A DNA stretch of 64,000 bases from Chloroflexi bacterium OLB13 (lineage in GTDB: Bacteria > Chloroflexota > Anaerolineae > Aggregatilineales > Phototrophicaceae): contig JZRA01000068.1 in assembly GCA_001567485.1 (NCBI GenBank), positions 124,001 to 188,000 of the forward strand. Direction: 5' to 3'. Made by a program: the position numbers and the translations under genes. The notes under the pieces were generated by a model. The model made no database searches, was not told where the DNA came from, and saw nothing but the letters and a program-made list of their open reading frames with translations. Positions 1 through 64,000 of this stretch are shown piece after piece. Numbering within the stretch: position 1 is the first letter of the stretch; every line of letters begins with the position of its first letter.

Positions 1-98
1 TTGCCGAACCGGTCGTACAGCAGCGCAAGGGCGGACTCGTCGCGCCTTTGCACGCGCACCATGAGGTCGGCGTCGGAGATACTCGGGTCGATAGGCAT
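1..98 (-). CDS. ECF-type RNA polymerase sigma factor (N-terminal fragment)
   Basis: Only the first 32 codons are present; the gene runs off the left edge. The translation begins MPIDPSISDADLMVRVQ and continues through RRDESALALLYDRFG, the acidic and aromatic pattern of sigma region 2.1 in ECF sigma factors, which bind core RNA polymerase. The start is the only ATG before the divergent tatB promoter region; I see no strong SD before it. It is transcribed away from tatB. An anti-sigma factor may follow outside the window. The family call rests on a short stretch, so confidence is moderate. Confidence 0.72.
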   Translation of the reverse strand, partial: MPIDPSISDADLMVRVQRRDESALALLYDRFG

Positions 99-173
99 CG
101 GTTTACGTCAAACGTGAAGTTAGACTGGATGAGTATAGCACGGCGTACCGGTCAATTTCGGCGGATCGTCGTC

Positions 174-179
174 TATAAT
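174..179 (+). promoter_or_regulatory. -10 element of the tatBC promoter
   Basis: A perfect TATAAT lies 34 bases upstream of the tatB ATG. With a 17-base spacer the -35 position (151-156) reads GTCAAT, which is weak. A start near 186 would give a short leader containing the SD at 204-207. Confidence 0.5.
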
Positions 180-213
180 GGCAAGCGTAGGTGAAGATCC
201 GGCAGGAGACCGC

Positions 214-768
214 ATGGAGCTGTTTGGCGTAGGCGGGTTCGAGTTCGCGCTCATCATCATCATCGCGCTGATCGTGGCGGGGCCGGCGCGCATGGCGGTC
301 TGGGCGCGTAAGCTGGGGCAGTGGACGGGGCAGCTTCGCAACCTGTGGAAGACCGCCGCGACCCAACTTCAGCGCGAACTGGATGATGCCGGTGTCGACT
401 TCAAGGTGCCGAAAGAACTGCCGACGCGCCGCGCGCTTATGGATGAGATCAACCGCAGCACGGCGGTGAGAGAACTCTCGCAGCCGATCAAAGAGGTTCA
501 AAGCGTGCTTGAGGAGGGGCGTTCTGCAGCGGGGGAGCTGTCCGGCGCGCTGAGCAGCGTCGAACGCAAGATGCTCGAAGCGACGTCAGCCAACAATCCC
601 TCGCTGGAGGAACTGTCGCGCCCCGCGCCCTCCAACGGATCGAAACCCCGCGACACCGAAGCGCCGACACACCAGCCAGACGGCTACGGCACATGGGGCA
701 GTGACGCCAGCGAGACATCGCACGACGCGTCGTTCGGAACGTGGTCGCGGACGACCGGGGACACGTAG
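214..768 (+). CDS. tatB: Sec-independent protein translocase TatB-like protein
   Basis: 184 residues. The N-terminus (MELFGVGGFEFALII) is the short hydrophobic helix of the TatA/B family. A Gly-Pro hinge (AGPARM) and an amphipathic helix follow, and the rest is a long hydrophilic, low-complexity tail. The protein should sit in the cytoplasmic membrane and pass folded twin-arginine substrates to TatC, which is encoded 10 bases downstream. A longer reading frame opens at 178, but the ATG at 214 is chosen because CAGGAG precedes it at normal spacing and the hydrophobic helix should be N-terminal. The glutamate after the first residue and the pairing with tatC favour TatB over TatA; the two are hard to separate by eye. 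Confidence 0.85.
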   Translation: MELFGVGGFEFALIIIIALIVAGPARMAVWARKLGQWTGQLRNLWKTAATQLQRELDDAGVDFKVPKELPTRRALMDEINRSTAVRELSQPIKEVQSVLEEGRSAAGELSGALSSVERKMLEATSANNPSLEELSRPAPSNGSKPRDTEAPTHQPDGYGTWGSDASETSHDASFGTWSRTTGDT

Positions 769-778
769 GGATGTCAGC

Positions 779-1576
779 ATGGCTCGTTTGAAACTGCGGC
801 GTACACCGCGCACCGCGCCACCTACGGCCGATCCTGAACGGCACATGGGCCTGCTCGATCATCTCAATGAGCTGCGTCAGCGCCTGACGAAAGCGTTTCT
901 CGCCCTTGTCGTCGGAGTCGTCATCGGTCTGGTGTTCGCCAGCCCAGTCTTGGAATACCTGAAATCGCCCTACGGCCAGCAGTTCACGGTACTGGGGCCG
1001 ACCGGCGGCGTGGTCGCGTATTTTCGCGTGTCGCTGCTGATCGGCGGCATTCTGGCGATCCCGGTCATCACGTATCAGCTCTTGATGTTCGTGCTGCCCG
1101 GTTTGCTGCCGAACGAGAAGCGTATTGTGATGATGGCGCTTCCGGCGATTGTAGGGCTGTTCATCGTTGGGGTGCTGTTCGCGTGGTTCATCTTGATCCC
1201 GCCGGCGTTGGATTTTCTTGAGAATTTCGAGTCGGAGATCTTCCGCGCAGAGTGGACGGCGGATCAATATCTGGGGTTTGTGACGGCGTTGATCTTTTGG
1301 ATGGGGGTCGCGTTTGAGATCCCGCTGGTGTTTTTTGTCGTCGGGACGCTGGGGCTGATCGGGCCGGGCGCGCTCGCGTCACAGTGGCGGATCGCGATCG
1401 TTGGCGCGTCGGTTGCGGCCGCGCTAATTACGCCGACGGTCGATCCGGTCAACATGATGCTCGTGATGGGGCCGCTCATCGCGCTTTACGTGTTGAGCAT
1501 CGGGTTGGTCGCGGTCGGCAATCGCATCGGGATCGATCCGACCGGCCGCTCGGAACGCGTATCGCAGCCGTCGTGA
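779..1576 (+). CDS. tatC: Sec-independent protein translocase TatC
   Basis: 265 residues, normal for TatC. The conserved N-terminal motif HLNELRQRL is at about residues 26-34, followed by six hydrophobic segments including the TatC stretch ITYQLLMFVLPGL. TatC is the twin-arginine signal peptide receptor in the cytoplasmic membrane and works with the TatB-like protein upstream. The reading frame is open further upstream inside tatB, but translation should start at 779: only there does the protein begin with the usual short basic N-terminus before HLNELR. The gap to tatB is 10 bases, so the two are co-transcribed. Confidence 0.95.
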   Translation: MARLKLRRTPRTAPPTADPERHMGLLDHLNELRQRLTKAFLALVVGVVIGLVFASPVLEYLKSPYGQQFTVLGPTGGVVAYFRVSLLIGGILAIPVITYQLLMFVLPGLLPNEKRIVMMALPAIVGLFIVGVLFAWFILIPPALDFLENFESEIFRAEWTADQYLGFVTALIFWMGVAFEIPLVFFVVGTLGLIGPGALASQWRIAIVGASVAAALITPTVDPVNMMLVMGPLIALYVLSIGLVAVGNRIGIDPTGRSERVSQPS

Positions 1577-1603
1577 CCTGTTATGGCCCGTAATGTTCCG
1601 TGG

Positions 1604-1632
1604 TTGACATTCAAAAAGATTCAAACTACACT
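1604..1632 (+). promoter_or_regulatory. Consensus sigma-70 promoter of the ABC exporter operon
   Basis: TTGACA at 1604-1609 and TACACT at 1627-1632 are separated by exactly 17 bases. This is one of the best housekeeping-type promoters in the window. The leader to the ATG at 1739 is about 100 bases. Confidence 0.8.
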
Positions 1633-1738
1633 GACAGTTACGGAGTTTCGTCGCGCAGGACGATTGTCCCGCGTGCTGCCGTGCCTCGCGAGGCCCCCGC
1701 GCGCATCGCCAACAATCTAACAGCTTCAGGAGTAGTAC

Positions 1739-3537
1739 ATGGCGTTGAAGTCGGAATTCTTCGTTCAACCCGCGTATCCCTATGACCGGTCGAGGCCGAT
1801 TCGCTGGGTTTGGTCGCATATCTGGCGTTACAAGCGGTTGTTCTTGCAGTGCGTCGCCGGCTTCATCATCGGTTACACCAGCTTCAGCTATGCGCGTATT
1901 CTGATCGGACAGGCGGCAGACGCCATCATCAATGCCGACCCGGCCGCGCTCGCTTCGGCGGGCTTGGCCGTGCTGCTCATTCTCCTGCTCGACAGTCTCG
2001 CTTCGCTGGCTGGCTCGCTCTCGATTGAGACGGTCGCGCAGCGGATGGAGCGCGATGGCCGGCAGGAGCTGTATGAGGCGCTTCTCGGCAAGAGCCAGAC
2101 GTGGCACGACCGGCAGCGCGTCGGAGACATAATGGCGCGCGCCACTGACGACATGCGCCAGATGAACGGCATGATCAACCCGGGCATCCTGTTCATGCTC
2201 GATATGATGCTTGGCATCACCGTTCCGGTCATTATGATCGCCTCGATCCGCCTTGAACTGGTGTCGCTGCTGATCGTCTTCGTCCTGATTTACGCCCTTG
2301 CGGTGCGGCGCTATGCCCGCGCGCTCAACCCGGTCGTGAATCATCAGCGCTCAACCTTCGGTGCGATGAACGCCGGCCTTGAGGAGACCATCGTCGGCAT
2401 CGAGGTCGTCAAGGCGAGCGCGCAAGAGGCGTTTGAACGGCGGAAGTTCCATCTCAACGCGAAGGCATATCGCGACTATTTCGCCCAGCAGGGGCGAATT
2501 GAGGCGCGCTATCTGCCGATGTTTTTCTACGCCCTGCTGACCGGCGGCGTGTTCATGCACTGCATGCTGCTGTTCGCGGCCGGGCGTCTCGGCGTCGCCG
2601 AGATCGTCGCCGTGATGGGCTTGATCGGCGTCATGCGCTTCCCCGTGTTCGTCAGCATCTTCTCATTCAGCTTGGTGCAGCTCGGCATCGCATCGGCCCG
2701 CCGCGTTCTGGAGATCATTAACGCAGAGACGGCGATGGACGAGAACGCGTCCGGCCATGCGGCTGTGATGCAGGGGGGGCTGACGTTCGAGAACGTCACG
2801 TTCACGTTCGACGATGGCATCCCCATCCTCAAGAACATCTCGTTTGATGTACAGCCCGGCCAGACTATCGCTATCGTCGGCCAGACGGGAAGCGGCAAGT
2901 CGACGCTGACCGATCTCATCAACCGTACGTACGATACGGTCGCAGGGCGCATCCTGATTGACGGCATCGACGTGCGCGATTGGAACATGGCGTCGCTGCG
3001 GTCGCAGATCAGCCGGATCGAGCAAGACGTGTTCCTGTTCAGCCGGTCGATCGCCGAGAACATCGCGTTCGGCGCGCCGGGGACGCCGCAAGAGGACATC
3101 GAACGGGCCGCGCGCGAGGCGCAGGCGCACGACTTCATTATGGCGCTGCCGGACGGCTACAACACGGTGATCGGCGAGCGCGGCGTGACCCTATCCGGCG
3201 GCCAACGTCAGCGGTTGGCGCTGCGCGTGCGTTCTTGAGTGATCCGCGTATCCTGATCCTCGACGACTCGACCAGCGCGATCGACTCCGCGACCGAGGAC
3301 GAAATCCAGAAGGCGATCAATCGCGCACAAGTCGGCCGGACGACGCTGCTCATCACGCATCGCCTGTCGCAGATTCGCTGGGCCGATCATATCCTTGTGC
3401 TCGATCACGGCGAGCTGATCGCCAGCGGAACGCACGAGGACTTGCTGCGCACCTCCGCCACGTACCGGCGTATCTTCGCCCGCTACGACACGCCGCTTCC
3501 GCCAATTGAGCAAGCGGCCGAAACCGCCGCCGACTAG
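1739..3537 (+). CDS. ABC exporter subunit 1, fused permease/ATPase (frameshifted near 3223)
   Basis: An N-terminal six-helix ABC exporter membrane domain (roughly residues 30-320) is joined to an ATPase domain with Walker [10 protein letters not shown], signature LSGGQRQR and H-loop ITHRLS. Walker B reads [12 protein letters not shown]: the catalytic glutamate is aspartate, as in the degenerate half of heterodimeric exporters. The frame breaks after [11 protein letters not shown]. Adding one G at about 3223 restores [18 protein letters not shown] and a protein of about 599 residues. As deposited, translation stops at 3238. The ATG follows AGGAG. The partner begins 21 bases after the stop. The substrate cannot be told from sequence; lipids, drugs or peptides are all possible. 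Confidence 0.88.
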
Positions 3538-3557
3538 CCTGCTAGGAGACCGCCGCT

Positions 3558-5381
3558 ATGGGCTTCATTATGGACGGCCTCGACGCCGAGGCTTATGACC
3601 GGTCGTACTCCGACCGCCAGCTTGTCAAGCGCATCCTCGCCTATTTCCGCCCTGAGGGCTGGCGTATCGGCGTCGTGGCGCTGGCGATCTTCCTGACGTC
3701 GGTAGTCAATACCGCGCTTCCGGTCGTGATCTCGAACGGCTTGGACGAGCTGGGCGTGACTCATCCGACGCCCGCGATGCTCATCCGGTTGATGCTGATC
3801 GTGACCGCGCTGGGCGTGTTGGGCTGGACGTTCAACGCGTTTCGCCAATGGTTGAGCGCCGCGGCCATCGGCAACGTCACGCTGCGCCTGCGCGAGGACG
3901 CATTCGACGCCGTGACCAAGCGCGATATGTCGTTCTACGACCAGTTCCCCAGCGCGAAGATCGTCAGCCGTGTGACCAGCGACACGCAGCAGTTCAGCCA
4001 GACGGTCGGGCTTGTGACCGACCTGATGAGCCAGTTCCTGCTGGTCGTGCTGCTGATCGGCTACCTGTTCAGCGTCAACGTGACCATGGCGCTCATCACC
4101 CTGGCGCTGGCCCCGTTCATCATCGTGACCGCGCTGGGGTTCCGCAAGATCGCACGCGCGACCATCACTCAGAGCCGCCGCGTGAACGCCGAGGTGTCGT
4201 CGCATATACAAGAGACCGTCAGCGGCATCCGGATCGCCAAGGCCTTCCGTCAGGAACAGGCGATCTACGACGACTTCCTCGATGTGAACAGTCGCAGCTA
4301 CCGCATCAACCTGCGCACCGGCTACACGTTCAGCAGCATCTTTCCGATCTTGAACTTAGTTGCGGGCATCGGTACGGCAGCGCTGGTGTACTTCGGTGGC
4401 CGGATCACCATCGACAGCCCGAACTTGCTGACACCGGGGCAGTGGTACCTATTCATTCAGGGTCTCGCGTTGTTCTGGTTCCCGCTGACGAGCATCGCGT
4501 CGTTCTGGAGCCAGTTCCAGCTTGGCTTGGCGGCTGGCGAGCGCGTGTTCGCGTTGATCGACGCCGAGGCGAAGGTCGTGCAGACTGGAAATCTCACGCT
4601 TGAGCATGTCGGCGGCGAGATCGAATTCAAGCACCTCGACTTCGGTTATGTGGAAGGCCAGCCCGTGCTGTCGGACTTCAACCTGCATATCCGTCAAGGC
4701 GAGTCGCTGGCACTGGTCGGACATACGGGATCGGGCAAGTCGTCAATCGGCAAGCTGGTGGCGCGCTTCTACGAGTTTCAAGGCGGGGACATCGCAGTCG
4801 ATGGAATCAGCCTGCGCACCGTGAACCTCGACTCGTACCGCAGCAAGCTCGGCATCGTGACTCAGACGCCGTTTCTGTTTGACGGCACCGTTCGCGAGAA
4901 CATCCGCTACGGCCGTGCGAGCGCGTCCGACGCGGAAGTTGAAGCCGCCGCGATGCAGGTTGCCAATGGCGACTGGCTGTCGGTGCTGGCACAAGGGCTG
5001 GATACGCCGGTTGGTGAGCGTGGCAGCGCGCTGTCGATGGGGCAGCGTCAGTTGGTGTGCTTGGCGCGCGTCGTGCTGCAAGACCCCGCCATCTTCATCC
5101 TTGACGAGGCGACCGCCAGCGTCGACCCGCTGACAGAGGCGCTCATTCAAGAAGGTCTCGACACCGTCATGAAGGGCCGCACCAGTATCGTGATCGCACA
5201 CCGGCTGAGCACGATTAAGCACTCCGACCGAATTATCGTGCTGCGCGAGGGCGAGATCATCGAACAGGGGACACACGACGAGTTGATCCAGAAAGACGGC
5301 CACTACGCCGAGCTGTACAACACGTACTTCCGCCATCAATCGCTCGAATACATCGAGTCGGCGAAGGACATGGTGGCCTGA
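3558..5381 (+). CDS. ABC exporter subunit 2, fused permease/ATPase
   Basis: 607 residues: a membrane domain with six predicted helices (about residues 35-340), then an ATPase domain with Walker A GHTGSGKSS, Walker B IFILDEATASVD with the catalytic glutamate intact, H-loop IAHRLST, and a signature that reads LSMGQRQ rather than LSGGQ. The altered signature here and the altered Walker B in the upstream subunit would meet in the same composite ATP site, the arrangement known from heterodimeric exporters such as TM287/288. AGGAG sits 9 bases before the ATG. The two subunits most likely form one heterodimer. Confidence 0.93.
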   Translation: MGFIMDGLDAEAYDRSYSDRQLVKRILAYFRPEGWRIGVVALAIFLTSVVNTALPVVISNGLDELGVTHPTPAMLIRLMLIVTALGVLGWTFNAFRQWLSAAAIGNVTLRLREDAFDAVTKRDMSFYDQFPSAKIVSRVTSDTQQFSQTVGLVTDLMSQFLLVVLLIGYLFSVNVTMALITLALAPFIIVTALGFRKIARATITQSRRVNAEVSSHIQETVSGIRIAKAFRQEQAIYDDFLDVNSRSYRINLRTGYTFSSIFPILNLVAGIGTAALVYFGGRITIDSPNLLTPGQWYLFIQGLALFWFPLTSIASFWSQFQLGLAAGERVFALIDAEAKVVQTGNLTLEHVGGEIEFKHLDFGYVEGQPVLSDFNLHIRQGESLALVGHTGSGKSSIGKLVARFYEFQGGDIAVDGISLRTVNLDSYRSKLGIVTQTPFLFDGTVRENIRYGRASASDAEVEAAAMQVANGDWLSVLAQGLDTPVGERGSALSMGQRQLVCLARVVLQDPAIFILDEATASVDPLTEALIQEGLDTVMKGRTSIVIAHRLSTIKHSDRIIVLREGEIIEQGTHDELIQKDGHYAELYNTYFRHQSLEYIESAKDMVA

Positions 5382-5445
5382 ACGATCAGGAGACCGGTAG
5401 CCGGTTGTCAGGGTGTGGCCCTGCTGCCGTCTCATAGGCGCGCAA

Positions 5446-5478
5446 ACACGAGTGGCGATCCCGCATTGCCACTCGTGT
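5446..5478. terminator. Inverted repeat between convergent operons, probable bidirectional terminator
   Basis: ACACGAGTGGC (5446-5456) and GCCACTCGTGT (5468-5478) form a perfect 11-base-pair stem with an 11-base loop. It lies between the stop of the exporter operon and the stop of livF, where both transcripts end. The T-tracts are poor, so termination strength is uncertain. Confidence 0.6.
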
Positions 5479-5490
5479 ATTGTTGACACG

Positions 5491-6195
5491 TCAGCCCAGA
5501 TAAGCCGCGAGGATCGCGGGGTTGTTGCTGAGTTCAGCCGCCGTGCCCTCCGCGACGACCTTGCCGCGCTCAAGCACATAGGCGTAATCGGCAATCGCCA
5601 GCGCCTGCCGCGCGTTCTGTTCCACCAACAGAATTGAAATCCCGCGCTCTTTGATCTCCGCGATGATGCGGAACACGTCTTTCACCAGCAGCGGCGCAAG
5701 GCCCATGCTCGGCTCGTCCATCATCAACAGGGTAGGCTGCATCATCAGCGCGCGGCCAACTGCGAGCATCTGCTGTTCGCCGCCGCTCAACAGGCCGGCC
5801 TTCTGCGTTCGGCGCTCGTTGAGGCGGGGGAACCGCGCGTAAATCGCGGCCAATTCCTCATCTGTTCGCCCATCGCGCCGGACGTGCGCTCCGGCGGTCA
5901 AATTCTCCGCGACGGACATATTGGCGATCACCTGTCGGCCTTCGGGAACCTGCACCATGCCCATTGCGGCGATGCGATCCGGCCGGCGGCCGATCATCTC
6001 GACACCGTTGAACCGGATGCTTCCTGCAGACGCGCGCAGCAGGCCCGACAGCGTGTTGAGCGTGGTCGACTTGCCCGCGCCGTTCGCGCCGATCAGCGTG
6101 ACGACCTGCCCCTCCTCCAACTTGAAGGATACGCTGCGCAGCGCGGCGATCATGCCGTAGCTGACCCACAAATCGGAGACTTCAAGCAGCGCCAT
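5491..6195 (-). CDS. livF: Branched-chain amino acid-type ABC transporter ATPase LivF (system 1)
   Basis: 234 residues. Walker A is GANGAGKST, signature LSGGEQQM and Walker B LLMMDEPSMGLAP, followed by the LivF-typical ILLVEQNARQAL H-loop region. LivF pairs with LivG to power the LivHM permease. The frame extends to 6210, but the ATG at 6195 has GGGAG eight bases upstream and gives the usual MALLEVSDL start. It overlaps the end of livG by 14 bases, indicating translational coupling. It is the last gene of the M24-hydrolase/binding protein/HMGF operon. Confidence 0.9.
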   Translation of the reverse strand: MALLEVSDLWVSYGMIAALRSVSFKLEEGQVVTLIGANGAGKSTTLNTLSGLLRASAGSIRFNGVEMIGRRPDRIAAMGMVQVPEGRQVIANMSVAENLTAGAHVRRDGRTDEELAAIYARFPRLNERRTQKAGLLSGGEQQMLAVGRALMMQPTLLMMDEPSMGLAPLLVKDVFRIIAEIKERGISILLVEQNARQALAIADYAYVLERGKVVAEGTAAELSNNPAILAAYLG

Positions 6196-6949
6196 CGTCA
6201 CTGCTCCCAAGATAGGCTTCGATTACGGCGGGGTCGGACTTGATCTCGGTTGGCGTGCCGTGCGCGATGATCTGGCCGAAGTTCAGCACGTAAATCTCGT
6301 CACACACCTGATGGATGAACGCCATGTCGTGCTCGACAACGAGGATCGATAAACCTTCGTCGCGGAGCGTCAGGATGGCCTCGCCAAGCGCGTGTGTCTC
6401 GACCGGGTTCATGCCGGCGGTCGGTTCATCGAGCTGTAAGAGCTTGGGCTGTGTGGCGATAGCGCGTGCCAGCTCAAGCCGCCGTTGATCGCCGTAGGGC
6501 AGGGACGCGGCGTGCGTATTGGCGACCGGCAGCAGGCCAAATCGGTTCAGCAGCTCGCGCGCACGTTCGCGCATACCCTGTTCCTCGGCACGGAACGCAC
6601 GGCTGAACATGACCGCGCCCAGCAAGCTGCCATGCCCGCGCGTATGCTGGCCGATGAGAAGATTCTCGAGCGCGGTCATCCGTCCGAACAACCGGATGTT
6701 CTGATAGGTGCGTGCGATGCCCAGCCGTGTGATGTGATGCGGCTCGGCGTTGTGGATGGGCGTGCCTTCAAACTGAATCACGCCGGACGTCGGGTGATCC
6801 AACCCGCTAATGCAGTTGATGAGCGTCGTCTTGCCCGCGCCGTTAGGGCCGATCAACCCGACGATACGTCCTTTCGCCACGTCGAGGTTGACGTTGCCCA
6901 GCGCCTTCAAACCGCCAAACTGGCGCGTGACCGCCTCAAGGTGCAGCAT
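6182..6949 (-). CDS. livG: Branched-chain amino acid-type ABC transporter ATPase LivG (system 1)
   Basis: 255 residues starting MLHLEAVTRQFGGL. It has Walker A GPNGAGKTT, the LivG-type segment RTYQNIRLF, signature-region SLPYGDQRRLELARA, Walker B LLQLDEPTAGMNP and H-loop VVEHDMAF. These mark LivG rather than LivF. The start at 6949 is preceded by AAAGG and overlaps the livM end by 14 bases. The frame is open to 7021, but that extension reads as livM in another frame. Confidence 0.9.
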   Translation of the reverse strand: MLHLEAVTRQFGGLKALGNVNLDVAKGRIVGLIGPNGAGKTTLINCISGLDHPTSGVIQFEGTPIHNAEPHHITRLGIARTYQNIRLFGRMTALENLLIGQHTRGHGSLLGAVMFSRAFRAEEQGMRERARELLNRFGLLPVANTHAASLPYGDQRRLELARAIATQPKLLQLDEPTAGMNPVETHALGEAILTLRDEGLSILVVEHDMAFIHQVCDEIYVLNFGQIIAHGTPTEIKSDPAVIEAYLGSSDDGAA

Positions 6950-7916
6950 GAGACGACCTTTCGGCGGCGTCCGCGCGGCGGCGGAGTGCGCGGCGCGCCC
7001 GCCGCAGTAGCAGCCGCACACCGGCCGGATTGATCAAGCCGCCGGGTAGGAACAGGATTACGCCTAGTAGGATCAAGCCGATGAACACGCCGCGCAGGTC
7101 GTTGAGGAACCGCAGTACTTCAGGCAGCGCGCCCATCACCAGCCCGCCGACAATCGGGCCGACCCACGTCGACGTCCCGCCCAGCACCGCAAAACTCAGG
7201 ATGTCGACCGCTTTGTCGAACCCGTACGCACCGGGGGAGATGATGCGGGTGAGGTGTGCGCTGAACACCCCCGCCGACGCAGCGACAACGGCGCTCATCA
7301 CAAAGACGACATTCTTGACGTACACGACGTTGATGCCCATGTTGGCGGCGGCGCGTTCGTCCTCCCGAATGGCAGCCATCGCGCGACCGAGGCGTGACTT
7401 GTGCAGACGCCACAGCAGAAACATCAGCAGGGCCAGAAAAGCAAACAGCATCCACGTTTCCGTGCTCTTGGGGATCCCTTTGATCCCGCGCGCGCCCTCC
7501 AGCAGCCGGATACGCACCCGTTCACCTTGCAGCGCGGTCGCGATCGACGAGATGATCTCGTCGAAATTGAGCAGCAGAATGATGACGACTTCACCGAAGC
7601 CAATCGTTGCGATAGCGAGATAGATGTCTTTCAGCCGCAGCACCGGCAGCCCGATCGGCAGGCTGATGATGCCCGCGACAGCCATTCCAATAATCAAGCC
7701 GAGCCACAGCGGCATTCCGAGAAACTGTGTGGCGGCGACACCGGCGTATGCCCCGATCGCCATGAAGCCGGCGTTGGCGAGTGAGAACATGCCGGTGTAC
7801 AGGGTGAGGTAGATGCTGATGCCGAGGATTGCGTTGACCAGCATGAACTGAAGCACTGGCTCGGTGATACCGAGCGGCCGTAGGATATCGACGAGGGCTT
7901 GGGTGAGCGCGTCCAT
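6936..7916 (-). CDS. livM: Branched-chain amino acid-type ABC permease LivM (system 1)
   Basis: 326 residues with about eight to ten hydrophobic segments. The LivM hallmarks are the early SLANAGFMAIGAYAG stretch and the cytoplasmic coupling region with RLGRAMAAIREDERAAANMGIN. It should form the translocation pathway with LivH, encoded six bases upstream. The C-terminus is arginine-rich. The substrate is not predictable; HAAT permeases carry amino acids, amides, urea or organic acids. Confidence 0.9.
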   Translation of the reverse strand: MDALTQALVDILRPLGITEPVLQFMLVNAILGISIYLTLYTGMFSLANAGFMAIGAYAGVAATQFLGMPLWLGLIIGMAVAGIISLPIGLPVLRLKDIYLAIATIGFGEVVIILLLNFDEIISSIATALQGERVRIRLLEGARGIKGIPKSTETWMLFAFLALLMFLLWRLHKSRLGRAMAAIREDERAAANMGINVVYVKNVVFVMSAVVAASAGVFSAHLTRIISPGAYGFDKAVDILSFAVLGGTSTWVGPIVGGLVMGALPEVLRFLNDLRGVFIGLILLGVILFLPGGLINPAGVRLLLRRARRALRRRADAAERSSHAAP

Positions 7917-7922
7917 GCCGCC

Positions 7923-8828
7923 TTATGCCCGTGTGCTTTCCGACTGGCCGAACAATCCTTGCGGCCGCGCCAATAGAAGGACGAACAACAACCCGAAGAC
8001 CACCGCGTTCTTGTAGTTGCTGCCGCCGATTGCGATGCTGAACGTTTGGATCGCGGCGACGAGGAATCCACCGACGAGCGCGCCGTTGATGCTGCCTAGC
8101 CCGCCCAACACGATCGCCGTAAGCCCGACCAGCGCCACGTCATCGCCGATGAACGGTGTGACGTTGAGAAAGACAAGCCCGTACAGCAGGCCAGCCGCCC
8201 CGCCCAAGAGGCCCGCTAGAAAGAACGTCAGGACGTAGACGCGCCCGACGTTGATGCCGAGGAGCGCGGCGGTTCGCTGGTTGAACGCGACGGCGCGCAT
8301 TTGCTGGCCGATACGCGTGCGCATCACGAGATACTGCAAGGCGATGACCAGCGCCAGCGCGATCACGAGGATAATCATGCGGATCGGGACGATGCGCAGG
8401 GAGAGCGCCTCGATGACGATAGGCTGATCCGGCACAAGGCCCTGTGGAAAGTACGCCTCTGTGCCACCCCACAGCGGCTTGAACGCCAACTGTGCAAGGT
8501 TGACGATCAGCAGCGCCGCGCCGATGCTGCTGATAAGCTGCGACATGCGCGCCGCGCCCCGCTGTCGCAGCGGTCGGAACGCCACGAACTCCAGCAGGAT
8601 GCTGACGAATCCGGCGGCGATCATCGCCAGCGGCGCCGCGATCCACAGCGGTTGATGGAGTTTGTCGACCAGCAGCAGCCCAACAAATGCGCCGGTCATA
8701 AACACGGCGCTGTGGGCAAGGTTGAGCACACCGAGGATACTGAACACCAGCGCGTAGCCTAGTGCGAATAGGCTGTAGATCGCGCCGAGCGAGACGGCAT
8801 TGACGACCTGTTGAAGAAAACTATCCAT
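7923..8828 (-). CDS. livH: Branched-chain amino acid-type ABC permease LivH (system 1)
   Basis: 301 residues with multiple membrane helices. The N-terminal LFALGYALVFSILGVLNLAH is the conserved LivH signature, and the coupling region reads RTRIGQQMRAVAFNQRTAALLGIN. The ATG at 8828 is chosen over the upstream in-frame codon at 8861 because the latter would add a polar extension before the first helix. The SD is weak; the gene is separated from the binding protein gene by an inverted repeat. Confidence 0.9.
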   Translation of the reverse strand: MDSFLQQVVNAVSLGAIYSLFALGYALVFSILGVLNLAHSAVFMTGAFVGLLLVDKLHQPLWIAAPLAMIAAGFVSILLEFVAFRPLRQRGAARMSQLISSIGAALLIVNLAQLAFKPLWGGTEAYFPQGLVPDQPIVIEALSLRIVPIRMIILVIALALVIALQYLVMRTRIGQQMRAVAFNQRTAALLGINVGRVYVLTFFLAGLLGGAAGLLYGLVFLNVTPFIGDDVALVGLTAIVLGGLGSINGALVGGFLVAAIQTFSIAIGGSNYKNAVVFGLLFVLLLARPQGLFGQSESTRA

Positions 8829-8853
8829 CTGCCGAAATTCACAATCATCGATA

Positions 8854-8890
8854 CGGCCCACGCCGGGCGGCGAGCGTCCAGCGTGGGCCG
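8854..8890 (-). terminator. Hairpin between binding protein gene 1 and livH
   Basis: CGGCCCACGC (8854-8863) and GCGTGGGCCG (8881-8890) form a perfect 10-base-pair stem 19 bases after the binding protein stop. There is no T-run, so it may act as a partial terminator or an mRNA 3'-end stabiliser rather than a full stop. Confidence 0.5.
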
Positions 8891-8908
8891 ATACAGTACG
8901 GGTTGTAA

Positions 8909-10108
8909 CTACTCGCCAGCGGTCTCTGCGCTAAGCACGGCGAAAGCGCCATCCTTCGCGATCTGCGCGACCGGATCATGCACCGGATTGCGGTTCTCGT
9001 CGAAGCTGAACACACCCAGCGGACTTGGGAAGTCCGTGATAGCAGCCAACGCGTCGCGCACGTCGGCGCTGTCGGTCGAGTCGGCGCAGCGGATCGCCGT
9101 CGCCATCAGCCACGCGCCGGTATACGCTTGCGCGGTGAACTGGTCGGGCAGCGCGCCGTACTCTTCCTCGTATTCCTCCGCGAACAGCACGCTCAACGGA
9201 TCAGGGCTGGCGATGTTCCACGCCGCGCCAACGACTACGCCGTTAGAGGCTTCACCGGCGTTCGCCAGAACTGCGGGGCTGTTGAAGCCGTTGCCACCGA
9301 TGATTGGGCCTTCAAAGCCGAGCTGGCGGGCCTGCACGATGATCTGTGTGGCCTCAGCGGCTAGCGCGGAGACGACCAGCGCATCCGGTTCGAGGCTGAG
9401 CAGCTGCGTGAGCTGTGCGTTGAAGTCGACATCGCCGCGGGCGAACGTCGCTTCGTCGAGGATTTCGACCTCGTTCTCCTCGAGCGCGGCGACGAATACG
9501 TCATAACCGCTGATTGTGAAATCGTCATCGTTGCCGTACAACACGCCAACCTTCTCGAGTCCGAAGATTTCCGTGGCCTGCGCGACCGTGCCGGGGATGA
9601 CCGACGCCTCAGGCAGGCTGTCGCGGAAGACGAACTCGCCCATGTCGGTGATGCCAGCGGCCGTGTTGCTGACGCCCATGACCGGCACGCCGTTTTCCTG
9701 TGCGATCGGGTCGGCGCTGAATGCCTCGCTCGACAGCGTCGGGCCAAGCACGGCGACCACGCCGTCCTCTTCGACCAGCTTGGTCATCGCCGCGATGGCC
9801 TGTTCGTTGGCGCCGGCGGAGTCTTCGTAGATGACTTCCAGCGTTACGCCTTCACCGAGGTATTCCGCCTCGTTGATTTGGTTCACAGCAAGCGCGACAG
9901 CCTGTGACTGCGGAATGCCGTAAACTGAGATGTTTCCGCTTTGCCCGAAGATCGCGCCAATGGTGACGACCTCAGGTAGGTTTTCAGGGTCGGCGCAGGC
10001 CTCCCACTGCCCCATTTGGGGTTCTTCTTCGTCTTGTGCTACGACCGCAACCGGCGCGCTCAGCGCAGCGATCAGGAGTACGACGAGAACACGACGCAAC
10101 AGTGACAT
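8909..10108 (-). CDS. Branched-chain amino acid-type ABC substrate-binding protein (system 1)
   Basis: 399 residues. A classical signal peptide (MSLLRRVLVVLLIAALSAP) is followed by VTIGAIFGQSGNISVYG and the periplasmic-binding type I fold seen in LivJ/K proteins. The ATG at 10108 has GGGAG nine bases upstream; the frame is open to 10174 but without a signal peptide start. It captures the solute outside the membrane for LivHM. The M24 hydrolase gene lies 70 bases upstream in the same direction, so the imported solute may be its substrate. No lipobox is visible. Confidence 0.92.
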   Translation of the reverse strand: MSLLRRVLVVLLIAALSAPVAVVAQDEEEPQMGQWEACADPENLPEVVTIGAIFGQSGNISVYGIPQSQAVALAVNQINEAEYLGEGVTLEVIYEDSAGANEQAIAAMTKLVEEDGVVAVLGPTLSSEAFSADPIAQENGVPVMGVSNTAAGITDMGEFVFRDSLPEASVIPGTVAQATEIFGLEKVGVLYGNDDDFTISGYDVFVAALEENEVEILDEATFARGDVDFNAQLTQLLSLEPDALVVSALAAEATQIIVQARQLGFEGPIIGGNGFNSPAVLANAGEASNGVVVGAAWNIASPDPLSVLFAEEYEEEYGALPDQFTAQAYTGAWLMATAIRCADSTDSADVRDALAAITDFPSPLGVFSFDENRNPVHDPVAQIAKDGAFAVLSAETAGE

Positions 10109-10178
10109 AACGCGGGTCTCCCTTTTCAAAGAAACGCTGCGGAGGAGTGTACCGTGCGGTTTTATCCCCTGCAACGCG

Positions 10179-11381
10179 TTATGCGAGAATCGTCAGGCTT
10201 TCGAGATCTCGCGGGTAGTAGGTCAGGCTTTCGACCCCGTCATCCGTAACCACCACCGTGTCCGAGTGCCGGAATCCGCCCAGCCCCGCTTTGTACAAAC
10301 CGGGTTCGACCGTGAACACCATGCCGGGCTGGATCACCGTGTGATCGCCGATATCGAGGAACGGCCCCTCATGGTAGCGCAGGCCGATGCAGTGGCCGAC
10401 GTGATGCTTCCAATACGGCCAGAGATCGTGCTTGTCGTAATAGGCGCGCACGGCCTCGTCGACGGCGCTGCACGGCACGCCGGGCTTGATCGCCTCTAGC
10501 GCGGTATCTTGCAGCGCGACCATGTGATCGAACATGACCTTCTGATCGTCGCTGGCCGGGCCAATTACCATCGTGCGCTCAAGTTCACTGACGTATCCCC
10601 AGACCGGCGCGCTGGCCCCGGTCACGAGCACGTCGCCGACTTGGAACGTGATGTTGTTCGCCAGTGCATGGGGGATGGCCGCGTTGCGCCCGATCTGACC
10701 GCGATAGCCCGCCATCGCGCCGCCGTAGTAGGATGACTGCCCGCGCCAGATCGGGCCGATGGCATCTGCCATCGCACGCGTCGCTTCTAGCCTTGCGCGG
10801 TCGCTGACGTCGGTCTCGGTCAGGCCGGGGCGGGTGTAGCGCTGAAGCAGCACGTGAGCGAGGTTGGCCCACACGCAGCTCTCACGCAGCAGATTGATCT
10901 CCGCCGCGGACTTGATCGCCATCTGGTCTTCGACCCACGCGCGGACAGGATGCGGGGCGCTGCCGGTCATCTCGCTGAGCGACGGGCCGCGATACCCGAA
11001 GATCCACGGGTAGCCATCGCTATCAGCGCCGTAGTTCTGGGTGACGCCGAGTTCGTGCAGAAGCCGGTTGAGCGCGACCGTCGGATGTTCCTTGCTTGGA
11101 TATTCAGGGTAGTCGGCGACCGCGTCGACCAGCGCGTTGGCCTGCGCATGCTCACGTTCGAGCCGTGGGACGAACATGCCGCGCTGTCCCTTGTTGTTCA
11201 GCACCAGCGCCATTGGCCGTTCGGTCGGGATAAATGCGAAGCCGGTGTAGTACTTGATGTAGTCACCGTCGAACAGAACGACCCCGGAGAGGCCCGCTTG
11301 CTGTATCTTGTGTGTGAGTTTCTCGCATCGTTCAATATGTTCTGCGTCACTGATCTTCAGGGAAATTGTGCGGACAGACAT
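10179..11381 (-). CDS. M24-family (creatinase/prolidase fold) hydrolase with altered metal-site residues
   Basis: 400 residues: a creatinase-like N-terminal domain (about 1-165), then the pita-bread domain. Some ligand positions remain ([15 protein letters not shown] and FTVEPGLY). However, the motif that normally supplies the first aspartate reads VLVTGASAP, the next ligand motif reads SELERT rather than SDxTRT, and the last reads [11 protein letters not shown] without the usual glutamate. Three of five dinuclear-metal ligands therefore appear replaced. Creatinase itself uses this fold without metal, so this may be an amidohydrolase (creatine- or ectoine-type substrate) rather than a peptidase. 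AAGGAG precedes the ATG. It is first in the system 1 transporter operon. Confidence 0.82.
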
Positions 11382-11413
11382 CGGACTGCTCCTTGAGAAT
11401 TACCGTAACAATG

Positions 11414-11447
11414 GCGTAACCCGCTGTGCGTAGGACGTGCGTTACGC
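11414..11447. promoter_or_regulatory. Inverted repeat in the divergent M24/glycosidase promoter region
   Basis: GCGTAAC (11414-11420) and GTTACGC (11441-11447) are inverted with a 20-base spacer in the 118-base gap between two divergent genes. It could be an operator, but 7-base arms are only weak evidence. Confidence 0.25.
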
Positions 11448-11499
11448 TAAACTTATCGAGTGTATCCTAGCCACCGGCCGTTGCGCACCCATGTGAGTC

Positions 11500-13101
11500 A
11501 TGACCATTCCGGTTGAGTACCCGACATCGGCACGTCCCGCGCGTATCCTCCGCAAGTTCGTCAAGCCGGGTGGCAGCAAAGTTCCTCACGAAGGGATCGA
11601 TATTTACGCGCCGCACAATGTGGATGTGTTCGCGGGCGCGTCGGGGGAGGTCAACCGCGTCGTCCTGAGTAATGACGATTTGAACTACGGGCCGTATGTC
11701 TCTATCGTCACGCGGCTGGGCGGCGACAAAATCCGCGTGTTGTATGCCAACCTGAAGGACATCCGTGTTTCTGTCGGGCAGGTGGTCAGCACAGGCGACG
11801 TGATTGCGAAGTCGCGCGGCGATTACGTCAAAGTCGTTATTCAGGCGCCGAAAGACAACCCATATCCACAGTTTCCGCTGAAGTATGTCGCGCATCCCCG
11901 GCGCCACCTGACTCTTCCGCGCCTGCGCCTTCGCCCGACCGACAACCGTCTGCGGCTGCGCCGCGAACCGAACACCGACAGCGAGGTCGCCGGTTTCGTC
12001 AATCAGTGGGATCAACTTGAGACACCGGATCACGATTACCGCGTGCTGAAACTGGTCGGGCGTGAGGGGAAGTGGATCCGGGTCTACAACCCGTATGCGA
12101 CTGGTGACATCGTGTATGCGGCGGCGTGGTATCTCAAGGCGGTCAGTCTTGACGATCCGAAACAGGGAATACCCGGCATCCCGATACGCGGGATGAACCT
12201 CGACCGCTATCATCCGCTGGGGACGCCATCTGCGACGCCGCTGCGTTATCTGGGCTGGGTGCGCCTGCTGTATAACCTGTCGTATAACCCGGACAACGGC
12301 ACCTACGGCAACAACGATCTCGCCGCGACGTTCAATCGTTATCTGCCGGTGCTGCAGCAGTACGCCACCAGTGGCAACAAGATCATCTTGATCTTCAACC
12401 ACCAAACGTATGGCGAGGCGCGCGGTTACGTGTGGGGGCAGATGTCGCCGGCCCAATGGGATGACTTGATCGCGTCGTTCGTGTTTTACGTGCGGCAGAT
12501 CGCGCAGCAGTTCGCGTCGCTCAACCTGATCTACGCCTATCAGATCTGGAACGAGCAGGACTCGCCGCCGACCAATCAAGCCGCCGTGCCGATTCCGGCG
12601 AGCGTGTACGCCAAGCTGCTGACCGAATCGATCCGGGCCATCCGCGCGGTCGATAGTAAGGCCAAGATCATCACCGGCGGTCATATCACCGGGCCAGAGC
12701 TGGGCGTGAGCTACGCGCGTGCCGTCGTCGCGCTGCTTCCGAACGATGCCATACCGGACGGGATCGGCGTGCATCCCTATGGCACGGGGCCAGCGGATTC
12801 TCCGTTCAGCATCTTCGGCAGCATCAACAACGCGATCCAGAAATGGAGCGGTGTCTTGCCCAACACGCCGCTGTGGATCACCGAGTGGGGCATCCTCGAC
12901 CGGCAGGGCGACGACAGCATCGCCACAGCCGCCGCCGATTTCGCGGACGGGTTCATCGAGATTTGTGAGGACGACTATCCGGGGATGGTCGCCTGCGCGG
13001 TTTGGTATGCGTGGGCTGACACGATGCACAACGGCTATGGCATGGTGCGCTCGGACAGTTCCGCCCGCCAGCCGTTGTATGCACGCTTTCTCGGCCTTTA
13101 G
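11500..13101 (+). CDS. Multidomain protein: degenerate M23 (LytM-like) + SH3b-like + clan-A glycoside hydrolase-like domain
   Basis: 533 residues in three parts. Residues 20-130 resemble the M23 peptidase barrel: HEGIDIYAP keeps the H-xxx-D pair (30, 34), but the later HxH pair is missing, so peptidase activity is doubtful. Residues 140-215 look like a bacterial SH3 (SH3b) unit (RLRREPN, GKWIRV, AAWYLKAV). From about 230 a TIM-barrel clan-A glycosidase is suggested by YQIWNEQD (acid/base E352) and LWITEWG (nucleophile E462). No signal peptide is visible, so secretion would need another route or a misjudged start. Its tail overlaps the convergent permease gene by 4 bases. The polysaccharide substrate is unknown. 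Confidence 0.8.
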   Translation: MTIPVEYPTSARPARILRKFVKPGGSKVPHEGIDIYAPHNVDVFAGASGEVNRVVLSNDDLNYGPYVSIVTRLGGDKIRVLYANLKDIRVSVGQVVSTGDVIAKSRGDYVKVVIQAPKDNPYPQFPLKYVAHPRRHLTLPRLRLRPTDNRLRLRREPNTDSEVAGFVNQWDQLETPDHDYRVLKLVGREGKWIRVYNPYATGDIVYAAAWYLKAVSLDDPKQGIPGIPIRGMNLDRYHPLGTPSATPLRYLGWVRLLYNLSYNPDNGTYGNNDLAATFNRYLPVLQQYATSGNKIILIFNHQTYGEARGYVWGQMSPAQWDDLIASFVFYVRQIAQQFASLNLIYAYQIWNEQDSPPTNQAAVPIPASVYAKLLTESIRAIRAVDSKAKIITGGHITGPELGVSYARAVVALLPNDAIPDGIGVHPYGTGPADSPFSIFGSINNAIQKWSGVLPNTPLWITEWGILDRQGDDSIATAAADFADGFIEICEDDYPGMVACAVWYAWADTMHNGYGMVRSDSSARQPLYARFLGL

Positions 13102-14080
13102 CGCATCGTAGACCTCAACCGGCGTTCAAGCAGTTTCACCCCCAGAGACAGCACAATCGTAAGGGTGAGATACAAGACTGCCGCCGTCAAGTACGTCTCG
13201 ACATAGCGGAAATTTGAGCCGGACGTTGTCTTGGCGCGCTGTGTGATGTCGTTCAACCCGATGGCGCTGACGAGGGCCGAGTCCTTAATCATCGAGACGA
13301 AGTCGTTGCCGAGCGGAGGGAGAACACGACGGATTGCTTGGGGCAGCACCACGAACCGCATCATCTTGATGTAGTTGAGGCCGAGCGCGCGCGACGCCTC
13401 GATCTGTCCGCGTTCGATCGACTGGATGCCGGCGCGAAACGTTTCGCTCATGAACGCCCCATACGCGAGCGCCAAGACGATCATCGCGGGTTCGGGGGTA
13501 CCCCGCGCGAGGGGATGCCGAGATGGAACGTTTCGTTGAGATAGTCGCGGATCGGCGGAATCAGCGCGTACACCGAGATGACGAGTGTGGTTAGCAGCGG
13601 CAGCCCGCGCATGACCTCAACGAAGATCGTCGCAAGCTGGTAGATCAGGAGCCGGACGAGGCTCAGCGGTATGCCAACCAGATCGGATGCCGGCTTGGGC
13701 GGGTTCGAGCGAATCAAGCCGAGGAGCAGGCCGAACACCAGCGCGCCGAGATACGAGAAGAACGCCACGCGCAGCGTCAAGCTGACGCCATCATCGAGCT
13801 GAGAGAAGATGTTGGCCCAGATCGGGTTGGCCGGAACGAGTCGATCGCCAAACGCCTCAATCGACGGCGTATACAGCGACACAGGAACCACCAGCATCCG
13901 CGTGTGTTCGAGGATGCGCCAGTAGACGAGGATCGCCACGAAGCACAGTAGAACGCCCCACCACGGCACACTAAACATCTTGACGTACAACCACCGTAGG
14001 ACGGTGCCAATCGACAGCGGACGCTTCTCATCTGTCGAATCGGCATCGATCTGTGGGCTTCGTTCTAACGGGACATCCAT
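13098..14080 (-). CDS. Polar amino acid ABC transporter permease (frameshifted at 13494-13498)
   Basis: About 327 residues once repaired. The N-terminal half (13481-14080) has helices and the start of the permease domain (VEVMRGLPLLTTLV). The C-terminal half (13098-13484) carries the coupling motif EASRALGLNYIKMMRFVVLPQA and KDSALVSAIG. The frames join if one base is added to the C/G run at 13494-13498, giving GVPPEPAMIVLALAYGAFMS, a normal family sequence. AGGAG precedes the ATG. It follows the tandem-domain binding protein gene. No ATPase gene follows, so it may share the aapP product at 16647. Confidence 0.87.
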
Positions 14081-14102
14081 GGCAGCTCCTAAAGTGAGAA
14101 GT

Positions 14103-14179
14103 GGAACGTGGTGAGTGATGAGTGGAGAAAGCGCCAGCCGTTTTCACTCGTTTCGTGCCGCGGGTCGGATCGTCTAGCC
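14103..14179. repeat. Dispersed intergenic repeat, copy A
   Basis: About 77 bases that match copy B at 44751-44821. The conserved blocks are GAACGTGGTGAGTgATGAG, then TTTTCAC, then GTCgGATCGTCtAGCC (lower case differs). The central part can form a short hairpin. It lies between a permease gene and its upstream binding protein gene. Origin and function are unknown. Confidence 0.5.
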
Positions 14180-14207
14180 CGCTGACGTTCGATAACCTCC
14201 TTAAACA

Positions 14208-14235
14208 AAGGGGGCGGCACACAACGCCGCCCCTT
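14208..14235 (-). terminator. Intrinsic terminator/attenuator after the tandem-domain binding protein gene
   Basis: On the minus strand AAGGGGCGGC (14235-14226) and GCCGCCCCCTT (14218-14208) form a strong GC stem with one bulge and a 7-base loop, followed by TTGTTTAA. It lies just after the binding protein stop and 120 bases before the permease start, so read-through would be needed for permease expression. Confidence 0.7.
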
Positions 14236-14258
14236 CCGTACGTCTTACACCGCGAAAC

Positions 14259-15731
14259 TTACTCGCCGCCGTTGATGATCCACTTCTGGTTATACGCGTC
14301 CAGTGAACCATCGACGCGCATTTCCGCCAGAGCGAGGTTGACCGCCATGACGAGTTCCGAGCCTTTCGGGAAGATGAAGCCAAGCGCGTCGGTCGGCACG
14401 AGCGGCTCGCCGACGATCTTGACGGCATCGGCGTTGACGCCCACGTATCCCTGACCCGCGACATCGTCCATCACGACCGCATCAACATCACCCGCGATGA
14501 GCGCCTGCACGGCAATTGCGAACGTGTCATAGGTGATGATACGGTCTTCACCGACGAGGCTCACGGCAACTTCGTAGTTGGTCGTGCCGGGCTGGACGCC
14601 GACGAGGTAGTCCGGGTTGGCGACGAACGCTTCAGCGCCGTCGAACCGATCTTCGTCGATGCGGGTGAGCAGCACTTGATCGGTGGCGACGTAACCCGCC
14701 GAGAAGTCGACAATTTCCTTGCGCTCGTCGGTGATCGTGATGCCGTCGGCCGCCATGTCGAACTCGCCGTTGCTGACCGCGACGATCATGCCGTCCCATG
14801 AGGTTTCGATGTACTCCGGCACGCAGTTGAGGCGACCGCAGATGTCGTTGATGACGTCATAGTCCCAGCCAATGGCGTTTCCAGCCTCATCGAGATAGTT
14901 GTACGGCGGATATGCGTTCTCGACCGCGACGGTCACGGTGCTGCCTCCGAGGTCGGGCAGTCCGGCCCCGGTAATCCACTTGGCGTTAAAGTAATCCAGC
15001 GTGAAATTGGCTTCCATCGCCGCGAGCGCCGCGTTGAAGGCGCCGACCAGTTCCGACCCCTTCGGGAAGATGAAGCCCAGTTCATCGGTCGGCACGAGCG
15101 GCTCGCCGACGATCTTGACCGCATCGGCGTTGACGCCGACATAGCCCTGACCCGCGACATCGTCCATCACGACCGCGTCGACATCGCCGGCGATGAGCGC
15201 CTGCACGGCAATCGCGAACGTGTCGTAGGAGATGATGCGCTCTTCGCCGACCAGATCAACCGCGACCTCGTAGTTGGTCGTGCCCGGCTGCACGCCGACG
15301 AGGTAGTCCGGGTTGGCGACGAACGCTTCAGCGCCGTCAAACCGATCCTCGTCGATGCGGGTGAGCAGCACCTGATCGGTGGCGACGTAGCCGGTTGAGA
15401 AGTCGACAATTTCCTTGCGCTCGTCGGTGATCGTGATGCCGTCCGCGGCGACGTCGAATTCGCCGTTGCTAACCGCGACGATCATGCCATCCCACGACGT
15501 CTCGATATACTCGGGGACGCAGTTCAGCATGCCGCAGATGTGGTTGATGACATCATAATCCCAGCCGATGGCGTTACCGGCCTCGTCGAGATAGTTGTAC
15601 GGTGGGTATGCGTTCTCAACAGCGACCGTGATCGTCTCACCGCCGAGATCGGGCAGGTCACCGCTTTGGGCGCCAGCCACACCCACCAGTGCCAGCGCAA
15701 ACAACGCTAGCAAGAGCGCAAACTTCTTCAT
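14259..15731 (-). CDS. Polar amino acid ABC substrate-binding protein with two tandem, nearly identical binding domains
   Basis: 490 residues: a signal peptide ([17 protein letters not shown]), then two type II periplasmic-binding domains each beginning LPDLGG and offset by 232 residues (696 bases). By eye the first 200 or so residues of the two domains differ at about ten positions; the last 25 differ much more. Both copies carry the ligand-site elements [27 protein letters not shown] and [16 protein letters not shown]. Normal family members have a single domain of about 230-250 residues. GGAGG precedes the ATG. It should feed the downstream permease. The duplication looks recent, and the diverged ends argue against a simple assembly duplication. 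Confidence 0.92.
14271..15656 (-). repeat. In-frame tandem duplication of a binding-protein domain
   Basis: Two direct repeats of about 690 bases, roughly 14973-15656 and 14271-14960, with a 696-base period inside a single gene. Nucleotide similarity is high along most of the unit. The repeat is a likely target for recombination and for assembly collapse. Confidence 0.88.
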
Positions 15732-15780
15732 AGACCACTTCCTCCATACGACCAATTGATGATAGACGTTTCAGCGGCAG

Positions 15781-15809
15781 AGTGTAGCGAACGGTAAAGG
15801 ACGCGTCAA
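15781..15809 (-). promoter_or_regulatory. Promoter of the tandem-domain binding protein gene
   Basis: Reading the minus strand, TTGACG (15809-15804) and TACACT (15786-15781) are 17 bases apart. The leader to the ATG at 15731 is about 45 bases and contains GGAGG. A strong match to the housekeeping promoter consensus. Confidence 0.75.
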
Positions 15810-15944
15810 ATTAGATTCGCCGTTGTCCGCCGAAATTCATGTTCGCATTGTGGATCAATTCCGGATCACGCTAGGCAGCGCAGGCCTGCACCGTCGTGCC
15901 GCGAGCGATCCATCGCGTCTCGGCCGCTTGTGGCGCACTCCAGT

Positions 15945-15978
15945 GTGAACACGATTTCACGTTTGATTTCACGTTTGA
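15945..15978. promoter_or_regulatory. Candidate TetR operator: tandem 12-base repeat with overlapping palindrome
   Basis: ATTTCACGTTTG occurs twice head to tail (15954-15965 and 15966-15977). The first copy overlaps a palindrome GTGAA-N6-TTCAC (15945-15960). The block lies 55 bases before the tetR start, in the 300-base region divergent from the binding protein gene. The rest of that gap holds the minus-strand promoter at 15781 and nothing else I recognise. Confidence 0.45.
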
Positions 15979-16032
15979 AGGTAGAGTGTGCTATGGTTGG
16001 AATCAGAATCTCCGCTGTCAGAAAACCACCCA

Positions 16033-16646
16033 ATGACACAATCAGTTCGCCGAACACCGGTACAAGAACGTGCTGTGCAGCGACGCAAGCGAATCTTGCA
16101 GGCGATGGCACAGCTGCTCGGCATGCTCGACTATGGCGCGATCAACATCGCGGAGATCGCCGCGCGCGCCGGGACATCCGTCGGATCGATCTACCAGTTC
16201 TATCCCAACCGCGACGCGATCCTGTATGCGCTTGCCGAGGCGTACCTTGCCGATTTGCGAGAAGCGAGCGCCGGCGTAGTCAATGACACATCGTTGACCC
16301 AACGCCAGCGCGCCGAGCAAGCTGTGAATTGGCTGTTGACCTATGTGGATGCGCACCCCGGCGTGCTGCGTATGCTTGGCTGCAGCTGGGTATCCGCCGA
16401 CATCGAACGGGCTGCCGCTGAACTGCACGCGGGCATGACGGCGATGATCGAAACCGTTGTCGAGTCGGCCGCGCCGGACGGTGAACCAGCGGCGCGTCAT
16501 CTCGCCGCCGAGACGATCCTCGCCGCGTCGCTGGGCGTAATCGCGGATATGGCGCGGCTTGACCCGAAGATACGAAAAGCCGCACGACAGCAGCTCGTGC
16601 GGCTTATTACGGTGTATGTGGATGATCTCGCGCGAGGTTCGGGCAG

Positions 16647-16650
<4 letters not shown>
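16033..16650 (+). CDS. TetR/AcrR family transcriptional regulator
   Basis: 205 residues. The N-terminal helix-turn-helix is clear ([21 protein letters not shown], about residues 37-57, followed by [18 protein letters not shown]). The C-terminal ligand domain is helical and not informative. The frame opens at 15988, but the ATG at 16033 gives a normal-length arm before the HTH; neither start has an SD. It lies between two polar amino acid transporter operons and diverges from the tandem-domain binding protein gene, so local control is possible. Its last 4 bases overlap the end of the convergent aapP gene (CTAG). Confidence 0.88.
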
Positions 16651-17390
<740 letters not shown>

Positions 17391-17403
17391 CGAGTCTTAT
17401 CCC

Positions 17404-19461
17404 TTACAGTTTGGTTTGGCGGGCGCTGCCGCTGCCGCTGCGTTCGAGGCGCCGGCTAACATAACCCATAGCGTAGCTGAATACGAAATACACGATCGCG
17501 ATGAAGATGTACGTCTCTTGGCGCAGGCCGATATACTCCGGCTGTGCCACGACGTTGTCGGCGTTCTTGGTCAGGTCGAGCAGGCCGACAATGGCGACCA
17601 GCGACGTATCCTTGAACAGCGAGATGAACTGGCCGACGAGCGCCGGGATGACCGCCCGCAGCGCCTGCGGCAGGGTGATCCGCGTCGTGATCTGAACCGG
17701 GTTCATGCCTAGCGCCTTCGCCGCTTCGACCTGTCCGGGTGGCACCGACTGCAAGCCGCCGCGCACGTTCTCGGCCAAGTAGGCGGCGCTGAACAGCGTG
17801 ATCGCCACCATCGCCCGCACCGCCTGCGGCACAGTCGCCAACGCCGGGTTGACCAGCGGCAGCGCCAGCGACGCGAGGAACAGCACGGTAATCAGCGGGA
17901 CGCCGCGCACCACCTCGATGAACGTGACGCAGAAATACTTGATCGCCGGAAGCCCATCTGCACGCCGGCCCAACGCCAATGCGACGCCAATCGGGAACGA
18001 GGCCACGATGCCGACGACGGTCAGCATGAAGGTGAGGAACAAACCGCCCCAACGTCCGAGGTCGGTAGGCGCGACGAGCACAAAGATCACGATCGGCATG
18101 ACGAACCACGACCACATCGCAAGGCGGCGCGACCACGGTTGTGCGGGGGGCGTTGTCGGGGCCATGCGATCGATGGCGCGGGCAGCCCAGAACCCGACGG
18201 CCGCCGCGATGAGCAGTGGGATCAGCAGACGATTTGCGCGTTCGAGGAACAGCGCGGCATGCAGTCGGAGGTAGTCGTCCAACGGACGGCCGCCGCGATA
18301 CTGGTTGTCGATGACGACGTTGCGCGGGACATCCGTGCCATCGCGCTGCGGCCCGCGCTGCTCGACCACCAAGTCGTCGACGATACGCAGGAATTGATCG
18401 ACCGACACGATCTGCTGCTGACCGGCGTCATTCAGCACCGGCGCGCCGGTGGCGTCCACCTGACCGCGCGTGATCGTGCGTTCGGTGTGCGGATAAATCC
18501 CCTTCGCCTCAAGCAGCATCACCGACTCGGCGGGATCGCTCGACTTGTCAAGGATATACCAGCCGGTCGCGGGGATAGTTACGGTGATCGGCGCATCGCC
18601 TGCCGACAGCGTCTCATCGACGAGAACGGTCTCACCGTCGCCGCTTACGATCCGAACCGATAAGACGCCTGAATTGAGGGAAAAGGCTGTGCTCACCGGC
18701 TGTTCTGTGGACGTGCGCAGCGCTTCGGCCTCGCTTTCGAGCGCAGCGCGTTCGGTGTCGGTCAGCGATGTGCCGCCGAGACGCGCTTCTATCGACTCTA
18801 GTTCCGCGAGGGCCGCGATCCGGTTCCGGGCGGAGTTGTACAGCGCGTCCGTGGCACGATCGCCGAAGGCCGCGATTGACGAGAGGCCGCTGTCGCTGTC
18901 AATCGGCGCAACCTGAAGGATCAACTCCTCACCTTCAGCCGCGATGAATGCAATGCTGTCTAGCGGGGTTTCAGTCAGGCTTCCAGAGACGATGCCCGTA
19001 TCGCTGGCGCTGAACAACGCGCTTGCGCGATCCGTCGCTGAGTAGATGATCGTCGGAAGGACGAACAGCACGGCGGCCGCCAGCGCGAGGACGACCCATG
19101 TCCGCAGTCCGAGGCGCGTCCATGAGGCGAGGCTGATCCCGACCGACGCGGCGAGGATCAACGTCAGGATTTGCACATTGATGACAGACGCCGGATCGGC
19201 TTGCAGCGAGCCAAGCATGAACAGGCTGAGGTTGCGCGTGACGGCGAACCAGTTGGCGTCCACAACGGCCCACGAGACGAGGCTGCTCACCACTCCCCAG
19301 ATCAGCAGCCCGGACAGCACCGTCAAGACGGCATCAAAGGGCGTGCGGAACAGGTTGTGCCGGATCCAGCCGAGTACACCTGTTGAGCTGACCGGGGCAT
19401 GCCGGCGTGCTGGTTCTTGATTGTAGATGACCGAGCGTCCAGAGGCGTTCTCAACAGCCAT
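17404..19461 (-). CDS. aapM: Polar amino acid ABC permease AapM with a large extracytoplasmic insertion
   Basis: 685 residues, far longer than the usual roughly 380. N-terminal helices (about 55-160) and a C-terminal permease domain (about 470-670, with EAAKALGMNPVQITTRITLPQA and KDTSLVAIVG) are normal. Between them, about residues 165-410, lies a soluble insert: a helical, glutamate-rich stretch (LAELESIEARLGG) and a beta-rich part ending in TIPATGWYILDKSSD, reminiscent of small secreted beta-sandwich domains. It should face outside the membrane. The ATG at 19461 follows GGGAGG and sits one base after the aapQ stop. Function of the insert is unknown. Confidence 0.88.
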   Translation of the reverse strand: MAVENASGRSVIYNQEPARRHAPVSSTGVLGWIRHNLFRTPFDAVLTVLSGLLIWGVVSSLVSWAVVDANWFAVTRNLSLFMLGSLQADPASVINVQILTLILAASVGISLASWTRLGLRTWVVLALAAAVLFVLPTIIYSATDRASALFSASDTGIVSGSLTETPLDSIAFIAAEGEELILQVAPIDSDSGLSSIAAFGDRATDALYNSARNRIAALAELESIEARLGGTSLTDTERAALESEAEALRTSTEQPVSTAFSLNSGVLSVRIVSGDGETVLVDETLSAGDAPITVTIPATGWYILDKSSDPAESVMLLEAKGIYPHTERTITRGQVDATGAPVLNDAGQQQIVSVDQFLRIVDDLVVEQRGPQRDGTDVPRNVVIDNQYRGGRPLDDYLRLHAALFLERANRLLIPLLIAAAVGFWAARAIDRMAPTTPPAQPWSRRLAMWSWFVMPIVIFVLVAPTDLGRWGGLFLTFMLTVVGIVASFPIGVALALGRRADGLPAIKYFCVTFIEVVRGVPLITVLFLASLALPLVNPALATVPQAVRAMVAITLFSAAYLAENVRGGLQSVPPGQVEAAKALGMNPVQITTRITLPQALRAVIPALVGQFISLFKDTSLVAIVGLLDLTKNADNVVAQPEYIGLRQETYIFIAIVYFVFSYAMGYVSRRLERSGSGSARQTKL

Positions 19462-19462
19462 C

Positions 19463-20863
19463 TCAACTGCCTCCCCGCTGCGGCGCGAGTCTACGGACAA
19501 GCGATCCTATGGCGCCATGTGGGGCGAAGATCGCAAACAGCCCGCCACCTTTCTGCGGCGAACGCGTGACGAGCTGGAATCGGCTGTTGACGGTATTCAT
19601 CACATACGAGATGAGCAGGCTCATGGAGAGATAGGTCGCCATGATGACCACGAACACAGAGACGGTCTGTCCGGACTGGTTGATGATCGTGTTGCTGACT
19701 TGAAAAAGGTCGGCGTACGAAATGGCGATGGCGAGGCTCGAGTTCTTGGCGAGGTTCAAATACTGATTGCCCATTGGCGGGATGATGACGCGCAGCGCCT
19801 GCGGCAGGATGATGAGCCGCAGCGTCTTGCCGTATCCGAAACCCAACGCCCGCGCGGCCTCGACCTGCCCTTTATCGACCGCCTGAATACCGGCGCGCAC
19901 GATCTCGGCGATGAACGCCGACGTGTAGACAACGAGACCGAGCAGCAGCGCGATGTATTCGCCGGAGTAGTTGACGCCCGCCACATAGCGCAAGCCCTGA
20001 CGGCGCGGCTGTTCCATGAAGAACGGCGCACGGGCGACTTCACGCAGCTGTTCGTTCGTCAGCAGGTTCTGCGCCATCGCCTCACTAACGGGCATTTCGA
20101 CTGTTTCGCTGCCATTCGTGACGGCAGCAGTTTCAGGTGCGGGCGCAGCCGTTGCGACACCCCATCCGATGACGGCCGCCGCAACCACGATCCCCAATGC
20201 AATCCACAGCCTTGGCGTCGGTTTTCCAGTCCGCTCGGAAATCTGGCCCAGCTCCCGCTGCACGACGTAGGCCATCACCAGCCCGACGATAGCGATCACG
20301 GCGAACGGCATGAAGCGGTCGGTGGCATAGAACGCCGGCAGCACGAGGCCGCGGTTTGACAGCGCCAGAAGCGGGTTGCCCTGCGGCACTTCGATTGCGA
20401 ACCGGATCGCCGGGAGCGCCAGCACGAGGATGAAATAACACGCGAACAACTGCACCAGCAGTGGGGTGTTGCGCAGTATCTCGACGTAGACGCGCGCAAT
20501 GGTCTTGACGAGGAAGTTGGTGCTCAACAAGCACACGCCAAAGAAGATGCCCACGATCGTCGCGAGCGGCAGGCCCAAAATGACGACGCGGATCGTGTTC
20601 TCGACCCCGACGACGTAGGCCCGCCAGTAGGACTCGTCGGGGGAGTAGTAGGCTTCAGCGCCGCCGATGCTGAAGCCGGCGCGCGTACTCCAGAACTCGA
20701 AGTTCGGCGCTAGGTTCTTCTCTCGCAGCGACGAGTCTACACTGCGCGCCAGTGAGATTGCCGCGATAATTATCAGCGCTGTAAACGCGAGCTGTAAGGC
20801 CGCCTTGATGAAGCGCTCGTCGCGCAGGATGCCAAGGACGCTGCCGGAGCCTATCGAATTCAC
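19463..20863 (-). CDS. aapQ: Polar amino acid ABC permease AapQ
   Basis: 466 residues starting with GTG; the only nearby ATG at 20868 runs into a stop after two codons, and AAAGGAG lies 7 bases before the GTG. Permease motifs are EILRNTPLLVQLF in the middle and EAARALGFGYGKTLRLIILPQALR with KNSSLAIAIS near the end. As in AapQ proteins, the permease core is split by a long loop, here including a helix and a soluble stretch at about residues 235-310. It forms the membrane heterodimer with AapM. An inverted repeat separates it from aapJ upstream. Confidence 0.92.
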   Translation of the reverse strand: MNSIGSGSVLGILRDERFIKAALQLAFTALIIIAAISLARSVDSSLREKNLAPNFEFWSTRAGFSIGGAEAYYSPDESYWRAYVVGVENTIRVVILGLPLATIVGIFFGVCLLSTNFLVKTIARVYVEILRNTPLLVQLFACYFILVLALPAIRFAIEVPQGNPLLALSNRGLVLPAFYATDRFMPFAVIAIVGLVMAYVVQRELGQISERTGKPTPRLWIALGIVVAAAVIGWGVATAAPAPETAAVTNGSETVEMPVSEAMAQNLLTNEQLREVARAPFFMEQPRRQGLRYVAGVNYSGEYIALLLGLVVYTSAFIAEIVRAGIQAVDKGQVEAARALGFGYGKTLRLIILPQALRVIIPPMGNQYLNLAKNSSLAIAISYADLFQVSNTIINQSGQTVSVFVVIMATYLSMSLLISYVMNTVNSRFQLVTRSPQKGGGLFAIFAPHGAIGSLVRRLAPQRGGS

Positions 20864-20927
20864 GGCATCGCTCCTTTAGTACGGATAACTGAAGTCAACA
20901 AATACCCCAATCCCATCTCGCTCAAAT

Positions 20928-20970
20928 GAACAGTGCGGCGAACCACAACACGTGATTCGTCGCACTGTTC
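20928..20970 (-). terminator. Hairpin between aapJ and aapQ
   Basis: Arms of 15 bases (20928-20942 and 20956-20970) pair at 14 positions, the remaining pair being a possible G-U, with a 13-base loop. It begins 20 bases after the aapJ stop. No strong T-run follows, so it more likely attenuates or protects the 3' end of aapJ mRNA. Confidence 0.6.
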
Positions 20971-20990
20971 GCTATTCTTCCACCTATTGC

Positions 20991-22019
20991 CTAACGGAAC
21001 GGCGGAGCGTAGATCAGACCACCGTCCGTCCACAGCGCGTTGATGCCGCGCTCCACACCCAGCGGGGTGAGGTGACGGTCGAAGATTTCGCCGTAGTTGC
21101 CGACGGCGCTGATGACGGTCACCATGAAGTCATTGGCGATGCCGAGGTATGCGCCGGCGTTGTTGTTGTTCTGGCCCAGCAGGCGCTGGATGTCGACGTT
21201 GTCGGACGCCAGCATGTCGTTGACGTTCTCGCTGGTCACGCCGAGTTCTTCAGCGGTGATCAGGCCCCAGACCGTCCAACGGATGATGTCGGCGAACTGT
21301 TCGTCGCTCTGCGGGGACAACGGGCCGAGCGGTTCCTTGCTGATGATGATCGGGAGGATCGTGTACGAGCCGGGGTCGGCTGAGGTCGCGCGGCGCGAAA
21401 TCAAGCCGGACTGATCCGTCGAGACCGCATCGCAGGCATCCGAATCGAACGCAGCCATAACCGCGTCGAAATCTTGGTAGGTCTGCAAATTGAAGGCCAG
21501 ACCGCGCTCGGTGAACGCATCGGTCACTTGCAGCTCGGTGGTCGTGCCGGCGTTGGTGCAGATCGTGCCGCCTTCGAGGTCTTCAATCGTAGCCGCGCCC
21601 GAAGCCGTCTTGACCATGAAGCCCGCGCCATCGTAGTAGGTGGTCGGTGCGAACGTCGCGCCCCACTCGGTGTCGCGCTGAAGCGTCCACGTCGTGTTAC
21701 GGCTGATCATGTCCGCCTCGCCCGAGGCCAAGACGGTCGGACGTTCGGCGGCGGTGATGGCGCGATAGGTGACGGCGTTCGGATCACCGAGGATCGCCGC
21801 GGCGACAGCCTTGCAGACATCAATGTCGAAACCACTGAATTCACCAGCGTCGTTCTGCGAGCCGAAGCCCGGAACAATGGCGTTCACGGCGCAGATCAGT
21901 GAACCACGATCAATGATACGCTGTGTGATCGGGCCAACTTCGGCTTGGGCAGCCGCAGGCGCCACCGCGAGCATCAGCATCGCGGCGGCCAACACAAAGA
22001 TGAGGGTTTTCCTTACCAT
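20991..22019 (-). CDS. aapJ: Polar amino acid ABC substrate-binding protein AapJ
   Basis: 342 residues. The signal peptide (MVRKTLIFVLAAAMLMLAVAP) ends near AAAQA. The mature protein has the AapJ pattern: GSLICAVNAIVPGFG, GFDIDVCKAVAAAILGD, SRNTTWTLQRDTEWGATF and YYDGAGFMV. It binds broad-specificity L-amino acids for AapQMP. GGAGG lies eight bases before the ATG at 22019; the frame is open to 22085 but crosses the upstream terminator. It is first in the aapJQMP operon. I could not identify its promoter. Confidence 0.95.
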   Translation of the reverse strand: MVRKTLIFVLAAAMLMLAVAPAAAQAEVGPITQRIIDRGSLICAVNAIVPGFGSQNDAGEFSGFDIDVCKAVAAAILGDPNAVTYRAITAAERPTVLASGEADMISRNTTWTLQRDTEWGATFAPTTYYDGAGFMVKTASGAATIEDLEGGTICTNAGTTTELQVTDAFTERGLAFNLQTYQDFDAVMAAFDSDACDAVSTDQSGLISRRATSADPGSYTILPIIISKEPLGPLSPQSDEQFADIIRWTVWGLITAEELGVTSENVNDMLASDNVDIQRLLGQNNNNAGAYLGIANDFMVTVISAVGNYGEIFDRHLTPLGVERGINALWTDGGLIYAPPFR

Positions 22020-22067
22020 GTTTACAACCTCCAATCGAACGAAAACGTTATTGGCGCGCAGAGAATC

Positions 22068-22102
22068 AAAAAGACTGCCCCACAAGCCATGTAGGGCAGT
22101 CT
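22068..22102 (-). terminator. Intrinsic terminator of the lipoprotein gene
   Basis: On the minus strand AGACTGCCC and GGGCAGTCT form a perfect 9-base-pair stem with a 13-base loop, followed directly by a T-run. It starts about 40 bases after the lipoprotein stop. The best canonical rho-independent terminator on this strand. Confidence 0.88.
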
Positions 22103-22142
22103 ATCGTGTCACGACGTGCTTGTCAAAACTACCGCGTGCGCG

Positions 22143-22610
22143 TTATCCGGCATCTGAGGGGCAGAGCTTCCACGCGCCGTCCTCGACGATGACTTGCAGC
22201 GGCGGGATCCCGCTCAACGGTGTCTTTTGGGAGGCGCCGCCTACCGTCACACCCAGCTCGCCGCCGACGGTGACTGTCGCGCTGGTGTCGGTCGCATCGC
22301 TGACGGTGTAGGTCAACCCTGAGAAGTCCAGCGCGACCTCGACCCCCGGAACCGCCCCGGCCATACTGCCGAACGCGCTGGCTATGGCGTCTGCCTGTGC
22401 GGCTTGGGCCTTGCACAATGCGGTGCGTATTCCGTCTGCATTACCGGCGAAGGCGGCTTCGAAGTACGCTTTGGCCGCGTCTTCTGGCGAACCGCTGCCG
22501 CCACCGCCACCGCCACCGCCATCGCCACCACCTGACGAACCGCCCTGCTGGCAGGCCGCTGCGACAAGAATGATCATCAACAAGGCAAAAATGCTGCGCA
22601 GATGCTTCAT
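22143..22610 (-). CDS. Small lipoprotein with glycine-rich linker, DUF4878-like
   Basis: 155 residues. A lipoprotein signal (MKHLRSIFALLMIILVAAAC) places the lipidated cysteine at residue 20. A very glycine-rich linker follows, then a compact domain beginning SPEDAAKAYFEAAFAGNADG, which resembles the NTF2-like/DUF4878 lipoproteins that accumulate around envelope functions. The end reads VIVEDGAWKLCPSDAG, a typical finish for that fold. GGAGG precedes the ATG at 22610. It has its own terminator, so it is probably monocistronic. Role unknown. Confidence 0.78.
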   Translation of the reverse strand: MKHLRSIFALLMIILVAAACQQGGSSGGGDGGGGGGGGSGSPEDAAKAYFEAAFAGNADGIRTALCKAQAAQADAIASAFGSMAGAVPGVEVALDFSGLTYTVSDATDTSATVTVGGELGVTVGGASQKTPLSGIPPLQVIVEDGAWKLCPSDAG

Positions 22611-22757
22611 GTGATTCCTCCCTCGTGGTGAATGAAGCTCGCGATATGCACACAATACGAGTGTTTTGTTGAACGCGCAACTTGGCTGATGGCGAGGATA
22701 TTTTGCTTGGGTGACAGCCGGCGAGTCTGCAGGGTTGCAGGCCGGAAAATTCGGCGG

Positions 22758-23582
22758 CTAAGACAGCCAGCGTTTGCGACGGCGGTAGTGTTTGACGTCG
22801 CGGTAGCTCTTGCGCCGGCCGACCTCGGTCAAGCCGAGATAGAACTCGCGCACGTCGGCGTTGCTGCGCAGATCGTCCGGTGTACCGTCGAGCACGATGC
22901 GCCCATTTTCCATGATGTACGCAAAGTGGGCAATCGAGAGGGCGATGCTGGCGTTCTGTTCCACCAGCAGAATCGTCGTGCCTTGCTCCTCGTTGATGCG
23001 CTTGATGATGTCGAAGATTTCACGCACCAGCAGGGGTGCAAGCCCGAGCGACGGCTCATCGAGCAGGATGACGCGCGGATTCGCCATCAGCGCGCGGCCT
23101 ATCGCCAGCATCTGCTGTTCGCCGCCCGACAGGAAGCCAGCGACCTGATGCCTGCGCTCGAATAGGCGGGGAAAGTAGCTGAACACAAGGTCGATTCGGT
23201 CGCGCACCTGAGTCGCTTCGCGTACCGTATAGGCCCCAGCGCGCAGATTCTCCTCGACGCTGAGGTGCTCGAAAATGCGCCGTCCCTCCATCACCTGAAA
23301 GATTCCGTCGCGGACGATCTGCGGCGCGTCCCTTCTTTGGATCAGCAGGTTGTCGAACACGATCGTCCCGTCGGTGACGGCGCCGTTCTCCGGCTTGAGC
23401 AGTCCGCTGATCGCCTTCAGCGTAGTCGACTTGCCCGCGCCGTTGGAGCCGAGCAGCGCGACGATCTCGCCCTCATGCACCTGCAGCGAGAGGCCCTTCA
23501 ACACGAGAATAACGTCGTTGTAGATCACTTCGACGTTGTTGAGCGAGAGCAGCGCACGCTGTGCGGCGCGTTCACGTGGCAT
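22758..23582 (-). CDS. livF: Branched-chain amino acid-type ABC transporter ATPase LivF (system 2)
   Basis: 274 residues, longer than usual because of a basic C-terminal extension (RRKSYRDVKHYRRRKRW). Walker A is GSNGAGKST, signature LSGGEQQM, Walker B VILLDEPSLGLAP, then ILLVEQNASIAL, the LivF pattern. The segment ENGAVTDGTIVFDN and IFQVMEGRRIFEHLSVEENL is characteristic of the subgroup encoded with acyl-CoA synthetases. GGAGG lies just before the ATG. It is the last gene of the livG-synthetase-livH-livM-binding protein-livF operon. Confidence 0.92.
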   Translation of the reverse strand: MPRERAAQRALLSLNNVEVIYNDVILVLKGLSLQVHEGEIVALLGSNGAGKSTTLKAISGLLKPENGAVTDGTIVFDNLLIQRRDAPQIVRDGIFQVMEGRRIFEHLSVEENLRAGAYTVREATQVRDRIDLVFSYFPRLFERRHQVAGFLSGGEQQMLAIGRALMANPRVILLDEPSLGLAPLLVREIFDIIKRINEEQGTTILLVEQNASIALSIAHFAYIMENGRIVLDGTPDDLRSNADVREFYLGLTEVGRRKSYRDVKHYRRRKRWLS

Positions 23583-23606
23583 AGCGTCCTCCGGCGCAGG
23601 GAAGCA

Positions 23607-23632
23607 GCGAGGGCGTCATTCGGCGCCCCCGC
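23607..23632 (-). terminator. Hairpin between binding protein gene 2 and livF
   Basis: GCGAGGGCG (23607-23615) and CGCCCCCGC (23624-23632) pair over 9 bases with one G-U and an 8-base loop. It lies 13 bases after the binding protein stop and ends about 25 bases before the livF start. Confidence 0.5.
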
Positions 23633-23645
23633 AGAGAGGGAAGGG

Positions 23646-24847
23646 TTACTCCATCGCGCGCAGGTCGATCAGATCGCTGGCCGCGACCCAGATGCCATTT
23701 TCGACCTGATAGATCTTCAGGGCGCGGTTGGCGCGGTGGTCTTCGGGGCTGAACGACACCGGCGCGAGCAGGCCGCCGGTCTCGTAGTCCTCGAACGTCT
23801 CAAGCGTCGCGCGGATGTTCGGGCCGGTCAGTTCGAGGCCGGCATCCAGCGTACGGCGGATCGCTTCGGCCATCACGTCCATGGCCGCCCAACCTTGCGA
23901 GAAGTGCAGCGACGCCTCTTCCAGCGTCTGCCCCTGTGCTTCGAGGAACGCGCGCGGGCCTTCCTGACCTTCGACCTCGACCGTCGTCGGCGTGAACGGG
24001 ATCGCGCCGAGCACGCCTTCGGCGGCCTCGCCAGCACGGCTCACGAAGAGTTCGTCAGCGCACCAGTTCAGGCAGCCAAAGTGCACCATGCCGGCCCCGC
24101 CAAAGAAATCGAGGCGTTTTGGGCCAACAGCGCGGCCGGGCTTGACACGTTCTGAACGATGATGTGCGTCACGCCGAAGTCGTCGGCCTGCTGAAGCTCG
24201 GCGGTGAAGTCGGTCGCGCCGCGCGGCATGGGGATATGGAGCACGCCGCCGATGCCGGCGCTGGCCGCGTATTCGTCACCTTGTGCGAGCGGGTCGGTGC
24301 CGAACGGGCTGTCGTGGTGGAACACAGCGATCCGCATATCGGCTGCGCTGTTGCCTTCCGCTTCCCACTGTTCCAGCATGTACATCATCATGATCTCAAG
24401 CTGGTCGCCGTAGGTGGTGGCGATCAGGAAGTTATATGGCGCCGTCCCGTTCGGATCGTTCAGCGAGGCTGAATACGACGCGGAGATGAACGGAATCTCG
24501 TCCTCGGCGATGCGGCTGACGAGCGCGAGCGTGTCGCCCGTGCCCCAGCCCATGAACACGACCACGCCTTCAGCGACGAATTGTGCGTAAAGCTGTTCGG
24601 CGGTCTCGACGCTGTAGGCGTAGTCGGCTGAGATCAGCTCGATCGGCCTGCCGTTGATTCCACCGCTTTCGTTCAGCGCCGCCACATACGCGATCACGCC
24701 GTTCGCATACGGCGTCCCCACGTCACCGGTTGCGCCGCTCAGGTCGAAGACCGCGCCGATCTTGATAGGTTCCCCGTCTTGCGCGCCGGCCGATCCAACG
24801 ATCAGCATGGCGCAAACGGCCAACAGTACGATCACTCGCTTCATCAT
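23646..24847 (-). CDS. Branched-chain amino acid-type ABC substrate-binding protein (system 2; frameshifted at 24117-24120)
   Basis: About 400 residues once repaired. A signal peptide (MMKRVIVLLAVCAMLIVGSAG) precedes IKIGAVFDLSGATGDVG, the type I periplasmic-binding fold of HAAT systems. The frame breaks after SSPAALLAQ. Adding one A to the AAAA run (TTTT on the plus strand, 24117-24120) gives KRLDFFGGAGMVHFG and joins the two halves (24847 to about 24120, then on to 23646). The ATG at 24847 follows GGGAGG. The solute is unknown, but the operon also encodes an acyl-CoA synthetase, hinting at a carboxylic acid. Confidence 0.88.
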
Positions 24848-24979
24848 GGTTAGGCCTCCCAGTTGGCTAACACGGTGCACGGCAACTGCGCCGCCCGCAG
24901 CGCGCCACACGTCGTCGCGCGCTGCCGAAGATGCGGTTACTCGAAGTCTACGATGCAATCGTTCGATAGCTCCCCCTAA

Positions 24980-26068
24980 TTAGTAGCTGAATGGCCACAG
25001 CCGGAAATAATCCTTGATGTTGCGCCAAATCCGCTGGATGCCTTCCGGCTCGATGATGAGCGTGGCGACGATGACCACGCCGAAAACGCCCTCCTGAACG
25101 AACGGCAGCACGCGGTTGAACTCGCTCAACGAGGCGGCGTCGGTGCCGGTCAGCATACGGCCGATAGATCGCAGCACTTCGGGCAGCACGACGATGAACG
25201 TGGCGCCATAGATCGACCCGCTGACCGTGCCCAATCCGCCGATGATAATCATGGCGAGATACTCGATGCTGACCGATAGGGAGAAGCGCTCGAAGCTGAT
25301 CGCCGTGCTTTGCAGCGCCAGCAGGGCGCCGGCGATCCCGACGATGAACGACGAGACCATGAACGCCAGCACCTTGTAACGATGTAGGTTCACGCCCATG
25401 ACCTCGGCCGCGATGTCCTGATCGCGGATGGCGACGAACGCGCGCCCGATGTGCGTGCGAAACAGGTTGGTCGTCGCGATTGCGACCACAACGAGGATCG
25501 CCGCGGCGACGATGTAGAACAGCGTATCGTTGTTGTTCAGCCGCAGGTCGGCGTTACCGAACAGGGCGTTGCCGGGGATGCGCAGCGCATCCGTCGCGCG
25601 CCCGTTGATCTCCCCATCAATCGGATCCCAGTTGATGATGACCCAATCGACGATCTGCTGCGCGGCGAGGGTCGCCACCGCCAAGTACAGCCCTTTGAGC
25701 CGGAGCGAGGGTAGACCGATCAGCCCGCCGAGCAGCGCGGAAATGAACGCGGCCGCCAGCAGCGCGATCGGCCACGGCACGTTCAAGTACGCCTGAAGCA
25801 GTCCGCACGAGTATGCTCCAATCGCGAGAAACGCGCCTTGACCCAAGCTGATCTGGCCGGTGTAGCCGACGAGGACGTTCAGCCCGATTGCACCGATGGC
25901 CGCGATCACGACCGTGTTGACCAACCGCTGGGTGGAAGAGTCGACGACGAACGGGATGATCACCAGCAGCGCCGCGACCAGCACGAGCCGCACGCGCTGC
26001 ATCGTCGTGGGGCGCAGCTGCATATCACTGGCGTACGTCTGATGATAGATTCCGCTTTGCGTCGCCAT
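24980..26068 (-). CDS. livM: Branched-chain amino acid-type ABC permease LivM (system 2)
   Basis: 362 residues with about ten hydrophobic segments. GYTGQISLGQGAFLAIGAYSCG and the coupling motif RTHIGRAFVAIRDQDIAAEVMGVN identify LivM. A soluble loop of about 40 residues (GEINGRATDALRIPGN region) interrupts the middle, typical of the fatty-acid/aromatic-linked LivM subgroup. It starts five bases after the livH stop. The N-terminal 25 residues are hydrophilic. Confidence 0.92.
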   Translation of the reverse strand: MATQSGIYHQTYASDMQLRPTTMQRVRLVLVAALLVIIPFVVDSSTQRLVNTVVIAAIGAIGLNVLVGYTGQISLGQGAFLAIGAYSCGLLQAYLNVPWPIALLAAAFISALLGGLIGLPSLRLKGLYLAVATLAAQQIVDWVIINWDPIDGEINGRATDALRIPGNALFGNADLRLNNNDTLFYIVAAAILVVVAIATTNLFRTHIGRAFVAIRDQDIAAEVMGVNLHRYKVLAFMVSSFIVGIAGALLALQSTAISFERFSLSVSIEYLAMIIIGGLGTVSGSIYGATFIVVLPEVLRSIGRMLTGTDAASLSEFNRVLPFVQEGVFGVVIVATLIIEPEGIQRIWRNIKDYFRLWPFSY

Positions 26069-26072
26069 CGTC

Positions 26073-27014
26073 TTATACTCGCTCGATTCGCTTCTGCCCG
26101 AACAACCCGTACGGTTTAATCATCAGGATAATCAGCAGCGCGATGTACGGGACGACGTTCTTGAGCGATGGGTCGATATAACCGCTGGCGTACGTCTCAA
26201 GCATGGCGATGGTGAACCCACCGACAATCGCGCCGGCGACGCTGTCCAGCCCGCCGAGGATGATGACCGGAAAGGCGCGTAGGCCAACGACCGGGATATC
26301 CCCGCCAACGGCGTTGGTCAGCTCCCCGATGAGAAGGCCGGCAATCCCCGCCAGCACCGCCGTCAGCGACCACGTCAGCCCGAACACCACGCGGATGCTG
26401 ATGCCCATGCTCATCGCCGCCTGCTGGTCATCGGCGGTGGCCCGCATCGCGATCCCGTACTTGCTGCGCTTGAAGAACACCATCAGCAGCACGACGAGGA
26501 TCACCACGACGAGGATCGTCAGCATCGCCTCCTGCGGAAGGTTCAAGGGACGCCGCGCCCCTTCCATCTCGATCTGCCAGCGCCCTGACAGCGCTGCCGG
26601 CACGATCGAGTAGGGGAGGGGCTGTGGAATGGTGCCCCATGCCAGCCCCACGATAGCGTCGATAATACTGCTCAGGCCAATTGTCACCATGATAACGGAG
26701 ATGATCTGCTCGCCGATCAGCGGCCTCAAAATCAATCGTTCAACCAGCGTGCCGACGATCACCATGGCAGCGACCAGCGCGGCAACCGAGAGGATTGTGC
26801 CCAGCGTCGGGTCGATACCCCAGCTAGCCGTGATCGTCAGCAGTTGATAGCCGACGAATCCGCCCAGCAGCATGAATTCGCCGTGGGCGAAGTTGATGAC
26901 GTCGGTCGATTTGAACACCAGCACAAGGCCGAGCGCGATCAAAGCGAGCAGCGCGCCGTCACTGAAACCGGTGTAGGTCAGGCGCAGAAACTTGAGGACT
27001 TCGTTGGGATCCAT
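26073..27014 (-). CDS. livH: Branched-chain amino acid-type ABC permease LivH (system 2)
   Basis: 313 residues with multiple membrane helices. LIALGLVLVFKSTDVINFAHGEF is the LivH hallmark (about residues 25-47), and the coupling region is RSKYGIAMRATADDQQAAMSMGIS. The ATG overlaps the stop of the acyl-CoA synthetase gene, so the two are translationally coupled. It partners with LivM, encoded immediately downstream. Confidence 0.92.
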   Translation of the reverse strand: MDPNEVLKFLRLTYTGFSDGALLALIALGLVLVFKSTDVINFAHGEFMLLGGFVGYQLLTITASWGIDPTLGTILSVAALVAAMVIVGTLVERLILRPLIGEQIISVIMVTIGLSSIIDAIVGLAWGTIPQPLPYSIVPAALSGRWQIEMEGARRPLNLPQEAMLTILVVVILVVLLMVFFKRSKYGIAMRATADDQQAAMSMGISIRVVFGLTWSLTAVLAGIAGLLIGELTNAVGGDIPVVGLRAFPVIILGGLDSVAGAIVGGFTIAMLETYASGYIDPSLKNVVPYIALLIILMIKPYGLFGQKRIERV

Positions 27015-28948
27015 CAGCTCGCCACTCCGCCCGGTACCGGTTCCATAGGTTCGATTCGGATGGCGACGTCGAGCGTTTGAGTGCGCCCATCCTGATACGT
27101 GATGGTCGACGTGATCCGCGCCTCGTCGTAGTCTCCGTACAGCGCGTCGATCAGTTCCTGATAGCGGGACGCGATATAGCCCCGGCGCACCTTGCGGGTT
27201 CGGGTGAGTTCGGCGTCGTCGGCGTCCAGCTCCTTGTGCAGCAGCAGGAACTTGCGAATGCGCGCCGCCCCCGGCAGATCAGCGTTGGTGCGCTCGACCT
27301 CGCGCCGGATTAGGTCGTAGACGTTGGGCTTCTGCGATAAGTCGGTGTAGGTGGTGTACGCGGTTTTGTGGTTCTCCGCCCACTTGCCGACGTTTCCGAA
27401 GTCGATGTTGATTATGGCCGTCACGTATGGGAAATCGTCGCCGCCGAACACGACCGCCTCGCGGACGTACTGGCTGAACTTCAGCTTGTTCTCGATGAAC
27501 TGCGGCGAGAAACGCGTGCCGTCGTGCAGGGTCATCACGTCTTTGGCGCGGTCGATGACGATCAGGTGTCCGTCCTCGTCGAAGTACCCCGCGTCACCGG
27601 TGCGAACCCAACCGTCTTCGGTCAGCGCCGAGGTCGTCGCTTCGGGATTGTTGAAGTAGCCGGAGAAACACATCGGGCCCCGCACGAGGATTTCGCCGCG
27701 ATTGTCCGTCGTGACCTCCGCGCCGGGCATCGCCGTGCCGACAGTCTGGAACTTGATGTCGTCGTCGCGGTGGATGACGCAGATTCCGGTCGTTTCGGTC
27801 TGGCCGTAACCCTGCTTGAGGTTGACGCCGAGGCCGTGGAAGAAGCGGAACACATCAGGGCCGAGCGCCGCGCCTGCCGTGTACGCCCACTTGATTCGGC
27901 GCAGGCCGAGCTGGTCGAGCAGGTTGTGGAACACGAGGAGTCGTGCCGCCGCCAGACCGGCCCGCTGCCAGAACGTCAGCGACTTGTTGGCGAACTTGAG
28001 ATCAGCCGCGCGCCGGCCGATGGTCAGCGCCCAATTGAAGATCGTGCGCTTGACCCGGTCGGCGTCCTCGATCTTGACCTGCACGGTGCTGAGCATGTTC
28101 TCCCAGATGCGCGGCGGCGCGAACATGATATGCGGGCCGATCTCGCGCAGGTCGTGCTGCACGGTCTCCGGCTCTTCCGGGAAGTTCAGCGCGAAGCCGA
28201 TCCGCATGCCGCACGCCATCGACATCATCTGCTCACCGATCCACGCCAGCGGCAGGAAGCTCACGAATTCGTGCTGCGGTTTGAAGTGATCGACCGCGGC
28301 CAGTCCATCCGCCATGCTGAGCAGGTTGCCATGCGAGATCAATGCCAACTTGGGCTTGCTCGTCGTGCCGGAAGTCGTGCTGATGATGGCGGTGTCGTCG
28401 GACTTGCCGAGATTCACCTGCTCGTCAAACCACGCGGGTTGTTCGGCGTGCATGGCCGCGCCATCGGACTCGACATCGGGAAACGCGACGAGAAAATCGG
28501 CGTCGTAGTGACGCAGGCCGCGTGGATCGAAGTAGATCAGCGACTCGACGGTCTCAAGGTCGTCCCAGATATCGAGCAGCTTGTCGACCTGTTCCTGATC
28601 TTCCACGACGATGAAACGCGCTTGGCACAGGTCAATGATGTACGCCACCTCGCTCACAACCGAATCTTGGTAGATTCCGATGCTGGCGCCGCCTAAGGCT
28701 TGCGCCGCGACCTCCGCGATCACCCACTCAGGCCGGTTATCGCCGAGGATGGCGATGCGGTCGCCGCGCTGAAAGCCCATGCGATGCAGCCCGAGCGCAA
28801 AATTGCGCACGCGTGTTAAGTACTCTGTCCATGTGATCGACAGCCAGATGCCAAAGCGTTTCTCGCGTAAGGCCATGGCGTCGCCGAACTGTGCGGCGTT
28901 GGCGCGCAGCTGCTGGGGAAGGGTAGCGGGAACACTGCGCGCCGTCAT
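27014..28948 (-). CDS. AMP-dependent acyl-CoA synthetase inside the transporter operon
   Basis: 644 residues, the length of long-chain acyl-CoA ligases. The ATP-binding loop reads STTSGTTSKPKLALISHGN, the adenylate motif QGYGQTETTG, then GWVRTGDAGYFDEDGHLIVIDRAKD. The enzyme should convert a carboxylic acid, ATP and CoA into an acyl-CoA in the cytoplasm. The start at 28948 shares ATGA with the livG stop and the end overlaps livH, so it is embedded in the transporter operon. Import followed by CoA capture of the solute is the simplest reading. Chain length or aromatic specificity cannot be read from sequence. Confidence 0.92.
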   Translation of the reverse strand: MTARSVPATLPQQLRANAAQFGDAMALREKRFGIWLSITWTEYLTRVRNFALGLHRMGFQRGDRIAILGDNRPEWVIAEVAAQALGGASIGIYQDSVVSEVAYIIDLCQARFIVVEDQEQVDKLLDIWDDLETVESLIYFDPRGLRHYDADFLVAFPDVESDGAAMHAEQPAWFDEQVNLGKSDDTAIISTTSGTTSKPKLALISHGNLLSMADGLAAVDHFKPQHEFVSFLPLAWIGEQMMSMACGMRIGFALNFPEEPETVQHDLREIGPHIMFAPPRIWENMLSTVQVKIEDADRVKRTIFNWALTIGRRAADLKFANKSLTFWQRAGLAAARLLVFHNLLDQLGLRRIKWAYTAGAALGPDVFRFFHGLGVNLKQGYGQTETTGICVIHRDDDIKFQTVGTAMPGAEVTTDNRGEILVRGPMCFSGYFNNPEATTSALTEDGWVRTGDAGYFDEDGHLIVIDRAKDVMTLHDGTRFSPQFIENKLKFSQYVREAVVFGGDDFPYVTAIINIDFGNVGKWAENHKTAYTTYTDLSQKPNVYDLIRREVERTNADLPGAARIRKFLLLHKELDADDAELTRTRKVRRGYIASRYQELIDALYGDYDEARITSTITYQDGRTQTLDVAIRIEPMEPVPGGVAS

Positions 28949-29757
28949 TCCTGCTCGCCCAAATAGGCTTTGATCACCGCGGGGTCGGAGCGAACCTGAT
29001 CCGGCGCACCGACCGCGATACACCGCCCGAAATCGAGAACCGCCACGGTGTCGCTGATATCCATCACAACGCCCATGTCGTGCTCGATCAGAATGATGGT
29101 GATGCCCCACTCCTCATTGATATCGAGTACGTAGCGCGCAACGTCCTCCTTCTCCTCGACGTTCATGCCGGCCATCGGCTCATCGAGCAGCAGTAGGCCG
29201 GGGTTGACCGCCAGCGCGCGGCCCAACTCGACGCGCTTTTGCAGGCCGTACGCCAGCGCGCCGACCTGCTGCTTGCGAATCCCTTGAATCTGCAGCAGGT
29301 CGATGACGTGCTCGACAAATTCGCGGTGGCGGATTTCCTCGGCCTGCCCGCTGCCCCAGTACAGCAGGGCGGTCAGCAGATTCTTCTTCATGTGGACATG
29401 CCGGCCCAACATCAGGTTATCAAGCACGGTCATGTGGTTGAATAATTCGATGTTCTGAAACGATCGGGCGATCCCCAGATGGGCGAGACGGTGAGGGGCG
29501 GTCTTTACGAGATCGGTGTCGCCGTACCAGATGTGGCCGTGCTGCGGGCGATACAGGCCGCAGATGCAGTTCAGCATCGACGTCTTGCCCGCGCCGTTCG
29601 GGCCGATGATCGCGAAGATCTTGCCGGGTTCGACCTGAAGGCTGACGTCGGTGAGCGCCTTCACGCCGCCGAAACTCAAACTGATATGATCGACCACCAG
29701 CCGGCGCCGAGGCGGCGAATTGACTTCATAGGGGCGGGCGAAACGCGATAAGGTCAT
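28945..29757 (-). CDS. livG: Branched-chain amino acid-type ABC transporter ATPase LivG (system 2)
   Basis: 270 residues. Walker A GPNGAGKTS, RSFQNIELFNHMTVLDNL, signature-region ALAYGLQKRVELGRAL, Walker B LLLLDEPMAGMN and H-loop LIEHDMGVV place it in LivG. It is first in its operon. No SD is visible before the ATG. An 11-base palindrome, TTGAC-G-GTCAA (29758-29768), touches the start codon and could be an operator or reflect a leaderless mRNA. Confidence 0.9.
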   Translation of the reverse strand: MTLSRFARPYEVNSPPRRRLVVDHISLSFGGVKALTDVSLQVEPGKIFAIIGPNGAGKTSMLNCICGLYRPQHGHIWYGDTDLVKTAPHRLAHLGIARSFQNIELFNHMTVLDNLMLGRHVHMKKNLLTALLYWGSGQAEEIRHREFVEHVIDLLQIQGIRKQQVGALAYGLQKRVELGRALAVNPGLLLLDEPMAGMNVEEKEDVARYVLDINEEWGITIILIEHDMGVVMDISDTVAVLDFGRCIAVGAPDQVRSDPAVIKAYLGEQE

Positions 29758-29768
29758 TTGACGGTCAA
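29758..29768. promoter_or_regulatory. Palindrome at the livG (system 2) start, possible operator
   Basis: TTGAC-G-GTCAA is a perfect 5-1-5 palindrome directly abutting the ATG of the first gene of the operon. Its position would let a bound repressor block initiation. Short, so chance occurrence is possible. Confidence 0.3.
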
Positions 29769-29852
29769 CAAGATAATCGTAGGCGCCGCAAGAATCTCTG
29801 GCGCGGATATTTGACGTTCAGATTACACGCTATCGACTAAATTGCGCAAATA

Positions 29853-30827
29853 TCAGCCGGTATCGCCGGCCAACCAGCCGGGTGGCGGCGGATGATACGG
29901 CGTCGTTGGCCGCATGACGCCCCCGTCGATCACAACGGCGTTGGCGCGCTTAAGCTCTGCGATGTACGACGTGACAAAGTCCTGAGGCGTCGTGTCGAAA
30001 GCGTGCTTCGCGTAGTCAACGAACCACGGAGCCTGTAGAAGAAATGTGGTGAAATCGCGTTCGGTCATCCCGTCGGTCAGCATCAAGTTGTATGTGCCGA
30101 GCCGCTTCAAGGCGTGCCACGCCGCGCGTTCCGGCTCGGCGACCCATGTATCTAGGCGTTCGAGCGCCGCCTCCATCGCCTCGACCGGCGCGGTGATGAC
30201 CGGGCCGTGCCCTGACAGCGCGCGCCGTACCGGGGCGTCAATCGCAAGCAGGCGGTGGATGCTCTCAATGAGGCGGTGCAAGCTGGTCGCGCCCTCACGA
30301 AACGGGGTCACAGGCGCGACGTCGTTGGCGTGGAACGTGTCGCCGGCGATCAAGGTGCCTTCGTCCGTCACGAAACTGAGATGCCCGACGGTATGCCCCG
30401 GCGTGGCGACGGCCTGCACAGCCGGGCCACCGGTTTCCAGCACCATGCCGTCATCGAGGTAGACATCGACGGTGTAGCGCGGCGCGGGCTGTACGTACCA
30501 CCTGCTGACCATGCGCCGCAGGGTGCCGTCGACGGCGGCGGCGGCTTCGGTGCGCTCGGCGGCGATGGGCACGCCGTACGTCTGCTGGAAGTACTCGACC
30601 GCGCCGTTGTGATCGCAGTGGTAGTGCGTGAGCGCGATGCACTGCAAGTCGCGCGGGTGCAGGTCAAGCCGGTCAAGATGCGCCTCGACTTCCGCGGCGT
30701 CGGTCGCAAAGCCGGGGTCAATCAGAATCGGGCGCGGGCCGCGGATGATCGCCATGTTCGCGCTGGGGAACGTGCGTTCGATCAGTTCGACCGGCCTGCG
30801 GTTTGGGGGAAGTCTCACGGCGTTCAC
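29853..30827 (-). CDS. Metallo-beta-lactamase-fold hydrolase
   Basis: 324 residues. Metal-binding motifs are complete: THYHCDHNG (HxHxDH), PGHTVGH, AGDTF and SGHGPVI. The C-terminal 90 residues are helical (TERDFTTFLLQAPWFVDYAKHAF), as in RNase Z-like or LACTB2-like hydrolases with an added helical domain. Specific substrate unknown; thioesters and lactones are common in this group. The start is GTG at 30827 with AAGGA only two bases away; the GTG at 30818 would have better spacing and is an alternative. It is divergent from glpK. Confidence 0.88.
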   Translation of the reverse strand: MNAVRLPPNRRPVELIERTFPSANMAIIRGPRPILIDPGFATDAAEVEAHLDRLDLHPRDLQCIALTHYHCDHNGAVEYFQQTYGVPIAAERTEAAAAVDGTLRRMVSRWYVQPAPRYTVDVYLDDGMVLETGGPAVQAVATPGHTVGHLSFVTDEGTLIAGDTFHANDVAPVTPFREGATSLHRLIESIHRLLAIDAPVRRALSGHGPVITAPVEAMEAALERLDTWVAEPERAAWHALKRLGTYNLMLTDGMTERDFTTFLLQAPWFVDYAKHAFDTTPQDFVTSYIAELKRANAVVIDGGVMRPTTPYHPPPPGWLAGDTG

Positions 30828-30949
30828 AGTCCTTCTCGATAGCGGCGGGCGATACCGGTCAGCCGGCGATTACGGCCGCGGCACTCGTCATGCAGGCCAA
30901 TCGTGAGTCAATATAGTAACGATGAATTCTATGTACAACCGGCGGGTGA

Positions 30950-32445
<1,496 letters not shown>

Positions 32446-32449
<4 letters not shown>

Positions 32450-33510
32450 CGGCGTGTGAAGCGCATCCGCAGGCGGTTCCATGTGCCGACGATCCCGAAC
32501 GGGAAGATCAACACGACCAGCACGAAGATCAGGCCGAGGATCAACAGCCAGCTGTCGCCGATGTCGATGGTGAGCGATCCAATCGAGACCGTCGCCTCGC
32601 GCAGCAGCACATCGGCCAGCGTCAGGCCTGAAGCGCCGAGGATCGGCCCGGTGAAGGTGCCGACTCCGCCGATAATCGTCATCAGCAGCGCATCGACAGT
32701 GTGCGAAACGTTGAGCATCTCCGGCCCGATCTTCTTCGCTAGCAGGGCGTGGATGATACCGGCCAGCCCGCCTAGCACGCTGGCGATCGTGATCGACAGC
32801 AGCTTGAAGCGCAGCGTGTTGAAGCCGATGGCCTGCGCGCGCATCTCGTTTTCGCGGATCGCCTTGAACACCGCCCCGGCTGGCGAATTGACCAGCCGGC
32901 GGATGAACACGAACGTCCCGGCGAACAGCGCGAGGCTGACGTAATACAGGTTGATACGGCTTTGCGCGGCGTCGATCCAGACCGGAATGGTTGAGAGGGC
33001 GAACCCATCCTCACCGCCGGTCACGGCCCAGCGCCCGAAGTAGATCAAGACCATCTCGGAGACAGCCAGCGTGAAGATGGCGAAGTACACGCCGCGCAGC
33101 CGCAGCGTCGCAAACCCGATGCCCAAGCCCAGCACGGCGCTCACAACGATCACCAGCGCGACGCCCGCAATGAACGCGATGTCGGGTGGAAGGCCGGTCA
33201 TCTGCGTCACTATGCCGAGCAGATAGCCGCCCAGCCCGAAGAACATCGCGTGGCCGAAGCTGATCACGCCGGTGAAGCCGAACATCAGGTTGTAGCTCAT
33301 CACCAGCACAGACAAGGCGAAAATGTCGATGAGGATCGACATCCAATAGACGGCGGAACCTGACATGATATAACGCGTGCCGCGCTGGACGCCGAACGGG
33401 CTGCTGTCGGTCATCCAGCCCACGATGTGCGGAAACAGCACCAGCAGCACGGAAGAGACGATGTAAATCCACTCGCTGCGAAGGAAGCGCGTAAGACGGT
33501 TCTGGGCCAT
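32446..33510 (-). CDS. livM: Branched-chain amino acid-type ABC permease LivM (system 3)
   Basis: 354 residues with about ten hydrophobic segments. [24 protein letters not shown] and the coupling motif [23 protein letters not shown] define the LivM family. It is the last gene of the binding protein-G-F-H-M operon, three bases after livH. The last stop codon overlaps that of glpK. Confidence 0.92.
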
Positions 33511-33513
33511 GAA

Positions 33514-34536
33514 CTAGCGATCCTCCCCGAACAGGCCCTTCGGCCTCAACAGCAGCACCAGCGCGAGCAGCAGCATTGGCGACATGCTCGCCAGTACCGT
33601 CCCGATCTCAGGACGCGCGCTGAACTGCTCCATGGCCGCCCAGCCCAACCCGACCACCACGCTGCCGACCGCCGTCCCTTCGAAGCTGCCCAGCCCGCCC
33701 AGTACGATCACGGCGATGCTCGCCAACAGAAACGTGGAGCCGAGCGAATTCGTCGCGCCGAGGAACGGCACCGCGACCCCGCCGCCGAACGCCGCAAGCG
33801 CGCATCCCAGCGTGAACACCAGCGTGAACACCGCGCGGACGTTGATCCCTAACGCGCTGACCATCTCCGGATCCTGCACGCCGGCGCGGATGATGATGCC
33901 AATGCGGGTGCGCCTGAGCAGCACGGTCACGCCGGCCATCAGCAGCAGGCCCATCGCGATGACGAACAGGCGGTACGTGCTGAACGGCGTATCAAAAATC
34001 CTGAACTGCGCCTCTTGGATCGGGAGCCTGACCGTCCAGCTGTAAGGCGACGGCCCCCACAAAAACTTGACCACTTCCAGCAGGATGATCGACACGCCGA
34101 ACGTCAGCACAAGCTGGAACAGCGCGCGTTTGTACAACGGGCGCAGCAGTCCGCGCTCAAGCACATAGCCGAGGGCCGCGCCGACAAGCGTGGCGACCAT
34201 AATCGCGAAGGCAAAGCGCAGGGTCGGGTCGCTGATGAAACCGCCAAACGGGATGACGCCAGCGTCAGGGTGCACGATGTCGAACGTGATATACGCGCCG
34301 AGCATGAAGTACCCACCCTGCGCGAAATTCAGAATGTCCATCAACCCGAAAATCAGCGACAGGCCGGCGGCGACGAGGAATAGCAGCATTGCACGGAGCA
34401 AACCCGATAGCAGCGTGATGGCGAATATGCCGGGCGAGAAGTTGGCGGCGTACAACGCGAAGAGTAATATCGCGCCGATCAACGCGACCGATGTTGCGAC
34501 CGACCCGCGGCCGGCCGGAACGAGCGACTTGAGCAT
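33514..34536 (-). CDS. livH: Branched-chain amino acid-type ABC permease LivH (system 3)
   Basis: 340 residues. GLSLIFGLMDILNFAQGGYFMLGAY is the LivH hallmark and RTRIGIIIRAGVQDPEMVSALGIN the coupling region. The N-terminus has an extra hydrophobic segment (residues 15-35) not seen in the other two LivH proteins here. The start codon overlaps the livF stop by one base (TAATG), indicating coupling. Confidence 0.92.
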   Translation of the reverse strand: MLKSLVPAGRGSVATSVALIGAILLFALYAANFSPGIFAITLLSGLLRAMLLFLVAAGLSLIFGLMDILNFAQGGYFMLGAYITFDIVHPDAGVIPFGGFISDPTLRFAFAIMVATLVGAALGYVLERGLLRPLYKRALFQLVLTFGVSIILLEVVKFLWGPSPYSWTVRLPIQEAQFRIFDTPFSTYRLFVIAMGLLLMAGVTVLLRRTRIGIIIRAGVQDPEMVSALGINVRAVFTLVFTLGCALAAFGGGVAVPFLGATNSLGSTFLLASIAVIVLGGLGSFEGTAVGSVVVGLGWAAMEQFSARPEIGTVLASMSPMLLLALVLLLRPKGLFGEDR

Positions 34537-35240
34537 TACGCTACCCCCAAATACCGCTGCACCGTAGCTTCGTCCTGAATCAAGTCAGGCATCAGGCCGG
34601 ACTGGACGCTGTGGCCGTCGTCGATGATGACGTAGCGATCAGCCAGCCGCGAAGCCACGCGGAAATTCTGCTCGACCAGCAGCACCGTCTTGTCCGCGGC
34701 AAGCTCGCGAATAGCCGCCATGAGCTGTTCGATGATGACCGGCGCCAACCCTTCGCTCGGCTCGTCGATCAGCAGCAGGTGGTTGTCGGACACCAGCGCG
34801 CGCGCGACCGCCAGCATCTGCTGCTGTCCGCCGGACAGGCTTCCGCCGCGCAGGGTCACGAGCCGCTTGAGATCGGGAAACAGCCGGAAGATGAAATCGG
34901 ACGTGCGGTCGAGATCGCCTTTGGCGCGCTCGCTGATGCGTAGGTTTTCAAGGACGGTCAGCTCGCGAAAGATCGCGCGGTGCTCCGGCACGTAGCCGAC
35001 GCCGAGCCGGGCGATGGTGTATGGCGCGCGCGACTTGATGCTTGCGCCGTTGAACAGCACATCGCCGGCGGATGGCGGGGTCATCCCCATGATCGTGCGC
35101 AGGGTGGTCGTCTTGCCTGCGCCGTTTCGCCCCAGCAGCACGGTGATGCTGCCGGCCGGCACGGTGAAGTCCACGCCTTCGAGGATGTGGAACTGGTTGA
35201 TGAACGTATGCACGCCCGAAAGAGTCAGTACGTCGGTCAT
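34536..35240 (-). CDS. livF: Branched-chain amino acid-type ABC transporter ATPase LivF (system 3)
   Basis: 234 residues. Walker A GRNGAGKTT, VGYVPEHRAIFRELTVLENL, signature LSGGQQQM, Walker B LLLIDEPSEGLAP and VLLVEQNFRVASRLADRY are LivF features. The start shares ATGA with the livG stop. Gene order in this operon (binding protein, G, F, H, M) differs from the other two HAAT operons in the window. Confidence 0.92.
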   Translation of the reverse strand: MTDVLTLSGVHTFINQFHILEGVDFTVPAGSITVLLGRNGAGKTTTLRTIMGMTPPSAGDVLFNGASIKSRAPYTIARLGVGYVPEHRAIFRELTVLENLRISERAKGDLDRTSDFIFRLFPDLKRLVTLRGGSLSGGQQQMLAVARALVSDNHLLLIDEPSEGLAPVIIEQLMAAIRELAADKTVLLVEQNFRVASRLADRYVIIDDGHSVQSGLMPDLIQDEATVQRYLGVA

Positions 35241-36010
35241 GCGTGCGCTCCGGGCAGATCGTACAGTTCGCCGAGGTACACGTCCTGAACCTGCTTGTTA
35301 GCGCCGATCTCCGCCGGCGTTCCTTCAGCCAACACTTGGCCGAGGTTCATCACCGTGATCCGGTCGCAGGCGTTCATCACGACGTTCATGTTGTGCTCGA
35401 CGATTACAATCGTGCGCCCACCGAGGCTGCGCACGCGCTCGATAATCTGCATTAATTCCGGCACCTGCTCGGACGCCATGCCCGCCGTCGGCTCGTCCAG
35501 AAGTAGCAGCTTCGGGTCGGCCGCCAGCAAGATCGCGAGTTCGAGCTTGCGCTTTCCGCCGTGGGGCAGGACGCTCGCCGGTACGCTGGCTTGTCCTTGC
35601 AGGCCGACGATTTCCAGCGCCTCGGCAGCACGCGCCACATACGAGACGATGGTCGAGGCGCGCCGGAAGATCCGGAAGTTGTCGTGGCCCAACGCCTGCG
35701 CGGCCAGCCGGACGTTTTCGAGCACGGTCAGGTTCGGGAACAGGTTGATGATCTGGAACGACCGGCCGATCCCCAGATGCGCGCGCTGATGCAGCGGGAC
35801 GTTCGTGATATCCTGCCCGCGATAGAATACGCGCCCGCTGGTCGGCTTGAAGTTGCCGCACAGCAGATTGAACAGGGTCGTCTTGCCCGCCCCGTTCGGG
35901 CCGATGACGGCGTGAGTCGAACCTTCTTCGACCTGAATGGATACGTCGTTGACGGCGACCAACCCGCCGAACGCTTTCGTCAGCGAACGTGTTTCAAGAA
36001 TAGGTGTCAT
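35237..36010 (-). CDS. livG: Branched-chain amino acid-type ABC transporter ATPase LivG (system 3)
   Basis: 257 residues. Walker A GPNGAGKTT, RSFQIINLFPNLTVLENV, signature-region VLPHGGKRKLELAILLA, Walker B LLLLDEPTAGMA and H-loop VIVEHNMNVV. LPHGGKRKLE is a LivG variant of the signature. It is separated from the binding protein gene by a strong inverted repeat and is coupled to livF by a 4-base overlap. Confidence 0.92.
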   Translation of the reverse strand: MTPILETRSLTKAFGGLVAVNDVSIQVEEGSTHAVIGPNGAGKTTLFNLLCGNFKPTSGRVFYRGQDITNVPLHQRAHLGIGRSFQIINLFPNLTVLENVRLAAQALGHDNFRIFRRASTIVSYVARAAEALEIVGLQGQASVPASVLPHGGKRKLELAILLAADPKLLLLDEPTAGMASEQVPELMQIIERVRSLGGRTIVIVEHNMNVVMNACDRITVMNLGQVLAEGTPAEIGANKQVQDVYLGELYDLPGAHA

Positions 36011-36028
36011 GTCACTGTACCAAGAATC

Positions 36029-36061
36029 GCGTCCGGGGGCGTTGGCGCTGCCCCCGGACGC
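36029..36061 (-). terminator. Strong hairpin between binding protein gene 3 and livG
   Basis: GCGTCCGGGGGC (36029-36040) and GCCCCCGGACGC (36050-36061) form a perfect 12-base-pair GC-rich stem with a 9-base loop, 11 bases after the binding protein stop. The following sequence on the minus strand (GATTCTTGG) is only weakly T-rich. Confidence 0.65.
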
Positions 36062-36072
36062 ACACTTTCAGG

Positions 36073-37398
36073 CTATTCTTCGGCTCGCATAGCTTCGACC
36101 GCCGGCTTGACGACCTCCTCGATGAAGGTGTCGTTCAGCGCACAGCGTTCGGCGTAGTCGCCTTCGAGCAGGCAGGGCGGGTTCGCCGCCAGCGCATCGA
36201 CCTCGGTGACCAGCGTCCAGAATGCGTACTCAGGGCTGTCGAGGTTGTCCAGCTGCGCGACGTACATCGGCACGAGCACCTGATGGTCGCCCGGACGGAT
36301 GAAGTACGTGCCCTTCGGGCCTTCAAACACCATGCCTTCAAGCTGCGGGATGAGCGATGCGGGGAGCGTATCGCCACCTGCCGCGTCGACCGCCGCATAC
36401 AGCGCCTGACCGGTCGCAAACGCGCATTCGGTGAACAGGTCGGGATAGTCGAGCGCGCCCGCGGCCTCGGTCACCGCGACATGCTTCGCGACGAGCCAGT
36501 CGTTCGCCTCGGTGTGCGGGAACGTGTAGTGATACACGCCCGGCGCTACTTGACCGATCGTGCTCGGATCAGACAGCGCGACGAGATCGTTGCTGTTGAG
36601 CGCGCCGATGACGGCCATGTTCTCGGAAATTCCGAACTCGGCGATCTGCTGCAGAAGCGGGATAGTCGTGTCGCCGGCCCAGATCGGCAGCAGCACATCG
36701 GCGCCGCTGTCGCTCACCTGCTGCAGGTAGGCGGTGAAGTCGGTCGTCTCCAGCGGGGCGAAGATGACCTCGCTGGCGAACTTGACGCCGAACGCGGCCA
36801 ACGTCGCCTCATAGGCGGCGGCTGAAGCACGGCCGAAGTCGTAGTCGGCGGCGAGGATCACCCAGTTCTCGCCCAATTGGGTCGCGTACGACGCAAGCGC
36901 CAGCGAGTCCTGCGCGGTGTTGCGGCAGACGCGGAACGTGTTCGGGTTGAAGTTCGACCCGGTGATCGTTGGTGATGCGCCCGGCGCGGCAAACAGGATC
37001 GTGTCATAGTCGACCGCGACCTGCTGCAAGCCCAGAGTCACGCCGGAAGACGGGGCGCCGACAAGGATCTCGACCCCTTCGTTTTCGATCAACTCGCGCG
37101 CCTGCTGGCTCGCGGTATCCGGATCGCTGGCGTTGTCGCGGACGAGGATTTCGACCGGCCGGCCGGCGATCGTTAGATCGGCCAGCGCGGCGTCGAGGCT
37201 GTCGTACTCGGCCGGATCGATGCCGGCGGCATACAACAAGCCGAGCTTGAGGCCGTTATCAAGCTCGATGCCGTAGATAGCGAGCACGCCAGACAGGTCG
37301 GTCAACAGACCGATCTTGAGCGGCGCGGCCTCCTGTGCAACGCTGCCGAAGGCCAGCAGCGCGGCAAGCAGGACAAGAATAACGACTTTGGCACGCAT
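36073..37398 (-). CDS. Branched-chain amino acid-type ABC substrate-binding protein (system 3)
   Basis: 441 residues. A signal peptide (MRAKVVILVLLAALLAFG, cleaved near VAQEA) precedes LKIGLLTDLSGVLAIYG and a type I periplasmic-binding fold. NPNTFRVCRNTAQDS and AADYDFGRASAAAYEATLAAFG are typical of the amide/urea/branched-chain amino acid group of HAAT receptors. Four cysteines are present, two near the C-terminus. GGAGG lies six bases before the ATG. It is first in the operon and should be the most highly expressed gene of system 3. Confidence 0.93.
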   Translation of the reverse strand: MRAKVVILVLLAALLAFGSVAQEAAPLKIGLLTDLSGVLAIYGIELDNGLKLGLLYAAGIDPAEYDSLDAALADLTIAGRPVEILVRDNASDPDTASQQARELIENEGVEILVGAPSSGVTLGLQQVAVDYDTILFAAPGASPTITGSNFNPNTFRVCRNTAQDSLALASYATQLGENWVILAADYDFGRASAAAYEATLAAFGVKFASEVIFAPLETTDFTAYLQQVSDSGADVLLPIWAGDTTIPLLQQIAEFGISENMAVIGALNSNDLVALSDPSTIGQVAPGVYHYTFPHTEANDWLVAKHVAVTEAAGALDYPDLFTECAFATGQALYAAVDAAGGDTLPASLIPQLEGMVFEGPKGTYFIRPGDHQVLVPMYVAQLDNLDSPEYAFWTLVTEVDALAANPPCLLEGDYAERCALNDTFIEEVVKPAVEAMRAEE

Positions 37399-37455
37399 GT
37401 GTTTCCTCCAAGTAAGGTTCTAGCATAGATTACGAGCGGCGCTCGCCAAGCGCGG

Positions 37456-37483
37456 ATTGTATCCTGTTCGCCACGTTGGGCAA
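37456..37483 (-). promoter_or_regulatory. Possible promoter of the system 3 operon
   Basis: Minus strand TTGCCC (37483-37478) and TACAAT (37461-37456) with a 16-base spacer, about 60 bases before the binding protein ATG. The -10 is good, the -35 moderate. Confidence 0.4.
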
Positions 37484-37502
37484 AGGATCGCAGGCCAGCG
37501 TG

Positions 37503-38564
37503 TTATCCGCCGGTGAGCAGGGCGTGGAATGCCGTGTTGAACTCCTGTGGATATTCGAGGTACGGAGTGTGGCCGCAGTCCTTCAGCGCGAGGGTGGTGA
37601 CCGATCCGCCCCCGGCGGCGTATTTGGCGAGTACGTCGCGGGTCTGACTGATCATCGGCTGCGATGGGAAGACATCCACGCCCGGCCAGCCTGGAACGAT
37701 CCCGAATGCGCCAAGGGTTCCGATGTCGAACAGCGAATTGTCGCTGACGATCTGGTCATCTTGGCCGTAGACCCACAACACGGGCGGCTTGACCGGGCTG
37801 GCCCAAATCTTGCTGACATCGCCGGCGTACTTGGGCGAAAGCGCGTTGATGGGGCCGTAAACTCCCGGCGCGACGTTCGGCCAATTCGCCGATGCCACAA
37901 AATCGCCGGCATACTGCTGCGGGCCGGTGTGTTCGCTCAAGAGTCCAGAGAGCAGCTCTTCCTCGCGCGCGGCCCGAAATGGTGGTTTCCAATAAAACTT
38001 GTTCATTACATCGCGCGGCGAGTTCGGCGCGTCGGAACGGTCATGGTCGGCGATGGCTTGCACGAATGCAGCGTTTACCACGCCGCCGCCAGACCCCGCG
38101 AAATCGGCATAGCACGGCTGTCCGTCGACGCCTTTTGTGCCGCCGAAGCCATACGGAGAAGCTGTCGCGGCTAATGTCACCGAGAGCAGGCGGTCGGCGT
38201 GATCGCGCATCAGCCCCCAGCACACTCCGCCACCGAGGCTGTGCCCCGCGAGGTGAAACTGTTTGTGTCCGAGCTGATCCATCAGCGCGATGGCGTCGGC
38301 GACCCAATCGCCTGAGCCGCGCGTCGCGTCGACCAGCTTGGCCCGGTCGGCGCCGCCGTACCCGCGCAGGTCTGGCGCGATGCCGCGGAACCCAGCCGGC
38401 AGCGCGACCATCGTCTCTTCCCAATAGGTCGCATTACTGGCGTTGCCATGGATGAACAGCACCGGTGTGCCGTCCTCTGGCCCGGAGAACAGCACGCGAG
38501 TCGACAGGCGTGGTGTCTCGATTGATGTGGCTGTGACGCCGGGTAGGGTGGGGATATCGATCAT
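37503..38564 (-). CDS. Alpha/beta hydrolase
   Basis: About 353 residues. The nucleophile elbow GHSLGGG, oxyanion motif FIHGNASN, an aspartate in GQDDQIV and the late histidine in CGHTPYLE make a plausible Ser-Asp-His triad. A lid of about 90 residues lies between the nucleophile and the aspartate. Epoxide hydrolase, haloalkane dehalogenase and esterase subfamilies share this layout, so the reaction is not assigned. The frame opens at 38570, but the ATG at 38564 has GAGAG at workable spacing. The gene follows zwf in the same direction with an 86-base gap. Confidence 0.87.
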   Translation of the reverse strand: MIDIPTLPGVTATSIETPRLSTRVLFSGPEDGTPVLFIHGNASNATYWEETMVALPAGFRGIAPDLRGYGGADRAKLVDATRGSGDWVADAIALMDQLGHKQFHLAGHSLGGGVCWGLMRDHADRLLSVTLAATASPYGFGGTKGVDGQPCYADFAGSGGGVVNAAFVQAIADHDRSDAPNSPRDVMNKFYWKPPFRAAREEELLSGLLSEHTGPQQYAGDFVASANWPNVAPGVYGPINALSPKYAGDVSKIWASPVKPPVLWVYGQDDQIVSDNSLFDIGTLGAFGIVPGWPGVDVFPSQPMISQTRDVLAKYAAGGGSVTTLALKDCGHTPYLEYPQEFNTAFHALLTGG

Positions 38565-38656
38565 CGACATACTCTCAGTATCCGATCACAGAATACGCAG
38601 GCCGCACAAAAGCCCGGCCCACAGTATACCCACGAACCCGCCCAACACACCGCTGT

Positions 38657-40111
38657 CTAGTGATCGAGATCGCCGACCCGCCAGCGCCGCCCTGTGCGCG
38701 CCAGCAGCTCATCTGCCTCGTCCGGCCCCCACGAGCCGGGTTCGTAAAATTCCAGCGACGGCGCGCTAGCGGACGTTTCCCAGCTTGTGATGATCGGGTC
38801 GACGATCCGCCACGCCGCTTCGATTTCGTCCTCACGCGTGAACAGCGCAGCATCACCGGTGATGGCATCGATCAGCAGCCGTTCGTAGCTGTCCGGCACG
38901 GTCGTGGTGTCGAAGCTGTCGCGGTAGTGGAACGTGAGATCGACCGGATGCATCGACTGCGTGGTCTCCGGTTCTTTCGCCTGAATGGTGAGATGTACGC
39001 CCTCGTCCGGCTGAATCCGCATCGAAAGCACGTTCGGCGAAATCGCGTCTGGATCGACGCCTGCAAACATCAGGTGCGGCGGCTGGCGGAACGTGATCAC
39101 GATCTCGGACTGCTTGCGCGCCAGCGCCTTGCCCGACCGCAGATAGAACGGCACACCCTGCCAGCGCCAGTTATCGACGTACAGCTCCAGCGCGGCGAAG
39201 GTCGGGGTCTTGCTGTTCGGTGCGGTTCCGTCCGCATCGCGATAGCCGATGTACTGCCCGCGCACCGTGTGCGATTCCTGCGGCGGGCGTATCGCTCTGA
39301 GGACTTTGACCTTTTCGTCGCGCAGCGCGTTGGCCTCGAACGACGTCGGCGGCTCCATTGCGATGAGCGACAAGAGCTGCATCAGATGATTCTGGAACAT
39401 ATCGCGCAGGACGCCGGCCTTATCGTAGAACTCGCCGCGATGCTCGACGTCGACCTCTTCGGCGACGGTGATCTGCACGTTGTCGATGGCGTTGCGGTTC
39501 CACACCGGCTCGAAGATCGAGTTGGCGAAGCGGAAAAACAGGATGTTCTGCGCGGTCTCTTTACCGAGGTAATGGTCGATCCGGTAGACCTGACTTTCGC
39601 TGAACACCGCGTGAATCGTGTCGTTGAGCGCGTGGGCCGAGGCGAGGTCGATCCCGAACGGCTTCTCGACCACCAGCCGCCGCCAGCCCACATCTTCGCG
39701 CGCCATGCCGTGCGTGCCGAGGTTCTGCACGATCGGGGCGTACAGCTTCGGCCCGACCGACAGGTAATACAGCCTGTGCTCGACGTCGGACTCGCACGCG
39801 TCCAGCGCGGTCTTGACGGCGCCCATTCCGTCCGCGCTGCTGAGATCGGCGCTGACGTAACGCATGCGCGGGGCGAACGCGTTCCATCGTGTCTCGTCAA
39901 AGTGCTCCGGCGCGAACTGCTGCACGCCGTCCTTCATGCGCGCGCGAAAGTCGTCGTCGGAAAGCTGCGAGCGCGACACCCCGACGATATAGACGTTGGA
40001 CGGCAGGTGGCCCTTGACGTGCTGGTTGTACAGCGCGGGGAGCAGCTTGCGGTGGGTGAGGTCGCCCGACGCGCCGAAAATGACGATTGTGATCTGTTCG
40101 TGGTGCTGCAT
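38657..40111 (-). CDS. zwf: Glucose-6-phosphate 1-dehydrogenase
   Basis: 484 residues. The nucleotide-binding motif [17 protein letters not shown] is at the N-terminus and the substrate-binding active-site motif RIDHYLGKE in the middle. The enzyme oxidises glucose 6-phosphate to 6-phosphogluconolactone, the entry step of the oxidative pentose phosphate pathway. It starts three bases after the gnd stop, with GGGGGA upstream, so gnd-zwf is an operon. The lactonase gene pgl lies nearby at 44883. Confidence 0.97.
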
Positions 40112-40114
40112 CCG

Positions 40115-41023
40115 CTATTCCCCCGTTTTCTTCACGCTGTGGCCGCCGAACGCATGGCGCATGATCGAGAGCAGCTTGTCCGTGTAACCGTCCTCGCGGC
40201 TGCGGATACGGCGTTCGAGCGCGGTCGTAATGACCGGCGCCGAGATGTTCAAGTTGATCGCCTCGAATACCGTCCAGCGCCCCTCTCCGCTGTCTGGCAC
40301 ATAGGCCGCGATGTCCTCAAGTGCCTGATCTTCGGCCAGCGCGTCGTGGATCAAGTCGAGCAGCCACGAGCGCACAACGCTGCCATCCTGCCAGATGCGC
40401 GTGACCTCGGCGAGGTCGAGGCCGAACTCCTTCTTGGCGCGCATGATCGACAAACCCTCGGCGAACGCCTGCATCATGCCGTACTCGATGCCGTTGTGGA
40501 TCATCTTGGTGAAGTGGCCCGCGCCAACCGGCCCGACATGCCCCCAGCCGCGGTCCGGGGCAGGCGCGAGCGTCTCGAAGATCGGCGTCAGCGGCGCGAC
40601 AGCCGCTTCGTCCCCGCCAATCATCAGGCTGTAGCCGACTTCCAACCCCCAAACCCCGCCAGACGTGCCCGCATCGACGAAGTGGATTCCATGCGGCTTT
40701 AGGCGCTCGGCGGCGGCCAGCGAGTCGACGTAGTGGGAGTTGCCCCCGTCAATGACCGTGTCCCCCGGCGACAGGCGCTGCGCCAGATCGTCAATCGTGG
40801 ACTGGGTCGGCGCGCCGGATGGCACCATCACCCATACGACGCGGGGTGGGGTTAGCTGCTGCACGAGGTCGTCAAGGCTGTTGGCCGGAATGGCTCCACC
40901 AGCGGCGGCCTCCGCGACAGCGTCGGGGCTGCGGTCATACGCGACGACTGCATGCCCCGCGCGCAGCAGGCGGGTGGTCATGTTGGCCCCCATCTTTCCA
41001 AGGCCGATCATTGCGATTTTCAT
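40115..41023 (-). CDS. gnd: 6-phosphogluconate dehydrogenase, decarboxylating, short form
   Basis: 302 residues, the short GndA-like form rather than the roughly 470-residue form. The nucleotide-binding motif IGLGKMGANM is followed by IDGGNSHYVDS, the substrate motif DAGTSGGVWGLEVGYSLMIGG, and HNGIEYGMMQAFAEG. It converts 6-phosphogluconate to ribulose 5-phosphate and CO2. The short group is generally NAD-linked. GAGGA lies eight bases before the ATG. It is divergent from glpD and followed directly by zwf. Confidence 0.93.
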   Translation of the reverse strand: MKIAMIGLGKMGANMTTRLLRAGHAVVAYDRSPDAVAEAAAGGAIPANSLDDLVQQLTPPRVVWVMVPSGAPTQSTIDDLAQRLSPGDTVIDGGNSHYVDSLAAAERLKPHGIHFVDAGTSGGVWGLEVGYSLMIGGDEAAVAPLTPIFETLAPAPDRGWGHVGPVGAGHFTKMIHNGIEYGMMQAFAEGLSIMRAKKEFGLDLAEVTRIWQDGSVVRSWLLDLIHDALAEDQALEDIAAYVPDSGEGRWTVFEAINLNISAPVITTALERRIRSREDGYTDKLLSIMRHAFGGHSVKKTGE

Positions 41024-41164
41024 CGGTTCAATCCTCGGTGATAGTTCTCCCTACAAGACTCTGACGCGTGCACTGACACGGGCTTACGCCGTGTGATCGC
41101 ACAACAGAGAGCATACCTCATGCGCGATACGGCCAAGCAGTCCCCGCTCACGCTGAGGCGGCGG

Positions 41165-41170
41165 TATAAT
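41165..41170 (+). promoter_or_regulatory. -10 element of the glpD promoter
   Basis: A perfect TATAAT 41 bases before the glpD ATG. The region 17 bases upstream has no recognisable -35 hexamer, so an activator may be needed. Confidence 0.5.
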
Positions 41171-41210
41171 GAAAGCAGTTCGTGAGAAATACCGCACTGG
41201 AGGCGAAACA

Positions 41211-42896
41211 ATGCTGACTCGGACACAAAAGTGGGATCGGCTCAAGGCGAATCCCAACGCCTCGGTGCTTGTGATCGGCGCCGGGATCAACGGCATCGGT
41301 ACGTTTCGCGATCTCGCCCATCAAGGTGTGGACGTGGTGCTGGTAGACAAGGCGGATTATGGCTCCGGGGCCAGCGCGGCGTCCAGCCACATGCTGCACG
41401 GCGGGATCCGCTATCTTGAGAACGGCGAATTCCGGCTTGTGCGCGAGGCGCTCACCGAGCGCAACCTGATGCTGCGCAATGCGCCGCATTACTCCAAACC
41501 GCTGCTGACCTCGATCCCGATCTTCAACCTGTTCAGCGGATTGTTCAACGCGCCGCTCAAGTTCCTGCGCCTGCGCGAGAAACCGTCCGAACGCGGCGCG
41601 CTCGTCATCAAGATCGGCCTGATCTTCTACGACTGGTTCGCACGCAGCTACCGCGTGATGCCGACTCACCGGATGCTCGGCCGCAGCGAGGCGCTCAAGA
41701 CCTATCCCGGCCTGCGTGAGGACGTGAAGTACGTGGCGCAGTACTACGACGCCTACATGCCGAACCCGGAGCGCATTTGCGTCGAGCTGGTGCAGGAAGC
41801 CGAGCGTGTATCGGAGCAGGCTATCGCGCTCAACTACGTTCAGGTGACCGGTGCGGCGAAGGACAAAGTATCGCTCCGCGATGACCTCACGGGCGAGACG
41901 TTGGAGATCACGCCGAAGCTGGTCGTCAACGCCGCCGGGCCGTGGATCGACTTCACGATGCAGGCGATGGGGATGGAGACGAAGTTCATCGGCGGCACAA
42001 AAGGGTCGCACCTGATCCTCGATCATCCTGAACTGTATCGCGCGTGCAACGGCGGCGAGTTCTTCTTCGAGAACAAGGACGGCCGCATTGTGTTGATCCT
42101 GCCGTATATCAACGGACGCGTCATGGTCGGCACGACCGACATCCGAATCGATGACCCGGAGAAGGCGGTCTGCACGCCGGAGGAGACGCGTTACATGCTG
42201 GAACTGGTGAACCGAATCCTGCCCGGAATCACGGTCGGTGAGGAACACATCGTGTTCAAATTCAGCGGGGTGCGCCCGCTGCCGACGGCCGACAAGGGAT
42301 ACACCGGGAACGTGAGCCGCGATCACAGCATCAAAGTAACTGAGCCGGACGGCGTCGTCGCGTTCCCGACGCTGTCGCTGGTGGGCGGCAAGTGGACGAC
42401 GTATCGTGCGTTCAGCGAACAGACGGCGGATCGAGTACTTGAGCGGTTAGGACGCCAGCGCAAAGTCTCGACGACGCATATCGCCATCGGCGGTGGACGA
42501 GACTATCCCACGGACGAAGACGAGTGGATCAACCATCTGGAGGCGGAGACGCATCTCGATCGTGATCGCCTGCGGACGCTGTTTGAACGCTACGGCACGA
42601 CGGCCCGCGAGGTCGCCGGTTTCATGGCGGATGGCGATGACGCGCCGCTGCGGTTTCATCCCGGCTATACCCGGCGCGAGATCGAGTGGATCGCCGCGAC
42701 CGAGCAAGTGATCCACCTTGACGACCTTGTGCTGCGGCGCACCGTCATGGCGTGGCTCGGCGGTTTCACGCGCGACCTGTTAACCGAGGTCGGCGGCATC
42801 GTCGCTGGCGTCGCCGGTTGGGACAGCGACCGGGCCGCCGCGGAGATTGAACGCGCCGCCGCGATCTTGAAGGATCGGCACGACGTCGTGGTCTAG
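41211..42896 (+). CDS. glpD: Aerobic-type glycerol-3-phosphate dehydrogenase
   Basis: 561 residues. FAD-binding VIGAGINGIGTFRDLAHQG at the N-terminus, SGASAASSHMLHGGIRYLE, and the C-terminal SLVGGKWTTYR stretch are diagnostic. The enzyme is a membrane-associated flavoprotein that oxidises glycerol 3-phosphate to dihydroxyacetone phosphate and reduces quinone. The ATG at 41211 follows GGAGG at seven bases; the frame opens at 41169 inside the promoter. Together with glpK it forms a split glycerol pathway. The glycerol entry protein is not seen in the window. Confidence 0.94.
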   Translation: MLTRTQKWDRLKANPNASVLVIGAGINGIGTFRDLAHQGVDVVLVDKADYGSGASAASSHMLHGGIRYLENGEFRLVREALTERNLMLRNAPHYSKPLLTSIPIFNLFSGLFNAPLKFLRLREKPSERGALVIKIGLIFYDWFARSYRVMPTHRMLGRSEALKTYPGLREDVKYVAQYYDAYMPNPERICVELVQEAERVSEQAIALNYVQVTGAAKDKVSLRDDLTGETLEITPKLVVNAAGPWIDFTMQAMGMETKFIGGTKGSHLILDHPELYRACNGGEFFFENKDGRIVLILPYINGRVMVGTTDIRIDDPEKAVCTPEETRYMLELVNRILPGITVGEEHIVFKFSGVRPLPTADKGYTGNVSRDHSIKVTEPDGVVAFPTLSLVGGKWTTYRAFSEQTADRVLERLGRQRKVSTTHIAIGGGRDYPTDEDEWINHLEAETHLDRDRLRTLFERYGTTAREVAGFMADGDDAPLRFHPGYTRREIEWIAATEQVIHLDDLVLRRTVMAWLGGFTRDLLTEVGGIVAGVAGWDSDRAAAEIERAAAILKDRHDVVV

Positions 42897-42905
42897 CAGC
42901 GGCTG

Positions 42906-43907
42906 CTACTGACGGGTGTATTCGATGCCGGGGCGCAGTTCGAGATGATACGAGTCCCACTGGTACTTCGCGTGCATCCCGGCGCTCTCGTAGAGGTGAA
43001 CCGCGTTGGTGAGGCTGCTGGCGTCGACGTTGAGCGTCAGACCCTTCCTGCCGAGCGCGTGCGCGGTCACAAACGCGTGCTGTAGGAGCTGGCGCGCCAG
43101 TCCTTGACGCCGGTAGCCGGGCATAATCGCCAGCCAATGCGTGTGCGCGTAGTCGGGATCGTCTTCGTCGGACGGATGTACGGTGAGCAGCCCGACCGGC
43201 ATGTCGCCGTCCATGAGAAAGAAGATGAGAGTAGGGTCGGTGTCCGGCCACGACAGCAGGTCGTTTACGCGGTGAAGCGGATGCTCCATCGTCCAGCGGA
43301 TAAGCCAGCCACGGTGATCGGCGAAGCTGTGGCCGTAAACATACGCGAACATGCGCGGGTCGGGCCGGTCGGCATACGTAATCAGGCGGATTCCGTCGGG
43401 GAACTTCGCCGGTTCCGGCGCGGTGTCCAGCGTGATACGCATCGCGTAGAACGACCCGGCATAGGAGAAACCGTGCCGCGTGAGCGCGTGCTTGGTGAAC
43501 TCATGCGCGCCGAATGCCGTCGCCTGCAAGACCACGCGGGCCTCGTCGGGAACGTGAGGGATCGCCTTGCGCGCGCGGTCAATCGACCATTCGAGGAGAG
43601 TGGCGCCGATTCCCTGCCCCCGGTACGGCGGCGCGACAACACCCCATAGGAACGGGCGAACCGGCGGGTCACGATACTCGAAAACCGCGCTGAACCCGAC
43701 CGTCTCTCCAGCTGGCGTCACAGCGATGACCGCGTCGCGTTCCAGCTCGAAGCGCGCCCGCCCCAGCCAATCGCTGCGCATCTCTTCCAGCGTCAATCCA
43801 GCATGCCCGATGGATGATTCGTCAAATTCGCGGATCAGCCGATGCACGTCGGTGAAGTCCGGCAGGGTCATCGGCCGGAGTAGGATGTTTGTGTGATTCG
43901 CAGCCAT
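42906..43907 (-). CDS. Protein with two tandem GNAT acetyltransferase domains
   Basis: 333 residues. The first domain contains GVVAPPYRGQGIGATLLEW (acetyl-CoA loop, about residue 90) and the second LAIMPGYRRQGLARQLLQHAF (about residue 255) followed by LNVDASSLTNAVHLYESAGM. Duplicated GNAT proteins include mycothiol synthase-like enzymes, but there is no evidence for that substrate here. The ATG at 43907 has GAGGGA six bases upstream. It converges on glpD with only nine bases between stops. Confidence 0.88.
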   Translation of the reverse strand: MAANHTNILLRPMTLPDFTDVHRLIREFDESSIGHAGLTLEEMRSDWLGRARFELERDAVIAVTPAGETVGFSAVFEYRDPPVRPFLWGVVAPPYRGQGIGATLLEWSIDRARKAIPHVPDEARVVLQATAFGAHEFTKHALTRHGFSYAGSFYAMRITLDTAPEPAKFPDGIRLITYADRPDPRMFAYVYGHSFADHRGWLIRWTMEHPLHRVNDLLSWPDTDPTLIFFLMDGDMPVGLLTVHPSDEDDPDYAHTHWLAIMPGYRRQGLARQLLQHAFVTAHALGRKGLTLNVDASSLTNAVHLYESAGMHAKYQWDSYHLELRPGIEYTRQ

Positions 43908-44068
43908 GGTTGATCCCTCGTCCCGGCCTGATGCGCGTCCAGCACTCACGTTATGCGTGAAGTCGAGAGTTGTCAAGGGGTCAGGAAAGATCAATAAGTG
44001 GGCGCTTCGCACAGGACGATACGTGCAGCTGGCCTCTAGCGGCAGACCGGTGCACAGGGCCGGACGGG

Positions 44069-44727
44069 TTACGTCGTACCGATCGCGCTCAGCAGCGCAG
44101 ACGCCGCGTCGATCTCGTCCTGATTGATCGTATGACCCATGCCGGGGTAGATGCGTTTATCGACCACCGCGCCCATCGTCCTCAGCACATCCGCTGTTTC
44201 GTCGACCCGTCCGACCGGGATATGGCTGTCGACGTCGCTGCATCCGATGAACGCGGGCGTGCCATCCAGCGGCGTGCCGGGGTGATGGATCGGCAGCGGC
44301 TTGCTGGCGTCGCCGATCAGCCCGCCGCTGAAGGCGAGGACGGCCCCATAGCGGCGCGGATGCTGTGCGGCGTATTCGACCGTCAGGCATGCGCCTGCGA
44401 GAACCCACCGATGGCGATCCGTTCGGGCGGGATGCCGCTGCCGCTGAGGCGCTGCACAAGCCGGTCAATCGCCGCCAGCGCCGACGAGAGGTACGGTTCG
44501 TTCTCCTCGACCGGCCGCATAAACCGCTGCGGATACCAGACGCTGCCGGCGGCCTGCGGCGCGAGAACTGCAAAGTCCGTGACCGGAAGGTTGGGCGCGA
44601 GCGTCAGGATTTCGCGCGCGGTCGAGCCGCGGCCGTGGATCAGGATGAGCGCCCGCTTGGCGGTTTCGACCGGCACGCCGGCGTGAAGGATGTCGATTCC
44701 ACCGTGCGGATCGTGCGATGAGGGCAT
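44069..44727 (-). CDS. Phospholipase/carboxylesterase-type alpha/beta hydrolase (frameshifted at about 44394)
   Basis: About 219 residues after repair. LILIHGRGSTAREIL, nucleophile GFSQG, an aspartate in CSDVDSHIPVG and the histidine in YPGMGHTIN match the carboxylesterase/YpfH family. As read, the protein stops after GFSQAHA. One extra G in the GG run (CC at 44394-44395 on the plus strand) gives GFSQGACLTVEYAAQHPRRY, and the frame then stays open to the TAA at 44069. AGGAG precedes the ATG at 44727. The normal substrate is a small ester or lysolipid; not resolved. Confidence 0.8.
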
Positions 44728-44750
44728 GCTGACTCCTGAACTGACCCCTT

Positions 44751-44821
44751 GAACGTGGTGAGTAATGAGAATGTGCTGATTCTTTTCACGCGTCAAGCTC
44801 CGCGAGTCAGATCGTCCAGCC
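44751..44821. repeat. Dispersed intergenic repeat, copy B
   Basis: Matches copy A at 14103-14179 in the same orientation, sharing GAACGTGGTGAGTaATGAG, TTTTCAC and GTCaGATCGTCcAGCC (lower case differs), with a different, shorter centre. It lies between the esterase and pgl genes. Hairpin potential is kept although the central bases differ. Confidence 0.5.
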
Positions 44822-44882
44822 TTCCAGTGTTTCAGTCACGCATCGCAGCAGATACCCGCGTTTCTCAGCTGGAGACCCACGT

Positions 44883-45622
44883 TCAGGTCGCGGACGAATA
44901 CGATCTGCGCAGCTTGCCCGCGGCGTCGCTGTCCACGATCCAGCGCACGGCATCGGACTTTGGCGCGATGGCCTGCGCCGGGAAACGGTTGGCGTTGTGC
45001 GGGCCTTCCAGCGTGTGGAGCAGCGCGTCCGCCTTGCCGCTGCCGGTGACGAGAAAAGTGACCTGTCGCGCGTTCGACAGCGCGGCGGGCGTCATGGTGA
45101 CACGCCACGAATCGAGCGCCGCGGAGAAGGCGGGGATTGCCCACATCTCCGTTTCAAGGATCGCGATGGAGTCTGGGAACAGCGACGCGGTATGCCCATC
45201 TCCGCCCATACCGAGGAATACGAGATCGAACACCGGGCTTCGGCGCGATTCCGCGAACTCACGCAGCAGCCGGTCGTACTCCGCCGCCGCGTCCACCGGA
45301 TTGATCTCGCCGCGAATCCGGTGAATCCGCGCGCCCCGATTGGCGATCCGCGCCAGCAGCACCTTGTTCACCGCGCCGAAGTTGCTGTCCGGATGATCGG
45401 GCGGCACGCACCGTTCATCGCCAAAGAATACATCGATCGTCGGCCAATCCAGCGTGTGGGCCTGCTCGGCGATCAGTGCGTATGCGCCGAGTGGTGTCGT
45501 CCCGCCGGACAAACCCACGCCAGCGACCGGCCCTCGCGCCGCGCGCTGGCGGCCGCGTCGAAGAATGCTTTCGCGGCAGCAACCGAAACGTCGCGGCTTT
45601 CCGCCAAGATATCGACACGCAT
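44883..45622 (-). CDS. pgl: 6-phosphogluconolactonase (frameshifted at 45514-45516)
   Basis: About 246 residues after repair. The N-terminal part starts MRVDILAESRDVSVAAAKAFF; the frame breaks after SLAW. One more G in the GGG run (CCC at 45514-45516 on the plus strand) gives GLSGGTTPLGAYALIA and continues in frame with FFGDERCVPPDHPDSNFGAV and LGMGGDGHTASLFPDS, all diagnostic for the glucosamine-6-phosphate isomerase/lactonase fold. It hydrolyses 6-phosphogluconolactone between Zwf and Gnd. AGGAGG lies just before the ATG at 45622, 17 bases after the TSUP stop. Confidence 0.88.
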
Positions 45623-45639
45623 ACGGCCTCCTAGAGTCC

Positions 45640-46353
45640 TCAGAAGATCAGCGACAGACCCAATACGATGAGCGCAATCTGCACCGCGCGGCGAAAGCCC
45701 TGCGGGCTGATAAATCGATCCAGCCACATGCCGGCCAACAACCCGCCCAGCATCGCAACCGTTGCCACCGCCGCCACCTCGAACACCTGCGGCGTATAGC
45801 GTCCGTTCAGCGCGTGCGAGGCGATCACGATCGGGGTGTTGACGATGAACGCGCCTTGAATGTTGGCCTTGAACTCGCTGGGCGTCCAGCCCTGCGTCGC
45901 GCCATAGACCACATAGGGCGGCCCGCCGGTGTTGAACGCGCCGCTGAGCAGGCCCGACGCGCCGCCAAAGAGGTAGCTCCAGCGCGGGTTGGCGATACGC
46001 GGCATGTGCGGACGGGTCAGCGAATACGCGCCATAGCCGGCGACAACGACGCCGAGGATCGCCAGAATTGCGGCCTCTGGCAGGCGCGGGCCAATCGCGG
46101 CCCCGACCGGGATCAACAGGACGGAGGCAGCAACGAGACGCCAGACGCGACCCACCGAAAACGAATGGCGGTAGCGCGCCATCATCGCGATCTCGGAGAA
46201 CAAGACTGCGACGGCGAACATCGGCGCGGCGACGGCGAGACCGAGCGTCTGCACGAGGACGGGCATTGACACGAGCGCCGAACCAAAGCCGGTCAACCCC
46301 TGAATCAACCCCGCGAGGATCATGATGAGTGCGACGACGACCGTGTCCGGCAC
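45640..46353 (-). CDS. TSUP (TauE/SafE) family membrane transporter
   Basis: 237 residues with about eight hydrophobic segments in two related halves. Each half has the glycine-rich TSUP motif: LAGLIQGLTGFGSALVSMP near the start and FGGASGLLSGAFNTGGPPYVVY in the middle. The family exports sulfite, sulfoacetate or other organosulfur and small organic anions. The start is GTG at 46353 with AAAGG seven bases upstream; no ATG fits. It leads pgl by 17 bases, an odd but probable operon pair. Confidence 0.9.
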   Translation of the reverse strand: MPDTVVVALIMILAGLIQGLTGFGSALVSMPVLVQTLGLAVAAPMFAVAVLFSEIAMMARYRHSFSVGRVWRLVAASVLLIPVGAAIGPRLPEAAILAILGVVVAGYGAYSLTRPHMPRIANPRWSYLFGGASGLLSGAFNTGGPPYVVYGATQGWTPSEFKANIQGAFIVNTPIVIASHALNGRYTPQVFEVAAVATVAMLGGLLAGMWLDRFISPQGFRRAVQIALIVLGLSLIF

Positions 46354-46498
46354 GGGGATGCCTTTCGTTCGATGACGCTGGACAAGGAAGCAAGGTGTGT
46401 CCGGCGAGCCGCTGCTGACTTAGAGTATACAGCGTCGTCTCAGAAAAAAGCGCCGGAGTCGAACCACTGTGATGTGGGCGTCGACCTCATCTCTACCT

Positions 46499-46557
46499 TT
46501 TCTTGACCATTCTCCACTCCATACTGACCCCATTTTGACCCCTGCAGGGCATACACT
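46499..46557 (+). promoter_or_regulatory. TTGACC-repeat promoter module upstream of usp (copy 1)
   Basis: TTTCTTGACC (46499-46508), 24 bases, TTTTGACC (46533-46540), 11 bases, then TACACT (46552-46557). The same blocks with identical spacings recur before the kdp genes. The two TTGACC units are 32 bases apart, about three helical turns. This looks like an activator site, KdpE being the obvious candidate. The remainder of the 46354-46647 gap shows nothing else I recognise. Confidence 0.6.
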
Positions 46558-46647
46558 CGCTATAAGACCGAACGTGGTGCAAAGCGAGGGGACGCTCAAG
46601 CGCGAAGTTGCAGGTGCTTGAGCGATCCCGAATCGGAGAGAAATCCC

Positions 46648-47130
46648 ATGAATACGCAGGTCATTATGGTTCAAATCGGCGAGCGACAGTGGACGATGGA
46701 CGCGCTCCATGCGGCGTGTGTGCTGGCCCGCAGAACCTCCGCGAAGATCGCACTCGTCTTGATGGTTCCGGTTCAACATGCCAGCTGGCTTGGCACGGAC
46801 TGGGGATATGCGACGCTTCCGGCCGAGGTGAAAGGCGCGTTTGCGGATTATCAGGCGACCATCGAAGACTATGGCCTCGACTGCGTTCCTACGCTGTTTC
46901 AGTACGTGACATGGGTGGAAGGCACGCTCCAAGCGGCAGCGCAGGTTGATGCGCGAATTGTGTTTGTTCCCGAACCGCACAGTCACCTGCCACTCTGGAC
47001 TCGTTTCCAACGATGGATGATGCGGCGGCAGTTTGCGCGGCAGGGGCGAGATTGGGCTGCGCCATCGTACCCTCGTGTCGCCGTAGAAGCGGACGAAGTC
47101 AAGCAGTTTCAGTCCGTCAGCACGCCCTGA
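46648..47130 (+). CDS. Universal stress protein-like protein linked to kdp
   Basis: 160 residues. The N-terminus MNTQVIMVQIGERQWTMDALHAACVLARRTSAKIALVLMV fits the first beta-alpha-beta of the UspA fold; the usual ATP-binding G-2x-G-9x-G(S/T) near the C-terminus is not evident, so it may not bind nucleotide. The C-terminal part is rich in arginine and aromatic residues (LPLWTRFQRWMMRRQFARQ). GGAGAG lies eight bases before the ATG. It precedes kdp and shares its promoter module, suggesting a role in K+ limitation response. Confidence 0.72.
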   Translation: MNTQVIMVQIGERQWTMDALHAACVLARRTSAKIALVLMVPVQHASWLGTDWGYATLPAEVKGAFADYQATIEDYGLDCVPTLFQYVTWVEGTLQAAAQVDARIVFVPEPHSHLPLWTRFQRWMMRRQFARQGRDWAAPSYPRVAVEADEVKQFQSVSTP

Positions 47131-47148
47131 TCCCGCGCGTACTTGCAC

Positions 47149-47207
47149 TTTCTTGACCCTTTTCTCGGACATTCTTACGGACTTTTGACCGGCATGCCTG
47201 ATATACC
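47149..47207 (+). promoter_or_regulatory. TTGACC-repeat promoter module upstream of kdp (copy 2)
   Basis: TTTCTTGACC (47149-47158), 24 bases, TTTTGACC (47183-47190), 11 bases, then TATACC (47202-47207). Spacings equal those of copy 1 at 46499. Transcription from here would cover the leader ORF and kdpFABCDE. Confidence 0.62.
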
Positions 47208-47239
47208 GGTGATGTCTCGGCACGGGAAGGAACTACGCG

Positions 47240-47320
47240 ATGGATGTCCTCTTTATCGGCCTTGTGCTGTTGTTCTTTGCCCTCACGTGGGGCTTTGCGG
47301 AACTCTGTGACCGCCTTTAG
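47240..47320 (+). CDS. 26-residue hydrophobic leader protein upstream of kdpF
   Basis: A short frame reads MDVLFIGLVLLFFALTWGF then AELCDRL, a single membrane helix with a charged C-terminus. AAGGA lies nine bases before the ATG. Similar tiny ORFs occur just before kdpF in many bacteria and are usually named only by position. It ends 19 bases before kdpF and is in the same operon. It may be a small Kdp accessory peptide. Confidence 0.7.
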   Translation: MDVLFIGLVLLFFALTWGFAELCDRL

Positions 47321-47339
47321 GGACGACAAGGGAGAAATC

Positions 47340-47432
47340 ATGACCGTACTCTATGGGATTGTCGGAGTCATCATGCTGCTGCTGTTGGTCTATCTGACTG
47401 TGGCGCTGCTGAAACCGGAGTTGTTCTCATGA
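47340..47432 (+). CDS. kdpF: Potassium-transporting ATPase small subunit KdpF
   Basis: 30 residues, MTVLYGIVGVIMLLLLVYL then TVALLKPELFS. One transmembrane helix, normal KdpF length and the typical ending ALLKPE. KdpF stabilises the KdpABC complex. GGGAG lies just before the ATG and the stop overlaps the kdpA start (ATGA). Confidence 0.9.
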   Translation: MTVLYGIVGVIMLLLLVYLTVALLKPELFS

Positions 47433-49186
47433 CAGCCAATGGATTGCTGCAAATTGGACTCTTTCTCCTCATCCTCGTTGTGGTCGCCAAGCCGCTCGGG
47501 TTGTACATCTATTCCGTGTATGAAGGGAGATCCATTCTTGGCCGTGTGTTCGGGCCTGTTGAACGCGGCCTATACCGTTTGTTCGGCACGCGCGAAGACG
47601 CGGAGATGAACTGGAAAACGTACACCCTTGCGGTTCTGGCATTCAGTCTGGCAAGCGTTATCCTGCTCTACGCGCTCCAACGCCTACAGGGGTCTCTGCC
47701 ACTGAACCCGGAGCACCTCGGCGCAGTCTCGCCCGATTCGTCGTTCAACACCGCGGCCAGTTTCGTCACCAATACCAACTGGCAGGGCTACGCTGGCGAA
47801 TCGACGATGAGCTATCTCACTCAAATGCTTGGGCTGACCGTGCAAAATTTCGTCTCGGCGGCTGTTGGCATGGCGGTGCTGATGGCGTTCATCCGGGGGT
47901 TTGTGCGTCAAACAGCAACCACGTTAGGAAACTTCTGGGTCGACCTCACGCGCGGCACCCTGTATATCCTGCTGCCGATGGCGATTGTGGTTTCGCTGGT
48001 GATCGTCTCTCAGGGCGCGGTGCAGAACCTCTCGCCGTATCAGACTGCGCAGGTGTTGGATGAAATCGCACAGGGCGATGCGGACGGCGCTTCGACGACG
48101 GAGCAAATCCTTGCTATGGGGCCGGCCGCATCCCAAGTCGCGATAAAGCATCTGGGGACGAATGGCGGCGGCTTCTTCAACGCGAATGCAGCGCACCCGT
48201 TTGAGAATCCGACCCCGCTGACGGACTTGATCCTTATTCTCGCTGAAACGGTGATCGCCACTGGCCTCACGTATACCTTCGGCAAGATGGTGGGTGACAC
48301 CCGTCAAGGATGGGCGATTCTCACTGCGATGCTCATCGTCCTTGCCGTGTTTATGACTGGCGCGTATGCGGCAGAGGCCGCGGGGACGCCCCAACTGGAA
48401 GCCTTGGGTGCGGATGTCGTGGCGAGTGATGTCAACCCCGGCGGCAACATGGAAGGCAAAGAGACCCGCTTTGGGATTGCCCGTTCGGCGCTGTTTGCCA
48501 CGGCGACAACCGCCACGTCCACCGGCGCGGTCAATACGATGCACGACTCGCTCACTCCGCTCGGCGGGCTGGTGACACTGTTTATGATGCAGATGAGCGA
48601 GTCCGTCCTCGGCGGCGTGGGATCGGGCTTATACAGCGGAATGTTGATCTACGCTATCGTCGCGGTCTTCATCGCCGGGCTTATGGTTGGGCGGACACCC
48701 GAATATCTCGGCAAGAAGATCGAGGCATTCGAGATGAAAATCGCGTCCATCATCATTCTCGTCATGCCAGCGCTGGTGCTCGGATTCACCGCTCTGGCGG
48801 TCATTAGCGCGGATGGCGCGGCGACCATTTACAACACCGATCCGCCGGCGCACGGCTTTAGCGAAGTCCTATACGCGTTCACGTCGGGGGCGAACAACAA
48901 CGGCAGTGCATTTGCCGGACTCGGTGCAAACACGCCGTTCTACAACACGACGATTGGGCTGGCTATGCTGTTCGGGCGCTTTTTCCTCATCGTCGCCTCG
49001 CTGGCGATCGCCGGATCGCTGGCCCAGAAAAAGGCCGTCCCCGCGAGCGAAGGCACGCTGCCGACGCATACCGGGTTGTTCATCGCCATGCTGATCGGCG
49101 TAGTGATTATCGTCGGGGCGCTGACGTTTGTCCCGGCGTTGGCGCTAGGCCCCATCGTCGAACACTTGAGCATGATTGTCGGCTAA
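47429..49186 (+). CDS. kdpA: Potassium-transporting ATPase K+-binding subunit KdpA
   Basis: 585 residues with about ten helices. Filter-loop elements are visible: PDSSFNTAASFVTNTNWQGY near residue 105, KHLGTNGGGFFNANAAHPFENP near 235, and later SGANNNGSAFAGL. KdpA is the K+-selective channel-like subunit of the high-affinity ATP-driven K+ pump in the cytoplasmic membrane. The start overlaps kdpF by four bases; kdpB follows after 27 bases. Confidence 0.97.
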   Translation: MTANGLLQIGLFLLILVVVAKPLGLYIYSVYEGRSILGRVFGPVERGLYRLFGTREDAEMNWKTYTLAVLAFSLASVILLYALQRLQGSLPLNPEHLGAVSPDSSFNTAASFVTNTNWQGYAGESTMSYLTQMLGLTVQNFVSAAVGMAVLMAFIRGFVRQTATTLGNFWVDLTRGTLYILLPMAIVVSLVIVSQGAVQNLSPYQTAQVLDEIAQGDADGASTTEQILAMGPAASQVAIKHLGTNGGGFFNANAAHPFENPTPLTDLILILAETVIATGLTYTFGKMVGDTRQGWAILTAMLIVLAVFMTGAYAAEAAGTPQLEALGADVVASDVNPGGNMEGKETRFGIARSALFATATTATSTGAVNTMHDSLTPLGGLVTLFMMQMSESVLGGVGSGLYSGMLIYAIVAVFIAGLMVGRTPEYLGKKIEAFEMKIASIIILVMPALVLGFTALAVISADGAATIYNTDPPAHGFSEVLYAFTSGANNNGSAFAGLGANTPFYNTTIGLAMLFGRFFLIVASLAIAGSLAQKKAVPASEGTLPTHTGLFIAMLIGVVIIVGALTFVPALALGPIVEHLSMIVG

Positions 49187-49213
49187 CGGTTCGCCGCAAA
49201 GGAAGACTAGGCA

Positions 49214-51352
49214 ATGACACTCGAAACACGCGCTCAATCACGCCCGTTGCTTGACCCGCCCATTGTGCGGCAGGCCGTGATTGATGCCTTCAAGAAACTG
49301 AATCCGCGTTTGCAACTGCGTAACCCGGTCATGTTCGTGGTTCTCGTCGGCGCCGCGCTGACCACAATTCTGCTCATCCTCGCGGTGATCGGACAGGGCG
49401 AGGCAGCGCAGGTTGCCCTCGACAATGGTGTATCACCAGAAGCCGCAGCGCAGGCATCGCGCAGCTCGGCCCCTTTCATCTTCGTCATCACGGTCTGGTT
49501 GTGGTTCACCGTGTTGTTCGCCAACTTCGCGGAGGCGATGGCCGAGGGGCGTGGCAAGGCACAGGCCGACTCGCTGCGGAAAACCCGCCGCGATGTCATG
49601 ACCAAAAAGCTGAGCAGCCCACAGCGCACGGCCAAATACACGCTGGTCTCTGCGCCGACCCTACGGAAGGGCGACATTGTGCTGGTCGAGGCCGACGACA
49701 TCATCCCCAGCGATGGCGAGATCATCGAGGGCGTAGCATCCGTTGACGAGAGCGCCATCACGGGCGAAAGCGCGCCGGTGATACGCGAAAGCGGCGGCGA
49801 TCGCAGCGGAGTCACGGGGGGTACGCGCGTCTTGTCGGATTGGTTGATTGTCCAGATAACGGCCAATCCCGGCGAAGCGTTCCTTGACCGCATGATTTCG
49901 TTGGTCGAAGGCGCCAAACGCCAGAAAACCCCGAATGAGATTGCGCTCAGCATCCTGCTGTCCGTATTCACGATCATCTTTCTGCTAGCGACGATGACGC
50001 TCCTGCCGTACTCGATTTACGCGGTCAGCGCCACGGGTGAAGGCTCCCCGATCACCGTGACCGTACTGATCGCGCTGCTCGTTTGCCTGATCCCAACGAC
50101 CATCGGCGGGCTGCTGTCCGCCATTGGGATCGCAGGGATGGATCGCATGATTCAGGCGAACGTGATTGCCATGTCCGGGCGCGCGGTTGAAGCGGCAGGT
50201 GATGTGGATGTTCTCTTGCTGGACAAGACCGGGACAATCACGCTGGGTAATCGTCAGGCGACCGAGTTCATACCGGTTCAGGGCGTGACAGCTGAACAAC
50301 TCGCTGACGCAGCGCAGATCGCCTCACTTGCCGATGAAACGCCGGAAGGGCGCAGCGTTGTCGTGCTGGCGAAGGATAAGTTCAAGATTCGCGAGCGCCA
50401 GATTCATGAGCTAGGCGCGACCTTTATCCCCTTTACCGCCCAAACCCGGATGAGCGGCGTGGATTTGGACGGCCGTCACATTCGCAAAGGCGCGGCAGAC
50501 GCCATCAGGGCGTATGTCGAGGAACAGGGTGCGCATTTCCCGCAGGCGGTACAGACCGTCGTCGACGACATCGCGCGCAAAGGCGCGACGCCGCTGGTCG
50601 TGGCGGAGAACAAACGGGTGCTTGGTGTCATTCAGCTCAAGGACATTGTGAAGGGCGGCATCAAGGAACGCTTTGGGGAACTGCGCCGAATGGGGATCAA
50701 AACGGTGATGATTACCGGGGACAACCTGCTCACGGCCGCAGCGATCGCCGCCGAGGCAGGCGTCGACGACTATCTGGCGCAGGCGACACCGGAAGCCAAA
50801 TTGAAGCTGATCCGCGAGCAGCAGCAGGGCGGCCGGCTGGTGGCGATGACGGGCGACGGCACGAATGATGCGCCGGCATTGGCGCAAGCCGATGTCGCGG
50901 TGGTCATGAACAACGGGACACAGGCGGCGAAAGAGGCCGGCAACATGGTGGACTTGGATTCCAACCCCACCAAACTCATCGAAATTGTCGAGATCGGCAA
51001 GCAGCTGCTCATGACCCGAGGGTCGCTGACGACGTTCAGCATCGCCAATGACGTGAGCAAGTATTTCGCCATCATCCCGGCGGCGTTCGCTAGCACGTAT
51101 CCGCAGTTGGGCGCGCTCAACGTCATGGGCTTGACCACCCCCAACAGCGCGATTGCGTCCGCCGTGATCTTCAATGCGCTCATCATCATCTTTCTGATCC
51201 CGCTGGCGCTGCGAGGCGTCAAGTATCGTCCAGTGCGCGCATCCGCCCTGCTGCGCCGGAACCTGCTTGTGTACGGACTCGGCGGGCTAATCGCGCCGTT
51301 CATCGGTATCAAAATCATTGACGTGATCCTAGCCGCACTGGGCTGGGTATAG
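49214..51352 (+). CDS. kdpB: Potassium-transporting P-type ATPase subunit KdpB
   Basis: 712 residues. The phosphorylation motif DKTGTIT, the TGES actuator motif ([10 protein letters not shown]), the nucleotide-domain region and the hinge [21 protein letters not shown] are intact. KdpB hydrolyses ATP and drives K+ through KdpA. The TGES serine is the inhibitory phosphorylation site known in E. coli KdpB. The loop between the first two helices has a small alanine-rich insert ([17 protein letters not shown]). The gene lies between kdpA and kdpC in one operon. Confidence 0.97.
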
Positions 51353-51376
51353 CGTAGAAAAGGCGAGATCAAGGCT

Positions 51377-52033
51377 ATGAACGTGAATTCACACGGCAAG
51401 GTGGCGCAGGGGATCAATTGGCGGCAGGTGATCGTCCCGGCGATCGTCTCTATCCTGTTCTTTACCGTGCTGACGGGCTTGCTCTATCCACTGACAATTA
51501 CGGGGCTTGCTCAGGCCATCTTCCCCTATCAGGCGAATGGCAGCCTATTGACCGATGCCGAAGGGAATGTCGTTGGCTCGGAGCTGATCGGTCAGCAGTT
51601 CAACGTGCCGGCGTATTTCTGGGGACGCCTATCTGCAACCGGCCCCGTCCCGTACAACGCCGCAGCGTCCTCCGGTTCAAATCTAGGGCCGATGAACCCG
51701 GCGCTGATCGGGCCGGAGGGAATGATCCAAGCGCGGATCGCCGCACTTCACGACGCGAATGCAGCGGCAGGCGTAACGGTTGATGGCCCCATCCCGGTTG
51801 ATCTGGTCACTGCATCGGGGAGCGGCCTCGACCCTCACATCAGCCCCGCGGCCGCCGCGTATCAAGCGCCACGCATCGCGGCGCTGCGCGGGATTGATGT
51901 CGAACGGGTGCGGGCGTTGGTCGATCAGCATACGGAGGGTCGGGTGTTCGGTATTCTGGGCGATCCACGCGTCAATGTGCTTCGTCTGAACCTCGCGCTT
52001 GATGCGCAGTACCCGCTTCCGGCGGCGCATTGA
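51377..52033 (+). CDS. kdpC: Potassium-transporting ATPase subunit KdpC
   Basis: 218 residues: one N-terminal membrane helix ([21 protein letters not shown]), then a periplasmic-side domain with [25 protein letters not shown] and [17 protein letters not shown], both KdpC hallmarks. It is slightly longer than E. coli KdpC because of an insert after [12 protein letters not shown]. It completes the KdpFABC pump and precedes the sensor genes by about 100 bases. Confidence 0.96.
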
Positions 52034-52136
52034 GCATCGTCGCGCCTGATAAACGACGTGAGCTGGCGATAATGAGTCCCTCGCCAGCTCTGTCTATTCC
52101 TGCGATAAGATGGTGATGCGTGAGATAGGGAAATGT

Positions 52137-54821
52137 ATGGAACACCAGCGTCCTGATCCCGATAAACTCTTGGCGCATGTCAACAACCAAGAAGAACGCA
52201 GCCGGCGCGGTCACCTGAAGATCTATTTTGGCGCGGCGGCAGGCGTGGGCAAGACTTATGCCATGCTGGAAACTGCCCAGATGCTGCGTCAAGAAGGCGT
52301 CGATGTGGTGGCGGGTTACGTGGAGCCACATCGCCGGCCAGAGACCGAGGCGCTGATGCAAGGCCTAGAGGCGATTCCACCGCGCCTCGTTGAATATCGT
52401 GGCATCAAGATCAGCGAATTCGATCTGGATGCAGCGCTGAAACGCAAACCCCACATCCTCCTTGTCGATGAGCTAGCACACACGAACGCGCCCGGATCCC
52501 GACACCCCAAACGCTGGCAGGATGTCGAGGAACTGCTCGATGCGGGGATTAACGTCCACACTACCGTTAATGTGCAGCATTTGGAGAGCCTGAACGATGT
52601 CGTAGCCCAGATCACCGGAACGCTCGTACGGGAAACGATCCCCGATTCCGTCCTCGAACACGCCGACGAGGTGGAGCTGATTGATCTCTCGCCGGATGAA
52701 CTCCTCAAACGGCTGCGCGAAGGCAAAATCTATCTGCCCCATCAGGCCGAACAGGCAATCCAGAGTTTCTTCCGCAAGGGCAATCTGATGGCGCTGCGCG
52801 AGATGGCGCTGCGGCACACGGCTGAACGCGTCGACGAGCAGATGCAGGTCTACCGCCAAGACAAAGCGGTAGCCGAGATTTGGCCCGCGGGCGAACGGAT
52901 CATGGTGTGTATCAGCCCTAGTCCTTTGGCGTCGCGGCTGATCCGGTCAGCGAAACGGATGGCGGCGCGGCTTCGCGCCGAATGGATTACGTTGTACGTC
53001 GAGAGTCCGCGTGCGAAGCAGTTGAACGAGGCGGCTCGTAACCGTGTCATTCAAAACTTGCGCCTTGCCGAACAGCTTGGGGCCGAGACCGTGACGTTGA
53101 GCGGCGATAACGTCGTGGATGAGATTTTGACGTATGCGCGCCAGCGTAACGTCAGTAAAGTCATCATCGGTAAACCCACTCATCCTGCATGGCGCGATCT
53201 GCTTTACGGCTCGATGCTCAACGACTTAGTGCGGCAGAGCGGCTCGATTGATGTGTACGCCATCAGCGGGGAAGCGGATGCCCCCGTCCCAACGGTACGG
53301 GCATTTATGCCGGCGCAGTTCCGATGGGGGCTGCATGTTCAGGGGCTGATGGTTGTCGTGGTCTGCACCCTGATCGCCGCCTTGATGTTTCGATTCTTTG
53401 CGCCGGTCAACCTCATTATGGTGTACCTCGCGGGGACGGTCTTCGTCGCGGCACGGTATGGTCGCGGCCCGTCGATCACGGCTTCGATTGCGAGTGTTTT
53501 GGCCTCTGATTTCTTCTTCATTCCGCCTTATCTCACGTTTCATGCGAGCGACAGCGAATACTTTGTGACCTTTGGAGTCATGCTGTTGGTCGCGCTGGTG
53601 ATTAGCGGCATGACAGCGCGGATTCAAGGACAGGCCGAAGCCGCCCGTGAGCGCGAGAGACGCTCCACAAGCCTTTACGAGATGAGCCGGGCCTTTGCCA
53701 GCACCAGCGAGGAGCACGACCTCACCGTGATTGCGGTACAGCACATTGAAGCCTTGTTCCGAAGTCACGTCGTACTCCTGCTGCCCGACCACCGTCAGCA
53801 GTTCCAGCAGCACGGCACGGACGCCGGGAAGGCGCTGCTGACTCCGCAAGAGTTAGCCGTCGCGCGTTGGGCCTATGATCACGGTCAGGAAGCAGGGTTC
53901 GGCACGCAAACACTGCCGAGTTCAAAGGGGCTTTACCTGCCACTCCTGACGTCAAAGGGCAAGACGGGGGTATTGGGTATCTTTCCCAAACAAGGAGATC
54001 AGCCGCTGTCGCCCGATGCGATGCGTCAGCTCGAAATCTTCGTCAACCAGACGGCGCTTGCGATTGAGCGCGCTCGCTTGGCGGAGGAAACAGAGCGCTC
54101 CCGCCTGCAAATTGAGGCGGAGCAGATGCGGAACTCCCTCTTAAGTTCGGTGTCCCACGATCTCCGTACACCCCTCGCGGCGATTACGGGCGCAGTCACC
54201 AGCTTGCTGCAGCGCGGCCAGTCACTCGACGCGCATGGGCAGGAACTGGCACAGATCGCCTATGAAGAAGCGGAGCGCCTTAATCGGCTGGTGGGCAACC
54301 TGCTGGAAATGACGCGGCTAGAATCCGGCACGGTGACGGTTGAGAAAGAGTGGCAGCCGCTCGAAGAGGTGGTCGGAACGACCCTGCTTCGCCTAGAGAA
54401 ACTCCTTGCCGACCATCCGCTCACGACGGCCCTGCCAGACGATTTACCCCTCGTGCCGATTGACGGGTTATTGATCGAGCAGGTATTGGTCAATCTGCTG
54501 GAGAATGCGGTCAAGTATACGCCCGTGAACACGCCTATTGACCTTTCCGCGTATCGTGAGGGGAATGATGTTTGCGTAGAGGTCGCCGACCGTGGCCCGG
54601 GTATCCCCGACGGTGAAGAAGAGCATATCTTTGATAAGTTCTATCGCCTGCATCAAGCCAATACGAGTGGGGTCGGCCTGGGGTTGGCGATTAGCCGGGC
54701 TATCGTCAAAGCGCATGGGGGCCGCATCTGGGCAAGTCATCGTCCGGGTGGGGGAAGTGTGTTCCACTTTACGATACCCCTTGGCGATAAAATACCGGAA
54801 GTCGACTTTGGAAACGAATGA
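52137..54821 (+). CDS. kdpD: Sensor histidine kinase KdpD
   Basis: 894 residues. Order: KdpD cytoplasmic domain with Walker-type loop FGAAAGVGKTYAML (about 29-42), a Usp-like domain (about 240-375), four helices of the DUF4118 sensor region (about 390-500), GAF-like region, then HisKA with the phospho-acceptor in SVSHDLRTPLAAITG and the ATPase with ENAVKYTP and DRGPGIPDGEEEHIFDKFYR. The start at 52137 is preferred: MEHQRPDPDKLL matches family N-termini and AGGGA precedes it, whereas the frame at 52110 has no SD. It senses K+ limitation and phosphorylates KdpE. Confidence 0.96.
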   Translation: MEHQRPDPDKLLAHVNNQEERSRRGHLKIYFGAAAGVGKTYAMLETAQMLRQEGVDVVAGYVEPHRRPETEALMQGLEAIPPRLVEYRGIKISEFDLDAALKRKPHILLVDELAHTNAPGSRHPKRWQDVEELLDAGINVHTTVNVQHLESLNDVVAQITGTLVRETIPDSVLEHADEVELIDLSPDELLKRLREGKIYLPHQAEQAIQSFFRKGNLMALREMALRHTAERVDEQMQVYRQDKAVAEIWPAGERIMVCISPSPLASRLIRSAKRMAARLRAEWITLYVESPRAKQLNEAARNRVIQNLRLAEQLGAETVTLSGDNVVDEILTYARQRNVSKVIIGKPTHPAWRDLLYGSMLNDLVRQSGSIDVYAISGEADAPVPTVRAFMPAQFRWGLHVQGLMVVVVCTLIAALMFRFFAPVNLIMVYLAGTVFVAARYGRGPSITASIASVLASDFFFIPPYLTFHASDSEYFVTFGVMLLVALVISGMTARIQGQAEAARERERRSTSLYEMSRAFASTSEEHDLTVIAVQHIEALFRSHVVLLLPDHRQQFQQHGTDAGKALLTPQELAVARWAYDHGQEAGFGTQTLPSSKGLYLPLLTSKGKTGVLGIFPKQGDQPLSPDAMRQLEIFVNQTALAIERARLAEETERSRLQIEAEQMRNSLLSSVSHDLRTPLAAITGAVTSLLQRGQSLDAHGQELAQIAYEEAERLNRLVGNLLEMTRLESGTVTVEKEWQPLEEVVGTTLLRLEKLLADHPLTTALPDDLPLVPIDGLLIEQVLVNLLENAVKYTPVNTPIDLSAYREGNDVCVEVADRGPGIPDGEEEHIFDKFYRLHQANTSGVGLGLAISRAIVKAHGGRIWASHRPGGGSVFHFTIPLGDKIPEVDFGNE

Positions 54822-54824
54822 TCT

Positions 54825-55526
54825 ATGGACAGGCCGAACACTGCGGTTGTACTGGTGATTGAGGATGATGCGCAAATCCGACGCTTTCTCCGCGCGACGC
54901 TGGTGGACAATGGCTATCATTACCTTGAGGCAAGCACGGCTCAAGACGGGCTGCGGCAGGTCGGGATGCAGCATCCAGATTTGGTGATCTTGGACTTGGG
55001 CTTGCCGGACATGGATGGGTTGGAAGTGACGCGCAGACTGCGTGACTGGACGTCGACGCCAATTATCGTGCTTTCTGCGCGCAACCGGGAACGCGATAAG
55101 GTCGACGCGCTGGATGCAGGGGCCGATGACTACTTAACGAAACCGTTCGGCACGGCGGAGCTACTAGCGCGGATGCGCGTGGCGATGCGCCATGCCATTC
55201 AGATCGCTCAGGGGACGGACGATCCCGTTTTCACGACAGGCGGGCTGCGCGTCGACCTTGCCCATCGACAGGTGTTTGTCGATGAGACCGAGATTCATCT
55301 CACGCCGATTGAGTACAAGCTCCTGCTTGTCCTCGTCCAGCATGCAGGCAAGGTGGTCACACGCAAGCACCTCTTGCACGATGTTTGGGGGCCGTCCTAC
55401 GAAGACGAAATGCACTACCTGCGGGTTTACGTGGGACAGCTGCGGCGCAAGCTGGAAGCTGAACCGATGCGGCCCCGCTATCTGATTACCGAACCCGGGG
55501 TAGGCTACCGTCTCAAAGTCGAGTGA
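54825..55526 (+). CDS. kdpE: Response regulator KdpE
   Basis: 233 residues of OmpR type. The receiver contains the acceptor aspartate in LVILDLGLPDMDG, the threonine/serine in IIVLSAR and lysine in DDYLTKPFG. The C-terminal winged helix has HAGKVVTRKHLLHDVWGP and ETEIHLTPIEYKLL. It should bind the TTGACC repeat modules at 46499 and 47149, although that link is inferred. It begins three bases after kdpD. The 106 bases after its stop hold a short palindrome (55551-55565) but no clear terminator. Confidence 0.96.
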   Translation: MDRPNTAVVLVIEDDAQIRRFLRATLVDNGYHYLEASTAQDGLRQVGMQHPDLVILDLGLPDMDGLEVTRRLRDWTSTPIIVLSARNRERDKVDALDAGADDYLTKPFGTAELLARMRVAMRHAIQIAQGTDDPVFTTGGLRVDLAHRQVFVDETEIHLTPIEYKLLLVLVQHAGKVVTRKHLLHDVWGPSYEDEMHYLRVYVGQLRRKLEAEPMRPRYLITEPGVGYRLKVE

Positions 55527-55632
55527 TGACCGACGATGTTCGACGCGGTGCTCCACGGCGTGGAGACCTGCGTATCAGCCAACGCCTACACTGTGCAGAG
55601 ACGCGGCCCAGAGCGATACCGGAGTCGAAGCC

Positions 55633-56361
<729 letters not shown>

Positions 56362-56413
56362 CGGTTCCTCATGTAGGCCGCTGCCGGATAGACACATCGG
56401 ACATCGACCGCGA

Positions 56414-56419
56414 TATAAT
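56414..56419 (+). promoter_or_regulatory. -10 element before the tyrosine phosphatase gene
   Basis: A perfect TATAAT about 45 bases before the phosphatase start. A TAGACA at 56389-56394 could be the -35, but the 19-base spacer is long. Confidence 0.4.
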
Positions 56420-56464
56420 GGCTGCTTCTGACCTAGTTTACACTGCGAAACGAGAAAAACGCGC

Positions 56465-57388
56465 GTGCCCGCTGCTGTAATGGCCCTTGCGCTGGCGATA
56501 GGGGTGGCCGTTGTATGGCTGCTGTACCGCCGGTCTATTCACCTCCGTCATGCTCGCATTGACCCCGATGCGCTGACCCTTCCGCAGAACCCGGATTGGC
56601 TGCGTGATTCCGACGGCGCGCTTCACGACCGGTTCCTACCGATTGGCACCGCGGTCAACCTGCGCGATATCGGCGGATATCCGGCTGTGGATGGCAAGCG
56701 TGTGCGCTGGGGGCGGATCTATCGCAGCGGCACCCTCAACGAACTGTCCGAAAGCGACGTGCAGAAGGTGGCGCAGCTGGGCCTCGAGGTCATCTGTGAT
56801 CTGCGCACTGAACGCGAGACGGAACGATTTCCCGACGCGCCGGAACGGTTCGGCGCACGGCCCGCGGTCATGCCGCTGCGCGCCGATCATGAGTCACGGC
56901 GGCGTTTGATGGTGCTGCTGTTTCGCACAATGCAGATGCGCCAGCTTGTCTACGAAACGTATATCGACCTCATCCTCGAATACAACGCGGACGTGATCGG
57001 TAGGCTTCTTCGGCTGGCCGCGGACTCAGACAGCTATCCACTGCTGTTCCACTGCACCGCGGGAAAGGATCGCACGGGCATGGCGGCCATGGTGCTCTAC
57101 GGCCTGCTCGGCGTGCCGGATGACGTGATCGTCGCGGACTACAGCTTGAGCAACAAGTATCATCACCGGTTCCGCGACTATGTGGGTGAGGCAGTCGCAG
57201 GGTTCAAGTGGATCGCGATCACCGCGGACGACATGACCCCGTTTGCCGTTGCCGATCCGGGTATCTTGCGCGAGGTGATCGCGGAACTCCGGCGGCGTTA
57301 CGGTACGTTTGAGACCTATGCTTTGACGCGCTGCGGGATCGACGACTCGATCATCACGGCGCTGCGCGCGAATCTGTTGGAGGAATAG
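56465..57388 (+). CDS. Membrane-anchored tyrosine/lipid phosphatase family protein
   Basis: 307 residues. An N-terminal helix (AVMALALAIGVAVVWLLY) is followed by NLRDIGGYPAVDGKRVRWGRIYRSG, a signature of the Siw14/tyrosine phosphatase family, and the active-site loop HCTAGKDRTG (C-x5-R) at about residue 197. It could act on phosphotyrosine, phosphoinositide-like or inositol pyrophosphate substrates. The start is GTG at 56465; ATG at 56480 is an alternative inside the helix. The next gene starts six bases after the stop. Confidence 0.88.
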   Translation: MPAAVMALALAIGVAVVWLLYRRSIHLRHARIDPDALTLPQNPDWLRDSDGALHDRFLPIGTAVNLRDIGGYPAVDGKRVRWGRIYRSGTLNELSESDVQKVAQLGLEVICDLRTERETERFPDAPERFGARPAVMPLRADHESRRRLMVLLFRTMQMRQLVYETYIDLILEYNADVIGRLLRLAADSDSYPLLFHCTAGKDRTGMAAMVLYGLLGVPDDVIVADYSLSNKYHHRFRDYVGEAVAGFKWIAITADDMTPFAVADPGILREVIAELRRRYGTFETYALTRCGIDDSIITALRANLLEE

Positions 57389-57394
57389 CAGGAT

Positions 57395-58129
57395 ATGCGA
57401 GTCACACTCGTCCGGCACGGTCAATCGCAAAACAACGCCAACCGCGAGCGGCAGCGGCAGCATGACCCGGAGCTTACGAAACTCGGCCATGAACAGGCAC
57501 GTATCCTTGGCGAGTGGTTCGCAACGGCGCAGGATATTGAAGAGATTTCGGACATGGACGCGCACGATCCCGACCGGATGACGCCGGCACGCGCGCGAAT
57601 CACGCGGATCTACGTCAGCCCGATGCGCCGCGCGCTGCAAACCGCGAAGCACTTGCAGGACGCCTTGAACGTCCCGACGCTGGTCTGGACGGACATCCAC
57701 GAAAGCGGCGGCCTGTACGTGCATACGCCGGAGGGCGTTCGCGGCTTTCCGGGGTTGACGCGTGAGAAGATGCAGCACGATTTCCCGAAATACACCTTGC
57801 CCGACACCGTGACCCAACACGGATGGTACGATCCAAGCCGGGGTGAGGAGGACGTGTTCGGGTGCTACGCCCGCGCGACACGCGTGGCGTCTTCACTGCG
57901 GTCGCAGGCCGGCGACGCCGCGAACCGCAGCGAGCACGTCCTCTTGGTATCGCACGGCATCTTCATCAACGCGCTCATTCACGCGCTGCTCGATAATCTG
58001 CCGTCAGAGCATACGTATCACATGATGTACAACACCGGCCTGACACGGTTCGACTTCGTGGATGACCGGATGATGCTTGTGCGCTACGTCAACCGGATCA
58101 TGCATCTCCCGCCGCATCAGGTGACGTAA
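57395..58129 (+). CDS. Histidine phosphatase (phosphoglycerate mutase-like) family protein
   Basis: 244 residues. The catalytic LVRHGQSQNNANR is at the N-terminus; the second histidine sits in LLVSHGIFINALIHALL and the arginine in YVSPMRRALQTAKHL. It transfers or removes phosphate through a phosphohistidine. A large insert (about residues 90-150) and the lack of typical PGM motifs make a specific substrate unclear. It forms an operon with the upstream tyrosine phosphatase, and its last 32 bases overlap the convergent M20 gene. Confidence 0.9.
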   Translation: MRVTLVRHGQSQNNANRERQRQHDPELTKLGHEQARILGEWFATAQDIEEISDMDAHDPDRMTPARARITRIYVSPMRRALQTAKHLQDALNVPTLVWTDIHESGGLYVHTPEGVRGFPGLTREKMQHDFPKYTLPDTVTQHGWYDPSRGEEDVFGCYARATRVASSLRSQAGDAANRSEHVLLVSHGIFINALIHALLDNLPSEHTYHMMYNTGLTRFDFVDDRMMLVRYVNRIMHLPPHQVT

Positions 58130-59494
58130 GGGCCTCATAAAAGTACAGCATAGCGTGAATGCCACGCTTGAAACTTTGCAGCATGATGTGTTCGTTCTGA
58201 CTGTGCGCGCCGCCTAGTTTGTGGCCGAACGGCATCAGCACAATGGTCGTGTCGAGGTGGCGCTGAAAGGCGGTGACGACCGGAATGCTGCCACCGTCAC
58301 GATTCCACAGCGGCTCGGCCGACCATGCCTTCTGATACGCCGTTCGCACAGCCTGCATGGGAGCGGAGTGGCGGTCAACGACGAATCCGGGAGATCCTTC
58401 TTCCAGTTCGACCACTTCTGCCGTCACCGTGGGTGGCACAAGACTCAGGATGTGCGCCTTGACCGCCGCGAAGATCGTATCCGGGTTCTGGTTCGGAACC
58501 AACCGGCACGAGAAGCGCACGAACGCGGTCGACGGCAGCACGGTCTTGAAGCCGCTTCCGGTGTAGCCGCCGGAGATTCCGTTAATCTCCAGCGTTGGGC
58601 GCGCCGAGATGCGCTCGTGAATCGCATACTCTGCTTCACCCCACGGCCGCGGCGCAGATGCGTTCTTGCGCCATTCGTCGACGACTGCGTCCGCAATTCC
58701 GCTTAGGGCCTCGCGTTCGTCAGGCGACAGCGGCGCGACGGCATCGTAAAACCCCGGCACCGTCACTTTTCCGTCTGGCGTGTGCAGCTGGGCAACGATC
58801 TCGGCGACCACCTGCGCCGGATTATGCACGGTGCGCCGTAGTGGCCGCTGTGCAAGTCACGCCGTGGGCCTTTGACTCGAAGCTCGCCGGTGATCAAACC
58901 GCGCAGGCCGTAGACCAGCACCGGCTGATCGGGGTCGGGCATGCTGCCGTCGGTGACCACCGTGACGTCGGCTTTGAGCAGAGCCGGATTCTCTGCTACA
59001 AACGCGAAGATATGTTCAGACCCCGACTCCTCCTCGCCTTCCAGAAGGACTTTGAGATTCACGGGCGGTGATCCTGCCTCCATCATGCAGGCGATGGCCG
59101 AAAGCTGGGCGGTCACGTGGATCTTGCTGTCCACCGCGCCGCGCGCGTACAGCTTACCGTCGATGATCTCCGGCACGAAGGGGTCGGTCTCCCAACCGTC
59201 CTCGCGCGCGGCGGGCTGAACGTCGTAATGGGTGTAGATCAGCACAGTCGGGGCGTTCGGGCCTGCGCCGAGATACTCGCCGTAAACCAGCGGGAGGTAG
59301 TCGCCGCGAGTGAAGGTTTGGACGTTCTGAAGGCCGATGTCGCGCATCCAATCCGTCAGCCATGCGGCGGCGCGCTCGACATCCGGCCAGTGCGCAGGGT
59401 CAGTACTGACGCTTGGGATCGACGTGAGCGCCTTGAGCCGACCGATAAACTCCTGCAAGCGGCGGTCTGCGGCGATATGGGCTTCGGCGAACAT
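58098..59494 (-). CDS. M20 family dipeptidase (frameshifted at about 58834)
   Basis: About 465 residues after repair. Metal-site motifs are present: VLIYTHYDVQPA, ARGAVDSKIHV, LLEGEEESGSEH and, at the end, PFGHKLGGAHSQNEH. The frame breaks after DLHSGHYG. One extra G in the GGCGGC context (a CC that reads C near 58834 on the plus strand) gives GTVHNPAQVVAEIVAQL and continues to 58098. The family includes carnosinase-like dipeptidases and acetylornithine/succinyl-diaminopimelate deacylases; the sequence favours a dipeptidase. AGGAG precedes the ATG at 59494. Confidence 0.88.
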
Positions 59495-59658
59495 GAATGC
59501 TCCTATAAAGTACGGATAGCCCGGACGCTCCGCAGAGTGTAGCACTATGGGGTTAAGCGGCGCACCGGCGAGTTTCCGAGGGGGACTTTCGTCTTCGGCG
59601 AGAGCCTATCGCTGATACTCAGGAACTCGGAGCGCATCCCGCCGTCTTCTCGCTGGCC

Positions 59659-59687
59659 TTGACACTGGCCCCGCGTAGGACTAGAAT
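59659..59687 (+). promoter_or_regulatory. nusA: Promoter of the nusA operon
   Basis: TTGACA (59659-59664) and TAGAAT (59682-59687) are exactly 17 bases apart, 113 bases before the nusA start. This fills most of the 305-base gap after the M20 gene together with the terminator just downstream. No rimP gene lies in the gap. Confidence 0.8.
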
Positions 59688-59715
59688 TTTGAGAAGTAAT
59701 GTATGCGTTCCGAGG

Positions 59716-59738
59716 AAGTGGGCAACCCCCACTTTTTT
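59716..59738 (+). terminator. Leader terminator (attenuator) upstream of nusA
   Basis: AAGTGGG (59716-59722) and CCCACTT (59728-59734) form a perfect 7-base-pair stem with a 5-base loop, ending in a T-run to 59738. It starts about 25 bases after the predicted transcription start, so transcripts would often end before nusA. Hairpins of this kind are common before rimP/nusA operons and fit autoregulation by NusA. Confidence 0.82.
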
Positions 59739-59799
59739 GGTAGGTAGAGGCCGCACAGACGTTCTGTGTCGCAAGTTTCACGGGGGTACAACAACTCAC

Positions 59800-61701
59800 A
59801 TGAGAGAGGATGAAGTCCGGTTCGACCGGGCATTCCAAGAAATCGCCGAGTCGCGCATGCTGCAAGCCGACGTCGTGCGCGAGGCGCTGTGCGAAGCGCT
59901 GGTGTCTGCCTATCGCAAGGACACCAACGCCAGCAAGGCGCAGCGCATCGAGGCGGAAATCGACCCCAAGCGCGGCCGGCCAACGATCTACGTCGAGAAA
60001 GAGGTCGTGGACGAGATTGTCTCGCCGCACACCGAAGTGACGCTTGAAGACGCCCGCTTCTTTGAACCCGAAGCACAGGTCGGCGACGTCATTATGGTGC
60101 GCGTTGAGAAGACAACCAAGAACTTCGGGCGCATCGCCGCGCAAGCCGCCAAGCAGGTGATCCTACAGCGGATTCGGCAGGCGGAACGTGAGAATCTGTT
60201 CCAAGAGTACGACCAGAAGACCGGCGAGATCGTCACGGCGACGGTGCAAAGTGTGACGCCGGCGGCGATCACGTTGAGCCTGAACAGCCGCGCCGAAGCG
60301 GTGATGCCGCGCGCGCAGCAAATCCCCGGCGAAAAGTTCCGGCCCGGCGACAAGGTTCGCGTGTTGGTGAGCGACGTGAAGAAGTCGTCGCGCAGCCCGC
60401 AGATCGTCGTGAGCCGCGCGCATCGTAATATGCTTAAGCGGCTGTTGGAATACGAAGTACCGGAGATCTACAACGGGCAGGTCGAGATCAAGAACATCGC
60501 GCGCGAAGCCGGCGGCCGGTCAAAGGTCGCGGTTGTCGCGCTGATGGACAACATTGACCCGGTCGGCGCGTGCGTGGGCATCAAGGGTAACCGTATCCAG
60601 AACATCGTGAAGGAACTCCACGGCGAGAAGATCGACGTGATCGAGTGGTCATCGGATCACGAGGAGTTCATCAAGAAGGCGCTCAATCCGGCGCAGGCCC
60701 GCGCTGTGTTCTTGGATGACGACCCGGACAGCGGCCGCACGGCGGTGGTGTTGGTTCCGGACGATCATCTTTCGCAGGCGATTGGCCGCGAGGGCCAGAA
60801 CGCTCGCCTTGCCGCCAAACTAACGCACTGGCGCATCGATATTAAGGCGGTGAGCGAAGCGGTCGCGCAGGCCTTGGAGCAGATCGACGCCGGTAACGCC
60901 GATCTCGATCCGGTCGTCCAGCGGCTGGGCGCGACGGTGGCCGACGTTCGCCGGATCATGGAGAAAAAGGCAGCGAACCTCACCGTCCAGCCGGAAGAAT
61001 ACTCGACGCTCGCCCGCTTCGCTGAGGCGGTCGAAACGCATTTGCTCGGACTGCGTATTCAGTCGCGGCAGGCCCGGCTCGCGGAGATCAACGCGCTGCG
61101 CGCCACGCTGCCGCAGCCTGCGTTCCAGATCCCGGTCGAGAAGCTCGATCTTCCAGAACCGCTTTTGGATGCGCTCGCCCCGCTTGAGAACGTGGGTGAA
61201 ATCCTGCTGCGCTTCCTGATCGACGAGAAGCGCATCAACCGCCTGCTGTCCGGCCAGCCCGAAGGCTCGGTCGAAATGCTGCAAGTGGCGTTGGATAAGG
61301 TGATGGATCCGGAGGCGCTGGAGCAGTTAGCCGCTGCCGAGACAGAAGCTCCCGAGATGGTCGAGGCGCAAGAAGCTGAGGCGTCGGCGGCGCCTGTCGA
61401 AGCAGCCCCAGAAGCTCCTGTCGCGGCGCCCGTCCCGTCACCCATCGTGGCTTTTCCGGACGAGATACCAGCGAGCGATCGTCGCCGCGTGCGTAAGGAA
61501 GCGCGCGCCGAAGCCGAGCCGGTTCTCGAGATCGAAGAAGACGACGACGTGTTGCCGGCCAAAGGCAAAAAGGGCAAGAAGGGCAAGAAGAAGCATCGTC
61601 AGATTTACTTTGACGAAGACCGTGGTGAGATGGTCGTTCGCCGCCAACATCGCGGCGGCCCCGGCGCACGTGGGATGACGATTTCGAGTAAGGCCGCGTG
61701 A
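59800..61701 (+). CDS. nusA: Transcription termination/antitermination protein NusA
   Basis: 633 residues. The N-terminal polymerase-binding domain (EVRFDRAFQEIAESRML), S1 domain (GEIVTATVQSVTPAAITLSL), KH1 with VGACVGIKGNRIQNIVKEL and KH2 with IGREGQNARLAAKLTHWRIDI are in order. After about residue 400 comes a long extension with helical repeats, an acidic alanine-rich linker and a lysine-rich stretch (KGKKGKKGKKK), beyond the usual length. The frame is open from 59659, but MREDEVRFDRAF at 59800 is the family start. It controls pausing, termination and antitermination. Confidence 0.95.
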   Translation: MREDEVRFDRAFQEIAESRMLQADVVREALCEALVSAYRKDTNASKAQRIEAEIDPKRGRPTIYVEKEVVDEIVSPHTEVTLEDARFFEPEAQVGDVIMVRVEKTTKNFGRIAAQAAKQVILQRIRQAERENLFQEYDQKTGEIVTATVQSVTPAAITLSLNSRAEAVMPRAQQIPGEKFRPGDKVRVLVSDVKKSSRSPQIVVSRAHRNMLKRLLEYEVPEIYNGQVEIKNIAREAGGRSKVAVVALMDNIDPVGACVGIKGNRIQNIVKELHGEKIDVIEWSSDHEEFIKKALNPAQARAVFLDDDPDSGRTAVVLVPDDHLSQAIGREGQNARLAAKLTHWRIDIKAVSEAVAQALEQIDAGNADLDPVVQRLGATVADVRRIMEKKAANLTVQPEEYSTLARFAEAVETHLLGLRIQSRQARLAEINALRATLPQPAFQIPVEKLDLPEPLLDALAPLENVGEILLRFLIDEKRINRLLSGQPEGSVEMLQVALDKVMDPEALEQLAAAETEAPEMVEAQEAEASAAPVEAAPEAPVAAPVPSPIVAFPDEIPASDRRRVRKEARAEAEPVLEIEEDDDVLPAKGKKGKKGKKKHRQIYFDEDRGEMVVRRQHRGGPGARGMTISSKAA

Positions 61702-61729
61702 GCCGCGACCGGTGTTAGGACTCATGGAA

Positions 61730-62005
61730 ATGAGCGCAGCGAACCGCAGACAACCTCCCATACGCATGTGTGTCATCTGCCGCACGAAAGATGTGAAGCG
61801 GACGATGACGCGGATTGTCAGGCTGCCGGACGGGGCGATTGCCGTCGATTTGACAGGCAAGCGGAACGGTCGCGGGGCGTACTTATGCGACGACCCGGCT
61901 TGCTGGCGGCGTGCGGCCGAATCTAATGTTCTTGGAGCAGCGCTGCGCATCGTCCTCACCGACGATGCGCGCGCTGTCATTCGCAGTCATTCACCCGCCC
62001 AATGA
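61730..62005 (+). CDS. ylxR: YlxR family RNA-binding protein
   Basis: 91 residues. RMCVICRTKDVKRTMTRIV and GRGAYLCDDPACW are the YlxR signature; the family is a small nucleic-acid-binding protein encoded between nusA and infB. In-frame starts occur at 61712 (GTG), 61724 and 61730; the ATG at 61730 is preferred because AGGA lies nine bases upstream. It follows nusA by 28 bases. Confidence 0.9.
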   Translation: MSAANRRQPPIRMCVICRTKDVKRTMTRIVRLPDGAIAVDLTGKRNGRGAYLCDDPACWRRAAESNVLGAALRIVLTDDARAVIRSHSPAQ

Positions 62006-62105
62006 GCGCGCGGATTGGCCGGCGCGGGCGGGCCATAAATCAGGATCGAATGCGGGCATAGGAAACAGGGTTTTCCTGATGCCATGCCCGCGCGTGGAGG
62101 AAGCA

Positions 62106-63914
62106 ATGGCACAGGAAAAGCAAGCAGTACTCGTCCCGGACTACATTACCGTTCGGGCATTGGCCGACCTCATCAAGGCCAGTCCAATCGAGGTCATGAA
62201 GCGTCTCATCGCCAATGGGGTGATGGCGACGATCAATCAGCAGATTGACTTCGACACGGCTGCAATCGTGATCGAAGAACTCGGCTTCGAGGCGTCATCC
62301 GAAAGCGCGGTGCAAGCGGAACAAGCCGAACGCACCCGTGTCGAAAACAGCACACAGGTCGTCAGCAAGCTGATTCAGAACGAGCGCGCCGAAGACTTGA
62401 AGCCCCGGCCGCCCGTTGTGACCATCCTCGGCCACGTCGACCACGGCAAAACGACCCTTCTCGATGCGATTCGCAAGGCGCGCGTTGCTGAGGGCGAGGC
62501 AGGCGGCATCACGCAGCACATTGGCGCCTATCAGGTCAAGCGCGGCGACCGCGTCATTACGTTCCTCGACACGCCGGGCCACGAGGCGTTCACGCAGATG
62601 CGCGCGCGTGGCGCACAAGGCGCAGACATCGCCATTCTGGTCGTGGCGGCGGACGACGGTGTGATGCCGACTACCCGTGAGGCGCTCAACCACGCGCGGG
62701 CTGCAAACGTGCCCGTCGTCGTCGCGATCACGAAAATCGACAAACGTAACGCCAACGTCGAGCGAGTGAAGCAGATGCTTGACGAAGTTGGCTTGCAACC
62801 GGACGACTGGGGCGGCTCCACGCTAATTATCCCGGTGGCGGCGATTAAGGGCGAGGGTATTGAAGACCTGCTCGAAGCCGTGCTGCTCACCGCGGATGAG
62901 CAGCGCATCGTCGCAAATCCAAAGGCCGAGGCATCTGGCGTGGTGATCGAAAGCCGCGTCGACAAGAGTCGTGGAACGCTGGCGACGGTGCTTGTCTTGA
63001 ATGGCACGCTGCATCGTGGTGATGTCATTACGGCGGGTGATGCGTATGGACGCATCAAAGCGATGTTCGGCGAGGATGGCAGTCCGATTGACGTGGCCGG
63101 CCCGTCGACACCGGTGCAGGTGCTCGGCTTGAGCCAGCCGCCGCTTCCGGGCACGACGTTCGATCACGCCAAGAACGAAAAAGCAGCGCGTGACATCATC
63201 AACAGCCGGCATGATGCGACGACGCTCGCGGCCCAGACCGGCGCCCGCGCAACGCTGACGCTCGAGCAGGTCTTTGCGCAGGTCGCCGCCGGTGACGCCA
63301 AGGATCTGAACCTCATCATCAAGGTTGATGTGCAGGGTTCGCTGCAGCCGATCGAGGACTCGCTGAACCAAATCGGCAAAGCAAGTTCGGATGGCGTGCG
63401 CCTGCGGATTCTGAACGCCGATGTCGGCAACATCACCGAAAACGACGTGATGCTCGCCAGCGCGTCGGGCGGCATCGTGATTGGCTTCAATGTCGATGTC
63501 GACACGGCGGCGCGGCGCTCGGCCGAGGCGCATCATGTCGAAATCCGTCACTACGACGTGATCTACAAGCTGTTCGAGGATGTCGAACTGGCGCTGAAGG
63601 GGATGCTGGATCCGGTCTACGCGCCGAAGACGATCGGAGTTGCAGAGGTTCGGCAGGTCTTCAGGATCAGCAAAGTCGGCGCGATTGCCGGCAGCTTCAT
63701 CCGCGAGGGCGAAGCGCGCCGCAGCGCCAAGGCGCGTGTCAAGCGCGGCGGCAAGGTGATCCACGAGGAAGCGTCGGTCAGCTCGCTCAAGCGCTTCAAC
63801 GAGGACGTACGCGAAGTGCGCGCCGGGTTCGAGTGCGGCGTCGGCTTAAGCAATTTCCATGACCTTGAAGTGGGCGACATGATTGAGTTCTTCATCATGG
63901 AGCGAGTGAGCTAG
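62106..63914 (+). CDS. infB: Translation initiation factor IF-2 (short form)
   Basis: 602 residues, lacking the long repetitive N-terminal region of the E. coli protein. The IF2N-like start ([23 protein letters not shown]) precedes the GTPase with [16 protein letters not shown] and TKID. Domains II-IV follow, ending [18 protein letters not shown]. It positions initiator tRNA and joins subunits. GGAGG lies five bases before the ATG at 62106; the frame is open from 61911 but overlaps ylxR. rbfA begins two bases after the stop. Confidence 0.96.
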
Positions 63915-63916
63915 TC

Positions 63917-64000
63917 ATGTCGATCAAGCAGGATCGTGTCGCGGGGAGGATTCGCGAAATCCTCAGCCTACTACTCTTGCGTGAAGTCGCCGATCCGCGC
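63917..64000 (+). CDS. rbfA: Ribosome-binding factor A (N-terminal fragment)
   Basis: Twenty-eight codons before the right edge. MSIKQDRVAGRIREILSLLL and LREVADPR match the N-terminal helix and the DPR motif of RbfA, a 30S maturation factor. The position directly after infB is the usual one. Confidence 0.85.
   Translation, partial: MSIKQDRVAGRIREILSLLLLREVADPR

Follow-up and report, generated by a model that had tools for sequence, protein, structure and literature searches.

We found that two similar regions on either side of a usp-like gene, just before the kdp genes of Chloroflexi bacterium OLB13, are very probably KdpE-dependent promoters of one K+-limitation regulon, since arrays of the same design are conserved in relatives, are linked to K+ genes, and match KdpE sites bound in other bacteria. 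Judged from comparison across genomes, the array is most likely a Chloroflexota-wide conserved switch before potassium-uptake genes, to which KdpE would bind four times side by side and which would be activated when K+ is scarce. The window, i.e., the whole 64-kb stretch of DNA that we analyzed, carries on its + strand, in this order, the usp-like gene, a 26-amino-acid open reading frame (ORF), kdpF, kdpA, kdpB, kdpC, kdpD, and kdpE. The features are as follows.

45640-46353, - strand: TauE/SafE-family exporter gene, divergent from the usp-side promoter
46492..46540, + strand: operator array 1 (putative usp promoter), with TCTACC at 46492, TTGACC at 46503, CTGACC at 46524, and TTGACC at 46535
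46552..46557, + strand: -10-like TACACT, 11 nt after half-site 4; probable transcription start near 46564
46648..47130, + strand: usp-like gene, 160 aa, universal-stress-protein fold (predicted structure)
47142..47190, + strand: operator array 2 (putative kdp promoter), with CTTGCA at 47142, TTGACC at 47153, CTTACG at 47174, and TTGACC at 47185
47202..47207, + strand: -10-like TATACC, 11 nt after half-site 4; probable transcription start near 47214
47240..47320, + strand: 26-aa membrane-peptide ORF (MDVLFIGLVLLFFALTWGFAELCDRL), the first ORF after array 2
47340..47432, + strand: kdpF (PF09604, E 5e-5)
47429..49186, + strand: kdpA (PF03814, E 2e-237)
49214..51352, + strand: kdpB, an ORF whose matches, when it is used as a KdpB query, adjoin kdpA in relatives
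51377..52033, + strand: kdpC (NF001454/TIGR00681, above cutoff)
52110..54821, + strand: kdpD, full length (domains KdpD, Usp, DUF4118, GAF, HisKA, and HATPase)
54825..55526, + strand: kdpE (NCBIfam KdpE), an OmpR/PhoB-type response regulator and the proposed activator

As the first-pass annotation had claimed, the pattern TTTCTTGACC-N24-TTTTGACC-N11-TAYACY is present at 46499-46557 and at 47149-47207, 650 bp apart. These were its only two matches in the window, even when three mismatches were allowed, and it was absent from 100 of 100 shuffles. The same annotation regarded two TTGACC units spaced 32 bp apart as the shared element, with differing bases in between and with the proximal unit overlapping the -35 position. 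Both TTGACC units are indeed present at that distance, but the unit was incomplete, as they are half-sites 2 and 4 of four, which follow one another in each module at steps of 11, 21, and 11 bp. Likewise, the remaining bases differ, but the N24 gap is not empty and contains a half-site (in module 1, CTGACC is seen by inspection 11 bp before the final TTGACC); the gap looked empty because the first and third half-sites of both modules are degenerate, those of module 2 more so. Where the two modules agree, the positions are mainly those of the consensus. The overlap with the -35 position had to be given up: with N11, the proximal TTGACC falls slightly downstream of where a canonical -35 element would be.

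The complete design is apparent from 91 kdpA upstream regions, taken from kdpA loci gathered from the same family, order, and class. In these regions, pairs of TTGAY were found at distances of 11 bp (65 times), 21 bp (17 times), 32 bp (50 times), and 43 bp (35 times), whereas other distances occurred 0 to 5 times and the opposite strand gave 1 to 2 pairs at the peak distances. The element therefore consists of four direct repeats of the TTGAY type, placed at offsets 0, 11, 32, and 43, together with a -10 box, and its consensus reads TTGAYS-N5-TTGAYS-N15-TTGAYS-N5-TTGAYS, followed after N10-11 by TAYAMT or GATAAT as the predicted -10 box. The distance from half-site 4 to the -10 box was 10 nt in 44 of 53 arrays and 11 nt in 8 of the 53. 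Thus, T-rich repeats of 6 bp, in direct orientation and with an 11-bp spacing, make up the operator, although the first and third half-sites of the window arrays are degenerate. The operator ends about 10 nt before the -10 box in a PhoB-like manner, with the -35 hexamer absent.

We scored the two arrays with a matrix derived from 53 arrays, this genome being left out. Array 1 reached 27.8 bits and array 2 reached 14.0 bits, versus about -29 bits for the other strand of the latter region, and no further site in the window exceeded 0 bits. With a sequence-only Infernal model of 33 kdp arrays, also trained without this genome, array 1 was the top site of the whole 4.2-Mb genome (E 7.9e-5), and the weak kdp-side array 2 gave no report at E<=10 in this genome-wide search. 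Conservation upstream of kdp in related genomes, which had been proposed as a check, was evident: 74 of the 91 kdpA upstream regions scored >10 bits on the coding strand, compared with 2/91 for the opposite strand and 0/91 for the reversed motif. Outside the training set, the corresponding values were 21/38, 1/38, and 0/38. A simple half-site score misses arrays that are further upstream or degenerate, and it wrongly made some kdp loci look array-less; several of the seemingly array-less loci do have the array, but further upstream, in front of a gene (usp-like, kimA-like, or regulator) that itself lies before kdp. Some kdp loci have no array in the available sequence (e.g., those of genomes G189 and G246), and kdpE is present in both of these.

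It is scarcely credible that both modules are ordinary sigma-70 promoters in which TTGACC occurs by chance, their likeness being coincidental and without regulatory meaning. TTGACC-N24-28-TTGACC does occur 11 times genome-wide, that is, nine more times than in the modules, the only two occurrences preceding usp or kdp; nevertheless, throughout the class and in further genomes of Chloroflexota, arrays with conserved spacing stand before K+ genes. Neither a sigma-70 promoter of normal spacing nor a terminator was found between usp and kdp, and an ordinary sigma-70 promoter was rejected for want of a normally spaced candidate. Besides, no c-di-AMP riboswitch or other Rfam element was detected near usp/kdp at gathering score.

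We also investigated which genes carry the array elsewhere. In a family-level search (98 genomes, E<=1e-5), 34 sites were obtained, 18 of them before kdpA, 8 before kimA-like genes, 4 before kdpD, 1 before a usp-like gene, and 3 unassigned (one at a contig edge). A phylum-level search in a sample of 301 genomes (E<=1e-4) gave 20 sites, i.e., 13 before kdpA, 4 before kdpE, 1 before trkH, the usp array of the window, and 1 unassigned. Since the model was blind to non-kdp genes, their K+ character is independent support. The identity of the kimA-like genes is based on a PDB match to the K+ importer KimA (6s3k, E 3e-97); the KimA-like gene of this genome itself (L265, G000:C132:46531-48345) has no array, unlike those of many relatives. 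A few arrays (G061:C555, G061:C871, and G415:C26) and weaker sites stand before genes with no evident part in K+ biology. Good arrays before genes likewise not obviously tied to K+ are those at L243:2024, L253:2999, and L239:4727; these genes are one for a possibly exported protein rich in repeats, one resembling alcohol dehydrogenase genes, and an unassigned ORF.

The conservation of the array upstream of kdpFABC in relatives supports the earlier proposal of an activator-dependent promoter that KdpE would recognize. The genome encodes a KdpE with its DNA-binding residues: R193, R200, and T215, shown by mutation to be important for DNA binding by KdpE (PMC3264566), are conserved in the window KdpE, whose best NCBIfam match is KdpE (E 9e-85, below the curated cutoff) and whose best PDB match is E. 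coli KdpE. Alternatively, another OmpR/PhoB-type regulator, such as the KdpE-like partner of a short KdpD-like kinase, might act on the arrays, KdpE being a mere neighbor. Such a regulator-kinase pair adjoins usp-like and kimA-like genes in many loci, 11-bp direct-repeat sites are common to OmpR/PhoB regulators, and this genome has at least 11 further regulators of this type (36-42% identity). We nevertheless consider this alternative quite unlikely, as the window KdpE, encoded downstream of kdpFABC and kdpD, is the only close KdpE of the genome and by far the best match (515 bits versus 190 for the next regulator), and as arrays also occur at loci with only full-length kdpDE (L216-L219). Because many usp/kimA loci of relatives have a second KdpE-like regulator, KdpE proper may not be the one acting at those loci.

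Control by KdpE is further favored over another regulator by the finding that known bound KdpE sites match the dimer core. The matches were tested on the consensus of the class; the arrays of the window depart from that consensus. The E. coli KdpE footprint scored 20.1 bits with the 19-bp dimer core, a value reached by 0 of 20,000 shuffles, and 22.8 bits with the distal-dimer matrix. The minimal Mycobacterium smegmatis KdpE site scored 21.7 bits on the reverse strand with the 19-bp core (again, 0/20,000 shuffles were as high); the full 22-bp matrix is unsuited to this site, a short probe that is out of register, whereas the 19-bp core fits. This 22-bp site, CCGTAAAGAAACCATCAAGGCC, was described by its authors as an A-rich KdpE site without similarity to other KdpE sites (PMC5401905). 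Its reverse complement is TTGATG-N5-TTTACG, a direct repeat matching the Chloroflexota operator. It is a single dimer site, reported with a SigF promoter (PMC5401905), and differs in this from the array. The E. coli KdpE operator of kdpFABC, TTTATA-N5-TTTACA at -72 to -50 (PMC3264566), resembles the array in being an 11-bp direct repeat of 6-bp half-sites with the first two T's invariant and in having a promoter position similar to that of the distal dimer, although it is a single dimer site with TTTAYA in place of TTGAYS and lacks the proximal dimer at -35.

If the start is assumed to be 7 nt beyond the -10 box, the distal dimer of the consensus array lies at about -71 to -55 and the proximal dimer at about -39 to -23. 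By this estimate, the proximal dimer would have a PhoB-like location and the distal dimer would be close to the E. coli footprint, and the array therefore looks like an E. coli-type site with a second dimer at -35. The PhoB pho box and OmpR-family activator promoters have tandem 11-bp direct repeats about 10 nt before the -10 box, which replace the -35 box. The Chloroflexota array shares the tandem 11-bp repeats and the apparent replacement of the -35 box with the pho box, whereas its half-site sequence is different and it comprises two dimers with a fixed 21-bp step. The KdpE operator as such is known, and the four-half-site Chloroflexota form appears to be a variant of it.

On this comparative evidence, we infer that phosphorylated KdpE (54825-55526) binds the four 11/21/11-spaced half-sites as two tandem dimers, low K+ being the presumed signal. 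The distal dimer would sit about where KdpE binds in E. coli (-72 to -50), and the proximal dimer would cover the -35 region to about -23, standing in for the -35 box and recruiting RNA polymerase to a weak -10 element. The usp-side promoter would drive the usp-like gene, probably with read-through into kdpFABC, and the kdp-side promoter would add another start, immediately upstream of the 26-aa ORF and kdpF.

The usp-like gene itself is most likely a member of the Kdp regulon, as the first-pass annotation had suggested. Its homologues elsewhere, many of them far from kdp, bear the same array, so usp appears to hold its own place in the regulon. In 21 usp-like loci, all from Chloroflexota or Anaerolineae MAGs (680 kb, both strands), we found 27 sites >0 bits versus 2 with the reversed motif, and the arrays were mostly located about 85-150 nt upstream of the usp-like gene or just before a following kimA-like gene. 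The two promoters had been described as a duplicated module. Two like modules of equal spacing do exist, but their duplication is doubtful. A true duplication, in which one array was copied with its promoter and so yielded the other, would be compatible with control by KdpE, and it would account for the shared spacing, not least for the N11 before the -10 box, which is the less common distance (8/53 arrays), as well as for the identical TTTCTTGACC and TTTTGACC strings. However, these strings are predicted by the class-wide consensus, so that their identity alone does not establish duplication, the remaining bases differ, and usp-like homologues of other genomes own arrays irrespective of kdp. 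In the genomes with a usp-like gene directly upstream of kdp (G000, G149, G122, G148, G072, G395, and G506), the array, where found, precedes usp, lies in the usp-kdp interval, or occupies both places: in G122 it precedes usp only, and in G072 and G506 the interval contains one. This placement speaks for a separate standard operator at each gene and against module duplication here, which we consider unlikely.

The 160-aa usp-like protein has a Usp fold according to its AlphaFold model (pLDDT 78), for which Usp structures matched first. The best structure was VIA (Z 13.6, rmsd 3.0, 123 aligned), and the Usp domain of KdpD in complex with c-di-AMP (7ji4) gave Z 11.3. The protein had no Pfam or NCBIfam match itself, and we therefore call it usp-like rather than a Usp member; of 21 homologues, 12 matched PF00582 at E<=1, the lowest E being 2.7e-5. 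The ATP-binding motif G-2x-G-9x-G(S/T) is absent from it, as judged by eye in the homologue alignment, and UspA-type members likewise lack this motif. In many relatives, the usp-like gene adjoins a short KdpD-like kinase that lacks both the KdpD domain and the Usp domain, which suggests that the protein may be a detached Usp module; the window KdpD is full length, Usp domain included. A KdpE-like regulator and a short KdpD-like kinase (DUF4118, HisKA, and HATPase) adjoining usp-like/kimA-like genes were seen at L144:7151-9347, and L140, L141, L150, L156, and L164 are similar. The E. coli UspC-KdpD scaffold (PMC3610689) resembles the predicted arrangement in that a stand-alone Usp protein is tied to KdpD signaling, whereas the window usp-like gene has a Kdp-type operator and a divergent sequence. 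A broad Chloroflexota KdpE-type regulon (Kdp, KimA-like, Trk, KdpDE, and Usp-like) with the four-half-site operator, in which the Usp-like protein is a detached module feeding K+/nucleotide status to the kinase, is an extension that we put forward only tentatively.

As of 2017, only four species had a defined site of KdpE binding (PMC5401905). In the open-access literature searched, no account of a Chloroflexota KdpE operator was found. The class-wide operator model, although obtained in another phylum, would unify the E. coli and M. smegmatis KdpE sites, predicts K+-limitation-responsive genes in bacteria that are mostly known through metagenomes, and connects K+ signaling with a divergent family of Usp-like proteins.

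Two minor observations concern the surroundings of the promoters. The TauE/SafE-family exporter gene and the usp-side promoter may have a common intergenic region. The 26-aa ORF before kdpF had no family match in Pfam or NCBIfam, and similar peptides (MD.VF..L.L.FFALSWG...LCE.) precede kdpFA in about 11 other kdp loci.
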